This document shows, piece after piece, positions 1-64,000 of a DNA stretch of 64,000 bases (positions are counted from its first letter, which is position 1; the number at the start of each line of letters is the position of its first letter). The notes below the pieces were generated by a model. It saw only the letters and a program-made list of their open reading frames with translations. It did not search any database and had not been told where the DNA came from. This DNA comes from Pedosphaera sp. (GTDB lineage: Bacteria > Verrucomicrobiota > Verrucomicrobiia > Limisphaerales > UBA9464). Where the stretch lies: assembly GCA_009695205.1 (NCBI GenBank), contig SIBK01000001.1, positions 1 through 64,000 on the forward strand, written 5' to 3'. The translations under genes and the position numbers were made by a program.

Positions 1-379
1 CCACATAATTGAAGTGCGGCATCGCGCAGTTGTTCAGCAAGATCGAGTGCTTCAGCTCGCTGGAATTGCCGACGATGCAGTTGTCGCCAATGACGCAATT
101 CTCCCGGATGTAGGCATTGTGCCGGATCTTGCAATTCTTCCCGATGATCGCGGGCCCCAGAATCATCGCCCCATGCTCAACCACCGTACCTTCCCCGATA
201 CTAACGTCTTTGCCAATGTGTGCGTGCCCGACGACGGTGTGCAGCTGCTGGCGCTGCAAATGGGTGGCGATGTAATCCTTGAGCTTCTTGAGCGGATCCC
301 AGGGAAACGTGCAATCGGCGAAAAGCTCGGAATATTCCGTCTGGGTAAGATCAAACAGGATTTCCACGGAGTACAGCAT
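1..379 (-). CDS. Left-handed beta-helix (hexapeptide) acyltransferase, partial
   Basis: This open frame runs off the left edge, so it is absent from the ORF track. Reading leftward from ATG at 379, preceded by a GGAG ribosome site, it begins MLYSVEILFDLTQTEYSELF and continues into imperfect hexapeptide repeats such as IGKDVSIGEGTVVEHGAMI and IGKNCKIRHNAYIRENCVIGDNCIVGNSSELK. Such repeats form the left-handed parallel beta-helix of GlmU/LpxA-like acyltransferases. In this phylum a short lead-in domain followed by a helix domain resembling the C-terminal half of GlmU is common, often beside sugar nucleotidyltransferases. The acceptor sugar cannot be told, and the C-terminal part lies outside the window. 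Confidence 0.8.
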   Translation of the reverse strand, partial: MLYSVEILFDLTQTEYSELFADCTFPWDPLKKLKDYIATHLQRQQLHTVVGHAHIGKDVSIGEGTVVEHGAMILGPAIIGKNCKIRHNAYIRENCVIGDNCIVGNSSELKHSILLNNCAMPHFNYV

Positions 380-464
380 GGCTCCAAGTTATGCTGCCCA
401 AGCAGTTGAGCAATCGAAAACGCTTTGGCGTGTCTGTCCGGAGTCGGGCAAGGGTATCGGGCGG

Positions 465-542
465 CGAGCCGTTGTATTCCCACGGCACGACCGAGCCGTC
501 GCACTCCAAGGCCACGGTGTGAGCACTTCCCGTGGCAATCGC
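465..542 (-). pseudogene. Remnant of an RCC1-repeat protein
   Basis: Within the minus-strand ORF 351-596 one stretch reads AIATGSAHTVALECDGSVVP followed by WEYNGS. This matches the RCC1 beta-propeller repeat pattern (G-x-H-T-V-A-L-x-x-D-G-x-V-x-x-W-G-x-N). Only one repeat is visible, with nothing similar on either side, and a proline and a glutamate sit where the family usually has alanine and glycine. I read it as a leftover of a large secreted RCC1-repeat protein, which are frequent in Verrucomicrobiota. A chance match is possible but unlikely over about 20 aligned positions. Confidence 0.5.
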
Positions 543-670
543 CGTCGACCGTGAGCCCGGTTCCACGCAGGGAAAGAACCGGCCCCCCTCACTCACGACG
601 GTGCCGGAAGGGCGGTTGGTTTGGGCTTGAGAGAGTGGGGCAAGGGCACACCCCGCATCCTATTGGTTAA

Positions 671-822
671 TCAGCCTTCACCCGGAAAAACTTCATCGCA
701 TTCTTAGTGCTGAGGGTCTGCGGATCGGCCTGGTCGGGGGCGGGCTGCCAATTCGGCGCGGTCAGGCCCTCGGTTTCTTCGAGCGTACCTGCGCCGGTCC
801 AAGACAAGGTTGCGGTTTGACC
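671..822 (-). pseudogene. C-terminal remnant of a secreted surface protein
   Basis: The minus-strand frame reads GQTATLSWTGAGTLEETEGL, continues with a short proline-rich linker and ends MKFFRVKAE-like (MKFFRVKA then stop). Large verrucomicrobial secreted proteins often end in a domain of the form LSWTGGGTLQ...W...FFRV, so this is the last 50 residues of such a protein. An in-frame TAG lies immediately upstream (+ coordinates 823-825), and beyond it sits the 24-bp repeat at 835-858. The rest of the gene is missing. Confidence 0.55.
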
Positions 823-834
823 CTAAAACTAATT

Positions 835-858
835 GAACTAATGACCTGTCCCTTTATT
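835..858. repeat. 24-bp direct repeat, left copy
   Basis: The sequence gaactaatgacctgtccctttatt is found again exactly at 5536-5559, in the same orientation. The left copy continues into a short tandem of ccctttatttc. It separates two truncated gene fragments of opposite orientation. The ACCTGTCCC core resembles arms of REP-like elements associated with RAYT transposases, but no inverted partner arm is present here. Confidence 0.75.
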
Positions 859-876
859 TCCCTTTATTTCCTTTGA

Positions 877-993
877 CTCTATGTCCTCGAATTGGGCGGC
901 CACCACTGGCCGCGCACACTTGGTGACGAATCAGAGACCACCGCGGAAACGATCTGGAGCTTTTTCGAACTCCACAAGCCCAAGCCACACTGA
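877..993 (+). pseudogene. C-terminal remnant of an esterase/PHB-depolymerase-like hydrolase
   Basis: The frame after a TGA at 874-876 reads LYVLELGGHHWPRTLGDESE, then TTAETIWSFFELHKPKPH and TGA. This closely resembles the end of the PHB depolymerase/LpqC esterase family, where the catalytic histidine lies in a GGGHxWPG motif followed about 20 residues later by an I-W-x-F-F helix. Only the last 38 residues remain, starting right beside the repeat at 835-858. The fragment ends 13 bp before the start of the DUF2961 gene. Confidence 0.55.
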
Positions 994-1006
994 CTAGATT
1001 AAACGT

Positions 1007-2533
1007 ATGCGAACTACCCATTTGAAAACGCTCCGCAATCTACAACTGGGGTTCGGCGTTTTGGCGTTGGTGGTGACCTGTCTCTCGGCGTCTGTCATCC
1101 ACCCGGAATCGGCTGCCCTTTTCCCGGCGACCTACGCCGATCCGGCAGTGCCATTGTTGCAATGGCCAACGAACTTCCGTGCCCGGCGCACCACGGCGAA
1201 TCTGGCCATGACGCCGGGCAAGCCTGTTGAGATCTTCAACGCCACGGGGGCGGGCTGCGTTCGCCACCTATGGTTCGTGTTCGGTGAACGGAACATCGAC
1301 GATCTGTCGATTGAGATCACGGTGGATGGCGCTGCCGAACCTCAGGTCCGGATGCCCTTCCGCTCGTTTTTCGGGGCGTTGTTAGGCTTCGAGGATTACC
1401 ACATTGACAGCGCAGGACTGGCGAATTTCCCGAACTTCACGGTCACCAACGATCCCATGATTCCCAAGAAGGCCTCGCCCGGATGGAATCTTTACCTGCC
1501 GATACCGTTCTCAAAAGGCTGTCGCATCGTGTTGCTCGCAGGCTCGGGGAAAAACGGCGGCGGCATGATCGACTGGCAGCAGTATCGGAACGGAGTGAAG
1601 CTGACGCCGCTCCGCTTCCACGCTCAGAGAAACATCGCACAGCCTGGCAATCCCTCGGAGTCGTTCCCGATTACGGAGACCGAGGGTGCCGGATTCCTCG
1701 CCGGCTACGTCATGGGATGGCGGCAGCGGGATCACGGTGATATGGTATTTCACAATAGCGGTACGCGCCTCTTGATCGATGGCCAGACAGATCCTCATGT
1801 GATTTGCGGCCACAATGTCGAGGACGACTTCGGCTTCTCGTGGGGCTTCAATCAGTATCAGACCCGTTGGGCCGGCTGCCCTTACCGCGACAACCGCGGG
1901 CGCACGGATCAGGACGGCGTTTTCTACAGATTTTTCGGCCCGGACCCAATCCCGTTCCGCTCGTCGCTGATTTTCACCTCCGCCGCACGGCCCGATGACT
2001 ACGAGGCTGTCTCCTACTTCTACAAAGTGCCAGGGTCGAAGGCACCGCCGTTCGTGGCGCCGCAAGACTGGCAGGTCGTTGGCCCATTCCCCGAAGGCAA
2101 GGACATTGAAGCGTTCAAGAAACCTGCGGACGATCTGGTGCGGCAATTGTCGCAAGCGAACTGGCCCGACAAAGTCACCGTCGGTGCAAAGGAGTTCACA
2201 GTCCACAATCTCACCCCTAAATACGGCTGGGTTCGGCTCGAAGGGGTGTATCAGACCCGTTACCCCTATCCGCGCACAGATCAGTCGGTCTATGTCCGTG
2301 GCACCCTGACCAGCGGTTCTAAGCGTCGCGCCAAACTCCGTCTCGGCCTGGACAATTGGGCGATTGTTTACCTCAACGGGCAGCAAGTGGCCATGCTGGA
2401 TCATGCCGAGGAATTCGATACCGTTAAGGTTCCTGTCACGCTCAACAAGGGCACCAACCAACTCTTGATCAAGACGAACAACCGGCAGAATCGGGAACGG
2501 CATCTCTGGGCTATCCACTGCGCGGTGGAGTAG
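1007..2533 (+). CDS. DUF2961 (GH172-type) secreted glycosidase
   Basis: The 508-residue product has an N-terminal hydrophobic segment (about residues 15-32, FGVLALVVTCLSASVI) that fits a signal peptide, so it probably acts outside the cytoplasm. The body fits DUF2961, whose characterised members are GH172 glycosidases acting on fructofuranosides or arabinofuranosides. Conserved-looking stretches are an early G-x-G-C-V-R-H-L-W-F strand, ADDFGFSWG-type acidic residues (VEDDFGFSWGFNQYQ) and YRFFGPDPIPFRSSL near residue 310. The C-terminal 170 residues add a beta-sandwich-like module (VRGTLTSGSKRRAKLRLGLD). It lies 48 bp upstream of the broken glycosidase gene and probably formed an operon with it. 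The substrate is not predictable. Confidence 0.8.
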   Translation: MRTTHLKTLRNLQLGFGVLALVVTCLSASVIHPESAALFPATYADPAVPLLQWPTNFRARRTTANLAMTPGKPVEIFNATGAGCVRHLWFVFGERNIDDLSIEITVDGAAEPQVRMPFRSFFGALLGFEDYHIDSAGLANFPNFTVTNDPMIPKKASPGWNLYLPIPFSKGCRIVLLAGSGKNGGGMIDWQQYRNGVKLTPLRFHAQRNIAQPGNPSESFPITETEGAGFLAGYVMGWRQRDHGDMVFHNSGTRLLIDGQTDPHVICGHNVEDDFGFSWGFNQYQTRWAGCPYRDNRGRTDQDGVFYRFFGPDPIPFRSSLIFTSAARPDDYEAVSYFYKVPGSKAPPFVAPQDWQVVGPFPEGKDIEAFKKPADDLVRQLSQANWPDKVTVGAKEFTVHNLTPKYGWVRLEGVYQTRYPYPRTDQSVYVRGTLTSGSKRRAKLRLGLDNWAIVYLNGQQVAMLDHAEEFDTVKVPVTLNKGTNQLLIKTNNRQNRERHLWAIHCAVE

Positions 2534-2581
2534 TATGAGCAGAGTGCAAATGAACCCACCGATGAAATCGCAAGATACCGA

Positions 2582-5463
2582 ATGAACATCTGGAGTGATC
2601 GGATCAGGAGAATTCTCGGCGGGACGCTCAGCGCCGGACTTTTCATACTGCAAATCGGCATACTTGAAGCTCATGCCGACGAAGTCCTGGTCAGCGTCGA
2701 TAGAACCACGCAGGATTAGGTCAGACTTGGCGATGGGTCCGCCGTCCCCCGAGGATGATGCAGACCAGATCCAGAACGCGAAGGCCGTGTTCAGCTACCT
2801 ACCGTGCTTCGGGAAACCCCACGCCGATGCGGGAGCAAGCGGATTCCATCTGCCGCGACTGAACGACGGGAAGTTCGCTTCGAGTGGGGACGATCCGGCC
2901 AACAGCACCTGGTTCGATACAAAAGGGAATTCTCGTGTTCTCGTGGATCTCGGTCGAAACACCCGCATCTCCAGAATCAATGTCTATTCTTGGCACTCGG
3001 GCGCGTTGTCGCCCCAGCGCTACACTTTGTGGGCGTCGGATGCCGGGTCCCCTCCGGATGCGGAACCCGCCGATCTTTCCCGGAGTTGGAAGGAAGTCGC
3101 CAGGGTCGATACGTTCCCGCTGGGAGAAGGCGGAAAGCACGGTTCGAGCATCAACTCCAGGAGCGGTGGGGTCGGTAACTATCGCTACCTGTTGTTCGAC
3201 CTGTCGGCGAACAAGCCTGAGTGGAGTCGCAGCGGGTTCCTCTCGGAGATTGACGTCTATGCTGTTGGGAGAAAACGTTGAAGACGTCGTGGCCGTAAAG
3301 CGGGAGGCGGGAAGCCAGCACTTGAAGTTCGGGGACATCCACCTGACCAAACCGCTGAAGGACGAGGCGCCGTTTCTCATCGCTGGACAAAGGCTCTACG
3401 AGTATGGCGCGATGGATGGGACGTTTCCCCGAGTGGGAAGGCTCGACGGCGATCAGGGCGGTGTGTGGTGTCATCCCATCAAGCTGGTGGACAAGTTTGA
3501 GTTCGAAGTTTCGGACGGCGACCAGAAGCCGTGGCGGCTGATGGGTCCGTCTCGCTTTGAGCATCAGTTCGCGTCGGCCACGTTTCACTTTGAGCGCAAC
3601 CATCTCAAGATCACCCGGCAAGACTTCGTGCCCGAAGGAGAGTCAGCGCTGGTCTCGTTGCTCACCCTGCGCAACGACACGGACCGGCCGCGCGAGCTGA
3701 CCGTCCGGTTTTTGGCCGCTGTGAACCTCCGTCCGAGTTATGAATCGCGCCTGCCGAATGGCCCGGATGTCGTCGCATACAGGGACGGACTGGTCGAAGC
3801 ACTCGACTCGAAAATGGCTGGCTAATGGGGTGTGGTCTTCGGCAGCGATCAGTCACCGACGGCACATGCAGTCGAAGGCAGCAACGGTATCCTTACCTAT
3901 TCGGTGAACCTGCCTGCCCGCGGCGAGGCGACGCTGTGCTTCCTCATCGTCGGAGAGCATCAGGACGGCGTTGACGCCGCTCGATCGCGGTTCAAGTCCA
4001 TCGTGGGACGGATGTCAGAAATGCTGGCTCGAAAGGAAGCTCTCTACCGGGACCAAATTCTCGACGGGGTGAAGTTCTCCTGCTCCGATCCGGCGATGAA
4101 TGAAGCCTTCCTCTGCGCGAAGGCGAACGTGGTGATGTCTCTGATGGACCTTCGGCCCGGGTATCCGGCTCCCTGCCTGGCGGCGGGCTTCCCGATCTAC
4201 ACCTGGTTGTTCGGCTGCGACAGCCTTTACTCAACCGCCGGAGTCGCGGCTGCGGGATTCGACGATGGCGCCCGCGGCACGCTGGAATACCTGCTCCATT
4301 TCGCGGGCGAGCACAAACAGGGCGCGCACGAAGTCGCCAGGAATGGCCGGCTGCTCGGCTGGGATCATATCCAGGAAACGCCGCAACTCGTCGCCGTATG
4401 CTGGAAACATTTCCAGTGGACCGGGGACCGAAACTTTCTGGCGAAAACGTATCCCGTCTGCCGCGAGATCATTTCCCATGCGTTGGCAACGGCCGATAAG
4501 GATCACGACGGCTACCTCGAAGGCCCCGGTCTGATGGAACAGGCCGGAATGGGCCCCGAGCGGATCGACTCCGCCTGCCAGCTCTACGCCACCTTCCAAA
4601 GTTTGGCCGCCATGGCCGAGGCCTTGGGGGAATCGGGGGTCCACAATTATCGTCACCGGGCCTCTGAGCTGAAAAGGAACTTCAACCGCGACTGGTGGAA
4701 CCCGGTTGAGAAGATGTGGGCCTGTTCGCTGCGGCCGGATGGCACGCAGACCATGGACGACTTCTGGGCTGTCGTTTTCCCGCAACAAGTCGGCATTGCG
4801 GATCCGGACAAGGCCGCGATCGTTCTGGATCGGATCCAGAAGGAATGGGTCAACGATCAATGGGGCTTCGTCCACCAGTGGAAACCGAAGATTGCCGGAG
4901 AAGGGGTGGGTGTGGTGCACAACAATGTTTTGGCGCAGACGGCATTTGCGTATGGCAGGCCTGAACTCGGCTGGCGCCTCTTGCAACTGTCCGCGGAGCC
5001 GCCGCTCAAGGAGCGGATGCTCGGAGCCTTCGATGAAACCATGCCGGGAGGCGGCGATCTTGTGCAACTTTGGTCGTTCGGTCCATTCCTTGAGTGCGTG
5101 GTCGAGGGTCTGGCCGGGATTCGACCGCTACCGGGCAGTCACCGCGTCGAGCTCTTCCCCCAACTCCCGCGCAATTTGGAATGGTTTAAACTTCAAGACT
5201 GCCAGATCGGCCAACACCGACTGAAGCTGGAGCAGCGAAGAATCGGAAAGCGGATCACCACAACCGTCACCCACACTTTGGGCGGCGCGCCGCTGTCCGG
5301 TAGATTCTGGCTTTCGGGGGATGCAGACGCAAACATCACGACTAACGGCCGCGCGGTTAAACCAACGTTCCAACTCATTCAGCCCTCAGGAATGGAACGG
5401 GCCGGTATGCATTTAGAATTGTCCGTTGGGCAGAAATTGAGAATCGAACGAGAGGATTTCTGA
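2582..5463 (+). pseudogene. Broken secreted glycosidase (discoidin-like plus six-hairpin domain)
   Basis: Four consecutive frame segments read as one protein. ATG 2582 gives a signal peptide (ILGGTLSAGLFILQIGILEAHADEV) that stops at 2717. Another frame then gives a discoidin-like domain (NSRVLVDLGRNTRISRINVY) ending at 3281. A third frame runs to TAA at 3823-3825 and then on, in the same frame, to 5463. The last segment has (alpha/alpha)6 six-hairpin glycosidase features (GCDSLYSTAGVAAAGF, TMDDFWAVVFPQQ, GAFDETMPGGGDLVQLW), resembling debranching-enzyme or rhamnosidase-like folds. That implies at least two frameshifts plus one nonsense codon. The flanking genes are intact, so true decay is likely, though assembly indels are possible. 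The 3281 break could alternatively be a boundary between two genes. Confidence 0.65.
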
Positions 5464-6022
5464 TTTCTGGTGGAATCGCTCCACGCCACCGAACTCACCG
5501 CCACGCCGCAGCGCAAGAGAATATGCAATACTCAAGAACTAATGACCTGTCCCTTTATTATTCTTATTTATCCGATAGGAGTTCCAGGACGGGAGCCAGG
5601 AATGTGGCGGCGACGGACCCAGAGGTAGGAGAGAGATCTCATAGGGTCGGAAAAAATGTTCCTCCCTAAATCGTCCTGGGGCATTCTAGAGAATTACGAT
5701 CCCTTAGCTCTGGGATTGAAGGCGCCGCGGCCGGGGCGCTGAGAATGCGCTGAGAACTCATCGCCGAGCAGAAGGTGAGATCGCTCTCCAGCAAGTAGGG
5801 GCTTCACCGTGCCCGCCTACCGCTCCACCAATCAATGCTATAGGCCTCAGAAATTCTCTCGATCTTGGACACCGTTCTTTCTTACCGAGATGCCGCATGA
5901 GTTTTTTGACCATACGGGGTCGTTTTCGGCACCCGCATCCTGGCGCTATCCTTCCTCCCTGTTGATCAGCATTCCGGTGATTCCGGTGAGGAGTCAAGGA
6001 GTCTGATCTATCCATTGCCCCT
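5464..6022. other. Intergenic region without a recognisable gene
   Basis: Apart from the repeat at 5536-5559 I see no coding pattern here. The ORF at 5758-6081 on the minus strand has no recognisable motif and a composition unlike a protein, and it overlaps the end of the eboE-like gene. Confidence 0.5.
5536..5559. repeat. 24-bp direct repeat, right copy
   Basis: Exact second copy of gaactaatgacctgtccctttatt (see 835-858). It lies 73 bp downstream of the broken glycosidase gene. The two copies therefore bracket the DUF2961/glycosidase pair plus the esterase remnant as a unit of about 4.7 kb. Confidence 0.75.
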
Positions 6023-7198
6023 TCATATCGGCCGAATTCCACGGCGGTCCAATTCCGCGAGGGTCCATTGGTACTCCCCAACCAACTGATCCACCACGTT
6101 TCGCTGTTTGAGGGCAGCCGGCATCACCTCCCAGGTGTACGTCTCCATTTCAAAATGCGTACAACCACCCGGCACCCGCTTCACTTCGTCCAGCACTCCC
6201 TGGACATGCTCCGCCGTCGTTTGAAACATCGCGGTCGGCGCCGCATGCAACGGGATGTGAAAATGGATCCGCCATTCACGATCCCATTGCGGACCGTCCT
6301 CCAGGGGCGTGGCTAACGCTTCGTCAAGATCTCCATACCTGACAATTTCACCGTCCGCTCGCCGCTCAATCGTTTGATGAAAGTAGACATCATCCGCAAA
6401 CGCTCGCAGGGCTTCCCGGACGTCGCGGGTCGGATGCACCCGAAGCGCATTGCTCAGGTGAATCTTGCTGATACGAATGCCCGCCTTTCTCAGCCGGGCA
6501 ATCGCCTCCTGAGGAGTCTCGTACTCGATGGCAAGATGGCAGCAATCGTAGTTGATCCCGAGATGCTCCGCGAGCCGTAGATCCCCTGGCCGATCCGCCC
6601 GAAGCCTCTCAAATAAGGCGACCACCTCCCATGTCGTCTCCAGAAAACAGAGTGGTTCCGGCTCAAGGCCGAGGTGGAGCGATCGACCGGTCCGCCGCGT
6701 CACCTGCTCTAGATGATCCACACAGCGCCAAAGGTTTTCCCGGGCGTGCCGCTGCTGCCGGTCGTTCAAATGAAAGCCTTTGAAGGACACTGGCACAGTA
6801 CTCACGGACCCCTCGACACCCTGCGGCACCAACTCTGCGAGGATGTCGAAAAGCCGATTCGTGTATTCCAACCGCTGAGGAGTCGTCCAGTCCGGCGCGT
6901 ACACCTGCTCCTTCACCCGCGCTCCATGAAAACGCCCATAGGGAAACCCGTTGATGGTGAATACGTAACAGTCGTGGGCGGCCAACCATGCTTGAAAGGA
7001 CTTGAGCATGGCCGGTTCCGCCAGCTCGCGGCTCGCTGTTTCACCCAGGCGCAATCCAATCGCGTACGGCCGGTCCGGACCAACCTTTCTGCGGACCGCC
7101 AGCGTGTGCCGTTCCAGCCCGGCAAGTGTCTCCGCCCAATTCTCTCCCCGATGAATGTTGGTGCAGTACGCCAAGTGCAGCCCGTGGGTCAATCGCAT
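6023..7198 (-). CDS. eboE: EboE-like TIM-barrel metabolite-traffic protein
   Basis: The start was set at the second methionine (7198), giving MRLTHGLHLAYCTNIHRGE, the typical beginning of the EboE family of sugar-phosphate-isomerase-like TIM barrels. Barrel strands visible include LHLGLEPEPLCFLETT, LGINYDCCHLAIEY and ISKIHLSNAL, where the E, D/H and H residues resemble metal ligands of xylose-isomerase-like barrels. EboE belongs to the ebo cluster, implicated in export of scytonemin precursors in cyanobacteria and widespread in other phyla. None of the usual partners (eboA-D, eboF) is seen here; the gene upstream is a nucleotidyltransferase. The biochemical reaction is unknown. Confidence 0.75.
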   Translation of the reverse strand: MRLTHGLHLAYCTNIHRGENWAETLAGLERHTLAVRRKVGPDRPYAIGLRLGETASRELAEPAMLKSFQAWLAAHDCYVFTINGFPYGRFHGARVKEQVYAPDWTTPQRLEYTNRLFDILAELVPQGVEGSVSTVPVSFKGFHLNDRQQRHARENLWRCVDHLEQVTRRTGRSLHLGLEPEPLCFLETTWEVVALFERLRADRPGDLRLAEHLGINYDCCHLAIEYETPQEAIARLRKAGIRISKIHLSNALRVHPTRDVREALRAFADDVYFHQTIERRADGEIVRYGDLDEALATPLEDGPQWDREWRIHFHIPLHAAPTAMFQTTAEHVQGVLDEVKRVPGGCTHFEMETYTWEVMPAALKQRNVVDQLVGEYQWTLAELDRRGIRPI

Positions 7199-7266
7199 GG
7201 CAGAACTGTAATTTGTTCCGCGGCCCAAGGCGAATGGGAACGTCGGGGCAATTCGTCCGAGGCTCG

Positions 7267-8013
7267 CTACCGTTTGCTGAAAATCCGGTTTGCTTCCTCA
7301 AGGGTCTCCTTCGAACCGATGTCATACCAGATCCCCGGCACCGCCCAGGTCAGCACGGGAAGACGAGGGTATAGCCATTGTATCAACCGGCCGGGCTGGT
7401 CGGCGTTGTTCCCCTCCGCAATATATTGCCGGATCAGAGGAAGCGTTGCTCGCGGATAGTAATACAGGGCGATCCCGATGAAGGTGGAGGTCGGATTGTC
7501 CGGCTTTTCCACGAAACGCGTGATTTGTCCCGCCGCATCCACATCCACCACCCCGTACTTTCGCGCCTGATCAAGCCGACCCACGTTGTAGACGCCAAGA
7601 ACGGGCTGGTTGTGACGTCGAATAAACTCACCGAACGGCTCCAAACTGTGGTTAAAAAGGTTGTCGCCAGCGACCACGATCAAATCGTCGTCGAGCTTCT
7701 CACGTTCCAACACCAAATTCAGGTCTCCAATCGCGCCCAATTTGGTGGTGTCATCCGTTGAACCATCATTGATCACAGAAAACTCGAGCTCAGATTTCCG
7801 CGCCCGATAATCAGCCGCCCAGCGCTCGAAGTGCGGGGCAAAATTGGCATTCGTCACAATGTAAAAGCGCCGAATCCCCTTAATGGGCGCCAGATTGTCG
7901 ATCACGTAGTCGATCATCGGCTTGCCGGCAACCAGCAGGAGCGGCTTTGGCTGCGTCAGTGTGAGCGGATACAAACGGGTCGCATACCCCGCAGCGAGGA
8001 TCAGCACATTCAT
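7267..8013 (-). CDS. Sugar-phosphate nucleotidyltransferase
   Basis: The 248-residue protein starts at ATG 8013 (MNVLILAAGYATRLYPLTL); the ORF-track start 25 codons upstream adds residues that do not fit the family. The signature LAAGYATRLYPLTxxxPKPLL is the nucleotide-binding and catalytic loop of the NTP-transferase fold (RfbA/GalU/RmlA type). VVAGDNLFNHSLEPF supplies the metal-binding GDN, and RFVEKPDNPTSTFIGIALYYY is the typical sugar-binding region. It should couple a sugar-1-phosphate to an NTP for glycan synthesis. It lies 68 bp upstream of the eboE-like gene on the same strand and diverges from a methyltransferase gene, so the 130-bp gap probably holds two promoters. Confidence 0.85.
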   Translation of the reverse strand: MNVLILAAGYATRLYPLTLTQPKPLLLVAGKPMIDYVIDNLAPIKGIRRFYIVTNANFAPHFERWAADYRARKSELEFSVINDGSTDDTTKLGAIGDLNLVLEREKLDDDLIVVAGDNLFNHSLEPFGEFIRRHNQPVLGVYNVGRLDQARKYGVVDVDAAGQITRFVEKPDNPTSTFIGIALYYYPRATLPLIRQYIAEGNNADQPGRLIQWLYPRLPVLTWAVPGIWYDIGSKETLEEANRIFSKR

Positions 8014-8145
8014 CAGACCGGAATCCAACCAGAGTACCGGGCAGGAATCGAAGATAAAACTCCCGATCGAACAACCAAAGGCCCGCACGCACGAAGAACG
8101 GACGAAACTCGACAGCCCGGGGATTTCTCAGCAGAGTTCGCGCCC

Positions 8146-8910
8146 ATGGACCCTAAGCTTGAGCAGGGATATTTCGCCAGGAAACAGCTGTTTTCCAAAA
8201 ACGCGTTGATCCGGTGGAGTCACCGGCGGCGATTTGAAGTGGCGGTGGCCAAGTCCGCCAGATTAGTCGGGCAACGGATGCTCGACTTCGGGTGTGGCGA
8301 CGGCACCTATCTCGCCATGTTGCTCGATTCGCCCCACGCGCCCCGGGAAGCCGTCAGCGCCGAACTCGACCCCCGCGTGGTCACCACGAATCAGCAGCGT
8401 TTTGCAGACCACCCAAAAATGAAGTTCGTTCTTCAGTCCGATCTGGAACGGCCTGAATATCGGGGAAGTTTCGAATGCATCGTGTGTATGGAATGTTTCG
8501 AGCACATGACCGAACCCGACCGTTACCTCGCCCTGCTATCGAGCCTGCTGCGGCCCGGCGGACAACTGCTACTTAGCGTGCCGGTAGAAACCGGTTTGCC
8601 AGTCGTCTTGAAGCAGGTGGTCCGTCGGATCGCTGGTTGGCGCAAGATCGGGGATTACGCCAACACCTTACCCTACTCGTGGAGCGAACTTGCCAAGAGC
8701 GTGTTCGCCTGGGGGCAACCCCACATTCCACGGATATTTCACCTGAGTAACGACGGGGTGATCTTTCACTGCCACAAAGGCTTTAATTGGATGATGTTAC
8801 GCAACAAAATTGCCCGCCACTTCACCATTGACCGAATCTCCGCGTCACCGATCGAGTGGTTGAGCCCGCACTTAGCCAGCCAAGCGTGGTTCGAGGCTCA
8901 TAAGGATTGA
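8146..8910 (+). CDS. Class I SAM-dependent methyltransferase
   Basis: ATG 8146 gives a 254-residue protein (MDPKLEQGYFARKQLFSKNA). MLDFGCGDGTYLAMLLD (about residues 45-61) is the glycine-rich SAM-binding motif I. VSAELDPRVV carries the acidic residue that binds the ribose, and IVCMECFEHMTEPDRYL plus LLRPGGQLLLSVPV are motifs typical of UbiE/Methyltransf_11-like enzymes. The substrate is not evident. Divergence from a sugar nucleotidyltransferase would fit methylation of a surface glycan or lipid, which is inference only. The longer ORF start (7831) runs through the divergent promoter and gene and is not used. Confidence 0.85.
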   Translation: MDPKLEQGYFARKQLFSKNALIRWSHRRRFEVAVAKSARLVGQRMLDFGCGDGTYLAMLLDSPHAPREAVSAELDPRVVTTNQQRFADHPKMKFVLQSDLERPEYRGSFECIVCMECFEHMTEPDRYLALLSSLLRPGGQLLLSVPVETGLPVVLKQVVRRIAGWRKIGDYANTLPYSWSELAKSVFAWGQPHIPRIFHLSNDGVIFHCHKGFNWMMLRNKIARHFTIDRISASPIEWLSPHLASQAWFEAHKD

Positions 8911-11198
8911 TCTGGCGAGGTCTTCCGTTCAATTCTACTAGAGAACTCGCTTTCCCATTGAACTTCGGGGCGTACACAGTTGCTTTGGTTCGGCTGCTGG
9001 CACTCACTAGCACTGCCCTTGCGGCAGGCGCGGAGCCCCATTGGGCCTTCCAAAAGGTAGGCCGCCCGGCGATCCCATCTGGCGTGAGCGCGGATTCGCC
9101 CGTGGATCGCTTCATCGAAACCCGACTTTCCGAAAAGGGTCTCAAACTGTCGACGTCCGCACCGCCGGCCACCTTGCTCCGGCGGCTCAGTTTTGACCTG
9201 CGCGGCATTCCGCCATCGCCCGAGGAACTTCACGCGTTCGAGAGCGATGCCCGCGTGAATGCGTGGTCTCTTTGGGTTGAGCGATTTCTGGCGTCTACCG
9301 AGTACGGAGAACGTTGGGGTCGACATTGGCTGGACGTTGTGGGCTACGCGGATTCCAACGGATATTTCAATGCGGACAGTGACCGACCTCTCGCCTGGAA
9401 ATACCGTGACTACGTGGTGCGCTCGATCGCGGCTGACATGCCATTCGACCGTTTCCTGCAGGAGCAAATTGCGGGCGACGAGCTTGTGGGGTTTTCGCAA
9501 GATGGGGACATTTCCCCCGAAACCGTGGAGTCGCTTATCTCGACGCACTTATTCCGCAATGTGCCCGACGGCTCCGGGGAGAGCGACGGGAATCCATTGG
9601 AGGTCAAGGTCGACCGATACTCTGTGTTGGAGGGCGTGATCCAGCTTACGGGCTCAGCATTCCTTGGTGTCACCTTGCAATGTGCGCGATGCCATGACCA
9701 CAAGTTCGAGCCCGTATCCCAGGGCGAGTACTACCGGCTTCAGGCGATCTTCAGGCCCGCCTTCGATCCGGAGGCATGGCTAAAGCCCAACGATCGCACG
9801 GCCGGAGTGGCAGCCAGAACGATCCAGGAGAGCGTGCGGCACAGAATTCAGGAGACGGACCGGGCGCTCGCAACCGTGCGAGAAAGCCTTGGGGCGTCCA
9901 TCGCCCCCTTCCGCCGGCAGCTGATTGAGGAACGAGTAGCCGACCTGCCCGAAGCTGTACGCAAGCCGCTGATTCAGGCGTTTGGTACCCCAGAGAAGGA
10001 TCGCTCGGAATCAATGCGAACCCTTCTGAAGGCACACACGAATAGGGTGGAGTTTTCGGACGCCGCTCTTGCGGAACGGTTTCCCACGGTCCGCACCTTG
10101 CAGTCCGCACTCGAAACGGAGAAAACTCGCCTCGAACGCGAAAAACCATCTCCTCTGGAGGCGATTTCCATGCTCGCAGAGCCTGCCCGGCCTGCACCGA
10201 TGCACCATATGCTGGTTCGTGGCAATCACGCCCAGGAAGGGGCCGAAGCCCCGCCCGGATTCCCTGCGGCCTTTGGCGGTGAGACCTTTGAGGTCGCCAC
10301 CCGAACAGGTCGAACCCCAAACCTCAAGACCAGCGGGCGCCGTCTCGCATTTGCCCGTTGGCTTACTTCGGCCGACCATCCGACGACCGCCCGCCTGATG
10401 GTCAATCGGGTTTGGCACCATCATTTTGGCCAGGGGATCGTGCCGACACTGGACAATCTGGGGCGTAGTGGCGGACATCCCTCCCATCCGGAGCTCCTCG
10501 ACTGGCTTGCAGCCGATCTGCTCGAACATCAATCGCTCAAACGGCTGCACCGTCTCATTCTGAACTCGGCAACATGGCGGCAATCCACGGCTTCGGATGG
10601 ATCGACGGGCCAGGCGGATCCGTCCAATCGCCTACTGTCGCGGTACCCGCTGCGTCGTCTCGATGCCGATTCCGTGCGCGATGCCATGCTTGCGGTGAGT
10701 GGGGAACTGGACCCGCGTTTGGGTGGCCCCTATGTGCCGGTTTCTGCCGACAACTTGGGCCAGATGGTCGTCGATGAAACCAACTCCGGTGCTCGCCGGA
10801 GATCCCTCTATCTGCAACAGCGGCGAGGCCTACCGGCAACATTTGTCAGCACGTTCGACGGCCCAATATTCAATCCCGTCTGCATTCTCCGGGTGCCATC
10901 GACCGTGGCACAACAATCGCTGGCGCTGCTCAATTCGGAGTTTGTACGTCGCCGCGCCCGATCGTTTGGGCTGCTGCTACTCGCCTCCAGCGGCGACGAA
11001 AAGGTGTGGGTTCGTGAGGCCTTTCGCCGTGCAGTCGGCCGAGTTCCGGATCGCGCTGAAAGCGAAATGAGCTATGATTTCCTTGCATCCCAGCGGCCGT
11101 TCCACGCAGGGGAATCTCCGAGAAATGCGCAGGAACAGGTGTGGACAGATTTCTGCCAAATGCTGCTCGCCAGCAATGCGTTTCTTCATGTCGACTAA
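8907..11198 (+). CDS. DUF1549/DUF1553 (PSD1-type) secreted protein
   Basis: This is a large planctomycete/verrucomicrobial family protein. The N-terminal half has DUF1549 features (LLRRLSFDLRGIPPSPEEL, GERWGRHWLDVVGYADSNGY, and the haem-type motif in LGVTLQCARCHDHKFEPVSQ). The C-terminal half fits DUF1553 (ARLMVNRVWHHHFGQGIVPT, HPELLDWLAADLL, PLRRLDADSVRDAML). Unlike many relatives it lacks a separate N-terminal cytochrome c domain. The annotated TTG start overlaps the methyltransferase stop. A later start near NFGAYTVALVRLLALTSTALAAG would give a normal signal peptide, so the true start is uncertain. It is followed 3 bp later by its usual DUF1501 partner. The role of the pair is not established. 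Confidence 0.85.
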   Translation: MIWRGLPFNSTRELAFPLNFGAYTVALVRLLALTSTALAAGAEPHWAFQKVGRPAIPSGVSADSPVDRFIETRLSEKGLKLSTSAPPATLLRRLSFDLRGIPPSPEELHAFESDARVNAWSLWVERFLASTEYGERWGRHWLDVVGYADSNGYFNADSDRPLAWKYRDYVVRSIAADMPFDRFLQEQIAGDELVGFSQDGDISPETVESLISTHLFRNVPDGSGESDGNPLEVKVDRYSVLEGVIQLTGSAFLGVTLQCARCHDHKFEPVSQGEYYRLQAIFRPAFDPEAWLKPNDRTAGVAARTIQESVRHRIQETDRALATVRESLGASIAPFRRQLIEERVADLPEAVRKPLIQAFGTPEKDRSESMRTLLKAHTNRVEFSDAALAERFPTVRTLQSALETEKTRLEREKPSPLEAISMLAEPARPAPMHHMLVRGNHAQEGAEAPPGFPAAFGGETFEVATRTGRTPNLKTSGRRLAFARWLTSADHPTTARLMVNRVWHHHFGQGIVPTLDNLGRSGGHPSHPELLDWLAADLLEHQSLKRLHRLILNSATWRQSTASDGSTGQADPSNRLLSRYPLRRLDADSVRDAMLAVSGELDPRLGGPYVPVSADNLGQMVVDETNSGARRRSLYLQQRRGLPATFVSTFDGPIFNPVCILRVPSTVAQQSLALLNSEFVRRRARSFGLLLLASSGDEKVWVREAFRRAVGRVPDRAESEMSYDFLASQRPFHAGESPRNAQEQVWTDFCQMLLASNAFLHVD

Positions 11199-11201
11199 CT
11201 C

Positions 11202-12644
11202 ATGAATCCCTTTACACGAGGCATTGATCTCCGTCGCCGGGCATTCCTGCAAGCCAGTGCAGGCGGCTTGGGATGGCTTGCTCTCCGGCACCTGTTGCAA
11301 GCCGACGCACCTGCCAGGCCGACGGACGACTCAGGCGCGACGGGCAACTCACTGGCCCCACGTCCACCCCACCACACACCGAAGGCCAAGGCGGTGATCT
11401 GCCTTTTCCAACATGGTGGCCCCAGCCAAATGGATCTGTTCGATCCCAAGCCGGAGCTGAATCGGCGGGACGGCCAGGATCATCCGGGTGAATTGGAAAT
11501 TCACTTCGATAAACAGGCCGGAAAATTGCTGCGATCCCCATTCACATTCCGACCTGCTGGCCGCTGCGGAATGCAACTCTCTGAACTCTTGCCCCATACG
11601 GCGTCGATTGCCGACGAACTCACGTTGGTCCGCTCCATGAAGACGGATTCCGTCGATCACGAATCGGCGCTGCGAATCATTCATAGCGGCAAGTTCCAGG
11701 CAGGACGCCCGACGTTGGGTTCGTGGATCCTCTATGGACTGGGGACGGCACGGCAGGATCTGCCCGCGTACGTCGTCCTCTCGGATCCGGGCGGTTTGCC
11801 GGTCGACGGCTTGCGGAACTGGACCTCCGGATGGCTGCCTGCCATCTATCAGGGCACCCAACTGCGAAGCGAAGGACCCCCGGTCTTCAACCTCACCAAT
11901 CCTCCCGAAGTTTCCGCAGGAGCACGAACCAATCAACTGGCCTTCCTGGATCGCCTCAACCGGCACCACCTCAACAGTCACGCCGGCAATACCGAATTGT
12001 CTGACCGGATCCGTAACTTCGAAATTGCAGCCAAAATGCAGTCCTCCGTTCCAGAAGTGCTCGACCTTGCCGCTGAACCCGAGCATGTCCGACGGCTGTA
12101 CGGGCTAAATCATCCAGACCCATCCACGGCAAACTACGCCAAGAGATGCCTCATGGCACGGCGCCTCGTTGAACGGGGTGTGCGATTCGTCCAGGTTTTT
12201 CTCAACGGCCAGCCGTGGGATACCCATGACAAAAATGCGGCGAAACTGCGCGATCTATGCCGCATGACGGACCAGCCGAGTGCCGCCCTCGTTCAGGATC
12301 TCAAACAGCGAGGAATGCTCGAAGATACCGTCGTCCTGTGGACGGGCGAGTTTGGCCGCCTGCCAGTTTCGCAAGGCAAGGACGGCCGCGATCATAACCG
12401 GCACGGTTTTTCACTCTGGCTCGCGGGCGGAGGTTTCAAGAAAGGCCATGTCCATGGCGCCACCGATGATTTTGGATATCGTTCGGTGCAGGACGTCGTC
12501 CCCGTCGCTAACTTTCACGCCACGCTCCTCAGTGCGTTGGGCCTGAATCATCGCGAGCTAACCCATTTCCATGAAGGACGGGCGGATAGTCTGACCGATG
12601 CGACTGTTACCGATGCTCAGGTGGTCGGAGAGCTGTTGGCCTGA
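11202..12644 (+). CDS. DUF1501 family Tat-exported protein
   Basis: The 480-residue product starts MNPFTRGIDLRRRAFLQASAGG, with a twin-arginine-like LRRRAFLQ signal and a following hydrophobic stretch. The body fits DUF1501, an alkaline-phosphatase-superfamily-like fold: AVICLFQHGGPSQMDLFDPKPELN, SIADELTLVRSMKTDSVDHE, QVFLNGQPWDTHDKNAAKL, VVLWTGEFGRLPVSQGKDGRDHN and GATDDFGYRSV. Histidine and aspartate positions in WDTHD and GRDHN look like metal ligands. DUF1501 genes regularly follow DUF1549/1553 genes, as here with 3 bp spacing, so the two proteins probably work together in the periplasm. The activity is unproven. Confidence 0.85.
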   Translation: MNPFTRGIDLRRRAFLQASAGGLGWLALRHLLQADAPARPTDDSGATGNSLAPRPPHHTPKAKAVICLFQHGGPSQMDLFDPKPELNRRDGQDHPGELEIHFDKQAGKLLRSPFTFRPAGRCGMQLSELLPHTASIADELTLVRSMKTDSVDHESALRIIHSGKFQAGRPTLGSWILYGLGTARQDLPAYVVLSDPGGLPVDGLRNWTSGWLPAIYQGTQLRSEGPPVFNLTNPPEVSAGARTNQLAFLDRLNRHHLNSHAGNTELSDRIRNFEIAAKMQSSVPEVLDLAAEPEHVRRLYGLNHPDPSTANYAKRCLMARRLVERGVRFVQVFLNGQPWDTHDKNAAKLRDLCRMTDQPSAALVQDLKQRGMLEDTVVLWTGEFGRLPVSQGKDGRDHNRHGFSLWLAGGGFKKGHVHGATDDFGYRSVQDVVPVANFHATLLSALGLNHRELTHFHEGRADSLTDATVTDAQVVGELLA

Positions 12645-12656
12645 AACCACAAAAAA

Positions 12657-12678
12657 GAGCCACCCCGAAAGGCGGCTC
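12657..12678 (-). terminator. Rho-independent terminator of the DUF11 gene
   Basis: Read on the minus strand the sequence is GAGCCGCC-TTTCGG-GGTGGCTC followed by TTTTTT. It is an 8-bp stem with one G-U pair and a six-base loop. It lies 34 bp beyond the stop of the minus-strand DUF11 gene and could also stop transcription arriving from the DUF1501 gene. Confidence 0.75.
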
Positions 12679-12711
12679 AATGAATGCAATAAGGGCCGAA
12701 GCCCGATCCGA

Positions 12712-14352
12712 TTAGTAACCCCGGGTTGACTCTTCCTCGACGACCGGGGAGCTCAACTGGTCTTCCGTGAGAATGACCTTCATGCGGCTGTCACCCGTGC
12801 CAATCGCCTTGGCGGTAATCGTGTAGAGGACCACCTGCTTCGGACTTACCCGAGGCAGGCTCGGGAACCTGACGGACTTGCCGTCAACCGTTCCACCCTG
12901 TGAACTGATCGGATTGAACTGAGACGGGAACTGCGCAACGGTGTTGACGTTGATCAGATCCGCGGTGCCCTGGTTCGTGATGCGGATGGTGTAGGTGGTG
13001 TCGTTACCAACGGCGACGGGATCCGGATCGTCCACCACTTCGAGCAGGACGGCGGGAATACCCTTCCACAAAGTGCAGAATTCTGTTGAATCACGCAGAC
13101 CCTGCTGGGTGGTGACGCTTGCGACGTTGCACCACTTGCCCGGCTGGGTGCTGATCAGAATGACGTCCAAATCCTTGGACTCACCGGGACGGAGCGTCCC
13201 AAGGTTCCAGGAGGCAGCATTTCCATTCTGGGTGCCGCCTTGTCCAACGCTCTCAATACGAGTCGGACTCGGGGCCGTATCGGTCACGACCACATTGCTG
13301 AGTTCGGTGTCACCGATGTTGCTCGCAGTGATCTTGTAGCTAGCCCGCTTATTGAGGTACATCTCGGAGTCACCCGTTTTGATCAACTTCAGGCCTGGTT
13401 TGACGATGGTGGTGCAGGCGTCATCCTGCACAGTACCCGCGTTGCTGGAAGTAGCCACAGCCACATTACAGTGCTTGCCACGTTCGGCGGCCTTGAGCGT
13501 AACGGTGATGGTATTGCTCTGACCAGGGCCCAGATTACCCACGTTGTAGGGAATTTCCTTCACCCCACCGAGACCGGCCGGGACCTTGTCGGTAACGACG
13601 ACATTTTTGGCCACCGCGGAGCCCGTATTGCGGACGGTGATCGTGTAGTTCAAATCAGCGCCGAGTTGGGCGGTTTCCGGACCGGACTTGTCGATAGCGA
13701 GAGCCGGCCGGCCTACGAGGGTCTGGGCGCAGACACGCGGATCAGCCTTGAGGGTCGCGCAGCTGAGCAACGCGCCTTCGCGGTCGGATTTGACCGTAAT
13801 CTTGAGAGTCTTGGTTTCTCCTGAATCCAGATTGCCGAGATTCCAGGTCAACTGGTTTCCAGAAACGATTGCAGCGGGTTGGGTCTCCACGAGCGAGGTA
13901 CCTTCAGGAAGCACGTCGGTTACCACGACGTTGCCGGCACAACCGTTTGCCACGGCCTTGATTTCGTAAGTGAATGCTTCGCCGACGGCTACTTCGCGGG
14001 GTGTCTGAATACTCAAGTTCACGAGACCGCCCGCCGTGATCGAACAGGGAGTATTGCCGTTGGACGTGACAGGCTTGGTAGCCGGAACGGTGGTCCAGGT
14101 AGTGGCCGGCACGGAGGCGTTGATTGCCTTCGATCCAGCGTCGGCAACCCGGTTCACCAAAGCTTTCGTGCGACTGCTGTTACGGGCGTAGGGCGAACGA
14201 CCGGTGTAGTAATCGCCCACGATGACGTCGTAGAATTGGCGGCCCCGGGTACGCATTTCGCGGTCAGATCCCCGGACGGTGAAAACGCTGACCACAGCGC
14301 TCGCGACGAGCAGGCCTAGCATCAGGTGTCTGTAGGTAAATTGAGTTTTCAT
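12712..14352 (-). CDS. OmcB-like DUF11-repeat surface protein
   Basis: The 546-residue protein begins MKTQFTYRHLMLGLLVASAV, a signal peptide. After a basic linker it carries four or five DUF11 (CARDB-like, immunoglobulin-fold) repeats, each with a core such as YTITVRNTGSAVAKNVVVTD, YKITASNIGDTELSNVVVTD or YTIRITNQGTADLINVNTVA. Cysteines recur near repeat ends (GKHCNVAVAT...DDACTT, GKWCNVASVT...TEFCTLW), which suggests disulphide bonding. Repeated DUF11 domains with cysteines are the architecture of the chlamydial large cysteine-rich outer-membrane protein OmcB, and Chlamydiae and Verrucomicrobiota are sister groups. A structural cell-envelope role is therefore plausible. It is transcribed alone and has its own terminator. 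Confidence 0.75.
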   Translation of the reverse strand: MKTQFTYRHLMLGLLVASAVVSVFTVRGSDREMRTRGRQFYDVIVGDYYTGRSPYARNSSRTKALVNRVADAGSKAINASVPATTWTTVPATKPVTSNGNTPCSITAGGLVNLSIQTPREVAVGEAFTYEIKAVANGCAGNVVVTDVLPEGTSLVETQPAAIVSGNQLTWNLGNLDSGETKTLKITVKSDREGALLSCATLKADPRVCAQTLVGRPALAIDKSGPETAQLGADLNYTITVRNTGSAVAKNVVVTDKVPAGLGGVKEIPYNVGNLGPGQSNTITVTLKAAERGKHCNVAVATSSNAGTVQDDACTTIVKPGLKLIKTGDSEMYLNKRASYKITASNIGDTELSNVVVTDTAPSPTRIESVGQGGTQNGNAASWNLGTLRPGESKDLDVILISTQPGKWCNVASVTTQQGLRDSTEFCTLWKGIPAVLLEVVDDPDPVAVGNDTTYTIRITNQGTADLINVNTVAQFPSQFNPISSQGGTVDGKSVRFPSLPRVSPKQVVLYTITAKAIGTGDSRMKVILTEDQLSSPVVEEESTRGY

Positions 14353-14688
14353 CAGACGATTTATGGGAATTACCCGGTATGGAAATTCAGCGTGGCTCCG
14401 GAATTCGTGCTCTCAGCGAGGTGAATTAGTCATTCCAAAGCATGGCCCGCGCCGATGGGCGACGCATGAGAGACAAGTTGAAATGATTCAGAACCACTAC
14501 AAAAAAAGCAACGGGAAGACGCTCGTGAGGTTGCATCGCTGGCACAATTTGTCAAGAAATGCACCCAACAGAAATGCACCCAGCGCCGGATTCTAACTCG
14601 TCAAAGCGAATAAACCCCAAAAACAGGGGGGATTTGCAAATAGGGCTTGTCTTTTTGTCTCTGCTACCAACCCTGATGGAATCTTGTC
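14353..14688. other. Divergent intergenic region
   Basis: These 336 bp separate the minus-strand DUF11 gene from the plus-strand repeat-protein gene and should contain both promoters. The ORF at 14363-14596 has no recognisable pattern and is rejected. I see no clear hairpin or RNA gene. Confidence 0.4.
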
Positions 14689-15462
14689 ATGAGTTTGGAA
14701 ACACCTGAGTCCCATTTGCAACTTGATCTGCTGACCTGGCTGGAAGAGAACCGCCAGTTAATCGCCAGCTTATTTATCGCTTTTTCCCTGCTAGTCGTCA
14801 TCGCCATGGTTTGGCGGTGGCGTTCCAAAATGGTGGAACAGGTTGCCAATGAAGCACTTCTAGCTGCCTACACGCCTTCGACCCCGCCTGCGACTCCGAC
14901 TCCGTCAGCGGAAGAGCTTAAAGTCAGCAGCGATACGCTCCTAAAGATCGCATCGGACCACAGCGGAACCTCGGCGGGTGAGCGAGCCCTTCTCCTTGCG
15001 GCCGGACAGCTCTTTGCCGAAGGGAAGTATGGTCCTGCCCGGGAAAAGTTTGATTCTTTTCTACAGAAGTTTCCTGAAAGCCCCTTCGCGGCCACGGCCC
15101 AGATGGGATTAGCAGCCACATCGGACGCGATGGGTAAGGCTGCCGAGGCGTTGACGGGGTACAACAGCCTTTTGCAGAGGTTTCCCTCGCAATCGGTAGC
15201 GAATCATGCGCGCCTGGCAAAAGCGGGACTCCTTGAGTCCATGAATCAACCCGCAGAGACGCTTGCAGTGTTCGATGAAATGACCAAGGCCGGTCAATTC
15301 TCACCTGTCAGCCAACAGGCCGCGATGCGCCGAGAGCTGCTGCTTCAAAAGCATCCGGAACTCAACAAAACCCAGAGCGTGACCAATTCCGTCAACGTAT
15401 CCGCTCCGTCCGCCTTGGCTCCTCCTGTCGATCCCGCTCCCGTCGCCGCTCCCGCCAAGTAA
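14689..15462 (+). CDS. Membrane-anchored TPR-like protein
   Basis: The 257-residue protein has a short cytoplasmic N-terminus, one membrane helix (LIASLFIAFSLLVVIAMVW, about residues 24-42) and a helical-repeat region. Repeats include LLLAAGQLFAEGKYGPAREKFDSFLQKFPESPFAATAQMGLAA and a second of similar spacing, matching tetratricopeptide or YbgF/YfgM-like units. A proline/alanine-rich tail follows (APPVDPAPVAAPAK). The layout resembles YfgM, a periplasmic chaperone-associated protein of proteobacteria, but a true relationship is unproven. ugd starts 32 bp downstream, so the two may be cotranscribed. Confidence 0.7.
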   Translation: MSLETPESHLQLDLLTWLEENRQLIASLFIAFSLLVVIAMVWRWRSKMVEQVANEALLAAYTPSTPPATPTPSAEELKVSSDTLLKIASDHSGTSAGERALLLAAGQLFAEGKYGPAREKFDSFLQKFPESPFAATAQMGLAATSDAMGKAAEALTGYNSLLQRFPSQSVANHARLAKAGLLESMNQPAETLAVFDEMTKAGQFSPVSQQAAMRRELLLQKHPELNKTQSVTNSVNVSAPSALAPPVDPAPVAAPAK

Positions 15463-15494
15463 TCAAGGCTAGATTTTTCACGAGCGGCCCCCGA

Positions 15495-16784
15495 ATGAAT
15501 ATCGCCATCATTGGCACAGGTTACGTGGGTTTGGTCACCGGTGCCTGTTTTGCGGAAGTCGGCTATCATGTGATTTGCGTTGACTGTGACGCGCGCAAGA
15601 TTGAGCACCTGCAGCACGGCGAAAGCCCCATCTACGAACCCGGCCTCGACGACCTGGTAAAACGAAACGCTCAGGCGGGTAGACTCCGTTTTACCACCTC
15701 TACCCAGGAAGCAGTCGAACAGTCTGAAGTCATTTTCATCGCCGTTCCCACACCTCCGCTGCCGGACGGAGGGGTGGATCTCAGCTATATTGAGAGTGTC
15801 GCCCGCGAAATCGCCGCACACCTCGATGGGTACCGCATTGTGGTCGATAAGAGCACCGTCCCCGTCCGCACGGCCGAGAAGGTCGCCGAAACGATCAAGC
15901 GTTACGGGCGAAATCCGATCGACATCGATGTGGTAAGCAACCCGGAGTTCCTCCGGGAGGGGTTTGCCGTTGAGGACCTGATGAAGCCGGATCGCATTGT
16001 GATCGGCGTTGGCAGCGATCGTCCGGTGGCGGCGATGAAGGCGATTTATGCGCCCTTCGACGCACCGCTGATTGTCACGGATACGAATTCTGCGGAGCTG
16101 ATCAAACACGCCGCCAATTCGTTTCTCGCATTAAAAATTTCCTATGCAAATGCCTTATCCGCCATCTGTGAAGCAGCCCATGCCGATGTCAAGGCCGTGA
16201 CCCAAGGGATGGGCCTGGACCGCCGGATCGGCACTCAATTCCTAAACGCCGGACTTGGGTTTGGCGGATCGTGTTTTCCCAAGGATCTCAGCGCCTTCAT
16301 TAAGATTAGTGAGCAACTGGGTTACGATTTTCGTTTGCTGAAAGAGGTGCAGCAGATCAATGCCGACCAGATGCGTCGGTTCGTGAAAAAAATTACGCAC
16401 GCTCTTTGGGTTCTCAAAGAAAAGCGAATCGGTGTCCTAGGCCTGGCATTCAAACAAAACACAGACGACATCCGCACTTCGCCATCACTCGAGTTGTGTC
16501 GTCAACTGCTTCGCGAGGGTGCAACGCTGCGTGTCCACGATCCCAAGGCCATGGAAAAAGCTCGGGTGGTTCTCCCGGAAGCCACGTTTGTGGAGGACGC
16601 AAATCTCGTCGCCGAAGGTTGTGACGCTCTGGTGATTGCCACCGAATGGCCCGAGTTCACCCGCGTCGACTACGCTCAGGCTCGCCGCACGATGAGAACT
16701 CCGATTCTGTTCGATGGTCGCAATCTTTTGGATCCTGTTGAAATGAAGAGCCTCGGATTTATCTACCATAGTGTAGGGCGGTAA
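15495..16784 (+). CDS. ugd: UDP-glucose 6-dehydrogenase
   Basis: The 429-residue protein oxidises UDP-glucose to UDP-glucuronate with two NAD+, supplying acidic sugars for surface polysaccharides. MNIAIIGTGYVGLVTGACFAEVG is the NAD-binding Rossmann motif. VDKSTVPVRTAEKV, VSNPEFLREGFAVEDLMKPDRIVIG and FGGSCFPKDLSAFIKI are family signatures, the last holding the catalytic cysteine (residue 260). The C-terminal domain (RIGVLGLAFKQNTDDIRTSPSLEL) is complete, and the length is normal. It is followed 3 bp later by a Nudix hydrolase gene, which suggests an operon. Confidence 0.95.
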   Translation: MNIAIIGTGYVGLVTGACFAEVGYHVICVDCDARKIEHLQHGESPIYEPGLDDLVKRNAQAGRLRFTTSTQEAVEQSEVIFIAVPTPPLPDGGVDLSYIESVAREIAAHLDGYRIVVDKSTVPVRTAEKVAETIKRYGRNPIDIDVVSNPEFLREGFAVEDLMKPDRIVIGVGSDRPVAAMKAIYAPFDAPLIVTDTNSAELIKHAANSFLALKISYANALSAICEAAHADVKAVTQGMGLDRRIGTQFLNAGLGFGGSCFPKDLSAFIKISEQLGYDFRLLKEVQQINADQMRRFVKKITHALWVLKEKRIGVLGLAFKQNTDDIRTSPSLELCRQLLREGATLRVHDPKAMEKARVVLPEATFVEDANLVAEGCDALVIATEWPEFTRVDYAQARRTMRTPILFDGRNLLDPVEMKSLGFIYHSVGR

Positions 16785-16787
16785 TCC

Positions 16788-17255
16788 GTGGACCTGCCCA
16801 TGCCATCAGGATGTGGCCGCCCGGTCATTGAGGTCAGCGCCGGGCTTATCTTTCGCGATCGGCACCTCCTGATCGCGCAACGACCTCCCGGCAGTCACCT
16901 CGCCGGCACCTGGGAATTCCCCGGAGGCAAGCGTGAACCGGGAGAATCCTGGGAGGACTGCCTCCGGCGCGAGCTCCGGGAAGAACTCGACTTCGACGCC
17001 AGCATTGTCTGCTTCTATGACGAAATCGCCCACAACTACGAGGAACGTCGGGTCTGCATTCGATTCTTCCTCGCGACGGTGCAATCCGGTGAACCGCGTC
17101 CAGTCGGCTGTGCAGCGCTGGATTGGGTCACAGCCGAAGGGTTGGCCGGATTCGAATTTCCGCCGGCAGACGCAGCCCTGCTGGATCGCGTGAGGAGAGA
17201 TCGGCAATTGTGGTCGGCCGGATTCGCGAGTTCGAAACCCTCGCAAGTTCATTAA
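16788..17255 (+). CDS. Nudix hydrolase, MutT-like
   Basis: The Nudix box is complete: GGKREPGESWEDCLRRELREEL fits G-x5-E-x7-R-E-U-x-E-E-x-U. The N-terminal strand IEVSAGLIFRDRHLLIAQRPPGSHLAGTWEFPGG closely matches MutT-type 8-oxo-dGTP diphosphatases, which clean oxidised nucleotides from the pool. Other substrates are possible in this superfamily. The ORF starts at GTG 16788; ATG 16800 is an alternative. It sits 3 bp after ugd. Confidence 0.85.
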   Translation: MDLPMPSGCGRPVIEVSAGLIFRDRHLLIAQRPPGSHLAGTWEFPGGKREPGESWEDCLRRELREELDFDASIVCFYDEIAHNYEERRVCIRFFLATVQSGEPRPVGCAALDWVTAEGLAGFEFPPADAALLDRVRRDRQLWSAGFASSKPSQVH

Positions 17256-17299
17256 TTCTAGGATTGCATCATTCTCGGGGACAGGTTAATTTCCCTGCA

Positions 17300-17566
17300 A
17301 TGACGTTGTTATATAGTTTGTTGCTAAGCAGTCTTGCTGCGGGCTTGCTGTTGACCCTCGCCGGTTGCAAAGACGGTCGATCGGTGGAGTCCGCCGTTAC
17401 CAAGCCCTACCTCCTGGATAAGTGTATCGTGTCCGACGAGAAACTTGGTGAGATGGGGGATCCGGTCGTGTTTGTCTATCATGGGCAGCAGATCAAGCTC
17501 TGCTGCAGCAATTGTCGGAAGGATTTCGATAAGGAACCCGATAAGTTCATGGCTAAGATCCACTGA
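17300..17566 (+). CDS. YHS-like metal-binding lipoprotein
   Basis: Starting at ATG 17300 the protein is 88 residues: a signal peptide with lipobox (LLLTLAGCKDG, cysteine about residue 23), then a small domain, LLDKCIVSDEKLGEMGDPVV through IKLCCSNCRKDFDKEPDKFM. The spaced cysteines (one at the start, then CCSNC) and the terminal F-x-x-x-P-x-K-F/Y pattern are typical of YHS/TRASH-like domains that bind metals. The longer ORF start (17123) overlaps the Nudix gene and lacks a signal peptide. A role in metal handling at the membrane is inferred. Confidence 0.75.
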   Translation: MTLLYSLLLSSLAAGLLLTLAGCKDGRSVESAVTKPYLLDKCIVSDEKLGEMGDPVVFVYHGQQIKLCCSNCRKDFDKEPDKFMAKIH

Positions 17567-17605
17567 CCGGTCTGAACGTTGTCTCGTAGAGGGAACCCAA
17601 AAACG

Positions 17606-17629
17606 GCCCGTGCCGGTTCCGGCACGGGC
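17606..17629 (-). terminator. Probable terminator hairpin between convergent genes
   Basis: GCCCGTGCC-GGTTCC-GGCACGGGC is a perfect 9-bp inverted repeat. On the minus strand it is followed, two bases on, by TTTTT. That favours termination of rpoD transcripts, about 140 bp past the rpoD stop. It can also form on transcripts from the lipoprotein gene on the plus strand. Confidence 0.65.
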
Positions 17630-17767
17630 TTAGGACTCCTGACCTCCTGGGATCTATGTCACCCCTCACCCGACCTCCACGCCCACTGCGTCGAATGCAG
17701 GGAGACTGGAGATTGGCGGTTTAGGGACGCGGCGGCTCTCAACGAACGCAAAAATAACCGACCGAAA

Positions 17768-20227
<2,460 letters not shown>

Positions 20228-20241
20228 AAGGAAACGAAAAA

Positions 20242-20262
20242 GCCGCCCGTCAAGCGGGTGGC
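20242..20262 (-). promoter_or_regulatory. Terminator-like hairpin in the rpoD leader
   Basis: On the minus strand the sequence reads GCCACCCG-CTTGA-CGGGCGGC followed by TTTTT. This is an 8-bp stem with one wobble pair plus a U-tract, ending about 10 bases before the preferred rpoD start. No upstream minus-strand gene needs a terminator here, because the neighbouring permease is divergent. It may therefore act as an attenuator, or the true start may be upstream and the match fortuitous. Confidence 0.4.
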
Positions 20263-20376
20263 GAACGAGCTGCCCATTATCGGGGTCGATCGAGGGGCCG
20301 TCAAGAGAACCAACGGAATGATCGAACATGGGGGACAACTCACCGAACCGGCCGTGCTACCGCTGAACCGAGCCGT

Positions 20377-21888
20377 GTGACTGAAGATTTCCGGAGGAGC
20401 AAGCTTTCAAAGATGTTGAAAGTGGAAATGTTTCCCAGCCCGCGAGTTCTCCTCGCCATGGCGGCGGGATTTCTCGTACATTTCTACGGAACCTCTGGCG
20501 AATTCGTGACAAACAAATCGCAACCGTCGGCTACCTGTCTGTCCGGCAACAACCCGCCACCCGCTGCGGGACTGTTGGTGCGCAGGATTGGACTGTTCGA
20601 TGCCACGATGGTGGTGATCGGTGGCATCGTCGGAGCTGGAATCTTCATGAATCCGGCGGTGGTGGCGAAACAGCTCCACTCCCCTGCGCTCATTTTAGGA
20701 GCCTGGGTGTTTGGAGGAATCATCTCCCTGCTGGGGGCGTTCATCTATGCGGAATTGTCATCCGTACGCCCTCACGTCGGCGGGCAATACGCCTATTTTC
20801 GTGAGGCATTTCATCCGATCGTCGGGTTCGTATACGGCTGGTGCCTGCTGCTCGTCAGCCAGAGTGGCGGCATGGCGGCAGTTGCCGTCACGTTCGCCCA
20901 ATATTATTGTCAGCTGACAGGTTTCGCTGGGCCGCCGTGGCGAGTCGCCCTGACCGCCCTGGCCGTTCTCACGATCGTCAATTGCCTGGGCGTCCGGACG
21001 GGAACCACTGTGCAGACCGTTCTCACCGTATTAAAGGTGGTGACAATCGTCGCTCTGGTCACCATCGGCTGGATTTTGGTGAAACCGTACGGAGAGTCGG
21101 CCGGGGAAGGCATCGCGGTGTCCCCCGGCGACTTGGGCCCTTTTCGACAGTTTGGATCGGCGATGGTGCCGGTACTCTTTGCGTACGGAGGGTGGCAAAC
21201 CGCCTGCTTCGTCGGCGGGGAAGTCTACAACCCGCAGCGCAACCTTCCCCGGGCGCTTCTGTGGGGAATCTTCGGGGTGATCATCCTATACCTGTCGGTA
21301 AGCGTTGTCTGCCTGCGCGCTTTTGGACCCGCGGGTCTCGCCGCCACATCAACGCCTGCCTCGGACCTAATGCGCAAGGCTCTTGGGGAAACTGGAGGCC
21401 GGCTCATTGCGGCGGGGATTGTCATCTCCACATTCGGATTCCTCGCGCAAGGAATGCTCACCGCGCCGCGCGTTTACTTTGCAATGGCGCGGGACGGCAT
21501 GTTTTTCAATGTCTTTGGCCAGGTGCATCCGACCACAGGTGCTCCCGTCGCCGCCATCGCCCTCCAGGGACTTGTCGCCATGATCATCGCTGTCTCCGGG
21601 CGGTACGATCAGATCCTGAACTACGTGGTATCGGTTGACTTCATCTTCTACGGTTTGACGGCCTGTTGCGTATTCCTGTTCCGGAGTGGGGAAGTTGCGC
21701 CATCGGGATTTCGCATCCCCGGCCATCCCTGGACAACCCTGTTCTTCGTGCTGAGTTGTTGGGCAGTGGTGGCAAACCTTCTCTTCGGTCACGGCCAAGA
21801 CAGTCTGATTGGATTGGGGATTCTACTTGCGGGTGTGCCCGTTTACTTTCTACGCAAGGCGTTGTCCCGTTCTGCGCCGTCGAAATGA
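20377..21888 (+). CDS. APC-family amino-acid permease
   Basis: The core begins IGLFDATMVVIGGIVGAGIFMNPAVVA, the unwound TM1 G-x-x-I-G-x-G-I-F motif of the APC superfamily. About eleven further hydrophobic segments follow (GAWVFGGIISLLGAFIYAEL, IVGFVYGWCLLLVSQSGGMA, SAMVPVLFAYGGWQTACFV and others). It would import amino acids or exchange them. The first 65 residues of the ORF (with VLLAMAAGFLVHFYG) are atypical, so the real start is probably one of the later ATG or GTG codons. The stop overlaps the start of an aminotransferase gene (ATGA), so uptake and use of the amino acid are probably linked. Confidence 0.85.
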   Translation: MTEDFRRSKLSKMLKVEMFPSPRVLLAMAAGFLVHFYGTSGEFVTNKSQPSATCLSGNNPPPAAGLLVRRIGLFDATMVVIGGIVGAGIFMNPAVVAKQLHSPALILGAWVFGGIISLLGAFIYAELSSVRPHVGGQYAYFREAFHPIVGFVYGWCLLLVSQSGGMAAVAVTFAQYYCQLTGFAGPPWRVALTALAVLTIVNCLGVRTGTTVQTVLTVLKVVTIVALVTIGWILVKPYGESAGEGIAVSPGDLGPFRQFGSAMVPVLFAYGGWQTACFVGGEVYNPQRNLPRALLWGIFGVIILYLSVSVVCLRAFGPAGLAATSTPASDLMRKALGETGGRLIAAGIVISTFGFLAQGMLTAPRVYFAMARDGMFFNVFGQVHPTTGAPVAAIALQGLVAMIIAVSGRYDQILNYVVSVDFIFYGLTACCVFLFRSGEVAPSGFRIPGHPWTTLFFVLSCWAVVANLLFGHGQDSLIGLGILLAGVPVYFLRKALSRSAPSK

Positions 21889-22991
21889 ACTTTTCCAAAC
21901 GCCTCATCGAATCGCCCTACATGCACTGGGCAAAAACCCTGCAAGCAGCCCGGTTTAACCTGGGAAACAGCGGCGTGTCGCCGTATCCGCTTCGCGAACT
22001 TCCCGTGCGTTTGGAAGACCTGGAGTTGAGCGGACCCAGCTTTTATGGGTGGCCGCCACTGCAATCCGCGTTGGCCCACCACCTTGGCATGCCAGAAGAC
22101 CAAGTGGTCCACGCGTGCGGAACGTCCATGGCCAATCACCTGGCGATGGCGGTGACCGTGGATCCGGGTGATGATGTCCTGATTGAGCGCCCCACCTATG
22201 AGCTGCTGATTTCGACCGCCGAATACCTCGGCGCTCGCGTACGTCGATTCGAGCGGCGTCCGGAGAATGGCTGGCTGCCGGACCTAGACGAACTCAAGCG
22301 GCAAGTCCGACCGGAAACGCGGCTGATCGTTCTAAGCAACCTGCACAATCCCTCCAGTGGCCGCATTCCGGATGCGCTTTTGAGGGAGATTGCGAGCCTG
22401 GCGGACACCGTCGGGGCGTCTGTGCTAGTGGACGAAGTCTATCTGGATGCGGCTTTTGAGGATACACCGACGACCGCCGCCCATCTGGCCGACAACATCG
22501 TAGTTACCTCAAGCCTCACCAAAGTCTATGGACTCAGCGGAATCCGGTGCGGATGGATCATCGGAAACCCCGAAGTGGTCCGCCGTGCGTGGCGTCTGAA
22601 TAATTTATTCGGGGTGATTCCCGCGCACGCCGCAGAGCGATTGACCCTCGCTGTTCTGGCAAATTTCGGCCCTATCCGCGACCGGGCTCAACGGCTGCTC
22701 ACCATCAATCGTAAGCTGTTGAATGCGTTCCTGCAGTCGCGAAAAGACCTTCAACATACGCCCCACCTCCACGGCACCGTTGCCTTTCCCCGACTGCGAC
22801 GGAGCTCTGTCGAAGCTCTCTGTGACCATTTGCGGAAATACCAGGAAACCACCGTCGTGCCCGGCCGTTTTTTCGAACTGCCAAACCACTTCCGAATCGG
22901 AATCGGATGCCCAACGGAGATCCTTTCCGAGGGCTTGAACCGACTCGGACAAGGGCTTGACGCGATCGCGGCTACCGACGGGGCAGGCTAA
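21885..22991 (+). CDS. PLP-dependent class I/II aminotransferase
   Basis: The chosen start (ATG 21885) overlaps the permease stop by 4 bp; the ORF-track start at 21666 lies within the permease. The protein (368 residues) has the fold-type I layout: HACGTSMANHLAMAV, a PTYELL substrate loop, LSNLHNPSSGRIPD with the N-P pair, VDEVYLD and SSLTKVYGLSGIRCGWIIG, where the lysine forms the aldimine with PLP. It is like aspartate/alanine-type aminotransferases; the substrate is unknown. Its last 20 bp overlap the end of the convergent histidine kinase gene. Confidence 0.85.
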   Translation: MNFSKRLIESPYMHWAKTLQAARFNLGNSGVSPYPLRELPVRLEDLELSGPSFYGWPPLQSALAHHLGMPEDQVVHACGTSMANHLAMAVTVDPGDDVLIERPTYELLISTAEYLGARVRRFERRPENGWLPDLDELKRQVRPETRLIVLSNLHNPSSGRIPDALLREIASLADTVGASVLVDEVYLDAAFEDTPTTAAHLADNIVVTSSLTKVYGLSGIRCGWIIGNPEVVRRAWRLNNLFGVIPAHAAERLTLAVLANFGPIRDRAQRLLTINRKLLNAFLQSRKDLQHTPHLHGTVAFPRLRRSSVEALCDHLRKYQETTVVPGRFFELPNHFRIGIGCPTEILSEGLNRLGQGLDAIAATDGAG

Positions 22992-24072
22992 ATCGGACCA
23001 CAGCTCCACCGGACGATGCGTTGCTCGCCGTGATCCGGCCACCGTGTTCGGTGACGATGCGCTCGCAAATCGCGAGACCCAAGCCGGTGCCGTGAGCTTT
23101 GCCAAACGTGACAAATGGCTCGAAGACATGAGGCATGAGGACGCTGGGAATACCGGGGCCGTTATCCTCGACCTCGGTGATGACTTCGTCGTCGTCCGTC
23201 GTAAACCGAAGCGTGACGCGGCCATCGCTGCGTCCGGAGAGAGCGTCAAACGCATTTTGGAAAAGGTTGCTTAGCACCCGGAAAAGTCGGAGCGGATCGA
23301 GCCGCACTGAGGTTTCTGGAAGTTCACTTGGGAGATCCACAATGACTCCTCGGCGCGAGGCCTCTTCTTGAAGCTCAACCATAAGCGGCCGCATTACAGC
23401 GCCATAGTTCAGCTGGGCTAAAACGACATTGGCGGGTGTGATCCGCGTGAAGTCGAGCAACTCCTGCATCAACGAATTCAGTACTTCCGCCTGCTTGTGA
23501 ACTCGATCGCGTGCTGCCCGCCGTGCCGCCAGGGTGGCTCTTTCTTCGACAGCGAGATCGGCCGCCAATCCAATTACATTCAAGGGATTCCGGAAATCGT
23601 GAACAATGGTTTTCGCAAGCCGCTCCACCAATGTGAGCCGCTCCGCGCGCAATGACTCCAGAAGAAAACGACGATTAAACTCCCGCATCCGCAGGCTCGC
23701 ATCCCGGACCAGCGACGCCGCGAGAAAGGGGGACCTGTCGAGAAGCATGTGGACATGGTTCGTAGAAACAAAGTTCAACACACAGTGGGTAATCGCCGTC
23801 GCTGAAGCGGAGCGCGTGCCTCCATCGAACACCGCCATTTCCCCAAAATAATCGCCCGGTTGATCCCGCGAGAGCAGATGTTCCCGACCGGGAGAAGACT
23901 GGACCGTGATTTCTACGACGCCGTCGAGGACCACGAACAGGCCATCGGCGACTGCACCTTCATCAAAGATCCGTTGGCCCGCCGGAACTTCCCGGGGTTT
24001 TAGCGAATTGGCGGAGCAGTGCCTGCTCCGGTAGGCCGAGCTGCCTCCCAAACTGAGAATCTTCAATAGCAA
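22972..24072 (-). CDS. Cyclic-nucleotide-binding-domain histidine kinase
   Basis: The 366-residue soluble protein joins two modules. Residues about 28-135 form a cyclic-nucleotide-binding/CRP-like sensor domain (GQRIFDEGAVADGLFVVLDG, DQPGDYFGEMAVFDGGTRSA). Residues about 140-366 are a histidine kinase: H-box LAKTIVHDFRNPLNVIGL, N-box LFQNAFDAL, G1 VEDNGPGIPS and G2 GTGLGLAICERIV. There is no membrane segment and no receiver domain, and no response regulator gene is adjacent. The E-x-A-x-F-D-G-G-x-R-S-A sequence resembles phosphate-binding cassettes of cNMP-binding proteins, but the ligand is not known. Confidence 0.85.
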   Translation of the reverse strand: MLLKILSLGGSSAYRSRHCSANSLKPREVPAGQRIFDEGAVADGLFVVLDGVVEITVQSSPGREHLLSRDQPGDYFGEMAVFDGGTRSASATAITHCVLNFVSTNHVHMLLDRSPFLAASLVRDASLRMREFNRRFLLESLRAERLTLVERLAKTIVHDFRNPLNVIGLAADLAVEERATLAARRAARDRVHKQAEVLNSLMQELLDFTRITPANVVLAQLNYGAVMRPLMVELQEEASRRGVIVDLPSELPETSVRLDPLRLFRVLSNLFQNAFDALSGRSDGRVTLRFTTDDDEVITEVEDNGPGIPSVLMPHVFEPFVTFGKAHGTGLGLAICERIVTEHGGRITASNASSGGAVVRFSLPRR

Positions 24073-24098
24073 TCAAAGAAAACTTTAGCGATCGTTCT

Positions 24099-24461
24099 TC
24101 ACCGTTTCGGCGCCGTGGTCTGCGGTCCGGGCGATGTGGCCGGTGGAGATCCAGAAGTCGGGTCGAGCGGTTTTAATCCAACCTTATCCAAAATCGGGAC
24201 GAAATTCTTATCCTGAGCTCCGTATTCCCGGAACCGTTCCGCAATCTGATTCTGTCGCCCGTGCTCGCTGCGGAGCGCCTCAAACGTCTTTGCCTGCCCG
24301 CCGAGCTCGCGCCGGACTTGCCGATATTGCCACAGCTGGTAAACAGCCGGGCTTGTGGTGGCGATCAGTGAGGCCACGACGCTTACCTGCACCAGGGAAC
24401 GGAGGGAAGCGATGTCAGATCTCAGATCAGCAACTGATTGCGGAAATACCGGGTCATTCAT
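24099..24461 (-). CDS. Small membrane-anchored hypothetical protein
   Basis: The 120-residue product has one hydrophobic segment (VQVSVVASLIATTSPAVYQLW, about residues 24-44), then a charged, probably coiled-coil stretch (VRRELGGQAKTFEALRSEHGRQNQIAERFREYG) and a proline/threonine-rich tail. No family recognised. It lies 8 bp after a similar-sized membrane protein on the same strand, and the two probably form a pair. Confidence 0.55.
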   Translation of the reverse strand: MNDPVFPQSVADLRSDIASLRSLVQVSVVASLIATTSPAVYQLWQYRQVRRELGGQAKTFEALRSEHGRQNQIAERFREYGAQDKNFVPILDKVGLKPLDPTSGSPPATSPGPQTTAPKR

Positions 24462-24469
24462 GTAGGTAC

Positions 24470-24799
24470 TTAACGTGTGCCCTTCGCACGCTTCGAATTT
24501 GGAGCGTGCGCTGGCGTGGTAGAAGGAAAAGGAGGATTGGTGACCGACGCTTTGACGCCAAGAGAGATCAGCAATGGGTCAATTGCCGGCTGTTTCTTCG
24601 AGTAGTCGATCGCATCGCTTACCAGGACCTGGAGGGCTCGCTGGTTTTGACTAACCTGGGTCGCCAACTCGTTGATCCCTCGTGCCTGGATGCCAGCCTG
24701 ACGGGTGGCTTGGATTTGCTGCTGGCAGAGGTAGGCTACGAGCAAGGCGATCAGCACTTGGGCACAAACAAGCGAGAGGAGGAGACGCGACGGCTTCAT
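24470..24799 (-). CDS. Small membrane-anchored hypothetical protein
   Basis: The 109-residue product begins MKPSRLLLSLVCAQVLIALLVAYLCQQQ, one N-terminal membrane helix or uncleaved signal. A helical region follows (QAGIQARGINELATQVSQNQRALQVLVSDAIDY), then a proline-rich tail. It has the same layout as its downstream neighbour (TM helix, coil, proline-rich end), which suggests a shared complex or an old duplication. No function is suggested by the sequence. Confidence 0.55.
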   Translation of the reverse strand: MKPSRLLLSLVCAQVLIALLVAYLCQQQIQATRQAGIQARGINELATQVSQNQRALQVLVSDAIDYSKKQPAIDPLLISLGVKASVTNPPFPSTTPAHAPNSKRAKGTR

Positions 24800-24862
24800 T
24801 ACTGGCCATCAATCTACGCCAAGGCAGCATCTTTCCAAGAATTTTGGCGCTGAAAACAAAAA

Positions 24863-24887
24863 ACCCCTGCCGGATGCCGACAGGGGT
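24863..24887 (-). terminator. Rho-independent terminator of the porin gene
   Basis: On the minus strand ACCCCTGTCGG-CAT-CCGGCAGGGGT is followed by TTTTTGTTTT. The stem is about 10-11 bp with one mismatch. It lies 27 bp past the porin stop codon. Confidence 0.85.
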
Positions 24888-24913
24888 CTGAAGTCGTTTC
24901 GAATCGAATTCGA

Positions 24914-26059
24914 TTAGAACCTGTAGATGATGTTAAGCAAGAGGCTCACATCCTCCCGTTCGCCATCGACGCCCACACCGTTCTTGTAATGTTCAAAAAA
25001 GGCATCGCTACCATTCACGGATTGATCCCATCGCAATTCCACGCGGGTGACGACGTTGGCCCAGAGGGCATAGTCGGCGGTTACTGTCACACCGAACACC
25101 TTGTCTCGCATTCCGGTGTTGGCGAAAGCGCCCCAGCCGGATTCGGCGTACTCAACGCGAGTATTCAGCTTGAGCTGGTCAGTGGCCTGGAAGGAGGCAT
25201 ACAGGGCAGCCGCACTCGCATAGCTGTTGCCATCCAGATAATCATACGAGGCGCCGAACGATAACCCTTTGATCGGGGTCGTGAGCGATCCACCCACGTA
25301 CAGGTTCAGGTCCTGGGAGTTGCCGTGACCGAGGTTGCGGTCGACACCGACTACAGCGCCGCCGTAAAGCGAGGAACCCGCCATCCAACCGGTGCTCTCA
25401 GGCGCCGTTAGGACGATCCCACCCATGTAGGTCTTCTTCGTTTCAGCATTGCCAGAACGAGCAACCGTTGATTGGTCTGTGTTTGCGACGCCTGCAGAGA
25501 TACCGATGAGATCGGTCACCTTGTAGCTAACCAGGACGCCGGTGTGGGTCAGCGGCTCAATCGCGTAGCCGAAGGACCGGCTGAAGTTCGGATTGGCATA
25601 GCTATCGAACACCTCGTAGCCGATGATCGGGTCGAATCGACCGACCTTGAAATCCAAGCCGTTTCCGACCGGTGCGCGCAAGGCAACATACGCCTGCTTG
25701 AGGCCGAAAGAGTTGCCTGACGTCAAGGTACCATTACCCGGGAGCCCAGCGGCGTCGGGACCAAAGAGGGTCTCGAGCTTGTAACCGGCGGACCAACTGC
25801 CTTCATCCAGGGGCTTTTCCAGGGCGATCTTTGCAACGTTTAGGTTAAAGCCATCCTGACGGTTAGGACCCGTGTTGACGAACCGGTTGGCAACGCTATT
25901 CCCGGTGCCAAAGTTCCAGATTGCCGACGTGTCCACGTAGCCGGAGAGGCTGGTGGATGAGAGCAGGGTGTTGAGCGGATGCTCGTCGGCGTTAACCGCA
26001 GACGCAAGGCTGACCGCACCGGTAGCGACCAGTGCCATCGTCCATTTATTGAACTTCAT
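24914..26059 (-). CDS. Outer-membrane beta-barrel porin (OmpL/BBP2-like)
   Basis: The start at 26059 is fixed by a strong AGGAGG site seven bases upstream and gives MKFNKWTMALVATGAVSLAS, a signal peptide cut near NADEHPL. The 381-residue product then shows alternating amphipathic strands, e.g. TSLSGYVDTSAIWNFGTG, FKVGRFDPIIGYEVFDSYAN and LNTRVEYAESGWGAF. It ends in SLLLNIIYRF, a terminal phenylalanine as needed for BAM-dependent barrel insertion. It resembles the putative beta-barrel porin-2 family. It is likely abundant, given its ideal ribosome site and strong terminator. Substrate unknown. Confidence 0.8.
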   Translation of the reverse strand: MKFNKWTMALVATGAVSLASAVNADEHPLNTLLSSTSLSGYVDTSAIWNFGTGNSVANRFVNTGPNRQDGFNLNVAKIALEKPLDEGSWSAGYKLETLFGPDAAGLPGNGTLTSGNSFGLKQAYVALRAPVGNGLDFKVGRFDPIIGYEVFDSYANPNFSRSFGYAIEPLTHTGVLVSYKVTDLIGISAGVANTDQSTVARSGNAETKKTYMGGIVLTAPESTGWMAGSSLYGGAVVGVDRNLGHGNSQDLNLYVGGSLTTPIKGLSFGASYDYLDGNSYASAAALYASFQATDQLKLNTRVEYAESGWGAFANTGMRDKVFGVTVTADYALWANVVTRVELRWDQSVNGSDAFFEHYKNGVGVDGEREDVSLLLNIIYRF

Positions 26060-26114
26060 TATCATTCCTCCTGAGTTGTGCTGTGTGTTTGATCTATCGT
26101 TTATTACCAATATC

Positions 26115-26135
26115 GAAACAAAAACAGTTTGTTTC
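26115..26135. repeat. Inverted repeat upstream of the porin gene
   Basis: GAAACAAA-AACAG-TTTGTTTC is a perfect 8-bp inverted repeat 56 bp upstream of the porin start. Its position in the promoter region would fit an operator. No regulator is indicated. About 270 bp between here and the smc stop contain no recognisable gene. Confidence 0.35.
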
Positions 26136-26408
26136 GCCGCCTAAAGGGCGGATTTGCCGGGCAGGTTATGCTGGCGATGGAACCGTGTGCAACAGCATTT
26201 TTTTGGCGATTTTCCGCAGGAAACACCTGCATTAACCTACTTTTCCATGGCTAGGCCGACAAAAAGGATCGTCTCAAGAGCCCTTTCAGGGGCCCGTTTG
26301 CGACGATTTTGCGCGTTCTCCTCTCACTCCAAGCTGGCGTCAAAATCAGGCATTGCTCGGGAAATCCCCGGAAATCGTTCACAGCGTCAAATTGGGTATT
26401 TGGGGTCA

Positions 26409-29400
26409 TCATTTTGCGAGCACGACCTCCTGGTCACCTGCCGAACGTCCGCCACGGACCGACTCCGCGGTGCCGGCAACCTCGGTGCTACGTTCCGCCC
26501 CACTACTCTCTTTGTTGAACTTCACGCTCACAATTTTACTAACACCCTGCTCCTGCATCGTGACGCCATACAGAATGTCGGCCATCCCAATCGTTCGCTT
26601 GTTGTGCGTGATCACCACGAACTGACTGTGCTCAAGGAATCGCTGCAACACCTTGATGAATCGGTTGATGTTCGATTCGTCCAGCGGCGCATCCAATTCA
26701 TCCAGAACACAGAATGGACTCGGCTTCACCTGGTAAATAGAGAACAAAAGGGCCACAGCGGTCATCGTCTGCTCGCCACCCGATAACAAGGAAATGCTCT
26801 GGAGCTGCTTGCCGGGCGGGCGGGCGATAATATCAATACCGGACTCGAGCACATCCCCCTCGTCCACCAGACGGAGGTCGGCTTTCCCACCGCCAAACAT
26901 CTCCGTAAACATCAACTGGAAGTTGGCTCGGATTTTTTCAAACGTCTCAAAAAACATCACCTTGGTTTCGACGTTTATCTTGTTCAACACCTCGGTGAGC
27001 TGCTCCTTGGCCTTCACGAGGTCATCGTGCTGGGTGGTGAGAAAGGCGTGGCGTTGCTCGGTTTCCTCGTATTCCTCGATGGCCACCAAATTCACCGGTC
27101 CAATCTCCTCGAGGCGCTGCTGCAAGGAACCCACCTGTTCGGCCACCGCCCCCCAATCCGTGCTCAAGCCCACCTCCTGCATTTCCTCCGGCGACAAGGT
27201 CTCCACTCGGGGTTGACCTTCATCCGCCAGCGTAATCCGGATTCCCTCACCCCGGATGTCGTCCAGGTTCATTTGATATTTTTCTTGGACACGTTCCCGA
27301 AGGTTTTGGACGGACATCGTCTTCTGAGCGAGCTCGACCTCGAGCTGTCCCCGCTCTTGCTGAGCCCGCGTCAGACGGCTGCGGTGCTCTCGAAGGTTAT
27401 CCTCCCGCCTTTGCACTTGAACTTCCTGCTCCAATTTTTCTGTCAGCCTGGCCGTAATCTGGTTGGAGACCCCTTCGCGGTCATGTCGCAGGCGCTCGAT
27501 CTGGCCGCGGCACTCGGATATCTCGGTCTCGAACTGCTGCTGTCGATGGTTAAATGACCCGGATTCTGTTTCCAGCCGTGCTACCAATTGCTCCATCTCT
27601 TGAATTCGCTGTTCCAGGGGCGCTCGCTGGCGGGAATGGGAGGCCAGCAGCTGCTCCTCCATGGCAAGGGCGACCTTGGCATCGCTCAAGGCCGAGTTTG
27701 CCAAATCGCGTGACTGTCGCAACCGCTCCAAATCAGCCGTCATCTGGTGCACTTGGCCAACCGCCGTTTGCTCGGTGGCCTCAAGTTCCGCAATTTGCGT
27801 TGCCAGCGACTGACGCTTTTCGCTGCCTTCGTTTTCCTGGGCGCTGAGGCGGGTGTGCTCCTGGACCGCATTGTCGAACCGCGCCTGTAGTGAACGTCTG
27901 GAGTTTTGCAGGGCGTTGAACTCGCCCTGGCGTGTCGCAATCGCCACCTCTTGGTGTCGCAACTCTGTCCGGGCCTCTTCGAGGCTCGCCTGAAGTTCGG
28001 TTTGTTCACCCTGCAGCGAAACCTTCTGGCGCGTCGACTCCGCAACCTGCTCCGTGAGCCGCGTCAACTGTCCATGCAGCTCAGCGATCTGGTTCTTCCG
28101 CCCCAAAATGGACGCGGGGGCCTTCCCGGACGGATTGGCAGTACCCCCCGTGTAGACCCCGTGCCGCGTCAGAAGATCCCCAGCCAGGGTCACGTAGTCG
28201 AACCGGCCTCGGGTCTGCCGATGCGCCGCCGTTGCGGTCGGGAGATCTGCGACAATGCGCGTTTGTCCCAAGAGCGCCGTCAGAAGAGGCCGTACCGCCG
28301 GATCGCACGTCAACACACTGAGCGCGGGCACCGTCCCGCCCAACGAATCCGCCAGCGTGACCTGTTCCACATCGAGGGAATTTTCCGAATTCACGCCCGC
28401 GTCACTCAAGGCAAGCGCTGCAATGCTAGCTCGGCCCTTTTTGTGGGCATGGAGATCCGCAAGGATCGCGGTAGCCACGCCGGGATCGGCGGTCAACACC
28501 AACTGCAGGTGATGACCCAGAGCGGTTTCGATGGGCAAAACGTGCTCAGGGCCGACCCGAAGTTTATCCGCCAACGTCCCAAGGACGGCGTCAGACCCCT
28601 TAAGCGCTGCCTGGGCGCCGCTGCCGAATCCCTCGTGACTGGTGTCCAACTGCTCAAGGACGCTTAACCGGGAGCGGGTCTCCGCCTGCTGACGAATCAG
28701 GGGATCCATCCGCTGCCCAGCGTCATTAATCTCCTGGTGCAACTCGCGCAACCGGGCCTGCCGCTCCTCGACCGTCCCTCGGCTCGCCTGGACGTGAAGT
28801 CGCTCCGCTTCGACCTGAGATGAGAATTCCTCCAACCGGGATTCAAGGCGGGTCCGCTCCTCCTCCGCACCGAACTTCTCTGCGTGCAGTTTCTCCAGGC
28901 GGACCACATTTCCCTGCTTCTGAAGATCCAGCGCATTGATCTCATTCCGGACCCGTGCCAGTTGCTGCGCGGCTCCAAAAGCCTGCGATTGTCCAAGACG
29001 GAGGGCTTCCTGCTTCTCTGAAACGTCCCGCTCGACAGCTGTCAGCCCGAGGCGCTTTTCCTCCAGAGATTCGCGGAGGGACTTGACCTGCACTTCAGCC
29101 TCTGAAATCCGGTCCTTTACAACCATTAACTCGGCTGCCGAGATCTGGTGACGCTCCCGGGAAAGAAGGATATCGGCGAGAGCCCGCTCGTGCTGGGCCG
29201 CCAGTTCTCGCAACCGTTCCTCGTTAAACCCGATCCGGCTATCATTACGTTCGGATTCCGCCTTGAGCTCGAGACCGTGGCGCTGGGCGACGGAGATCGT
29301 CTTCTCCAATTCACTCAGCGCAGCGCGCAACTGCAGGATTTCATCCTCTAACCGCAGGACGCTCTCCTGACAAATTTCGCCCTCGGTTTTCAGCTTTTCC

Positions 29401-30161
29401 GCCTGCGTGGTGCGCTCCAAAATTTCAGACTGCAGAACATCGAATTGGTGCCGCGCCAGTTGCGTCTCCAAATGCTGCAATTCCGCCTGAAGAGATTTGA
29501 ACCGGCGGGCCTTGCCCGCCTGCCGCTGAAGGGATCCGATCTGCCGCTTCACCTCTTTGATCAGATCCTCGACGCGCAAAAGATTCTGATCTGTGTGCTC
29601 CAGTTTGCGGAGAGCCTCCTTTTTCTGGGCCTTGAATCGTGTGATGCCCGCCGCCTCCTCGAACACCATCCGGCGATCATCCGGCTTGCTGGAAAGGATC
29701 TGGGTGATGTTCCCCTGAGCCATGATGCTGTAACTCGTGCGCCCCACACCGGTACCCATGAACAGTTGCTGGATATCACGCAAACGACTGGGAACCCTGT
29801 TGATGAAATATTCCGATCCGCCATCCCGAAAAACACGGCGTGTCACCATAATCTCATTGAACTCGACCGGGATTCCAGCCGCCTTCAAATGCTCCGTGTC
29901 GACGTCTCCAATCGTCAACGACACCTCTGCCATCCCCAAGGCCTTCCGCCCATCGGTTCCGTTGAATATTACGTCCGCCATCTCGCCACCGCGTAACGCT
30001 TTAGCCGATTGCTCGCCTAGCACCCACCGGATTGCATCGGAAACATTCGATTTTCCACAGCCGTTCGGCCCGACGATCGCCGTTACTCCGGGCTGGAAAT
30101 TCAACGAGGTCTTGTCGGCAAATGACTTGAACCCAAGCACAGTTAGGTTTTTGAGATACAT
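26409..30161 (-). CDS. smc: Chromosome segregation ATPase SMC
   Basis: The 1250-residue protein has the full SMC plan. An N-terminal ATPase half begins MYLKNLTVLGFKSFADKTSL with Walker A GPNGCGKSN (residues 31-39). Long coiled coils flank a hinge near residues 520-650 (VLGTLADKLRVGPEHVLPIE through FDYVTLAGDLLTRHGVYTGG). The C-terminal half carries the signature SLLSGGEQTMTAVALLF and Walker B FCVLDELDAPLDESNI. With ScpA/ScpB it compacts and segregates origins; those partners are not in the window. It is probably monocistronic, starting close to two inverted-repeat structures. Confidence 0.97.
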   Translation of the reverse strand: MYLKNLTVLGFKSFADKTSLNFQPGVTAIVGPNGCGKSNVSDAIRWVLGEQSAKALRGGEMADVIFNGTDGRKALGMAEVSLTIGDVDTEHLKAAGIPVEFNEIMVTRRVFRDGGSEYFINRVPSRLRDIQQLFMGTGVGRTSYSIMAQGNITQILSSKPDDRRMVFEEAAGITRFKAQKKEALRKLEHTDQNLLRVEDLIKEVKRQIGSLQRQAGKARRFKSLQAELQHLETQLARHQFDVLQSEILERTTQAEKLKTEGEICQESVLRLEDEILQLRAALSELEKTISVAQRHGLELKAESERNDSRIGFNEERLRELAAQHERALADILLSRERHQISAAELMVVKDRISEAEVQVKSLRESLEEKRLGLTAVERDVSEKQEALRLGQSQAFGAAQQLARVRNEINALDLQKQGNVVRLEKLHAEKFGAEEERTRLESRLEEFSSQVEAERLHVQASRGTVEERQARLRELHQEINDAGQRMDPLIRQQAETRSRLSVLEQLDTSHEGFGSGAQAALKGSDAVLGTLADKLRVGPEHVLPIETALGHHLQLVLTADPGVATAILADLHAHKKGRASIAALALSDAGVNSENSLDVEQVTLADSLGGTVPALSVLTCDPAVRPLLTALLGQTRIVADLPTATAAHRQTRGRFDYVTLAGDLLTRHGVYTGGTANPSGKAPASILGRKNQIAELHGQLTRLTEQVAESTRQKVSLQGEQTELQASLEEARTELRHQEVAIATRQGEFNALQNSRRSLQARFDNAVQEHTRLSAQENEGSEKRQSLATQIAELEATEQTAVGQVHQMTADLERLRQSRDLANSALSDAKVALAMEEQLLASHSRQRAPLEQRIQEMEQLVARLETESGSFNHRQQQFETEISECRGQIERLRHDREGVSNQITARLTEKLEQEVQVQRREDNLREHRSRLTRAQQERGQLEVELAQKTMSVQNLRERVQEKYQMNLDDIRGEGIRITLADEGQPRVETLSPEEMQEVGLSTDWGAVAEQVGSLQQRLEEIGPVNLVAIEEYEETEQRHAFLTTQHDDLVKAKEQLTEVLNKINVETKVMFFETFEKIRANFQLMFTEMFGGGKADLRLVDEGDVLESGIDIIARPPGKQLQSISLLSGGEQTMTAVALLFSIYQVKPSPFCVLDELDAPLDESNINRFIKVLQRFLEHSQFVVITHNKRTIGMADILYGVTMQEQGVSKIVSVKFNKESSGAERSTEVAGTAESVRGGRSAGDQEVVLAK

Positions 30162-30182
30162 CTTGAGAACCTATTGAACGCA

Positions 30183-30220
30183 ACCGGTTGTGGCTTCGCA
30201 AGCCGGAAACCACAACCGGT
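30183..30220. repeat. Nested inverted repeat upstream of smc
   Basis: ACCGGTTGTGG and CCACAACCGGT are perfect 11-bp arms separated by 16 bp. An inner palindrome GGCTT-CGC-AAGCC overlaps the left arm, so alternative hairpins are possible. It starts 22 bp upstream of the smc ATG, within its leader or promoter, and could be an operator or a leader structure. Confidence 0.6.
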
Positions 30221-30279
30221 AGTGGTAAGTTATTCACATGTGCCTTCTCCGTCTCCCCGACCCAGCAAACCCGGAAAAG

Positions 30280-30335
30280 GGGTCAGTCAATGGTATTGTA
30301 GTATTTTGAATTACTACAATACGATTGACTGACCC
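30280..30335. mobile_element. REP-like palindromic element, copy 1
   Basis: GGGTCAGTCAATGGTATTGTAGTA-TTTTGAAT-TACTACAATACGATTGACTGACCC has 24-bp arms with one mismatch and an 8-bp loop. A related element lies at 58016-58088 and shares GGGGTCRGTCAATRGTA and GTAGTATTTTGAAT. Long palindromes ending GGGGTCA are typical of REP-like sequences mobilised by RAYT (Y1) transposases; no transposase gene is in the window. Confidence 0.75.
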
Positions 30336-30367
30336 GATCAGGGACCCATAAACGGTTTAGCACTCTG

Positions 30368-31391
30368 TCATCCAAGTCTCCTCCATGCAGCGGCCACCGC
30401 CTGCTGGTTCATTCCGATGACTGGCACCCAGGCCCGAGTCGCTGGCGTGGACTGCAAGAGTTCTAGCGCCGCCAGGCACTGCCACGCCGACCCCGCCGCC
30501 AGCCCTTCGCCCAGCAGTGCCTTCGCTGAAATCCGGGGCCCGGCCCAATCCGACCACGCTGCAGCCTCGGCTCGATCGTAGCTGTCACACCCCACAAGGC
30601 CGTCGCTCAGTGCAGTCTTTCCATCCGGGTGCCGCATCAATGCACGAACCTGGCGAACCGCCTGACGCCTCTCCGACGGTCCGGCACACGGAACTATCGC
30701 GGTCACCCGATCGAGTGTCAGTGAAGACTTTTCGTGCCGCAACCGGACAGCACCCGCCCCTTCACCTAAAATCACTCCACGCGAAAAATGCCGAAGGGCA
30801 TCGGCGGTTAGCCAGTCGACCTCTTCCGATGCCACCACCAAGCAATCATCCACCCAGTCGTCCGTCAGCCATTCCGCCGCCAACTGTAAGCCATACACGA
30901 AAGCGCTCTGGTCCCGGACCAACGTGTAGCAGGGACCTTTCGCACCGAGAATTGCGGCAAGGTGGGATGCTGGTGCGTTGAAAACTGTTTCGGGAAAAAT
31001 CAGGGGGCTTGCTGTCGACGGATCCCGCAGGGTTTCATCAAAAAAGCGCCGGGTGTAATTGACGCATCCGGCAAAGGCGCAAAACACGATTCCAAGACGA
31101 TCCACTAACGGACACACGTCAGCATCTCCACCAATCCCCATCGCTTCCAACGCCGCCGCTAAGGTGAAATGGCTGATGGCACTGGTTCGACGCAACCGAT
31201 TATGTCCCAAAAACCAAGGCCGGATCGGTGGCGGGGGGACGTTTCGAACTCTGTACGAAAACTCCCGATCCGACCGATGCAACGACGTCTCCGGCAATGT
31301 CATCCGATCTCTCAACACGGTCCGGAATGGGGCCCATCCCCCAACCGGCAGGCGTCACCGCCCCGACCCCATGAACGTAGCAGCCGCTCAT
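30368..31391 (-). pseudogene. Frameshifted ketosynthase-like gene (second of pair)
   Basis: The N-terminus, MSGCYVHGVGAVTPAGWGMG (ATG 31391, overlapping the preceding stop as ATGA), is in a different frame from the rest, which resumes at VLRDRMTLPETSLHRSDREF near 31325 and runs to 30368. One base inserted in the G/C homopolymer run GGGGGATGGGGCCCC would explain it. The body keeps the thiolase fold (LAAALEAMG, FNAPASHLAAILGAKGPCYT, VVASEEVDWLTADALRHFSR, GVILGEGAGAVRL). Where a ketosynthase has its active cysteine it reads TLVRDQSAF, so it resembles a non-condensing partner such as a chain-length factor. The homopolymer location leaves a sequencing error possible. Confidence 0.65.
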
Positions 31392-32622
31392 GCCCACCTC
31401 CGGAGAATGAGAGTTCCATTGGAACCTCCAAAACCGAACGAATTGGTCAAGACTACCTCCACTCGCTCGTCCTGCGGCACCCGGATCAACCGAAATCGAC
31501 ACACCGGATCTACAGATTCGACTGTCGTCTCCGGCGGCAGCCACTGCTCCCGCAGTGTCATCAAGCACACAACGGCCTCCACTGCGCCTGCCGCGCCGAG
31601 CAAGTGTCCAATGCCAGATTTCGTGGAACTCACCGCAACCCGCCCTGCATTCGCTCCCGCCCAACGATTAATCGCCGCAACCTCCGCGGCATCGTTGAGC
31701 CGAGTTCCTGTGGGCATTGATGTAGTCGATCTGATCAACGCCGACTCCGGCAACCCGGCAGGCAGCGGTCATCGCCGCCAGAGCCGCATCCCCATCAGGA
31801 TGCGGCTGCTTGAGGTGATGCACATCCGTGCTAGCCCCATATCCAATGATCTCGCCAAGGATCTCCGCGCCACGGCCCCGTGCATGTTGGAGCGTTTCCA
31901 GACACAGAACCCCCGCTCCTTCGCCAAGGGCGAGCCCGTTACGCGCCACGTCAAAGGGACGGCACCCGGTGGTTGACAGGGCTTGAAGTGAATCAAACCC
32001 CGCAAACACAAGCTGACTGAGTGCATCGTATCCTCCCGAAAGCACGCGTTCAGCACGGCCATGTCGTAGAGTCTGAAACGCATGCCCAATGGCATTGGCG
32101 CCGGAGGCGCACGCATTCGCAATGAAGCGTGACCGGCCCGGACAACCCCGCTGCATCCAGCGCTGCCCAGGCCTAAGCCTGGGCCTAATACCCCGCAACC
32201 CGCGTCGCCTGCCCGGCCGCATCGCCCGAGGCGTTCAGTGTGTGTCGATAGTAAGCCTCACCGAGCCCCATACCGCCGCTGGTGGTCCCGAACACACACG
32301 GGACCCCGGTGCCCCCACGATTCCACCCCGCCTGTTGCGTGGCCTCGAGAGTTGCAAGGATTAACAATCGCGCTGCCCGATCCAAACTGCGGCCGAGACG
32401 GACCTGGCGGGAACCACCGCTCGCCAAGGACGGTAAAGCCACCTCCGCCGCCATCCGGGCGCGTTGGCGAGAGATGTCGAAGAGGCTCACCGGGCGAAAC
32501 GCAATCGCGCCTAAGCGGAAACCGGCCACATTGGTCGCCCACCCCACACCGTTAGCCGTAACAATCCCGGCACCCGTAACTACCACCCGCCGGGGAGAAG
32601 TGGCAGAAGAAGAATCCATCAT
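31388..32622 (-). pseudogene. Broken beta-ketoacyl synthase (FabF-like)
   Basis: Three frames make one FabF-like protein. MMDSSSATSPRRVVVTGAGI (from 32622) runs to RVAGY then TAG. Two TAG codons lie in a palindrome where Gln codons would give GYQAQAQAWAALDAAGLSGP. A second frame begins near 32115 and contains FIANACASGANAIGHAFQTL with the active-site cysteine, ending YINAHRNSAQ. A third resumes GTRLNDAAEVAAINRWAGAN and reaches SFGFGGSNGTLILRRWA. The second shift removes about 5 nt from the catalytic NAHGTGT motif, right after its histidine. With nonsense codons plus two frameshifts the gene cannot make an active enzyme as written. Confidence 0.75.
32165..32184. repeat. 20-bp palindrome inside the ketosynthase remnant
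   Basis: GCCCAGGC-CTAA-GCCTGGGC is a perfect inverted repeat. On the minus strand it carries or borders the two TAG codons that interrupt the gene. Replacing T by C at each would restore Gln codons. Confidence 0.7.
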
Positions 32623-32784
32623 CAAAGACTGCGACCGAGGCTGGAGCATTTGGCAAGCAATCGTCAATCTCGCTGGCAAAAATCCACTGCAACCACCGGT
32701 CCAGCAATCCGGGATTGCCGATAAGCAGTGCAGCAATAGCTTTACGATTGGCCACATACCAGCAGACTCCGTCCAAGATTGGAA

Positions 32785-33534
32785 ATGACCATGGCAGCAA
32801 AGAAAAAAAAGATACCCCCGGCAGCGGTTTTGGTGCCCAAGCTTTCGCCTAAGCGCTTTTTCGGTCATGGTCTTCCCGGCGTATCCTTGGGAGAACTGCC
32901 CGGGAAGTTGATTGTGGTGGAGGGAGCCGACGGCTCCGGGCGATCCTCGCAGATCGCGCGCTTGGTGACGTGGCTCGAAGGCGGCGGACACCATACAATT
33001 CAGGTTGGGCTTAAAAGGTCCACCCTCGTTAGCGAGGAGCTGGAAAAGGCCCAGCAAGGAAACATTCTCAGCCGCACCACTCTCTCCCTGTTCTATGCCA
33101 CCGACTTTGCAGACCAGCTGGAAAACGTAATTCTTCCAGCATTGCGTGCCGGCTCCATGGTACTCGCAGATCGGTATATCTACACTCTGATGGTCCGCGA
33201 CCTCGTGCGGGGCATGAACGCTGACTGGCTCCAAAACATCTATGGAATCGCCCTTGTGCCGGACGCTGTGTTCTACCTCGAAGTCTGTCCGGAACAGCTG
33301 GTTCAGCGTGTCTTCGCCAAAACCCACACGCTGGACTATTGGGAAAGCGGTATGGACCTGGGATTATCCCGCGACATGTTTGCCAGCTTTCTGAAGTACC
33401 AGGGATTGATGCGGGATCAATTTCGCCGCCTCCAAACCACCTTCCATTTCAGCATCATCGACGGCGAGCGAAGTCCGGAGGTGATCAGCCAGGAGCTTCA
33501 GCGCCGCATCGAAGGGGTCCTTGCCCGGGGATAA
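32785..33534 (+). CDS. Thymidylate-kinase-like P-loop kinase
   Basis: The roughly 249-residue protein has a 40-residue basic N-terminal extension (MAAKKKKIPPAAVLVPKLSP), then a dTMP-kinase-like core: LIVVEGADGSGRSSQIARL (P-loop), MVLADRYIYTLMVRDLVRG (DRY-type motif), PDAVFYLEVCPEQLVQRV and a helical C-terminus. Standard dTMP kinases phosphorylate dTMP to dTDP. The invariant P-loop lysine is replaced by arginine (GSGR), and this variant occurs in tmk-like paralogues, so a different nucleoside or sugar substrate is possible. The start is ATG 32785 or 32791, after a GGAAA-type site; TTG 32779 in the track is unlikely. The neighbouring infA is convergent. Confidence 0.7.
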   Translation: MTMAAKKKKIPPAAVLVPKLSPKRFFGHGLPGVSLGELPGKLIVVEGADGSGRSSQIARLVTWLEGGGHHTIQVGLKRSTLVSEELEKAQQGNILSRTTLSLFYATDFADQLENVILPALRAGSMVLADRYIYTLMVRDLVRGMNADWLQNIYGIALVPDAVFYLEVCPEQLVQRVFAKTHTLDYWESGMDLGLSRDMFASFLKYQGLMRDQFRRLQTTFHFSIIDGERSPEVISQELQRRIEGVLARG

Positions 33535-33580
33535 TGCTGGATTCGATCTGAAAATCCCAGGCATCTCCCCAAAACGAAAC

Positions 33581-33604
33581 GGCCGGAATGGCAACATTCC
33601 AGCC
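33581..33604 (-). terminator. Terminator of infA
   Basis: On the minus strand GGCTGGAATG-TTGC-CATTCCGGCC forms a 10-bp stem with one G-U pair, followed by GTTTCGTTTTG. It lies 43 bp past the infA stop, in the gap between convergent genes. Confidence 0.7.
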
Positions 33605-33647
33605 GCTTGGTTTAGATGACAGATGCCAACAATCCAATGCTGGCAAG

Positions 33648-33860
33648 TCACCCGAGTCTGTATGTGATCCGGGCCTTGTTCATGTCGTAGGGCGACATTT
33701 CGATCCGCACCCGATCACCCGGGGTCAGGCGAATAAAACGTTTCCGCATTTTTCCTGATATATGCGCGAGGACGACGTGCTTATTATCCAGCTCGACACG
33801 AAACATCGTGCCAGCGAGCACCGTGAGAATTCGGCCTTCCAAAACGACAGGTTCTTCCAT
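33648..33860 (-). CDS. infA: Translation initiation factor IF-1
   Basis: Starting at ATG 33860 the product is 70 residues, [20 protein letters not shown] through [21 protein letters not shown]-like sequence ([20 protein letters not shown]) to ARITYRLG. This is the S1/OB-fold IF-1, which sits in the ribosomal A site with IF-2 and IF-3 during initiation. The length and conserved HISGKMRK and [10 protein letters not shown] segments are normal. The 31 extra N-terminal residues of the track ORF do not fit the family. It is transcribed alone. Confidence 0.95.
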
Positions 33861-33957
33861 GAATATCTTCCAACTTCCCGGTAATCGAAAAGGGTGCGCT
33901 TGGTATCCAAGCCAGGGGTAAAAACGGTGTAGAGGTTTAGAAAACCTGCCCAAAAAA

Positions 33958-33977
33958 GGGGCTCTCTCGAGAGCCCC
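33958..33977 (-). terminator. Terminator of the RRM protein gene
   Basis: GGGGCTCT-CTCG-AGAGCCCC is a perfect 8-bp stem. On the minus strand it is followed by TTTTTTG, 35 bp after the RRM gene stop. Confidence 0.85.
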
Positions 33978-34012
33978 TCAAAATAATCCGCAAGAAATCT
34001 TGCAGAACTGTC

Positions 34013-34384
34013 TTAGTATCGGCCGCGACCACCACCACCACCACCACCACCACCACCACCACCACCACCACGGTACCCGCCGCCACCACCACCACCACGG
34101 AATCCACCGCCACCACCACCGCCGGGAGGCCGGTCTTCCTTCGGACGGGCTTCATTGACGGTCAGTGCACGGCCGTCAAGCTGAGCTCCATTCATGGCTC
34201 CGATAGCCGCTTGCGAAGCTTCTTCGGAAGCCATTGTGACAAAAGCGAAACCGCGAGAGCGGCCGCTCACCCGATCTACCATCAAACTGACCTCAGACAC
34301 CGGCCCGTGAGCCGCGAACGCGTCCTGCAGATCATTCTCCGTCGTATTGAACGACAGATTTCCAACGAACAACTTAGTACCCAT
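34013..34384 (-). CDS. RRM-domain RNA-binding protein
   Basis: The 123-residue protein has one RNA-recognition motif: RNP2 KLFVGNLSF at residues 4-12 and RNP1 RSRGFAFVTM near residue 45, then VNEARPKEDRPPG. The tail is almost entirely glycine with scattered arginine and tyrosine (GGGGFRGGGGGGGYRGGGG). It has the architecture of bacterial Rbp proteins in cyanobacteria and others, which act in cold or stress response and mRNA localisation. The glycine tract is coded by a nearly pure ggt/ggc repeat and is prone to length change. Confidence 0.9.
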   Translation of the reverse strand: MGTKLFVGNLSFNTTENDLQDAFAAHGPVSEVSLMVDRVSGRSRGFAFVTMASEEASQAAIGAMNGAQLDGRALTVNEARPKEDRPPGGGGGGGFRGGGGGGGYRGGGGGGGGGGGGGGRGRY

Positions 34385-34552
34385 GCTGATTTGCTGGCAT
34401 CACTCCCACTGCCTGATCCGAGACTGTTCCCGTTTGTCGGGTTTCAAATCATCACTGAACGCCGTTCAACTGAGGATTTACCACGCCTTGAAGGCGGAAG
34501 AGTTTAGCCACCAGCCGGCAAAATGACTCCTTTTGCGCCGAATGCAAGATTC

Positions 34553-34572
34553 GATTGCAACTATTTGCAATC
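34553..34572. repeat. Inverted repeat between deoR and the RRM gene
   Basis: GATTGCAA-CTAT-TTGCAATC is a perfect 8-bp inverted repeat, 46 bp downstream of the deoR-family stop and 169 bp upstream of the RRM gene start. It lacks a U-tract, so an operator of the RRM gene is as likely as a terminator. Confidence 0.4.
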
Positions 34573-34617
34573 ACTCAATCGGAACAATTCCCCCCCATGA
34601 CGATTTCTTGCCACTCT

Positions 34618-35496
34618 TTAATCGATGAATCCGTCGTGCTCGGTCGAAATTCCTGCGGGAGCCGGTCCGAGCGTCACCTTGCGATGCATCGGTCGCAACG
34701 CCTTGGGAAGAGTTCGTAGGATCACCTTCGGACCGTCCGATGAAGTGACGATCAGCTCGACGCCCGCTTTCTCCAAGGCCGCGTGAATGTCGGCGGGCGG
34801 CAGTTGATCGGTGATGACCGTATCAATTGCGTCGAGCACACACAATTGACTGATCGATTGACGGCCAAACTTCGTGTGATCCACACACAATATGACACGG
34901 CGCGCCGCCTGCATCATGGCCCGCTGAATCTCAATCAGCAGTCCGTGTGAATTGGTCACCACTTCGGTGGTAATGCCCCCGCAACTCATGATCGCCACGT
35001 CCGCGTAAACCTGGGCGAAGGACGAAACGGCCATCGGGCCCACCAACACACCGAGCCGCGGATAGATAACGCCACCCGTGACCATCACCTCGGTTCTCGC
35101 TGACGAGGAAAATGCATTCGCCACGGGCAGCGAATTGGTGATCAAATGGGGACTCTTTGCCTCGAGATGGCGAGCGACGTGAAAGCAGGTCGTCCCAGCA
35201 TCCACGATCAAGGTCTGATTCGGAAGAATCAGATCTGCGCAAGCCTGCCCAATGGCTTCCTTCTCCGCCAATTGCTGGGTGTCACGAGCAGAAAAGGTGA
35301 ACTCATCCGATTTTGGATTCACCAACCGGGCTCCGCCATGAGTGCGACGAACCACTCCCCTGCTCTCCAAAATGTCCAAATCCCTACGAACCGTGGAAAC
35401 CGAAGCGTCGGCAAGCTCAGAAAGCTCATCCAACGAAGCAAATTCAACTTTCGCAAGGTATTCCTCAAACCGCTGTTGGCGTTCTTCGGATTGCAT
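34618..35496 (-). CDS. DeoR-family regulator of the microcompartment locus
   Basis: The 292-residue protein starts MQSEERQQRFEEYLAKVEFA with a winged-helix domain (SLDELSELADASVSTVRRDLDILESRGVVRRTHGGA), the DeoR DNA-binding signature. A sugar-phosphate-sensing domain follows (LPNQTLIVDAGTTCFHVARH, MVTGGVIYPRLGVLVGP, VDHTKFGRQSI). DeoR regulators normally repress sugar catabolic genes until a phosphorylated sugar binds. It is divergent from pduL, 84 bp apart, and PVM compartment loci usually carry a DeoR gene in this position, so it is the likely local regulator, with a deoxysugar phosphate as probable effector (inference). Confidence 0.9.
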   Translation of the reverse strand: MQSEERQQRFEEYLAKVEFASLDELSELADASVSTVRRDLDILESRGVVRRTHGGARLVNPKSDEFTFSARDTQQLAEKEAIGQACADLILPNQTLIVDAGTTCFHVARHLEAKSPHLITNSLPVANAFSSSARTEVMVTGGVIYPRLGVLVGPMAVSSFAQVYADVAIMSCGGITTEVVTNSHGLLIEIQRAMMQAARRVILCVDHTKFGRQSISQLCVLDAIDTVITDQLPPADIHAALEKAGVELIVTSSDGPKVILRTLPKALRPMHRKVTLGPAPAGISTEHDGFID

Positions 35497-35544
35497 TGTA
35501 TGTCACGAATGTGGTATATTTTGGACGATTCTGCAAGAAATTGT

Positions 35545-35573
35545 TTGACTCATTTCCAATATCTGGCGATAAC
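35545..35573 (+). promoter_or_regulatory. Candidate sigma-70 promoter of the microcompartment operon
   Basis: TTGACT, a 17-bp spacer and GATAAC lie directly before pduL. The -10 element ends 7 bp before ATG 35581, so transcription would begin at or next to the start codon, giving a nearly leaderless transcript. This is a pattern match only. Confidence 0.35.
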
Positions 35574-35580
35574 CACAGAA

Positions 35581-36261
35581 ATGTCTCAGGCAATGCAATC
35601 GCCTCCGCACCGAGCTCTAGTCGAGCACCTTGTACGACAGTCGGTCTACTCGCGCCTCGGCAAAGCGATGCCCCGCACGGCATCGGCCCCAAATCCGCTG
35701 GTGGTAAACATTAGTGCGCGACATTGCCATCTGACACCGGAGGCAGTAGAGGCTTTGTTTGGCGCTGCTCACACGCTGCAAGTCCATAAATGGCTGTATC
35801 AGGAAGGCCAATTCGCCGCGAAAGAAGTCGTCACTCTCATCGGACCCCGCAGTCGGGTAATTTCAAACCTGCGCATCCTCGGCCCTTGCCGAAGTCTTAA
35901 TCAGATTGAAATAGCCTACACGGACGCCATCGCCCTGGGTTTCGACATCCCGCTGCGCGCCTCGGGTAACATCGCGGACACACCCGGATGCATGTTGATG
36001 GGTCCGGCCGGCTTCTTTGAGATGCCTCAGGGGGTAATCCGGGCCGCACGCCACGTTCACATGCACCCGACGGATGCCGCGTTCTACGGCGTGAAACTCG
36101 GTCAGATGATGCATCTTAAAATCGGCGGCCCCTGCGCCGTTTCGCTTGATCAAATGCGCGTCCGTATTGATCCCAGCTTCAAACTTGAGGTTCACATCGA
36201 CACGGACGAGGGCAACGCCTGCAACCTTCTTCCCGAGACTCCGTGTGAATTAGTCCAATAG
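35581..36261 (+). CDS. pduL: Phosphotransacylase PduL (microcompartment type)
   Basis: ATG 35581 gives 226 residues; the ORF-track start lies inside the divergent regulator gene. PduL swaps CoA for phosphate on acyl-CoA, regenerating CoA inside the compartment and feeding acetate kinase. Zinc ligands fit NISARHCHLT (H48, H50) and ARHVHMHPTDA (H158, H160, H162). The second barrel repeat (KIGGPCAVSLDQMRVRIDPS) is complete. The N-terminal helix HRALVEHLVRQSVYSRLG, followed by a linker (PRTASAPNP), looks like an encapsulation peptide that would target it to the shell. It is the first gene of the operon. Confidence 0.92.
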   Translation: MSQAMQSPPHRALVEHLVRQSVYSRLGKAMPRTASAPNPLVVNISARHCHLTPEAVEALFGAAHTLQVHKWLYQEGQFAAKEVVTLIGPRSRVISNLRILGPCRSLNQIEIAYTDAIALGFDIPLRASGNIADTPGCMLMGPAGFFEMPQGVIRAARHVHMHPTDAAFYGVKLGQMMHLKIGGPCAVSLDQMRVRIDPSFKLEVHIDTDEGNACNLLPETPCELVQ

Positions 36262-36360
36262 ACCCACTCTGATACCTGGACCCAGACACCCACTCTCCGC
36301 CTCTCAATTTTTGGCACTCGATTCTCAAACAATTCTCAACAAACAACACGCAACTGAACT

Positions 36361-36654
36361 ATGAGCGAAGCAATCGGCATGATCGAAACAAAGGGCTACA
36401 CCGGAAGCATCGAAGCCACCGATGCCATGGCCAAGGCTGCAAACATCACCATCACCAAAACCATCTCCATCGGGGGGGGGCTCATCACCGTCATCTGCAA
36501 GGGGGATGTGGCGAGCGTGAAGGCCGCGGTGGACGCCGGCTCGAAGGCCGCCGGTCAGGTCGGCGAACTCGTCGCCAGCCATGTTATCGCCCGCCCACAT
36601 GACGATCTCGGCAAGATATTTTTTGGCGACGCAGCTCCCATAGCCCGGAAATAG
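36361..36654 (+). CDS. BMC-H hexameric shell protein 1
   Basis: The 97-residue Pfam00936-type protein reads MSEAIGMIETKGYTGSIEAT to VASHVIARPHDDLGKIFFGD. It forms cyclic hexamers that tile the flat facets of the microcompartment. The I-G-M-I-E-T-K-G start, [23 protein letters not shown] core and VIARPH end are classic. The pore loop lies around KTISIGGG. The codons for that GGG sit in a run of nine G bases (36472-36480). There is no Shine-Dalgarno; the leader is CAAC-rich and almost free of G. Confidence 0.95.
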   Translation: MSEAIGMIETKGYTGSIEATDAMAKAANITITKTISIGGGLITVICKGDVASVKAAVDAGSKAAGQVGELVASHVIARPHDDLGKIFFGDAAPIARK

Positions 36655-36692
36655 CCTCCTCCTCTTTCAACCTTTAATCATTAACTATTACT

Positions 36693-36971
36693 ATGGCTCA
36701 ACAAGCAATTGGCATGATCGAATGCAAGGGGCTTTGCGCACTGTTCGAGGCGGTGGACGCCGCGCTCAAGGCCGCGAATGTCTCCTTCACCGGCTGGGAA
36801 AAGATCGGCTCCGGCTACGTCACCGCGTTTTTTCGTGGAGATGTGGCGAGTGTGAAGGCTGCCATTGACGCCGGTGCCGCAGCGGCGGCGCAGGTCGGAT
36901 CAGTGGTAAGCGTGCAGGTGATCCCCCGCCCCCACGACGGCCTCTCTGTTCTCGGCAAGTGGTTGCAGTAG
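36693..36971 (+). CDS. BMC-H hexameric shell protein 2
   Basis: The 92-residue BMC-H paralogue reads [20 protein letters not shown] to [20 protein letters not shown]. It differs from its neighbours at the pore-facing segment ([17 protein letters not shown]) and has two N-terminal cysteines (IECKGLC). It should be another facet tile with a distinct pore. The 38-nt leader contains no G and no Shine-Dalgarno. After its stop, another frame stays open to the ackA start (see 36968-37081). Confidence 0.95.
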
Positions 36972-37081
36972 TCGGGGAAGCCGCGAAGCCGAAGCCCGAA
37001 GCGGTGACCGCCTGGGGCAAACCGAAGCCGCCCATCCGTCGGCCTCCCAGTTTCGGCGCGCGGAAACCCGCTTCGCTGTAA
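36968..37081 (+). other. Open reading frame tail after BMC-H 2, possibly a lost extension
   Basis: In the +1-shifted frame the sequence reads [20 protein letters not shown] and then PPIRRPPSFGARKPASL, ending in a TAA that overlaps the ackA ATG (taATG). A Pro/Lys-rich tail and a coupled stop suggest that this was once a C-terminal extension of BMC-H 2, cut off by a 1-nt indel in GGCAAGTGGTTGCAG. No start codon with a ribosome site supports a separate gene. Confidence 0.4.
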
Positions 37082-38268
37082 TGAAGATACTCGTCGCCAA
37101 CCTCGGCTCGACCTCGCTCAAGTGGCGCTTGTTCGATTTTTCGAACTCCGCCGAGACACTGCTCCACAAGGGCGGCTTTGAGCGAGTCACCGACTATCCG
37201 CAGGCGATCGCGGGATGTCTCGCGGAACTGAAAAACGCTGGGGCAATCAACGACGAACAGGATCTCGCCGCGGTCGGTTTCAAAACTGTCATTGCGAAGG
37301 GAATCACTGGCTGTGTGCGAATCGACGACCGGGTGCTCGCGGCGATGGAAGCCTATAACGGGCTCGCACCAGCGCATAATCCACCTTATATAACCGGCAT
37401 CCGCCTGTTCGCTCAACGCGTTCCCGGCGTGCCCCTCATCGCGTTGTTCGAGACGGCGTTCTATCAGTTTGCACCTGAAGCAATGATGCGTTACGCCGTT
37501 CCTGATTCGTGGGTTGACATCGGCGTGCGGCGTTGGGGTTTTCACGGCGCGAGCCACAAATTCATCGCAGAGCGATCCGCACAACTCCTCGGACGAGCCG
37601 ATGTCGCTGCCCGGACCGAAAGCCTCTACGTCAATGGAGGGGCTTCCCCTGCGGAAAACCCGCCCCTACGGGTGATCTCCTGTCACCTGGGCGGCAGCTC
37701 TAGTATCAGCGGAATCCGCAATGGCATTGCAATTGGAAACAGTCTCGGCATGAGCCCGCAATCGGGTCTGCCCCACAACAACCGCGTGGGGGATCTCGAT
37801 GCCGAAGCTCTACCTTATGCGGTCAAAACCCTCGGAATCACACTCGACGAAGCACAACGGCAGTTTGCCAAGGAAGGTGGGTTGAAAGGTCTCAGCGGTG
37901 GTCTTTCCAACGACATTCGGGACATTCAGGTGGCCGCAGCGCAAGGGAATGCGAAGGCGAAGCTCGCAATCGACGTCTTTGTGAGCGAGGCGCGCCGCTG
38001 GATCGGGGGCTACTTCTTCCAACTCAACGGTGCCGACGCTATCGTCTTCACGGCCGGCATCGGTGAAAACCGAGCAGAACTTCGCGCGGCTATCTGCGCT
38101 AATCTTGACCAACTTGGCATCGTGCTCGATCCCGAGGCAAATCAGGCCGCCCGCGCTACCGAAGCCGTCATCAGCGCCCGGAACTCGGGCGTCCGGGTGT
38201 TTGTGATCCCAACCAACGAGGAATTGGTCGTCGCCCGCGAGGCGAAACGGCTCCTTGAAGTGAACTAG
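37081..38268 (+). CDS. ackA: Acetate/propionate kinase of the microcompartment locus
   Basis: The 395-residue ASKHA-fold kinase converts acyl phosphate plus ADP to acid plus ATP, completing the PduL branch. Motifs: MKILVANLGSTSLKWRLFDF (phosphate 1), ALFETAFYQ, RRWGFHGASHKFIAERSAQ, ISCHLGGSSSISGIRNGIAI (phosphate 2), DAIVFTAGIGENRAELR (adenosine). Its N-terminus reads NLGSTSLK where ordinary AckA has N-x-GSSS. Compared with the family it carries about 15 extra residues (ESLYVNGGASPAENPP) before the phosphate-2 strand, encoded by a palindromic GC-rich segment. Confidence 0.9.
   Translation: MKILVANLGSTSLKWRLFDFSNSAETLLHKGGFERVTDYPQAIAGCLAELKNAGAINDEQDLAAVGFKTVIAKGITGCVRIDDRVLAAMEAYNGLAPAHNPPYITGIRLFAQRVPGVPLIALFETAFYQFAPEAMMRYAVPDSWVDIGVRRWGFHGASHKFIAERSAQLLGRADVAARTESLYVNGGASPAENPPLRVISCHLGGSSSISGIRNGIAIGNSLGMSPQSGLPHNNRVGDLDAEALPYAVKTLGITLDEAQRQFAKEGGLKGLSGGLSNDIRDIQVAAAQGNAKAKLAIDVFVSEARRWIGGYFFQLNGADAIVFTAGIGENRAELRAAICANLDQLGIVLDPEANQAARATEAVISARNSGVRVFVIPTNEELVVAREAKRLLEVN
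37636..37669. repeat. GC-rich palindromic insert inside ackA
   Basis: GGAGGGGCTTCCCCTGCGGAAAACCCGCCCCTAC has near-inverted ends (GGAGGGGC/GCCCCTAC) and an internal AGGGG-CTT-CCCCT palindrome. It keeps the ackA frame open and encodes residues not expected in the family. It resembles dispersed GTAGGGGCGGGTTT-type repeats. Classification as a repeat is inferred from one copy. Confidence 0.4.
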
Positions 38269-38441
38269 TTTCGCATGAACCCCAATCAACTTAAGTCTGG
38301 AGCAACTCCTACTATTGAATTTGGCGCCCGAGGCGCGGAGTCACTCCGTCTGAATCGTGTAACTCCAAATCTTGTAAATGGCCATTCAAACGCGGCCACA
38401 GTCCTTCTTTTAACCATCAACTAACAACCTACAACACACTT
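38269..38441. other. Spacer between ackA and BMC-H 3
   Basis: No gene is seen in these 173 bp. The last 40 bases (ccttcttttaaccatcaact and onward) contain no G and form an unstructured leader for the third shell gene, so an internal promoter here is possible. Confidence 0.4.
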
Positions 38442-38729
38442 ATGTCACAACCTGCAATAGGAATGATTGAAACACGCGGTCTCGTCGCCCTTGTCGAGGG
38501 TACGGACGCCATGCTCAAGGCGGCCAACGTGGAACTCGCCGGTCCGATGATCCAGGTCGGAAACGCACTTGTCACCGCCGTCGTTTTTGGCGATGTCGCG
38601 GCAGTCAAGGCCGCCACGGACGCCGGCGCCCAGGCCATCAAGGCGATCAAAGGCGAGATCGTCAGCGTGCATGTAATCGCCCGTCCGCATGAGGATGTCG
38701 ATTCCGTGCTGCCGAAGAAGAAATTATAG
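38442..38729 (+). CDS. BMC-H hexameric shell protein 3
   Basis: The 95-residue BMC-H paralogue reads MSQPAIGMIETRGLVALVEG to VSVHVIARPHEDVDSVLPKK. The core (GNALVTAVVFGDVAAVKAATDAG) is complete, and the pore segment (GPMIQVGN) differs from the other two copies. A short lysine-rich C-terminus ends the protein. Three BMC-H genes with different pore loops would give a mixed facet with more than one gate. It is preceded by a G-free leader without Shine-Dalgarno. Confidence 0.95.
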   Translation: MSQPAIGMIETRGLVALVEGTDAMLKAANVELAGPMIQVGNALVTAVVFGDVAAVKAATDAGAQAIKAIKGEIVSVHVIARPHEDVDSVLPKKKL

Positions 38730-38825
38730 GCGTTTGCGCGGATCAGGGGTCGATCGTGCTCTGCAGTGTTCGGTGCAGCGCATTTTCGGGTGTCCCGTTC
38801 TGCAACACCAAACTATAGCGCCATC

Positions 38826-39137
38826 ATGTTTCTCGCTCGTGTCGAAGGCTCTGTCGTCTCAACGAAGAAGGAGGCCAGCATGAACGGCCGCAAACTGCTC
38901 CTCCTGCGGCCACAACTGGTGGACGAGAAGGATCCGACGAAGTTTCGCCCCGGTGCAAATACGATTGTCGCTGTCGACACCCTGGGTGCCGGCATCGGCG
39001 AATTGGTGATGTTTTGCCAGGGCAGCAGCGCCCGTCTCGCCGTTGGCATGAAGGAGGCGCCGATTGATGCCGTTATCATCGGCATCGTCGATTCGGTGGA
39101 AGTGCTCGGGAAACAAATCTTCAATGCCAGGCAATAA
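38826..39137 (+). CDS. BMC-P (EutN/CcmL) vertex protein 1
   Basis: The 103-residue Pfam03319-type protein reads MFLARVEGSVVSTKKEASMN to IDAVIIGIVDSVEVLGKQIF. These proteins form pentamers that cap the twelve vertices of the shell. The start was set at ATG 38826; the track start 20 codons upstream does not fit the family. The conserved LVDxxG-like centre (ANTIVAVDTLGAGIGELVMFCQGSSAR) is present. Confidence 0.93.
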   Translation: MFLARVEGSVVSTKKEASMNGRKLLLLRPQLVDEKDPTKFRPGANTIVAVDTLGAGIGELVMFCQGSSARLAVGMKEAPIDAVIIGIVDSVEVLGKQIFNARQ

Positions 39138-39287
39138 ATAGCCCGCAGTCAAAATGCTGAACTTAGATGCAAGCATGGAGTTCGATCCCCGGGGCCTGAC
39201 CCCGCCCGGTGGTCAGCCTTCGGCAATTCCTGTATCGCCCTTCGGCCTGGGTTCAATTCTTGGATTTTGCTATATGGATTTCTTACT

Positions 39288-40793
39288 ATGATCGCCGTCA
39301 ACGAACTATTGATCCGAGACATCGTTTCGGAAGTATTGGGCCGCCTGGGCGGCCTCCCGGCACCTGCGAAGCCGGCGGTCTCAGCCGGGTCCGCCGCCGC
39401 GACCTCGCCGTGCGGATGCGGGGGGAAGGGCATCGCAACGAGCGCCCCCGGTTTGCGGGGCAAGTTCGGCGTCTTTGCCGACGCCGTCGAGGCATGCGCC
39501 GCGGCGCAGGAATCCTTCGTGCAGCTCCAACAGATGGGTGTCGCGGCGCGGGTCAAAATTGTCGAGATCGTCAAAGCCATGGCGGAGGCCAACGCCGAGG
39601 TCTGGGGCAGACTCGAACTCGACGAAACCCGTATCGGACGTCTCGACCACAAGATCGAGAAACTAAAGATTATTCGACTCGTCCCGGGCGTGGAATGGCT
39701 CCGCCCGGATGCCCGCAGTGGCGATCATGGAATCACTCTGGAGGAATATACGCCGTTCGGAGTGATCGGTGCCGTCACGCCGAGCACGCACTCGATACCG
39801 ACACTGAGCGGAAACATCGTCAACATCATCGCGGCAGGCAATGCGGTGGTGTTTAACCCTCATCCCAGCGCGGCGCGATGCGCTGCGGTCGCGATCCGCG
39901 CCTACAACGAGGCCATCTATCGTGAGATCGGCATCGAAAATATCGCCACGATCATTGAGAAGCCCTCGATGGAAAGCTTCTCATCCATCTGCAAACACGA
40001 CGCCGTGCGACTCCTGCTGGTCACCGGCGGACCCGGTGTGGTGAAGGCTGCGATGGAAACCGGCAAGCGGGCGGTCTGCGCCGGACCTGGAAATCCTCCG
40101 GTCTACGTCGATGACACCGCCTGTATGAAGCGTGCAGCCAAGGCGATCATTCAGGGTGCGAGTTACGACAACAATCTGCTCTGCATCGGTGAGAAGGAGG
40201 TTTTTGCGTTGGATAACATTGCGGACAAATTGATGTCGCAAATGCAACAGAACGGAGGAGTTAAGCTAACGACTGTTCAGCTCGAGGCTCTGACCAAGGC
40301 TGCGTTCACGTTTACAGCAGGCCAGGGTGGTGGGTGTGGACATGCCGCGGTGAACAGGGATTTCATCGGGAAGGATCCGAGTGTGCTCGCCCGGGCTGCG
40401 GGGTTGAACATTCCCGAGGGAACGCAATTGTTGTTTGCAGAAACCGACGCGAACCATCCGTTCGTCGTCGAGGAGCAGATGATGCCGTTCTTGCCGATCA
40501 CTCGAGTGAAGAGCCTGGAGGAAGGCGTTGCGCAATCGTTGGTGGCCGAGCACGGCTATAAGCATACGGCAATCATCCACTCTCATGATATCGAGGCGAT
40601 GACAGCCATGGGCCGAGCTCTGGACACGACGTTGTTCATCAAGAATGGGCCCTGCATGGCTGGGCTCGGTTTGGGTGGGGAAGGCTATCTCAGCTTTAGC
40701 ATCGCAACACCGACGGGCGAAGGGGTGAGCAATCCACGGACATTCACTCGAGTACGCCGGTGCGTCATGGTGGATAATCTCAAGATTTATTGA
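39288..40793 (+). CDS. pduP: CoA-acylating aldehyde dehydrogenase (PduP/EutE-like)
   Basis: ATG 39288 gives 501 residues. The enzyme oxidises the aldolase-derived aldehyde to acyl-CoA, reducing NAD+. The N-terminal helix NELLIRDIVSEVLGRLGGL plus a Pro/Ala/Gly-rich linker resembles an encapsulation peptide. The linker has a CGCGGKG cluster. The catalytic domain shows EEYTPFGVIGAVTPSTHSIP, VVFNPHPSAARCA, LLVTGGPGVVKAAM, CAGPGNPPVYVDD and the active cysteine C299 in YDNNLLCIGEKE. It is the central enzyme of the compartment and is followed by two vertex genes. Confidence 0.93.
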   Translation: MIAVNELLIRDIVSEVLGRLGGLPAPAKPAVSAGSAAATSPCGCGGKGIATSAPGLRGKFGVFADAVEACAAAQESFVQLQQMGVAARVKIVEIVKAMAEANAEVWGRLELDETRIGRLDHKIEKLKIIRLVPGVEWLRPDARSGDHGITLEEYTPFGVIGAVTPSTHSIPTLSGNIVNIIAAGNAVVFNPHPSAARCAAVAIRAYNEAIYREIGIENIATIIEKPSMESFSSICKHDAVRLLLVTGGPGVVKAAMETGKRAVCAGPGNPPVYVDDTACMKRAAKAIIQGASYDNNLLCIGEKEVFALDNIADKLMSQMQQNGGVKLTTVQLEALTKAAFTFTAGQGGGCGHAAVNRDFIGKDPSVLARAAGLNIPEGTQLLFAETDANHPFVVEEQMMPFLPITRVKSLEEGVAQSLVAEHGYKHTAIIHSHDIEAMTAMGRALDTTLFIKNGPCMAGLGLGGEGYLSFSIATPTGEGVSNPRTFTRVRRCVMVDNLKIY

Positions 40794-40796
40794 ATC

Positions 40797-41075
40797 ATGC
40801 TTCTCGCCCGCGTCGAAGGCAATGTGGTCGCCACCCGCAAGCATCCCAGCTTCGAGGGCTGGCGACTCGTCATTTGCCAACCGATCAACAATGAGGGCGA
40901 GCCCGAAGGAACACCGCAGATCGCAATCGATTCCCACGGGGCAGGCCTGCATCAGCGCGTGGTGATATCGAGCGATGGGGGAGCAGCACGGGCGGCGGTG
41001 GGCGACCCTAAAAGCCCGGCCCGATGGCTGGTCGTCGGCGTCGTGGATGAGAAGGAGCCGGGGGTGCCCGTATGA
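40797..41075 (+). CDS. BMC-P (EutN/CcmL) vertex protein 2
   Basis: The 92-residue EutN/CcmL-family protein reads MLLARVEGNVVATRKHPSFE to WLVVGVVDEKEPGVPV. The centre AIDSHGAGLHQRVVISSDGGAARAA matches the pentamer family. It starts 3 bp after the aldehyde dehydrogenase stop, and its own stop overlaps the next vertex gene (ATGA), so translation is probably coupled. Confidence 0.93.
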   Translation: MLLARVEGNVVATRKHPSFEGWRLVICQPINNEGEPEGTPQIAIDSHGAGLHQRVVISSDGGAARAAVGDPKSPARWLVVGVVDEKEPGVPV

Positions 41076-41377
41076 AACTCGGCGCAGTCATCGGGCGTGT
41101 CACCCTCAGCACAACTGCCGCGGGACTGCAGGGTGCGCGTTGGCTCATCGTTTCACCGTTTACCCGCGAGCATTATCAGCGGGGCGCCGTAACACCCGCT
41201 GGCCTCAGTAAGGATCCAAGCCTGATTGTCTACGATGCGCTCGGTGGCGGCATCGGTCAGACGATTGGTTACATCGAGGGACGCGAGGCGGCGCAACCGT
41301 TTGAAACACCACCGCCGATTGACGCTATCAATGCGGCGCTGGTAGACGAAATTTACTATAACCCATTCAACAGGTAA
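41072..41377 (+). CDS. BMC-P (EutN/CcmL) vertex protein 3
   Basis: The 101-residue EutN/CcmL-family protein reads MKLGAVIGRVTLSTTAAGLQ to ALVDEIYYNPFNR. It is more divergent than the other two copies (SPFTREHYQRGAVTPAGLSK insertion; DALGGGIGQTIGYIEGREAA core). Three different vertex proteins in one locus are characteristic of PVM microcompartments. It overlaps vertex gene 2 by 4 bp. Confidence 0.92.
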   Translation: MKLGAVIGRVTLSTTAAGLQGARWLIVSPFTREHYQRGAVTPAGLSKDPSLIVYDALGGGIGQTIGYIEGREAAQPFETPPPIDAINAALVDEIYYNPFNR

Positions 41378-41393
41378 CCCGATTTTGACCTTC

Positions 41394-42431
41394 ATGAGCA
41401 CTGTCATTACTGCCAAAGAAATAAATTCGATCATCGCCAAGGGCGGCGATCCCAAGAGCCTGCCCTCCGGCGCGGTTCTCACACCGTCCGCAAGGGATGC
41501 GCTTCGCGACTATGCAAATACGCGGCGCGGCGCCGTCACCGCAACCACGCCTTCGTCAACGCCCGGCAAGCAGCTATCCTCGAAGTCCTCGAAGGCTGAG
41601 CTCGAGGAGTATTTCAATTCGCCCGAGGCCCTTGCATGGAAGGAACAACTCTGTGACATTGGCCGGCGGCTCTGGCAACGCGAATACGTCGATGGGAATG
41701 GTGGCAACATAGCGATCCGAGTGGGAGAGGACATTGCACTCTGCACGCCGACGCTCGTGAGCAAGGGTTTCATGAAGCCGACAGACATGTGTCTGGTCGA
41801 TTTTGACGGCAATCAACTCGCTGGCACAAAGAGGCGCACGAGTGAAATCCTCATGCATCTTCAGATTATGAAACGGCAGCCCAAAGCCGTAGCCACCTGC
41901 CATTGCCATCCGCCTTACAGCACTGGCTTTGCGGTCGCCGGAGTGCTGCCGCCCACGTGCATGATTCCCGAGTTCGAAGTGTTTGCCTCGGTTGCCATCG
42001 CCCCCTACAGGACGCCTGGAACTCCGGAGATGGGTCAACTGGTGGGCGATCTCGTGGACAAACACAATACGATCCTGATGGCCAATCACGGCGTTGTTTC
42101 CTGGAGCCACAACAATGTCGAGGACGCCTATTTCAAGATGGAGATTCTTGAGGCGTACTGCCGGACGATTTTGGTGACTGCGCAACTTGGCGTGCCCGCC
42201 AAGACGATGTCCCCAACGCAGCTTCAAGACCTGCTCAAGATTAAGCAGAGCCTTGGGATTCCCGATCCACGTCACGGCATGAAGGAGTGCGAACTTTGTG
42301 ACAACGCTGAATGGCGCCCCGGGGTGGCCTGCGCGTTGCCCGCCACGCAGGAGTCGGCCGTCAGCCTGGATGCGGATGCCGAGAAGACGGTTCAGGCAAT
42401 TACAGATCAGATTCTGGCGCAACTGAAGTAG
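41394..42431 (+). CDS. Class II aldolase (fuculose/rhamnulose-1-phosphate type)
   Basis: ATG 41394 gives 345 residues. Residues 1-40 (STVITAKEINSIIAKGGDPK, then SLPSGAVLTPSARDALRDYA) are an extension seen on compartment-borne aldolases and probably target it to the lumen. After a Ser/Thr/Pro linker the zinc aldolase domain follows: GNGGNIAIRVG, LCTPTLVSKGFMKPTDMCLV, RRTSEILMH (catalytic Glu), CHCHPPYSTGFA (H170 and H172 ligands) and LMANHGVVSW. The C-terminus has a CELCDN pair. In the characterised PVM system this enzyme splits fuculose-1-phosphate or rhamnulose-1-phosphate into lactaldehyde and DHAP. Which sugar is used here cannot be told. Confidence 0.9.
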   Translation: MSTVITAKEINSIIAKGGDPKSLPSGAVLTPSARDALRDYANTRRGAVTATTPSSTPGKQLSSKSSKAELEEYFNSPEALAWKEQLCDIGRRLWQREYVDGNGGNIAIRVGEDIALCTPTLVSKGFMKPTDMCLVDFDGNQLAGTKRRTSEILMHLQIMKRQPKAVATCHCHPPYSTGFAVAGVLPPTCMIPEFEVFASVAIAPYRTPGTPEMGQLVGDLVDKHNTILMANHGVVSWSHNNVEDAYFKMEILEAYCRTILVTAQLGVPAKTMSPTQLQDLLKIKQSLGIPDPRHGMKECELCDNAEWRPGVACALPATQESAVSLDADAEKTVQAITDQILAQLK

Positions 42432-42529
42432 GCTCGTAAGAGAGCAATATCACGATCACCGTTTTCCTCCCCAGTTAGGATGCAAGCGGGTTCATGGTTG
42501 GTCCTTCACGGTTCTATAATATCATACTT

Positions 42530-43456
42530 ATGAAAGTAACGATCATTGGCGGCGGTGGCCGCGTGGGCTCGTGCGCGGCATTCGCGCTACAATGCGGTGG
42601 CCTGGTCGCCGAGATGCAGATTCTCGACGCTAACACGGAGTTGGCCGAGGGCGAAGCCCTTGACCTGTTGCATGGCACCGCGTTCTGCGGCGATCAGCGG
42701 ATCTATTCCGGCGACTATTCACGGGCGGCCGATAGCGACATCTTTCTCATCACGGCCGGCCTTCGCCGTAAACCGGACGAATCCCGACTCGATCTGATTA
42801 ACCGAAATGTCACACTTTTTCTGGGAATCCTCGACAGCATCAAGGCGGCGGGGTTCCGGAAGGACGCGCAGGTGTTTGTGGTTTCAAACCCGGTAGATAT
42901 TCTCACCCAACTTGCGGTGAAGCGGTTGGGGCTGCCCTGGCAGCAGGTTTACGGGCTTGGAACGATGCTCGACACGTCGCGTTTCAGCTCGTTCATAGCG
43001 GAGGAACTCAAGCTCGCGCCAACCCAAGTAAAGGCTCTCATTCTCGGAGAACACGGCGATTCGATGCTGCCTGTCTGGTCGAGCGCCACCGTCAATGGAC
43101 TGCCCCTCACCGGTCTGCCGGAGTGTTCACCGTCGTTCCAAAACGCCGTGTTTGAACGCACCAAGGGCAGCGGAGCGGAAGTTATCAAACGGAAGGGCGG
43201 TGCAGGTTGGGCTGTCGGCGTGGCCATCCGCGACGTCATTCATGCAGTCCTCCTGAACAAGCAATCCCTGCTCCCTGTTTCGTCTTTGGTGCAGAGCGCC
43301 TACGACATCCGCGACATCTGCCTGAGTGTACCGAGTGTCATGGGACGCGCAGGGGTTCTAAAGCATGTGGAGATCAAATTGTGGCCCAAAGAAACCATGG
43401 CGTTGCAATCGTCGGCCCGCGCCCTCAAGGACACTCTCGCAAAGGTGAAGGTCTAG
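42530..43456 (+). CDS. Lactate/malate dehydrogenase-like enzyme
   Basis: ATG 42530 gives 308 residues. VTIIGGGGRVGSCAAFALQC is the NAD-binding motif. GLRRKPDESRLDLINRNVTL carries the substrate-binding arginine region, VVSNPVDILTQLA the N-P-V-D signature, GLGTMLDTSRF a conserved arginine and LILGEHGDSMLPVWS the catalytic histidine. PVM loci commonly hold such a gene. Its proposed job is to re-oxidise NADH made by the aldehyde dehydrogenase, perhaps by reducing lactaldehyde or pyruvate. The actual substrate is inferred only. Confidence 0.9.
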   Translation: MKVTIIGGGGRVGSCAAFALQCGGLVAEMQILDANTELAEGEALDLLHGTAFCGDQRIYSGDYSRAADSDIFLITAGLRRKPDESRLDLINRNVTLFLGILDSIKAAGFRKDAQVFVVSNPVDILTQLAVKRLGLPWQQVYGLGTMLDTSRFSSFIAEELKLAPTQVKALILGEHGDSMLPVWSSATVNGLPLTGLPECSPSFQNAVFERTKGSGAEVIKRKGGAGWAVGVAIRDVIHAVLLNKQSLLPVSSLVQSAYDIRDICLSVPSVMGRAGVLKHVEIKLWPKETMALQSSARALKDTLAKVKV

Positions 43457-43506
43457 GTTGAATAATTGTTAGGTTTCCGACGTTGGATCACGGAAGATAG
43501 ATTGGA

Positions 43507-44838
43507 ATGAAGTCCCTCGACACCAAGCTCGCCGAAATCCGCTCCAACCCGGGCTCGCGCACATTCATCCTTGCGGACGCCAAGGACGCCGACATGGCCT
43601 TTGGCGTCCGGGCACCGGGGCCGCGGAGCTATCTCGCTCGGCGCGGCGCGCGTCCGGCGCAATTTTCCCCGGAGGTGTGGAACCGCGACGAATTTGGAAG
43701 CCGCAACCTTCCGGAATTCCTCGACATCATCCGCGAAGTCGCGCAGCAGGGACTGGTGGACATCCTGTTAATGTCCGCGTACGTCAACGAACTGCTCACC
43801 ATTAAGGAGGGACTCTTTCGAAATTCTCATGTCACACCCGCAGCCCGTGCAAACGACACGACCGACGTCTGGGCGGCGCGGCACGGTTGTTATACCCGAG
43901 AACCATCCCAACCTTTTCGGAGCGCCAGCATCGACCACATCCAGTGCGGTGAGATTGAGTGCGATCGTGACGGTGTCGGAAAAAGCAACAACAGCGACGG
44001 CTTTCCGGGAGCAAATTTGGGCCTGTACTCGATCACCTTCGTCAATGAATTGGAACAGGACCGCGAGGCTCTCTTGTGGTATAAGGAATTTCGCGAAGAG
44101 GCCGAACGGAAACAATTCCGACATTTTCTGGAAGTTTTCGATCCGAACGTGGATTCCGGAATCCCCCGTGAAAAACTCGGCGAGTTCATCAACGACAACA
44201 TCCTCCGGACCCTGGCGGGCGTGCCACAATCCGGCCGGCCGGATTTCCTCAAGATTGTCTATCACGGCCCTAAAGCCATGGAGGAGCTGGCCCAGTATGA
44301 TCCCAACCTTGTCGTGGGAATTCTCGGAGGCAGTGCAGGCACCACCTACGATGCTTTTAAGTTAATCCACGATGCGCAGAAGTATGGCGCGCGCGTCGCT
44401 CTCTATGGGCGCAAGATCAACAATGCCGAGCACCAGCTTGCCTTCATTGAGATGTTGCGCCTGATTACCGACGGCACGATAACGCCCGAGGAGGCGGTGC
44501 GAGCGTACCACGGTGTCTTGCAAGGCAAAGGAATCAGACCGCATCGGACGCTCGACGAGGATCTAAAGATTACGGATCAGGCGATGAGCTACGACGGCAG
44601 GGCGGTGCAGCGGACGACGATAGAGCTAAGGAATAATCCAATTGGCGGATCAAAGCCCGCTTCGGTAGAGGTCCCGAATCCAAAACTGGAACCTGCGGTG
44701 GATTTGGATTCTGCATTTCCCGGAACGAGCTCTGGCGAGTGGCCGAAGCGAGAGAATGGAGGGCCGGATTTCGAAAGGATGACAGGGGCCCAACGTGTGA
44801 CCTATCACAAATGGCGCTTGAAGCGCACCTTCGGTTGA
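43507..44838 (+). CDS. Unrecognised aldolase-barrel-like protein at the end of the microcompartment locus
   Basis: I do not recognise this 443-residue protein by family name. The first half starts MKSLDTKLAEIRSNPGSRTF, then ILADAKDADMAFGVRAPGPR and LVDILLMSAYVNELLTIKEG. The second half has FLKIVYHGPKAMEELAQYDP, LVVGILGGSAGTTYDAFKLI and YGARVALYGRKINNAEHQLA. This order of a D-x-K strand, a late K-strand, a G-G-S-A-G loop and a G-R-K-I loop resembles DhnA/LacD-type class I aldolase barrels, with lysines as possible Schiff-base formers. The last 80 residues are low-complexity and charged. It is 50 bp after the dehydrogenase gene on the same strand, so a catabolic step linked to the compartment is likely. 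Confidence 0.75.
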   Translation: MKSLDTKLAEIRSNPGSRTFILADAKDADMAFGVRAPGPRSYLARRGARPAQFSPEVWNRDEFGSRNLPEFLDIIREVAQQGLVDILLMSAYVNELLTIKEGLFRNSHVTPAARANDTTDVWAARHGCYTREPSQPFRSASIDHIQCGEIECDRDGVGKSNNSDGFPGANLGLYSITFVNELEQDREALLWYKEFREEAERKQFRHFLEVFDPNVDSGIPREKLGEFINDNILRTLAGVPQSGRPDFLKIVYHGPKAMEELAQYDPNLVVGILGGSAGTTYDAFKLIHDAQKYGARVALYGRKINNAEHQLAFIEMLRLITDGTITPEEAVRAYHGVLQGKGIRPHRTLDEDLKITDQAMSYDGRAVQRTTIELRNNPIGGSKPASVEVPNPKLEPAVDLDSAFPGTSSGEWPKRENGGPDFERMTGAQRVTYHKWRLKRTFG

Positions 44839-44843
44839 CCTCA

Positions 44844-47423
44844 CTAGAAGTGCCGCGCAAGCAGTCGACTTGCCCCTACGAGATGGATGGTGAGCACGAC
44901 CAATACCAACAGAAACGCCAATGATTCGGGATTGCGTTTTTGCCATCCCAGCAGCGATGGCACCCATCCGTGCGCGCATACCACCACGACGACGACGTGA
45001 AAGGGGAGCAGGATGCGGGCGTCCAAGACCAATCGCCCCCCCGCAAAATGGACCTCGGCAGCCACCATGGCGACCCACACCACCACAGCACCCGAGAATA
45101 GCGTGAGTTGAACCAGTCGATGCGTATGCGTGGTTCGGGAACACCGCCACCAAAGAAGCGCGTATCCTCCTGCAAAGAACAGAATTAATGGCGATATCAG
45201 CCATCTCGGCAGAAGGACATCCGGATAGCCCACGCCGTTCCAGAAGGATCCAACCGTCAGAAAATCGCGCTCTCCAGGACCCAGAGAACGAAATGTGGCC
45301 ACCACCACCTCTCGAACGACCGCTGCGCCAGGAAAATCGTCCCGCAACGTTCCGAGCGCAGGAAGCAGCGGAGGCACGATTCCAGATCCAGGCACCATCG
45401 CCGTCGGGGGTGAGGCAATGCCACCATTTGCAACAAAAGCGACCGGCCGTAGTATGGAAAGAACTTGAGCAACACCCACCGCAACCGCAGCCAGCCATGC
45501 CCACGTGGTCAAGCGACTGATCAACGCACCAAACCGGCCGCCACCGCTGGTTTGGGTGAACAAATGCGCCCCCAACTCCAGAAGAGCGAGCACGCACACT
45601 GCAATAAGTACCAGTACCGGGAGCGGCAACGCGGCAAGCCAGGGATGGTGAATTCTGTGGGAGAATTCGGTCAGTAGTTCCGCCTGACGAAGGTCGAAAA
45701 ACGGATTTGAAACCAGCCGCGGGAGACAAACCCCAAGTCCCAGTAGCCCCCAAAAGCCGCATATCTCCTTCGCCATCCGCACATCCTTGATCGTCGCTGG
45801 AAGCAATGCCCGGAGCGGTTGAGCCAACAGTAGGACAACGGAAAAAGCCGCCGCAGGCATCATCCCGCCGTCGCTATGCAGCAGCAATCCAAGGCCCAAG
45901 CCATAAACGCCCCCCAGCCACCAGGGCACCCGGACCCGCTGCAGCAGTAAGCCAATCGCCCCCGCAAGAATCATGGCCGAAAACAGTACGAACGGTTGGG
46001 CGGAAAAATTCATCGCCCACCAAGGCAGACCGGGCACCAGCAAAAGGAGAATCGCCGCCCACCCCGTGCGCCCTTCGCCCGGGTGTCCGACAGCCGCCGC
46101 CCCCGACAACACCGCCACTCCTAGAGCCGTCAGCAACAAACACAGAAGTCTTCGCCAGAACAGGTACTTCGCCGCCGAGCCCGTGTCCCCGATCCATCCG
46201 GTCCAGCGCCACCACGCTCCACCCAGCGAAGTCCGGGTTTCCGGACGCAACTCCGCCACGGGCGCTTCAAGGCCCGGCTCCGGCTTGCCAGCGAGATCCT
46301 GCATCGTTAGCTTCTGTTCCGGATGCAATAACCGCCGCTGAATCGCGGACTGATTGTACAACGAAGTAACGCCTCCCGGCCCGTTCAAGTCCGAAATCTC
46401 CGAATCAAAGCTTTGTAATGTCTCAAGTTCATCCGCGCCGGACATCGCCGGGGTCAATACGGCATTCCCAAGCCCGAGCGCCAGCCACAGACAACTGGCC
46501 CCAGCCGCCGTCCGCACCGCGAGAATCTCCGGTCGAGGCAGCGCTGGCTCTATCCATGGAAATACCGCAATTCCGATCGCGAGCAGGATTGCGGCGAACC
46601 CCAGCCAAGCGGTCAGCCCACCCATCCCAGAAAATCGGCCAAGGGCAGTCAACACGTCCTGACGGCTGCCCGCCGGCGTTGAATCTTGGGTGACAAACCG
46701 CCCGTGGGGAATGCACACATTGACTACGTTGGTTGGCTGACCCGTTTGCGGCTCCGTCGTGTGAGCAAATACCCCCAACGCCGGCTCTCTTACCGCATTG
46801 AAGGATTCGCTCGTGATGACATGGCACCGGAGCGCCACCAACCCCGGCGCGTCCGCCTCAACCTTCAGTTGCCAACGGGCCGAAGCTGCCTCCTCCACGC
46901 TGGATTTGCCCGTCCGGACAAGTTCCAACAGATCGCCATTCTTCAAGTCCGTCGAGCCGTCAAATTTGAAACTTGGAGCCCTCCCTTCCAAGCTCAGTTG
47001 GGCAGACCAAATGCGAGCCTTCCCATTGAGACTTCCACCGCGGCCGGCCGGTGAATGCAAGTCCAGATAAAACCCAACCCGGGTCGCCTTCGAGAACCCA
47101 CTCTTCCATCCTGGCCAAGCCTCGAGATCCATCTTCAACACCGTCTTGCCATCGTCGCTTCGTACCTGCTCAAACGGTACTGAAACCAGACGACTGTGCT
47201 GTGACAGGAACGCACGGCTCCCCGGACTCCAATACTCCAACCGATGGGTTTCGAACGTCGGGGCGGGCATCCCCAACAGCCAATGAAGCGTACCAAAATA
47301 GGCAGCTCCCCCAAAGACCGCGAGCGCAACCACCCACACCCACTGCCCTCGCCACCACCGGCTCGCAGAAATGTCCCCGGACTCCCGGGAAGCCCGACGA
47401 CTGTGTCGTTTCTTTAAAGGCAC
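44844..47423 (-). CDS. Large polytopic membrane protein, unknown function
   Basis: The 859-residue protein has one N-terminal membrane helix (VWVVALAVFGGAAYFGTL), a periplasmic-looking beta-rich domain of about 220 residues (ETHRLEYWSPGSRAFLSQHS onward), then 12 or more membrane helices from GLTAWLGFAAILLAIGIAVF to the end. A loop NAVLTPAMSGADELETLQSF after an early helix has an acidic D-E pair, as in GT-C-fold glycosyltransferases and DUF2142 proteins, where acidic residues in the first loop act in catalysis. That is only a resemblance. It is convergent with the microcompartment operon, with 5 bp between stops. Confidence 0.65.
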   Translation of the reverse strand: MPLKKRHSRRASRESGDISASRWWRGQWVWVVALAVFGGAAYFGTLHWLLGMPAPTFETHRLEYWSPGSRAFLSQHSRLVSVPFEQVRSDDGKTVLKMDLEAWPGWKSGFSKATRVGFYLDLHSPAGRGGSLNGKARIWSAQLSLEGRAPSFKFDGSTDLKNGDLLELVRTGKSSVEEAASARWQLKVEADAPGLVALRCHVITSESFNAVREPALGVFAHTTEPQTGQPTNVVNVCIPHGRFVTQDSTPAGSRQDVLTALGRFSGMGGLTAWLGFAAILLAIGIAVFPWIEPALPRPEILAVRTAAGASCLWLALGLGNAVLTPAMSGADELETLQSFDSEISDLNGPGGVTSLYNQSAIQRRLLHPEQKLTMQDLAGKPEPGLEAPVAELRPETRTSLGGAWWRWTGWIGDTGSAAKYLFWRRLLCLLLTALGVAVLSGAAAVGHPGEGRTGWAAILLLLVPGLPWWAMNFSAQPFVLFSAMILAGAIGLLLQRVRVPWWLGGVYGLGLGLLLHSDGGMMPAAAFSVVLLLAQPLRALLPATIKDVRMAKEICGFWGLLGLGVCLPRLVSNPFFDLRQAELLTEFSHRIHHPWLAALPLPVLVLIAVCVLALLELGAHLFTQTSGGGRFGALISRLTTWAWLAAVAVGVAQVLSILRPVAFVANGGIASPPTAMVPGSGIVPPLLPALGTLRDDFPGAAVVREVVVATFRSLGPGERDFLTVGSFWNGVGYPDVLLPRWLISPLILFFAGGYALLWWRCSRTTHTHRLVQLTLFSGAVVVWVAMVAAEVHFAGGRLVLDARILLPFHVVVVVVCAHGWVPSLLGWQKRNPESLAFLLVLVVLTIHLVGASRLLARHF

Positions 47424-47535
47424 ATGTGTCGATACTCAACTCCATCGGCAAACTCAATTCTTGAAAGAACCGAAATTCATTTTAACAGCAGGTCTGATTT
47501 GAAACAAATCCACGAGTTTCGTGTATTGATGATGG

Positions 47536-47742
47536 ATGAAACTGATGTTCTGCCTGGCAGCGTGGCTTTTACTATTGGTCGTTTGCTGGCCGTTGGCACT
47601 GGCGGCCCTGGTTCTCTAGCCGATTGTTTGGCTTCTACTACTGCCGTTCCGGGTGGTTGGGGCGGTGGTCAGCGGTGGTTTGGCTCTTCTCAAGGCCATC
47701 TTTTTGCTTCCGGCGCGCCTCCTCGGCGGTGGAAAGCACTAA
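47536..47742 (+). pseudogene. Small membrane-protein gene interrupted by TAG
   Basis: From ATG 47536 the frame reads MKLMFCLAAWLLLLVVCWPL then ALAALVL, TAG (47617-47619), and continues PIVWLLLLPFRVVGAVVSGG, LALLKAIFLLPARLLGGGKH, TAA. The two halves read smoothly as one 68-residue two-helix membrane protein with basic residues at expected loop positions. It is too short for the ORF track and lies in the otherwise empty 428-bp gap between the large membrane protein and the sulfatase. Small proteins of this look occur in several phyla with no known function. The TAG makes it a pseudogene, a readthrough gene or a sequence error. Confidence 0.6.
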
Positions 47743-47851
47743 TCCATGGATTGTCGGCAAACCTCAATCCTGGGATTCAGAAAGAAACGCTCAGCAAGAA
47801 GTCCGCAAACATTTTGGACCTGGAGTTCGGTCACAGTTTTTTTTCTTGGCG

Positions 47852-49390
47852 CTACTCGACTCGCGCCGGGGGCCGAATCCCCGTCCCTGCAATTCCTGTC
47901 AACGAATCACCCAACTCCAACCGGCGTCGCTGCGTGGCGGCTTGAAGGCGAGTCACTACATCCGCACGCTGCGAAGCAACGTTTCGTGTTTCACTCGGAT
48001 CGGACTCCAAGTCGTATAGCTCCAACCCAACCTTCAATTCTTCATACTTGGCCGGGTTGCCACCCCGTCCGCCGTCGCGCCCCGCCAGTGTTCGCGATTT
48101 GTGTGGAAAGAGGAGTTTCCACCGACCCGACCGCATCGCCTGTAGTTCACCGGTATTATAGTAAAACAGGTACTCGGAGTGTGCCGATTTTGCACCAACC
48201 TTTGCCGATACCACAGACCACGCATCACGGCCGTCGATGACGAGGGGCCCCATCGGCGCATTCGCTCTGCATGCAATTGTCGGATAAAGATCGATCGTCA
48301 TCATCGGGGTAGCACACTCTCTTCCCTCAGGGATCTTTCCAGGCCAACTCATGATGCACGGAACTCGCACCCCCCCCTCGAACACCGTCCCCTTGCCTTC
48401 GCGATACTTTCCCGCACTCCCCGCATGGTCTCCATAACTCAACCACGGCCCATTGTCCGAGGTAAAGATAACCCAGGTATCCTTTTCTAACTTGGCATCG
48501 TGCACCGCCGATAGAACTTGGCCAACCGACCAATCGAGTTCTTCAATGACGTCTGCGAATAACCCGTGCGGGGAGCGGCCTGCGAAGTCACTGCTGGCAA
48601 ACAGCGGGACATGCGGCATGGAATGGGCCAGATAGAGGAAAAACGGCCGATCCGCGTTGTTGCGAACAAATGCGACCGCTCGTTCGGTGTACCGGCGCGT
48701 TAAAAGCCGCTGGTCCGGCATCAGTTCGATCACCTCCCGACCTTCGATGAGTGGCAAAGGCGGGTAAGCACCCGGCATCGCCTCGGGATGATTCGGCCAC
48801 ATGTCATTCGAGTACGGGAGGCCAAAATATTCATCGAATCCGTACGCAGTCGGCAAATGCGGAGCGCGTTGACCGAGATGCCATTTTCCGAACATGGCGG
48901 TTGCGTAACCCGCCGCCTTGAGTGAGCGAGCAAGCGTCCACTCGTTGGTATTCATCGCAATCTTGGAGTTCGGACTCAGAGCGCCGTGGATTCCGATTCG
49001 ATTCGCGTAACAACCGGTCAGCAGCGAAGCACGGGACGCGGAGCAGACGGGTTGCGACACGTAAAAACTCGTGAATCGAGTGCCCGCTCGAGCGAGCCGA
49101 TCGATATTCGGTGTTCGAACATTTTTTGCACCAAAGCATCCGACGTCGGCATACGCCAAATCATCACAAAAGATTAGAACGATATTCGGTGGGCGCCGCG
49201 GAGTTCTTGCGGCGGCCGAAAACGGCAGCGACAGCGTTAGAAGAAGCGCCCCCGCGACCGAGCGCTGCAGGACGAGCCGGCAACAAAGTCCAAACCGGGC
49301 GATGTTAAAAAGAGCCGAGCAGGAGATCACGCCAACAAGGATGATTTTCGAAAGGCTGTCTAGGCAACAAGGAATCCGCATTTTTGACAC
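47852..49390 (-). CDS. Secreted sulfatase
   Basis: The alkaline-phosphatase-fold protein (up to 512 residues) begins after a signal-like region with PNIVLIFCDDLAYADVGCFG, whose D-D pair binds calcium. QPVCSASRASLLTGCYANRI contains the C-x-x-x-R motif whose cysteine is converted to formylglycine by an anaerobic- or FGE-type maturase. Further motifs: FGKWHLGQR, HSMPHVPLFAS, VIFTSDNGPWLSYGDHAGSA and GKGTVFEGGVRVP. It would remove sulfate from polysaccharides or glycosides; the substrate is not predictable. The N-terminus before VAGALLLTLSLPFSAAARTP is longer than usual, so the start may lie downstream. No maturase gene is nearby. Confidence 0.88.
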   Translation of the reverse strand: MSKMRIPCCLDSLSKIILVGVISCSALFNIARFGLCCRLVLQRSVAGALLLTLSLPFSAAARTPRRPPNIVLIFCDDLAYADVGCFGAKNVRTPNIDRLARAGTRFTSFYVSQPVCSASRASLLTGCYANRIGIHGALSPNSKIAMNTNEWTLARSLKAAGYATAMFGKWHLGQRAPHLPTAYGFDEYFGLPYSNDMWPNHPEAMPGAYPPLPLIEGREVIELMPDQRLLTRRYTERAVAFVRNNADRPFFLYLAHSMPHVPLFASSDFAGRSPHGLFADVIEELDWSVGQVLSAVHDAKLEKDTWVIFTSDNGPWLSYGDHAGSAGKYREGKGTVFEGGVRVPCIMSWPGKIPEGRECATPMMTIDLYPTIACRANAPMGPLVIDGRDAWSVVSAKVGAKSAHSEYLFYYNTGELQAMRSGRWKLLFPHKSRTLAGRDGGRGGNPAKYEELKVGLELYDLESDPSETRNVASQRADVVTRLQAATQRRRLELGDSLTGIAGTGIRPPARVE

Positions 49391-49548
49391 CCCACGCTAG
49401 ACTATTCCGAGGAATTGGCGGCAGGGGGAAACTTCTGCATCCGGGAAACGGCTGTCGTCACGCGGGCCTTGGGATCCATTGCCAACTCAGGACTTTCGGT
49501 GACTTTGAACATTGCACATCCTCCGATCATTCTGCATCGTCTCGATCC

Positions 49549-50943
49549 ATGAAGGTTACCTTTTACGGTGCCGCCCGCACCACGACGGGTTCTCAGTATC
49601 TAATTGAAGTGAACGGGCAACGCATTCTGATGGAGTGCGGATTGTATCAGGGCCGGCGCGAAGAGTCCCTCGAGCGTAACCGGAACTTTGCATTCGATCC
49701 AAAAACGATCGATGTGGCGGTAGTGAGCCATGCCCACATTGATCACGTGGGGAACTTTCCAAATCTTTATAGACAAGGATTTCGGTCCAACATTTTCTGC
49801 ACCTTTGCCACCCGAGACCTCTCTGCCCTTATGCTCGCCGATTCCGCGGAAATCCAACGGGCGGATTGCGAATTCATCTCCAAACAGAGAGCCAAGAAGG
49901 GGCTCCCACCGGTCGAGCCCCTATACGATGCCCATGACGCCCACAAAGTGTCGGAACTATTCGTCACCATCAGCTATGACCGCCCGATGCTGATCGCCCC
50001 GGGCGTGAAGGTAACGTTCGTGGATGCCGGCCATATTCTAGGTGCCGCGCAAGTAATCCTCGATGTTGATGAAAATGGCAGGAAATTTCGCTACCTGTTC
50101 AGCGGTGATGTTGGCCGCCCCAACCAGGATGTTCTCCGGGATCCCGTACCCGTCGAAAACGTCGATTTTCTCCAGATGGAAAGCACCTACGGCGATCGCG
50201 AGCACCATGATCCGGTCGACGCCCGCGGCGACCTATGCCGCCTGATTTCCGAGACAATAAAGCGGGGTGGCAATGTGGTTATTCCCGCATTCGCCGTCGG
50301 ACGAACTCAGCAGCTTGTCTATGAGCTCCATCAACTGACGGATGAAGGCAAATTGGACCGTGTGCCAATCTTTGTAGACAGTCCGCTGGCCGTAAATGCC
50401 ACGGAAATATTCCGCCTCCACCCGGAGTGCTTTGACGAGCAGACCTACGAATATCTCCACAATAAGGGGAACCCTTTCGGGATGGAGAATCTCACTTACA
50501 TCCGGGATGTCGCGTACTCCAAGAAGCTCAATGAACTCAAGGATCCCTGCATCATCATCAGTGCATCGGGAATGGCTGAAGCCGGCCGGATCCGGCACCA
50601 CTTGATCAATCACGGAAAATGCCCGAAAAACCTGATTCTATTTGTTGGTTTCTGCGCAGAACACACGCTGGGAGCGCATATTCTCTCCGGGGCTAAGGTC
50701 GTCAATATTTTCGGAGAACTGCACGAGATTAACGCGCAAGTCGCTCGAATCGATGCATTCTCAGGCCACGCGGGAAAATCCGAATTGATTCAGTACGTAA
50801 AGGCGATCACGGGCAATATCCGCAAGATCACCGTGGTGCACGGAGACGAACCGTCCGCGCTCGCCTGGGGTGATACCCTTCGGAAGATAAAACCAAATGC
50901 CGAGGTCATTGTTCCCGTTCGCGGGCAGTCCGTTGAATTTTAG
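49549..50943 (+). CDS. MBL-fold beta-CASP RNA nuclease (YSH1/RMM-like)
   Basis: ATG 49549 gives 464 residues; the track start 55 codons upstream lacks support. MBL motifs: SHAHIDHVGNFPNLYRQGF (HxHxDH), VDAGHILGAAQVILD and the FSGDVGRP aspartate. The beta-CASP domain supplies MESTYGDREHH, VVIPAFAVGRTQQLVYELHQ, IISASGMAEAGRIRHHLINH and SGHAGKSELIQYV. A conserved C-terminal RMM-like region ends VIVPVRGQSVEF. Such proteins are metal-dependent ribonucleases related to CPSF-73 and YSH1. The exact RNA substrate is unknown. It is divergent from the sulfatase gene. Confidence 0.92.
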   Translation: MKVTFYGAARTTTGSQYLIEVNGQRILMECGLYQGRREESLERNRNFAFDPKTIDVAVVSHAHIDHVGNFPNLYRQGFRSNIFCTFATRDLSALMLADSAEIQRADCEFISKQRAKKGLPPVEPLYDAHDAHKVSELFVTISYDRPMLIAPGVKVTFVDAGHILGAAQVILDVDENGRKFRYLFSGDVGRPNQDVLRDPVPVENVDFLQMESTYGDREHHDPVDARGDLCRLISETIKRGGNVVIPAFAVGRTQQLVYELHQLTDEGKLDRVPIFVDSPLAVNATEIFRLHPECFDEQTYEYLHNKGNPFGMENLTYIRDVAYSKKLNELKDPCIIISASGMAEAGRIRHHLINHGKCPKNLILFVGFCAEHTLGAHILSGAKVVNIFGELHEINAQVARIDAFSGHAGKSELIQYVKAITGNIRKITVVHGDEPSALAWGDTLRKIKPNAEVIVPVRGQSVEF

Positions 50944-51078
50944 CGCCTCAAGAACGGCGAATTGTTTGCCACCACAGTGGGGCCTTCCACGACTCTTTCA
51001 CTCTTCGCCGATATCGGCGGAACGGGTTCGCATGCCCCTCGTTCTCTTTAGCGCTTCTTTGCGACACTTTCCACGCGC

Positions 51079-53262
51079 TCAAGGCACCAATTCCCCCTGC
51101 TCATCCAGTTCCGGAAACCAGCGTCGCGCTAACGCCGCCTTTCCAATGGCCGTTTTCGGACAGCGACGCACTAACGTCTTGTAAAATCGGTCCGCAGCCT
51201 TGGGATCACGGTACTTCAGCCACGAACCACTTTCAGAGAGGAACCTCGCTGCCTCCCCGGAGTTGTCCGGCAGGAGCCCGGAGGCCTCCAAGGCAAGATC
51301 CGCCCCCGTATAACGGTAGTGGAAACGGGTATCGGGATTCGCAGGTTCTCGGGTCGCCCGGCGTTGCTCCTCCACACTCGCGCGGTTGATTCGTGGCAAG
51401 CCGTTCGTCCATTCGACGCGATCTCTACGACTCCGCTCGGGGCTCACACGACCCGCAAGGGTGATCCCTTCCTCAAATTGCCCCCCGTAAATTGAATAGT
51501 CCGGCTCCAACTCGGTACCCATCAACTCGAGTCCTTCCCATTGCGCAATCCGGGCGGCAGCCATCAAGGCGCGAGCTCGCTCGAGCGCCGAGAGCCGCGG
51601 ATCGCGACCGCGCTTCAGTGTCGTCCCATAGACCCCAAGTCGGGATTTCAGTTCCTCCGGTAGAAAGACACGCGCCTCCGCGTATCGGCCAGCACGAATG
51701 AGTCGCCGCGCCAGCAGATGACGAACGTGCCCCGCCAGCTCGGCTCGGCCCTGCGCCACCCCCGCCGGCGACTCATCGGTTGCCTTCCGTATCGCAACGG
51801 GTGTTGGCCAGCGTCTTCGGACATATTCGTGGAGTTCAGCTAAAGTCAGCACCCGTTCCGAAACCCATGCCGCGTCATCCCAAAACCCAGCCCGCAGAAA
51901 CGTATCGAGACTGTCAACATAATCACCGCGCGCCAGTTTCAACGTGGCAAGTTCTCCAAGAATCTGGTTTCCGGCGCCGTCATCGATTTTCTGGTTGCGT
52001 TCCCGTTCGAACGGATACTGCCATCCGGAGTATACATTAGGCGCCATCCCCTCTTCGGAACGGCGGGCGCCATTCACCGGAAATTTTAGCGTTAGGGAGG
52101 CGAGTAATTGGGCGGCCTGGTCCACCTTCCCCTCCCGGAGATAGAGCTTTGCACGAAGCCACTGGGCAGCCGGTTTGAATCCGGCCATCGACAACCACTC
52201 TTTCGCCGCCGTGAATTCACCGGACTGGTACGCCAGCAGGGCCAGCTGTTCAGCCGCCTCAACATCGCGGGCTCCTGCGGCTCGGAGCATTTCGAGCCAC
52301 TTCGCGCCATCCGCGTTCTGCCTCATCGCCTCCGCTGGGTCGTATTCGACCCGTTGTTCGGCGATCATCAACGCTGTGATCAATCGCCTCCCGCGCGGAT
52401 CCGCAGCGAACCCTTTCACTGTGCGTTCACCTTCCGCCCAGGCCTTTCGCGCCAGCCAACGCAACGAAGCGCATGCCGATGAATCTCTCGCCGCGAATTG
52501 CTCGAGATATAGATCGCAGGCCGGTAGCAATGGCCCGGCTTCATAATGTGTCTTCGCCTCCCGCCCAAGGCTGTCCACCGCCAGATGCAACGAATCAGCA
52601 AAACCCTGATGCGCGAGCGCGCGAACCTCTTGAAATCGCCCCCGCGCACGGAGGACATCGGTCGTTTCGGCAGCACGCCCCAGCATATAGGCAGCCCAAG
52701 TCGATTTGAATCGCCTTGCACCGGGTGGGAGCGCCAGTACTTCCTCCCACGCCGCCTTCGCCCCCCGAACGTCGCCTCCATACCAGGCGACGGCCCCACG
52801 AAAATAGCCTGCGAACTCCGCGGGTAATTCCCTTACCGGCTTCAACTGTTCAATTGCACGCCGCCAACCGGACTGCCGAGCGTCCCAGCCTTCTCCATAG
52901 GGCTCTTCCTCGATCTTCCGGATGAGCCGCTCGAGCTTGCGTCGCACTGTCTCGTAGCGGCTCACTATAGAATGCGCGTCGGAAACTCCAGCCAGCGCTG
53001 CCCTTAGATCCTCAAGATCTACCCCGGCGGCGTCCGTTGTGAAACCCCGGGTTGTCCCGGTGTCTCGGGCACGATATGCAGTCGTGATAAGATGCATCCG
53101 TTGAAGTTCGTCACGGAAATCGACTTGTGGCGCCAACAGGAGCACCGAGTCACCGCCGTCGAGAAAACGGTTCGGAAAATCCGGGCCACACGCCAGCGCC
53201 GCCTCAATAACCATTACCGTCAGTACCCGTCGCAACCACCGATCATTCTGTCTCCAGTTCAA
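51079..53262 (-). CDS. Exported TPR-like lipoprotein, unknown function
   Basis: The 727-residue protein begins with a short basic signal (RWLRRVLTVMVIEAALACGPDFPNRF); the cysteine after ALA could be lipidated. The rest is alpha-helical with repeat-like pairs, e.g. GYFRGAVAWYGGDVRGAKAAWEEVLALPPG, QLALLAYQSGEFTAAKEWLSMAG and QWLRAKLYLREGKVDQAAQL, suggesting tetratricopeptide-type solenoids. C-G-P-D-F-P-N is a recognisable opening of large exported proteins in this phylum. Its start overlaps the end of the DUF3142-like gene by 20 bp, and the two are probably cotranscribed and functionally paired. Confidence 0.65.
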   Translation of the reverse strand: MNWRQNDRWLRRVLTVMVIEAALACGPDFPNRFLDGGDSVLLLAPQVDFRDELQRMHLITTAYRARDTGTTRGFTTDAAGVDLEDLRAALAGVSDAHSIVSRYETVRRKLERLIRKIEEEPYGEGWDARQSGWRRAIEQLKPVRELPAEFAGYFRGAVAWYGGDVRGAKAAWEEVLALPPGARRFKSTWAAYMLGRAAETTDVLRARGRFQEVRALAHQGFADSLHLAVDSLGREAKTHYEAGPLLPACDLYLEQFAARDSSACASLRWLARKAWAEGERTVKGFAADPRGRRLITALMIAEQRVEYDPAEAMRQNADGAKWLEMLRAAGARDVEAAEQLALLAYQSGEFTAAKEWLSMAGFKPAAQWLRAKLYLREGKVDQAAQLLASLTLKFPVNGARRSEEGMAPNVYSGWQYPFERERNQKIDDGAGNQILGELATLKLARGDYVDSLDTFLRAGFWDDAAWVSERVLTLAELHEYVRRRWPTPVAIRKATDESPAGVAQGRAELAGHVRHLLARRLIRAGRYAEARVFLPEELKSRLGVYGTTLKRGRDPRLSALERARALMAAARIAQWEGLELMGTELEPDYSIYGGQFEEGITLAGRVSPERSRRDRVEWTNGLPRINRASVEEQRRATREPANPDTRFHYRYTGADLALEASGLLPDNSGEAARFLSESGSWLKYRDPKAADRFYKTLVRRCPKTAIGKAALARRWFPELDEQGELVP

Positions 53263-54625
53263 TCTGCACCTCTCTTTCTTCCGTTAGCCGTAACCAGCCG
53301 GCAACCCGACGTTCGCCCGGCCGAAGTTGCACCAAACCCGACCGAAGATTCAGCGTATCCGCTGATTCACCCACCGATTCAAATCCTGCAAGCGCATCGC
53401 GCGCTTCCAACTGGGCTCCCTTCCATGATAATTTTGCCGTGACGGGTCCTAGATAATTGGCCGCACCGTCGTTGCAGACAAAAACCTCGGTCACGTTCGG
53501 TTTTGACCGCCTCGTCTCCCAGCGCAAGACGGGTGTTGGAAATTCGCCGTTCATTACCGTTTCCAGCGTCGGCCACCGCCAGTTACGCTCGTCCCGGGCG
53601 GTCGGGAAACGATACCAAAGGATTCCGGTCAAACCCGATGGCGGCCGCGACGTCCAGTCCCGGACCAGACCGACGATGGACGCCGGATCGGTCGACACGA
53701 CCCTCAATTGTGCGCCCTCAGGCCAGGCGGACTTGGGACCCTCGGCGGACAAACCGAGAAAGTTCCCGCGGACATCGAATGCCACGAGATAACCATACGT
53801 GGGCAGTGCCACACGAAACGGCACCCCAAGCCGACTCGCTGTCGCTACCGCTCTCCGAGCAGCGTCCGGATCACAAAGAATGAATGGGGCACTGATAGTA
53901 CGCGGCCGCTCCAGCGAGTGCACCTGGAGGACATAGCCCTCGGTGGCACGCGCCAGCGATTGGAACTCACGTCGCTTCAGCCAAGCAGGCAGGGCTGTGA
54001 TGGTGAGGGGAGTTCGACCGAGCCGTGGACGTAGCTGCTCCAGCCATCGCCGATACCCCTCGAGACGGTTCTCGGCACAATCAAAATCGATTTGAAATTC
54101 CGCTAAATCCAACCGATTGGATACCGCCTGAGAAAGCATCCCTTGGACCAGATCGTCGAGGACCGCCGCCCCGGCTTTGTTCGTTGCGAACGTCCCGGAG
54201 TATCCTCCAATTCGTAGGCAGAGCCCAATCGGCCTGTCGAGCTTTCGCAACAAAGCATGATCGATCGGAACACGAATGACCCGGGGACCATCTCGCTTCC
54301 AGGCGACTTCTGCGCCCAGCACAACAAGTCCAGCCATCTTCGGTCCGTGATCGATCAATGCGTCTTGCACTGAGGCGGTCCAGTCGCGTTGCCATACATA
54401 GGCCTGTTGCGGCAAGGGGCTCGTCCTGACACCCGGATCGCCGGAACTCTGTGACTGGAAAAACCTCCATGCCACGGCAAATCCGAGGAGGGCAATAAGT
54501 CCCAAGATCCCGGGTCGGACCCCGTAGGCGATCGAATGTTTGCCGAGGGCGGTTGAGGATGGCGCGATAGGGCGGCATCCGGGCCGGCAAGTCCAATTCA
54601 CCCAGGCTTGTGAAATATGTTTCAA
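53243..54625 (-). CDS. DUF3142-like membrane-anchored protein
   Basis: The 460-residue product has an N-terminal membrane helix (GILGLIALLGFAVAWRFF, about residues 38-55). A domain follows starting QQAYVWQRDWTASVQDALID, which matches my memory of DUF3142 proteins. Later strands (LDLAEFQIDFDCAENRLEGY, TPLTITALPAWLKRREFQSL, GYVLQVHSLERP, GILWYRFPTARDERNW) look like a TIM-barrel of the glycoside-hydrolase type, with acidic residues at strand ends. A C-terminal beta domain ends the protein. It overlaps the downstream lipoprotein gene. Function is not established. Confidence 0.65.
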   Translation of the reverse strand: MKHISQAWVNWTCRPGCRPIAPSSTALGKHSIAYGVRPGILGLIALLGFAVAWRFFQSQSSGDPGVRTSPLPQQAYVWQRDWTASVQDALIDHGPKMAGLVVLGAEVAWKRDGPRVIRVPIDHALLRKLDRPIGLCLRIGGYSGTFATNKAGAAVLDDLVQGMLSQAVSNRLDLAEFQIDFDCAENRLEGYRRWLEQLRPRLGRTPLTITALPAWLKRREFQSLARATEGYVLQVHSLERPRTISAPFILCDPDAARRAVATASRLGVPFRVALPTYGYLVAFDVRGNFLGLSAEGPKSAWPEGAQLRVVSTDPASIVGLVRDWTSRPPSGLTGILWYRFPTARDERNWRWPTLETVMNGEFPTPVLRWETRRSKPNVTEVFVCNDGAANYLGPVTAKLSWKGAQLEARDALAGFESVGESADTLNLRSGLVQLRPGERRVAGWLRLTEEREVQIELETE

Positions 54626-54790
54626 GCCCTTTCAGTCTTCGGGACCGCTCCCAGACAGCAAGCTTCCGTGAAAGATGTTATTCACTGATGCGACGGAGGG
54701 TGAAATGGAGCTCAGCGGCGAAAGGCTGCCCCGCATTCCGCCTGCGGTTGCGGATTGATCGACACCCGAATCCCGCTAGGCTAACGGCCC

Positions 54791-55291
54791 TTGAACGATG
54801 ATCTTGAAAAGGCTTTCCGAAAGGTGTTCGGTCTGTTCCTCCTCACCCTCTTTGCCTATGTGACGGTCTTCGGTGCGTGCCAGGCCTATCGGAGGCGGAA
54901 CGGCGCCTGGACGATCACCTTTGACCGAGGGTTGGACGGAACCCCGGTGCTCCGGGTCGAACAGCCCAAGCTCCTGGCAGCCGGCGCCGTGAGTCTATCT
55001 TTCCCGGGAGAAGCTCTCAAACGGACAGATTTGCCGATCACAGCGGTTTTCAATTATCCCATCACCAATGCGATGCCCTTCGGTCCCGTGATCTTTGTGG
55101 ATACATCCCAGCTACCGGGAGTCGTCACGCTGAATGTGTTCGGGCACGCAGTGGAGATTTTTCCGAGAACTTTGCGTCTCGATTTTCAGGAAATTCCCTG
55201 GAACCCAGGGACCAACATCATCGTCGCCGCTAGTGCGAAGCCGCCAGCGGAAAAATTGAATCAACATGATCAACAGTGGAAGGGCCGGTAG
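54791..55291 (+). CDS. Single-pass membrane protein, hypothetical
   Basis: The 166-residue product starts with TTG (no ATG in frame) as MNDDLEKAFRKVFGLFLLTL, with a membrane helix at about residues 12-30 and then a beta-rich domain (WTITFDRGLDGTPVLRVEQP, AVSLSFPGEALKRTDLPITA, TNAMPFGPVIFVDTSQLPGV, VEIFPRTLRLDF). No family recognised. It is followed 51 bp later by prmC and may share its transcript. Confidence 0.55.
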   Translation: MNDDLEKAFRKVFGLFLLTLFAYVTVFGACQAYRRRNGAWTITFDRGLDGTPVLRVEQPKLLAAGAVSLSFPGEALKRTDLPITAVFNYPITNAMPFGPVIFVDTSQLPGVVTLNVFGHAVEIFPRTLRLDFQEIPWNPGTNIIVAASAKPPAEKLNQHDQQWKGR

Positions 55292-55342
55292 AGGTGACTG
55301 TCATTGGTCTCACGAAGAATTGATTTTGCGGATTATTCTGCC

Positions 55343-56227
55343 ATGACCCTGCGGGCCGCGATCCAAGCCGGTACAACGGTGCTCTCCGCAGCCGGCGTCG
55401 AATCCCCAGCCCTGAACGCCGAGGAACTGGTCGCCTCTACGGTTGGTCGCCGGCGACTCCAGGTTCTGTTGCAGCTGGACGAAACCCTCGACGCGGGACA
55501 GATCAACCGATTGGAGTCGCTCATCGAAAGACGGGCTCGACGCGAGCCACTGCAACACATGCTTGGCACGGTTGCATTTCTGGAACACGAAATGCGCGTC
55601 ACTCCGGATGTCCTGATCCCGCGCCCGGAAACCGAATGCCTCGCCCGCGAAGCCTTGCAACTGCTAGATCGAACGTACGTCCCACACCCGATCGTCCTCG
55701 ACTTCGGAACCGGCTCGGGCTGTCTGGCCATCAGCATTGCCAGCGGGTTTCGAGGCAGTCTCGTCCATGCGCTCGACATCTCATCGCCCGCTCTCGAAGT
55801 GGCAAGAGGCAACGCGGAACGCAATGGGGTGGCCGACCGCGTTCGGTTCCATCAGGGGGATGGATTTGCGGCGTTGCACGACGTGGCAACGCCTGGACAC
55901 TCGCTCCTCCAATTCAACTTGATTGTCTCGAATCCACCCTACGTTCCGTCCGCAGAGATCAGCTCGCTCGACCCGGAGGTTCGCAACTACGATCCCCGTG
56001 CAGCGTTGGATGGCGGGCCCGACGGCTTGAAGTTCTACCGACTTCTTTCCACAGAGGCACCCGGATGGCTAAAACCCGGCGGATGGCTCGCAATGGAGTT
56101 TGGGGACGGCCAGACGTATGACCTAACCGCAATTTTCACGGTGAATAACTGGACGGAGCTGCGGGTGGAGAAAGACTTGAGCGGGCGGGATCGAATCCTC
56201 ATCGTTCGCTTGCCCGGGGGTTCGTAA
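55343..56227 (+). CDS. prmC: Release factor glutamine methyltransferase
   Basis: ATG 55343 gives 294 residues. PrmC (HemK) methylates the glutamine of the GGQ motif in RF1 and RF2. The N-terminal helical domain (LNAEELVASTVGRRRLQVLL, LIERRARREPLQHMLGTVAF) binds the release factor. The catalytic domain has VLDFGTGSGCLAISIA (SAM), DVLIPRPETE and the NPPY motif at residues 197-200 (IVSNPPYVPS). All of it is complete. In many bacteria prmC neighbours prfA, but here murA follows 111 bp downstream. Confidence 0.95.
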   Translation: MTLRAAIQAGTTVLSAAGVESPALNAEELVASTVGRRRLQVLLQLDETLDAGQINRLESLIERRARREPLQHMLGTVAFLEHEMRVTPDVLIPRPETECLAREALQLLDRTYVPHPIVLDFGTGSGCLAISIASGFRGSLVHALDISSPALEVARGNAERNGVADRVRFHQGDGFAALHDVATPGHSLLQFNLIVSNPPYVPSAEISSLDPEVRNYDPRAALDGGPDGLKFYRLLSTEAPGWLKPGGWLAMEFGDGQTYDLTAIFTVNNWTELRVEKDLSGRDRILIVRLPGGS

Positions 56228-56338
56228 GCGATAACGGGCGGCCATTGCAGACGGGGCGCGAATCCACGCGCCCAATGCACGCACCGCCCGCAACAACAGC
56301 CCGGATACACCGCCCTTATGCGGTGCGGAAGTTTCACA

Positions 56339-57601
56339 ATGGACAGTTTTCTTATCCACGGTGGTTTGCCGCTTCACGGCGATGTGCAGATCGGCGGCTC
56401 AAAAAATGCCGTGCTGCCAATCATGGCCGCAACCCTTCTAACCGCGGAGACATGCGTCATCCACCGGGTCCCGGATTTAAGTGATGTTCGGTTCATGGCG
56501 AGGATTTTGGAATCGCTTGGGGCCGAGGTCCGTTTCGAAGGCGGCACCCTCACCATCCGGGCTGCAGCAATCCAGGGGTTTGGTGACTACGAACTGATCC
56601 GCAAAATGCGGGGTTCAATTTGCATCCTCGGTCCACTCGTCGCCCGCCTGCAGACCGCAACGGTTTCGCTGCCCGGCGGCTGCGTTATCGGCACCCGACC
56701 CATCGACCTCCACCTAAAGGGACTCGCTGCGCTCGGTGCCAAACTGACCATCGACAGCGGCTATGTCCGAGCCGAATCCCCCCGGCTGAATGGCGCAATC
56801 GTTTTCCTCGGAGGCCGGGCAGGCCCCACCGTCTTAGGTACAGCTAATATCCTGATGGCCGCCACTCTCGCGGATGGCGTGACGGTTATCGAAAGCGCCG
56901 CTTGCGAGCCGGAGGTTGTCGATCTGGCCAATTTTTTGAGCTCGATGGGAGCGAAGATTTCGGGCATCGGCAGCCCCACCCTTACTGTCACGGGGGTCCG
57001 GGAACTCCATGGCACCGATCACGAGGTGATCGGCGACCGCATCGAGGCAGGGACGTTTGCAGCGGCAGCGGCAGCGACCGGTGGCGAGGTCGTCCTCCAC
57101 GGAGCCCGCCCCGAACACCTCACCGCCGTGCTCGACAAACTCCACGAGGCGGGCGTCCGCACCGAACGTACCCAGGGAGCCCTCACCATCAAAGCGGGTC
57201 GGACCCTCAGGCCCGTGGACATCACAACCATGCCCTACCCGGGTTTCCCCACCGATATGCAGGCACAGCTGATGACGTTGATGTGCCTCGCACCTGGCAC
57301 CAGCGTCATCACAGAGCGGATCTTCGAATCGCGGTTCATGCATGCGGCAGAGTTGATGAGATTGGGAGCTGACATTTCGATCGAAGGGCCCAGCGCTATT
57401 GTAAAGGGTGGACGCCCGATAAGCGGAGCTCCCGTCATGGCCAGTGATCTGCGGGCCAGCGCAGCTCTCGTGATCGCCGGACTCGCAGGACGAGGTGACA
57501 CCCGGGTAAATCGCATCTACCATCTTGATCGAGGCTACGAGAAGATGGAGGAAAAGCTCCGGCGGCTTGGGGCCAAAATTGAAAGGGTTGACGGCGAATG
57601 A
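56339..57601 (+). CDS. murA: UDP-N-acetylglucosamine 1-carboxyvinyltransferase
   Basis: ATG 56339 gives 420 residues. MurA transfers enolpyruvate from PEP to UDP-GlcNAc, the first committed step of peptidoglycan synthesis. GGSKNAVLPIMAATLLTAE is the N-terminal signature. SLPGGCVIGTRPIDLHLKGL has the catalytic cysteine at residue 115, the same number as in E. coli, so fosfomycin sensitivity at the target is expected from the sequence. GDRIEAGTFAAAAAATGGEV and PYPGFPTDMQAQLMTLM are also typical. Its presence supports a peptidoglycan wall in this organism. The next gene overlaps it by 4 bp. Confidence 0.96.
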   Translation: MDSFLIHGGLPLHGDVQIGGSKNAVLPIMAATLLTAETCVIHRVPDLSDVRFMARILESLGAEVRFEGGTLTIRAAAIQGFGDYELIRKMRGSICILGPLVARLQTATVSLPGGCVIGTRPIDLHLKGLAALGAKLTIDSGYVRAESPRLNGAIVFLGGRAGPTVLGTANILMAATLADGVTVIESAACEPEVVDLANFLSSMGAKISGIGSPTLTVTGVRELHGTDHEVIGDRIEAGTFAAAAAATGGEVVLHGARPEHLTAVLDKLHEAGVRTERTQGALTIKAGRTLRPVDITTMPYPGFPTDMQAQLMTLMCLAPGTSVITERIFESRFMHAAELMRLGADISIEGPSAIVKGGRPISGAPVMASDLRASAALVIAGLAGRGDTRVNRIYHLDRGYEKMEEKLRRLGAKIERVDGE

Positions 57602-58011
57602 GCAAAATCATCGGTATTCTCATATTGGTGGCGTTCCTTTGGGCCTTTATGAAGTTCCGGGCCCTCTACACTCAGGTGCGACGGGACACCGAAGGTCCTA
57701 GCAAGGAAGAACGGGCCGCCCAGGAGGCTGTTGCCGCCAATGCCCTGCCCGCCCTTCCGACGCCACAACTGGAAGCGTCTCTGCAGCAGGCAGTGACCGG
57801 TGGATCCACCGCCTTGAAAATCTGGCTGGACAAGTATGGTCAGTACGCGCCGGAATCCCGCCGCTCGGCCATCGAACTCGATTACGCTCAAATGCTGGTC
57901 CGCAGCAATCCCATGGAGGCCAAACGGGTCTTTCAATCCGCGAAAGCTCGATCGGGAGCCGACCCATTGCTATCCGACCGCATCAAAAAAATGGAGAAGA
58001 CATTCCAATAA
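57598..58011 (+). CDS. Small membrane-anchored helical protein
   Basis: The 137-residue product starts with a membrane helix (MSKIIGILILVAFLWAFMKF). After a charged, Ala/Pro linker it has a helical region resembling one or two TPR-like units (LKIWLDKYGQYAPESRRSAIELDYAQMLVRSNPMEAKRVFQSAKAR). It overlaps murA (ATGA), so it is translationally coupled, which points to a cell-envelope role. No family recognised. Confidence 0.65.
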   Translation: MSKIIGILILVAFLWAFMKFRALYTQVRRDTEGPSKEERAAQEAVAANALPALPTPQLEASLQQAVTGGSTALKIWLDKYGQYAPESRRSAIELDYAQMLVRSNPMEAKRVFQSAKARSGADPLLSDRIKKMEKTFQ

Positions 58012-58015
58012 GTAA

Positions 58016-58088
58016 GGGGTCGGTCAATAGTAACGTAGTATTTTGAATATGTTTCTGGCAGAATGCTACATTACTATTGACCGACCCC
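58016..58088. mobile_element. REP-like palindromic element, copy 2
   Basis: GGGGTCGGTCAATAGTAACGTAGTATT and its near-complement AATGCTACATTACTATTGACCGACCCC (27-bp arms, two G-U-compatible mismatches) flank a 19-bp loop. It belongs to the same family as 30280-30335. It starts 4 bp after the stop of the murA-linked gene and may also act as a terminator. Confidence 0.75.
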
Positions 58089-58181
58089 ATATTCAAGCCT
58101 TGCAGCGTTCAAGAAATCCCGTAACAGTCATGAAAATCGCTGTCGGGTTTGCCTCACCTGCATCTCATCCCCTCTTGTTGA

Positions 58182-58652
58182 ATGGACATCGCTTTCAAAT
58201 GCCCGAACTGCACACAGGAGCTCGAAGTGGATTCCGGCGCCAGCGGCCAACAGATCACCTGCCCAGCCTGCTCCAAGACAATCACCATCCCCCCAGCGGA
58301 CCCGACCAACCTGAGGGGTGGGAGCCCGGATGCCCCTCCCCCAGGCCGAGAGCACAAACATTTATCCGTCCCCGTTAGTGATGCCCCGGTGGCGACCCTC
58401 ATTAAGAAGGCCCTGCCCCCCCTCGAATTAATCGCAAAGGACGGTCTGAGAGAGATCAAGATCAAGACAATCCGGCACGGCGACTGTCGGGAAGTGGGAC
58501 ACGATAACTTCGACAAGGTTGCCACCGAAATTCTCCAGAAAATCGGTCAAGAAAACATCATTTCGATCAAAACGATCAATTATTCCTACATCGAAAGTAG
58601 TAGTCAGAAATTGCTTACCGATTTCGGAATCCTGATCATTTTCAAAGGTTGA
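58182..58652 (+). CDS. Zinc-ribbon protein, unknown function
   Basis: The 156-residue product begins MDIAFKCPNCTQELEVDSGA and SGQQITCPACSKTITIP, a four-cysteine zinc ribbon (CPNC...CPAC) like those on many planctomycete and verrucomicrobial membrane or regulatory proteins. After a Pro-rich linker, residues about 80-156 form a small alpha/beta domain (LREIKIKTIRHGDCREVGHD, ENIISIKTINYSYIESSSQK, LLTDFGILIIFKG). No family recognised for that domain. It converges on the topoisomerase gene, 44 bp away. Confidence 0.65.
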   Translation: MDIAFKCPNCTQELEVDSGASGQQITCPACSKTITIPPADPTNLRGGSPDAPPPGREHKHLSVPVSDAPVATLIKKALPPLELIAKDGLREIKIKTIRHGDCREVGHDNFDKVATEILQKIGQENIISIKTINYSYIESSSQKLLTDFGILIIFKG

Positions 58653-58696
58653 CCGGAGCCTGCCTCTTTGGACCCACGGAGCACTCTCGTTTAGCG

Positions 58697-61489
58697 CTAG
58701 GGGAACTCGAATTCGACCTTGCCCTTGGCACCCAGCACGAGAAACGCGGAAAACGCCTTCCCAGATTTGCTGATAAAGTTGCGCATCTCCGCGGTCCTGC
58801 CGCTGGCGAGAATCCTCATCACCTGCTCGCGATCCACGGGTTGTTGCAGGATCACCTTGCCGCACTTGAATGCGCACCGATTGCTGTCGGCTTGACTGCG
58901 TTCGCAGAGATAGTCCTCCGGGCCTTCAAACACTTTTGATTTGCAAATTGGACAGGCGCCCAGTGGTTCCTGGCCAGAGAAATCCAGTTTTACGGAGGCC
59001 ACACCGGCGGCTTTGGATCCGCGGCCCGGCTTTTTCTCACGGGGAGCGAACTCAAAACTCACCTTTCCACTTCCGAGCACCAAGAAGGCCTCGAACTTCC
59101 GACCTGTCTTTTTGGAAACAAACCCCTTTAATAGGTCCGTTTTTCCCTCGGCGAGCAGCTTTACGACCTGCGCCTTTTCAATCGCCTGTTGCAGGATCAC
59201 GGCACCCGTCTTGAAATCGCATGTCCGGCCCGGACCTGTCGATTTCTCGCAAACATAGTTCATCCCATTCTCGAACACGCGGGCGCCACACTTCGGACAC
59301 TTCCCGAGCGGCTCCCGCCCAGTGAAATCGACTGCCTCGGATTTGCCATCCGGACCCGCGCCGTCTCCAAAATCAAACTTCGCTTCAAATTCCGGTGTCA
59401 GCTTCACCATGGCCGCAAATGGGAATCCCTGGCGGCTACGAAATCCTTGAAGGGGACCAATTTGTTTCTCGCGAATTAGCGTCTCCACTTCGGAGCCATC
59501 AAACTGCCGTCCGGAAACAATCTTCCAAAGGGCGAAGTCGCACTTCTGACACTGGAATTTTTTGTATGTTTCGTGGATCTCCCCGCCGCACTTGGGGCAC
59601 GGGGTCGTCAAGACTCCAAAGTCTCCGGGAATGGTATCGTGTTCGTACGCCTTGGTCTGACCTACAATCCGCTCCGTCAGGGTGCGAATCTCGGCCATGA
59701 AATCCTCCCGCTTCAACTGCCCACGCTCCATCCGCTTGAGCTGGAATTCCCAGTCCCCGGTCAGTTCCGGTTTGGTTAATTCCTGAATCCCGAGTCCGTT
59801 CAACAGAGCGATCAGCGAAAAGGCCTTCGCCGTTGCAATCAGTTCCCGCTGCTGGCGGAGCAGATACTGCTCGGAAATCAGACCCTCAATGATCGATGCC
59901 CGCGTCGCGGGGGTGCCCAATCCCCGCTCGCTCATCGCCTCCCGCAGTTCCTCGTCATCCACTAGCTTGCCGGCCCCTTCCATGGCACTCAGCAGCGTGG
60001 CCTCCGTATGCCGCGGCGGCGGCTTTGTCCGGCATTCCCGGACCTCCACATCGCGGGTCTGCACCCGCTCGTTCGACTGCACCGGCACGAGTGTCGGCTC
60101 TTCGTCCTCCGTCTGCGCCTCCTTCCCGTACACCTCCAGCCAGCCGGGCTTCATCAACACCTTGCCCGAACTCTTGAACGGCTCGCCCTCCACCCGTGTG
60201 ATCCGCAAAATTTCAAGGAATTCCGCTGCCGGGAAAAAAACCGCCAAGAAACGACGAGTCACCAGATCATACAATTTCTGCTCCGGCTCGCTCAGGCCGC
60301 GGGGAACCTGTCCCGTGGGGATGATCGCAAAGTGGTCGCTGATTTTCGCGTTGTTGAAAATTCGCTTGTTGGGACGAACCCACCCCAATGTAAGAATTTT
60401 CCCCGCCAACTGTGCGTAAACCGTCTCCTCCAACGATCCCAGTGTCTCCCGGACGGTTCCCATGTAGTCCTCGGGAAGGGCCCGCGAATCTGTTCGTGGG
60501 TAAGTCAGCGCCTTGTGCTTTTCATAAAGCGCCTGGGCAAGTACCAACGTGTTCTTGGCACTGAAACCAAACCGACCGTTCGCCTCCCGCTGTAGCGAAG
60601 TTAGATCGTACAAGAGCGGTGACATCTGAGTCGTTGGTTTCGTCTCCTCGGTCACAACTCCGATTTTTCCAAGACACTTGGCCCGTATCGCCTCAGCCTT
60701 CGCCTTGTCCCACAGCCTCTCCGACTTTAGCTCTGCATCGGCATCCCGGGCATCCAGTTTCCGGAATGTCTCGTCAAACCACCGCCCAGGATAGTCTCCA
60801 GCAGCAGCGCCAAATGTCCCCAATACCTCCCAGAAATCGCGCGGAACAAACTTTTTAATCCTCGCTTCACGCTCCACCACAATCGCCAACGTGGGGGTCT
60901 GCACCCGACCCACCGTGGTCAACTGAAATCCTCCGGTCTTGTTGTTGAATGCGGTCATTGCCCGCGTGCCATTGATTCCAACAAGCCAGTCGGATTCGCT
61001 CCGGCACACCGAGGCATCCGCCAAGGGACGCATCTCCTGGTCGGTCCGCAACCCCTTGAAGCCAGCGCGAATCGCCGCCGGGGTCATTGATTGCAGCCAC
61101 AGCCGCTGAAGGGGCTGCCGTGCCCCCGTGTAGCGGATGATGTTGCGGAAAATCAACTCCCCCTCCCGCCCGGCATCACACGCATTGACGATCCCGTCGA
61201 CGTCCTTCCGCTTCAGGAGCTTGGCGAGGGTTTTTAGTTTCCCCTCGCTCTTCTCAATCGGCTTCAATCCGAAATGAGGCGGAATGTGTGGCAGCCCGCC
61301 AAAAGTCCACTTGCCCCGCTTGACGTCGTATTCCTCCGGCACGGTAAGTTCCAAGAGATGCCCGACAGCGGATCCCAACACGTGGTGGTCGCTCTCGTAG
61401 TAGTCCTCGAATTTTTTGAATCCACCTAAAGCCTTGGCAATATCTGCCGCGACGGACGGCTTCTCGGCGATGATTAAGGCTTTTCCCAT
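58697..61489 (-). CDS. topB: Type IA DNA topoisomerase (TopB-like) with C-terminal repeat domains
   Basis: ATG 61489 gives 930 residues (MGKALIIAEKPSVAADIAKA); the track start 72 codons upstream is not supported. Toprim: LIIAEKP and VNACDAGREGELIF. The active-site tyrosine is in KALTYPRTDSRALPEDY. The core matches topoisomerase III. Past residue 640 come zinc-ribbon-like units (CPKCGGEIHETYKKFQCQKC, CPKCGARVFENGMNYVCEKS, CPICKSKVFEGPEDYLCERS), each followed by repeats such as LLKGFVSKKTGRKFEAFLVL and MRNFISKSGKAFSAFLVLGA, typical of the Toprim_Crpt C-terminal repeat. It decatenates or relaxes DNA through single-strand passage. Confidence 0.93.
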   Translation of the reverse strand: MGKALIIAEKPSVAADIAKALGGFKKFEDYYESDHHVLGSAVGHLLELTVPEEYDVKRGKWTFGGLPHIPPHFGLKPIEKSEGKLKTLAKLLKRKDVDGIVNACDAGREGELIFRNIIRYTGARQPLQRLWLQSMTPAAIRAGFKGLRTDQEMRPLADASVCRSESDWLVGINGTRAMTAFNNKTGGFQLTTVGRVQTPTLAIVVEREARIKKFVPRDFWEVLGTFGAAAGDYPGRWFDETFRKLDARDADAELKSERLWDKAKAEAIRAKCLGKIGVVTEETKPTTQMSPLLYDLTSLQREANGRFGFSAKNTLVLAQALYEKHKALTYPRTDSRALPEDYMGTVRETLGSLEETVYAQLAGKILTLGWVRPNKRIFNNAKISDHFAIIPTGQVPRGLSEPEQKLYDLVTRRFLAVFFPAAEFLEILRITRVEGEPFKSSGKVLMKPGWLEVYGKEAQTEDEEPTLVPVQSNERVQTRDVEVRECRTKPPPRHTEATLLSAMEGAGKLVDDEELREAMSERGLGTPATRASIIEGLISEQYLLRQQRELIATAKAFSLIALLNGLGIQELTKPELTGDWEFQLKRMERGQLKREDFMAEIRTLTERIVGQTKAYEHDTIPGDFGVLTTPCPKCGGEIHETYKKFQCQKCDFALWKIVSGRQFDGSEVETLIREKQIGPLQGFRSRQGFPFAAMVKLTPEFEAKFDFGDGAGPDGKSEAVDFTGREPLGKCPKCGARVFENGMNYVCEKSTGPGRTCDFKTGAVILQQAIEKAQVVKLLAEGKTDLLKGFVSKKTGRKFEAFLVLGSGKVSFEFAPREKKPGRGSKAAGVASVKLDFSGQEPLGACPICKSKVFEGPEDYLCERSQADSNRCAFKCGKVILQQPVDREQVMRILASGRTAEMRNFISKSGKAFSAFLVLGAKGKVEFEFP

Positions 61490-61764
61490 AAGGAATGGGC
61501 GGACGTGTAGCCCCCGCACTCCTATTCCTGCAAGTGTTACTTTCTTGAAATTTTTCCTGAGAGCCTCGAAATCATGGCTCCCTGAACCCTGAAAGGCAAC
61601 CCAGACGGCCTCGCTCCCCCGTTTCGGTGTTCCTCTTTCCGGCCCTTCTTGATTCAACCGGCGATGTCCGAGGCGGACTGAAAACGCAACGGGATCGGCC
61701 GTCACCGGGGGCGCCCGAAAATGCAGTTCTTGTGAATCGCTCTGTTTTCTGCGATGAGTGGGTC

Positions 61765-62631
61765 GTGGCTCGGTTTCTTCAATTTATTGCCCTTGCGTGC
61801 TGGATGACTTTTCCACTGCGGGCACAATTTGGCGGATTCTTGGGCGGCGGCGAGATCGACGTTAGCGAGGACACACGCACGGCCCGGGCGATTGATACCC
61901 GCAGCACCGGAACTCCGAATTGGACCAACGCCACCGGCTTCGGGAAAGAGGCGTTCACCTTTGCCCGGCTTCGCTATGACAAAGATCCGGTTCATCGACC
62001 CATTGGACACACAGGCGGGTGGACCACCGATCTGCCCGACAGCGACCTGAACCTGTCGTTTCGCTTGCGGCAGATGACTTCACTGATGGTGGATCCAGAC
62101 GGCCGCCTGCTCCGGGCCACCAATGTAGATCTGGTTAATTACCCCTTCCTGTTCGCGTCCGCGCCCGGGGCGCTACATCTGACGGAGCCAGAGGCCACCG
62201 CACTCAAGAAATACCTTCTCAACGGCGGCTTCCTCCTCATGGACGATTTCTGGGGTGAACGGGAATGGGCTAACTGCGAGACTGTGATGAAACTGGTCTT
62301 CCCGGACCGCAGTTTTTTTGAATTGCCCCTGGTTCATCCACTCTACCACGGTGTTTTTGAGATCAAAGCAAAGTATCAAAATGCCAACGTCGGGATGGGA
62401 ATTCGCAGTGAACATACGGGCGTGACGTGGGAACGGCCGGACGCCAAGGAAGTACACCACCGAGGCATCGAGGACGACAAAGGCCGCCTTATGGTGCTCA
62501 CGCTGCACAATACCGACACGGCGGACGGCTGGGAGCGGGAGGGCGAAAGCGACTATTACTTCCACAACTTCTCCGAGAAAATTGCCTACCCACTGGGTGT
62601 GAACATCATCTTCTATGCAATGACCCACTGA
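61765..62631 (+). CDS. DUF4159 secreted protein
   Basis: GTG 61765 (VARFLQFIALACWMTFPLRAQFGG) gives a normal signal peptide and a protein of 288 residues; the track start at 61627 adds an unlikely lead. The body fits DUF4159: EAFTFARLRYDKDPVHRPIG, WTTDLPDSDLNLSFRLRQMT, LLNGGFLLMDDFWGEREWAN, LPLVHPLYHGVFEI and SDYYFHNFSEKIAYPLGVNI. Members usually occur in secreted or membrane contexts with MoxR/DUF58/aerotolerance-type operons; none of these partners is in the window. It is divergent from the topoisomerase gene. Function unknown. Confidence 0.8.
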   Translation: MARFLQFIALACWMTFPLRAQFGGFLGGGEIDVSEDTRTARAIDTRSTGTPNWTNATGFGKEAFTFARLRYDKDPVHRPIGHTGGWTTDLPDSDLNLSFRLRQMTSLMVDPDGRLLRATNVDLVNYPFLFASAPGALHLTEPEATALKKYLLNGGFLLMDDFWGEREWANCETVMKLVFPDRSFFELPLVHPLYHGVFEIKAKYQNANVGMGIRSEHTGVTWERPDAKEVHHRGIEDDKGRLMVLTLHNTDTADGWEREGESDYYFHNFSEKIAYPLGVNIIFYAMTH

Positions 62632-62814
62632 CCGGCGTTAGCGAGAAGTCAAGAACCACGATTGGCACGACTCTCACTCAAGTAGCCGCGTCGTTGAACG
62701 CGGTGTTCGGCTGATCGCTCCCGCAGACGCCAATTCTTTTTTTCGGCTGATCGGAACTCAGATTGTGTCGCCGCCTCTCGTTTCCGGTCCCACCTTGAAG
62801 GCATCTAATCATTG

Positions 62815-63840
62815 GTGAACGAACTCAGCTCCATTCTGAAGGTCTGGTGGGACGACAGACCCGGCTGTGCGACTTCCATGCTCGCCACGGTGGTTCACGT
62901 CGTCGGTTCCGCCTACCGGCGTCCCGGGGCGCGCATGCTTATCCTGCCGGACGGACGGCGACTCGGCACTATCAGCGGCGGATGCCTCGAGGGCGATGTC
63001 GCCCGCAAGGCTTCCAGGTGGACTTCAAACACAGGTAAGGCGCTCCGCGTCTTCGACAACACCACCGAGGATGCTGCCTGGGAATTTGGCTTGGGATGCA
63101 ATGGGGTAATTTCCGTTCTGCTCGAAAGACTCGAGAACGGGCAAGTCGGAGCAATGCTTGATTTCCTGGATGCCCGGCAGGCAGCCAAGCAGCCCGCGGT
63201 CGTGGCGACCGTCATTCGCTGTGCCAACGAGCACGATTGCGAAGTAGGCGACCGACTCCTCTGCGATGCGGAAGGGTCCGTTGGCGGAGCACTTGACGGC
63301 TCGGATCTTGAGACCGATCTTTCTCCGGCAATCCAGGCTGCGTTCCGCGATCGCACCCACCGGCTCGTCAATCTTTCGTCGATGGAAATCTTCGTGGAGT
63401 GGGTTGGCGCCCCTCAAAGGCTGGTGATCGTTGGGTCCGGCCATGATGTGATGCATTTGGTAAGCATCGCGAATCTCATGGGCTGGAGCGTGACGGTTGC
63501 CGACCGACCCTCCGCTTACGTCCAGCCTAATCGCTTCCCAGGCGCGGCGAAGGTGATCGCCCTGCCAGCGTCGGGCGGGATTGATGCCCTTGAAATCGAC
63601 ACCGAGACGGCCGTCGTCGTCATGACTCACAACTTTCCGCAGGACCGATTGTTGTTGCCACATCTGCTTCGGAAGCGCCCCCGTTATCTCGGACTTTTGG
63701 GACCCAAAAGCCGGGCAGAGAATCTCTTCCTGGAGAACGGTGAGGATCTTCGTCAGTGGGACGTGCACGCCCCGATCGAACTGGATATCGGGAGCGACCA
63801 TCCTCAGACGGTGGCGCTGTCGATTGTCTCGGAAATTTAA
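62815..63840 (+). CDS. XdhC/CoxI-family protein, frame continues past TAA
   Basis: From GTG 62815 the protein is 341 residues. The N-terminal part has VHVVGSAYRRPGARMLILPD, GTISGGCLEGDVARKA (GGCLE cysteine) and FGLGCNGVISVLLE. The C-terminal Rossmann domain has LVIVGSGHDVMHLVSIANLM and VVVMTHNFPQDRLLLPHLLR, then PRYLGLLGPKSRAENLF and ALSIVSEI. XdhC proteins insert or sulfurate the molybdenum cofactor of xanthine dehydrogenase-type enzymes. After TAA (63838-63840) the same frame goes on SVLTGRPSGSLRHRHGPIH, which is the usual end of the family, so the TAA probably replaced a Gln codon. No molybdoenzyme gene is in the window. Confidence 0.85.
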   Translation: MNELSSILKVWWDDRPGCATSMLATVVHVVGSAYRRPGARMLILPDGRRLGTISGGCLEGDVARKASRWTSNTGKALRVFDNTTEDAAWEFGLGCNGVISVLLERLENGQVGAMLDFLDARQAAKQPAVVATVIRCANEHDCEVGDRLLCDAEGSVGGALDGSDLETDLSPAIQAAFRDRTHRLVNLSSMEIFVEWVGAPQRLVIVGSGHDVMHLVSIANLMGWSVTVADRPSAYVQPNRFPGAAKVIALPASGGIDALEIDTETAVVVMTHNFPQDRLLLPHLLRKRPRYLGLLGPKSRAENLFLENGEDLRQWDVHAPIELDIGSDHPQTVALSIVSEI

Positions 63841-64000
63841 TCCGTCTTGACGGGCCGACCTTCGGGTTCATTGCGCCATCGCCACGGCCCCATTCACGGC
63901 CCTCCCACGGAGTGGGGCAACCCAGGCGCGGGGGGATCGAGCAGTCCCCGGAGAGATCGTCATTCCGTCCTGCTCCACCGACGTCTATATCCATTATACC
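63841..64000. other. Right-edge region: XdhC tail remnant and no further gene
   Basis: The first 57 bases continue the XdhC reading frame past its stop. The remainder shows no gene start that I can support. The minus-strand ORF 63620-63994 is a shadow. Confidence 0.45.

Follow-up and report, generated by a model that had tools for sequence, protein, structure and literature searches.

Why would a microcompartment locus that encodes a class II aldolase end with a gene that resembles an aldolase of a different class? PVM microcompartments are described as fucose and rhamnose organelles that have a single aldolase, of class II, and the diet of environmental bacteria is inferred from where these organelles occur. 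The window analysed here, a stretch of 64,000 nucleotides from Pedosphaera sp. (contig SIBK01000001.1), carries a locus of this type with the complete set of genes: DeoR, PduL, three BMC-H, AckA, three BMC-P, an acylating aldehyde dehydrogenase, the class II aldolase and a lactate/malate dehydrogenase (LDH/MDH). The gene in question, here called X, lies downstream of them all (Table 1).

Table 1 Features of the PVM locus and of gene X, with positions in the window.
Feature	Position	Strand	Remarks
DeoR-family regulator, divergent	34618..35496	-	
PduL-type phosphate acyltransferase, PF06130	35581..36261	+	start inferred
BMC-H shell protein	36361..36654	+	
BMC-H shell protein	36693..36971	+	
Acetate/propionate kinase, AckA-like	37081..38268	+	translation, synteny
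BMC-H shell protein, PF00936	38442..38729	+	
BMC-P shell protein, PF03319	38826..39137	+	
CoA-acylating aldehyde dehydrogenase, EutE/PduP type	39288..40793	+	start inferred
BMC-P shell protein, PF03319	40797..41075	+	
BMC-P shell protein, PF03319	41072..41377	+	
Class II aldolase/adducin-family signature enzyme, PF00596	41394..42431	+	start inferred
Lactate/malate dehydrogenase, proposed NAD+ recycling	42530..43456	+	start inferred
X, putative class I (Schiff-base) aldolase	43507..44838	+	core barrel 1-362, linker ~363-409, conserved tail ~410-443
Lys249 codon, proposed Schiff-base lysine, strand β6 (FLKIVYHG)	44251..44253	+	invariant in 18-sequence alignment A2
Tail WPxxxxGxPDFxxMxxxQRxxYxxxRLxRxFG, candidate targeting tag	44731..44835	+	after A/S/P/T/G-rich linker; predicted helix 427-442

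The reading frame of X begins with ATG and encodes 443 residues with no internal stop. It shares its strand with the LDH/MDH gene, whose stop at 43456 lies 50 bp before it, and the first long ORF beyond it is convergent, on the minus strand (44844-47423). X is therefore the last gene of the locus. An earlier note on this DNA had described both the protein and its terminal position correctly, and the four barrel motifs that it quoted are all present in the translation. Elsewhere in the window (30368-32560, minus strand), a beta-ketoacyl-synthase-like gene is apparently broken into several overlapping frames, which suggests assembly frameshifts or a decayed gene.

A scan of GTDB genomes returned 309 relatives, so X is a genuine coding gene and not a chance frame. 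The 80 that were kept out of these 309 are 68-86% identical to X over essentially its full length. A match is found in 69 of 116 genomes from the same order, and the genome of the window has one copy only. The titles of most records with a relative name Verrucomicrobiota. Three records (L012, L015, L050) are named Klebsiella or Proteobacteria; because X sits there in the same Verrucomicrobiota-type PVM locus, they suggest mislabelled MAGs. Searched with X, viral contigs yielded a single fragment (51%) and PHROGs nothing useful; a promoter scan found none.

To which family does X belong? A Pfam search with X stayed empty at E<=1, in keeping with the remark of the earlier note that the protein could not be assigned to a named family. 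There is no match above the gathering score to PF01791 (DeoC/LacD family aldolase) in X and none in its own genome, nor does X match the class II (metal) aldolase profiles PF00596 and PF01116. A Pfam scan of 36 relatives likewise found no aldolase family in any of them, and neither phmmer nor hmmsearch with X found a match in the PDB. In NCBIfam, residues 245-334 have weak but significant matches (E 5.5e-4) among the DhnA-type aldolases, the top ones being ADH synthase and the LsrF-type thiolase; the best score, 19.4 bits, compares with a curated cut-off of 241 (ADH synthase, LsrF thiolase and archaeal FBPA families). One remote relative, L091, is 27% identical to X over residues 222-354 and is itself a member of PF01791; against the PDB it matches LsrF, ADH synthase and archaeal class I FBP aldolase. 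When a profile of 26 X-family sequences was aligned by hhalign with one of DhnA relatives, the probability was 95.6 over residues 178-336. It was 0.1-0.4 for six unrelated families of the locus taken as controls; the locus's class II aldolase gave 0.2. These control probabilities outweigh the hhalign E-value, which as printed refers to a single comparison.

The structure model of residues 1-362, made from 80 sequences (pLDDT 77.4, pTM 0.82), is a (β/α)8 barrel: strands 21-26, 86-89, 110-114, 171-177, 205-211, 247-250, 269-273 and 297-300 alternate with helices. In a Foldseek comparison of this core with the PDB, all 50 of the 50 matches listed are DeoC/LacD/DhnA-type Schiff-base aldolases (E 3e-8 to 1e-6, probability 1.00). 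LsrF is the best of them; the others include ADH synthase, tagatose-1,6-bisphosphate aldolase, archaeal class I FBP aldolase, the Slackia fructose-bisphosphate aldolase and sulfohexulose-1-phosphate aldolase. Identity to the solved aldolases is ~10-15%. The TM-scores, 0.43-0.53 on the query and <=0.73 on the target, show for the modelled protein a core common to X and the known aldolases, with extra segments in X. An earlier model that contained the linker and tail (36 sequences) was poor, with a pLDDT of 52; its top 20 matches were nonetheless DhnA-type aldolases. Judged from profiles and model, X is a new branch of class I aldolases outside the named Pfam and NCBIfam families, tied to PVM microcompartments.

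The lysine and the phosphate site expected of such an enzyme can be traced in X. Lys249 lies within model strand 247-250 (β6) and in the profile alignment faces a lysine in 14 of 14 DhnA sequences; Gly301-Arg302 is aligned with GR in all 14 as well, and G274 also aligns with the DhnA family. The phosphate-site features of X are GG274-275 after β7 and GR301-302 after β8. In alignment A2, at 50 to 87% identity, the residues D24, D27, D29, E209, K249, G274, G275, G301 and R302 are all invariant. The second catalytic residue is a Tyr in archaeal FBPA and a Glu in rabbit FBPA; no equivalent of the archaeal Tyr was found in X by the profile alignment, whose β1 register is uncertain. In LsrF, the Schiff-base lysine is Lys203, and phosphate is bound by Gly226, Gly227, Gly253 and Arg254 (PMC2728841).

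The barrel model, the Foldseek matches and the alignment of Lys249 and GR301-302 together support the presence of a predicted class I aldolase beside the class II aldolase in one PVM locus. The earlier note had raised this arrangement and guessed at a DhnA/LacD-type enzyme. Both ideas are borne out at this level: the two comparisons it had proposed gave a TIM barrel, from structure prediction set against the PDB, and an alignment with the DhnA family, from profiles, that stands far above the controls.

The association of X with PVM microcompartments is strong, and X is dispensable. On the same contig piece as X, 60 of the 80 kept relatives have PVM shell genes or the class II aldolase, X lying behind this aldolase on its strand; among loci with >3 kb before X, shell genes are present in 50 of 64. 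When the LDH gene is absent in between, the gap from the class II aldolase to X is often 0-30 bp, on the same strand. Sixteen genomes have X away from shell genes: 14 of these carry BMC-P above the cut-off elsewhere, 13 of the 14 have three, and the PVM loci retrieved from the 14 have no X inside. The neighbourhood survey that the earlier note had suggested thus finds a conserved association. In an even sample of 145 Verrucomicrobiota genomes, from whose count one remote X match was left out, X occurs in 10, BMC-P in 25 and both in 8 (Fisher p 1e-5, relatedness ignored). Since 17 of the 25 PVM genomes in this sample carry no X, the organelle can work without it.

A further shell gene varies among these loci. 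In seven relatives, all LDH-less, a two-domain PduT-like BMC gene (183 aa) lies just upstream of the PVM regulator (L121:2205-2756 (-), L123:2380-2931 (-), L131:307-858 (-); also L122, L126, L129 and L133), and it occurs in 0 of 16 LDH-bearing loci. It may mark an alternative way of NAD+ recycling; the loci are related, and this is a hint only.

The copies of X that are not linked to the PVM locus lie in short operons with recurrent partners. One is a D-lyxose-isomerase-like cupin (PF07385, E 2e-50), whose PDB relatives are D-lyxose and D-mannose isomerases; another is a kinase, either a prokaryotic ketohexokinase (PF25270, E 3e-48) or a different member of the PfkB group. A DeoR regulator and an aldehyde dehydrogenase are further partners, and the L030 operon also has GlcD and an iron-sulfur protein resembling GlcF. 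Short-form PF07385 occurs in 8 genomes of the phylum sample, 7 of them with X (Fisher p 4e-9, relatedness ignored). In one genome (G039), an operon DeoR-X-ALDH-isomerase-ketohexokinase adjoins the PVM locus; between the two lie a rhamnulokinase gene and genes for lactate oxidation of the LutB type. A convergent bifunctional rhamnulose-1-phosphate aldolase/dehydrogenase adjoins the PVM-linked X of L005, and the same kind of sequence lies next to X in L009 and L020. The X of the window is unlinked to isomerase and kinase partners, because its genome lacks PF07385 and has its sole PF25270 kinase on another contig.

Two of the neighbouring genes deserve description in their own right. The short-form isomerases that travel with X constitute a D-lyxose isomerase subfamily of ~190 aa, which covers PF07385 positions 52-221 (L085:921-1493, L082:2544-3113, L194:4000-4572) and may have its own substrate. 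In several unlinked operons, a conserved protein of ~385 aa is encoded directly upstream of X (L030:8832-9989, L029:8700-9992, L053:2302-3447); it has no Pfam or NCBIfam match and is possibly a sugar epimerase.

An isomerase, a C1 ketose kinase and an aldolase make up the usual route from a sugar to DHAP and an aldehyde. The isomerase and ketose kinase beside unlinked X are our main ground for taking its substrate to be a ketose-1-phosphate, from which we infer cleavage with DHAP as a product; the haloarchaeal ketohexokinase phosphorylates C1 of ketoses (PMC11519228). We consider it reasonably likely that X belongs to the class I aldolases of the DhnA/DeoC/LacD superfamily and serves the organelle by splitting a ketose-1-phosphate, with DHAP and a short aldehyde as products. 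Its substrate is probably a ketose phosphate other than that of the organelle's class II aldolase; as to the exact sugar, and a position of X inside the shell, any proposal is speculative.

In the mechanism that we propose, Lys249 on β6 would form an imine with C2 of the ketose phosphate, while GG274-275 after β7 and Gly301-Arg302 after β8 would hold the phosphate. One invariant acid, either D24, D27 or D29 after β1 or E209 on β5, would transfer the proton. The resulting metal-free Schiff-base cleavage of a ketose-1-phosphate would release DHAP and a short aldehyde, lactaldehyde in the case of 6-deoxy sugars or glycolaldehyde in the case of pentoses. The aldehyde would be oxidised by way of the acylating dehydrogenase of the shell, PduL and AckA, and DHAP would enter glycolysis. 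In this lineage X would have become a fixed member of the PVM locus, at its end, and would add to the class II enzyme a second aldolase that produces an aldehyde.

The C-terminus of X may bear on its location. In the clade that contains all PVM-linked X, a linker of 26-63 residues (rich in Ala, Ser, Pro, Thr and Gly) is followed by a conserved tail, for which even the poor full-length model gives a high-confidence helix; nine outgroup relatives stop near residue 360, without the tail. The helix has a moment of 0.43 +/- 0.08, within the range of the locus's other termini, and is unusually basic. Most of the tail is kept by the unlinked copies, whose genomes also have the organelle. In the genome of the window the tail occurs once, and a search there for other proteins with it found none convincing. 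A quick tree gives the tailed group an SH-aLRT of 98, with the PVM-linked state spread along its base and the unlinked copies as two changes; this pattern would fit a tail acquired no later than the fixation of X in the locus. A strict tie between the tail and microcompartment genomes was rejected, as tail-less outgroup X is present in PVM genomes too (7 of 9).

The conserved C-terminal helix may, from its sequence and predicted structure, be a targeting tag. A fuller version of this idea is possible, though rather unlikely: X would be an encapsulated second signature enzyme that opens the organelle to a further ketose-1-phosphate, such as a pentulose phosphate that yields glycolaldehyde, and the helix would be a new type of cargo tag, acquired on the move from a sugar operon to the microcompartment locus. 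One locus, L015, has a duplicate of the tail alone (L015:12166-12300, WPKQADGKPDFDKMTAEQRTNYHTSRLTWMLG), ~1 kb downstream of an intact X. A tandem paralog of X was rejected in this case, the second match being the duplicated tail fragment only.

It seems unlikely that X acts outside the shell as a fructose-1,6- or tagatose-1,6-bisphosphate aldolase, which would combine DHAP from the class II aldolase with glyceraldehyde-3-phosphate for gluconeogenesis. Growth on fucose or rhamnose does yield much DHAP, by an established pathway, and the 50 Foldseek matches listed include LacD and the archaeal class I FBP aldolase as some of the nearest folds. A Haloarcula cluster, moreover, unites ketohexokinase, fructose-1-phosphate kinase and class I FBP aldolase (PMC11519228). 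However, X is not needed in this capacity, since two class II FBP aldolases are encoded in its genome, one with a strong PF01116 match (328 bits) and one with a weaker match; for the same reason X was rejected as the cell's only FBP aldolase. The unlinked operons, in which X accompanies a ketose isomerase and usually one kinase, are also a better fit to a monophosphate. The weaker PF01116 aldolase (G000:C77:8158-9078, L193) is encoded a few kb from an aldehyde dehydrogenase gene.

Could X perform other DhnA-type chemistry on a phosphorylated sugar intermediate, such as an LsrF-like thiolase or an ADH-synthase-like transaldol reaction? Its top sequence matches are those two enzymes and its best PDB match is LsrF, but no Lsr or aromatic-pathway genes accompany any X gene examined, and its partners are an isomerase, a kinase and aldehyde-oxidising enzymes; we hold this to be quite improbable. 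A mainly structural or regulatory role in the organelle, for example scaffold docking through the tail, conserved after its low-complexity linker as a high-confidence predicted helix, deserves very little credence, as relatives in sugar operons that have no tail still keep the catalytic lysine and the phosphate-site residues unchanged.

A conserved second aldolase of the other mechanistic class, outside the Pfam and NCBIfam families, would imply that in many PVM organisms further sugars can enter this compartment or, alternatively, that DHAP is handled in an unexpected way. X would also offer a defined family of aldolases, partnered by an isomerase and a kinase, that is amenable to direct expression and assay.

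We finally compare X with known systems. With the DhnA-type class I aldolases (archaeal class I FBP aldolase, ADH synthase, LsrF) it shares the eight-stranded barrel, the Schiff-base lysine on β6 and the GG and GR phosphate-site motifs. It differs from them in its low identity (~10-15%), the missing PF01791 match and a core of ~360 aa instead of ~260 aa, as well as in a low-confidence insert after β1 (residues 37-65) and the C-terminal tail. YihT and LacD, which act on sulfofructose-1-phosphate and tagatose-1,6-bisphosphate, respectively, have the barrel and Schiff-base lysine in common with X; in contrast, X has no PF01791 match and its isomerase partner is PF07385, not PF07221. The operon logic of sulfo-EMP, an isomerase with a PfkB kinase and a class I aldolase, is the same as in the unlinked X operons (PMC9594981). 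A sulfoquinovose sulfo-EMP operon was nevertheless dropped as an explanation for these, because the known SQ isomerases are PF07221 or FucI-like, not PF07385. The linker and terminal helix of X resemble encapsulation peptides in architecture, except that its helix is unusually basic.

Among microcompartments, the locus of the window contains all core genes described for the Planctomycetes-Verrucomicrobia (PVM) type (PMC4207490). The PVM descriptions compared here name one aldolase, the class II PF00596, and leave a class I aldolase unmentioned (PMC4207490, PMC8217296, PMC8857213, PMC5615132, PMC13274419); the 2014 founding study may mention one. A parallel is the SPU locus, a microcompartment locus that, like the one described here, has a class I aldolase of the DeoC superfamily (PMC8217296). 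There it is DeoC with an RpiB-type isomerase, whereas X is distinct from DeoC and stands beside an aldolase of class II.
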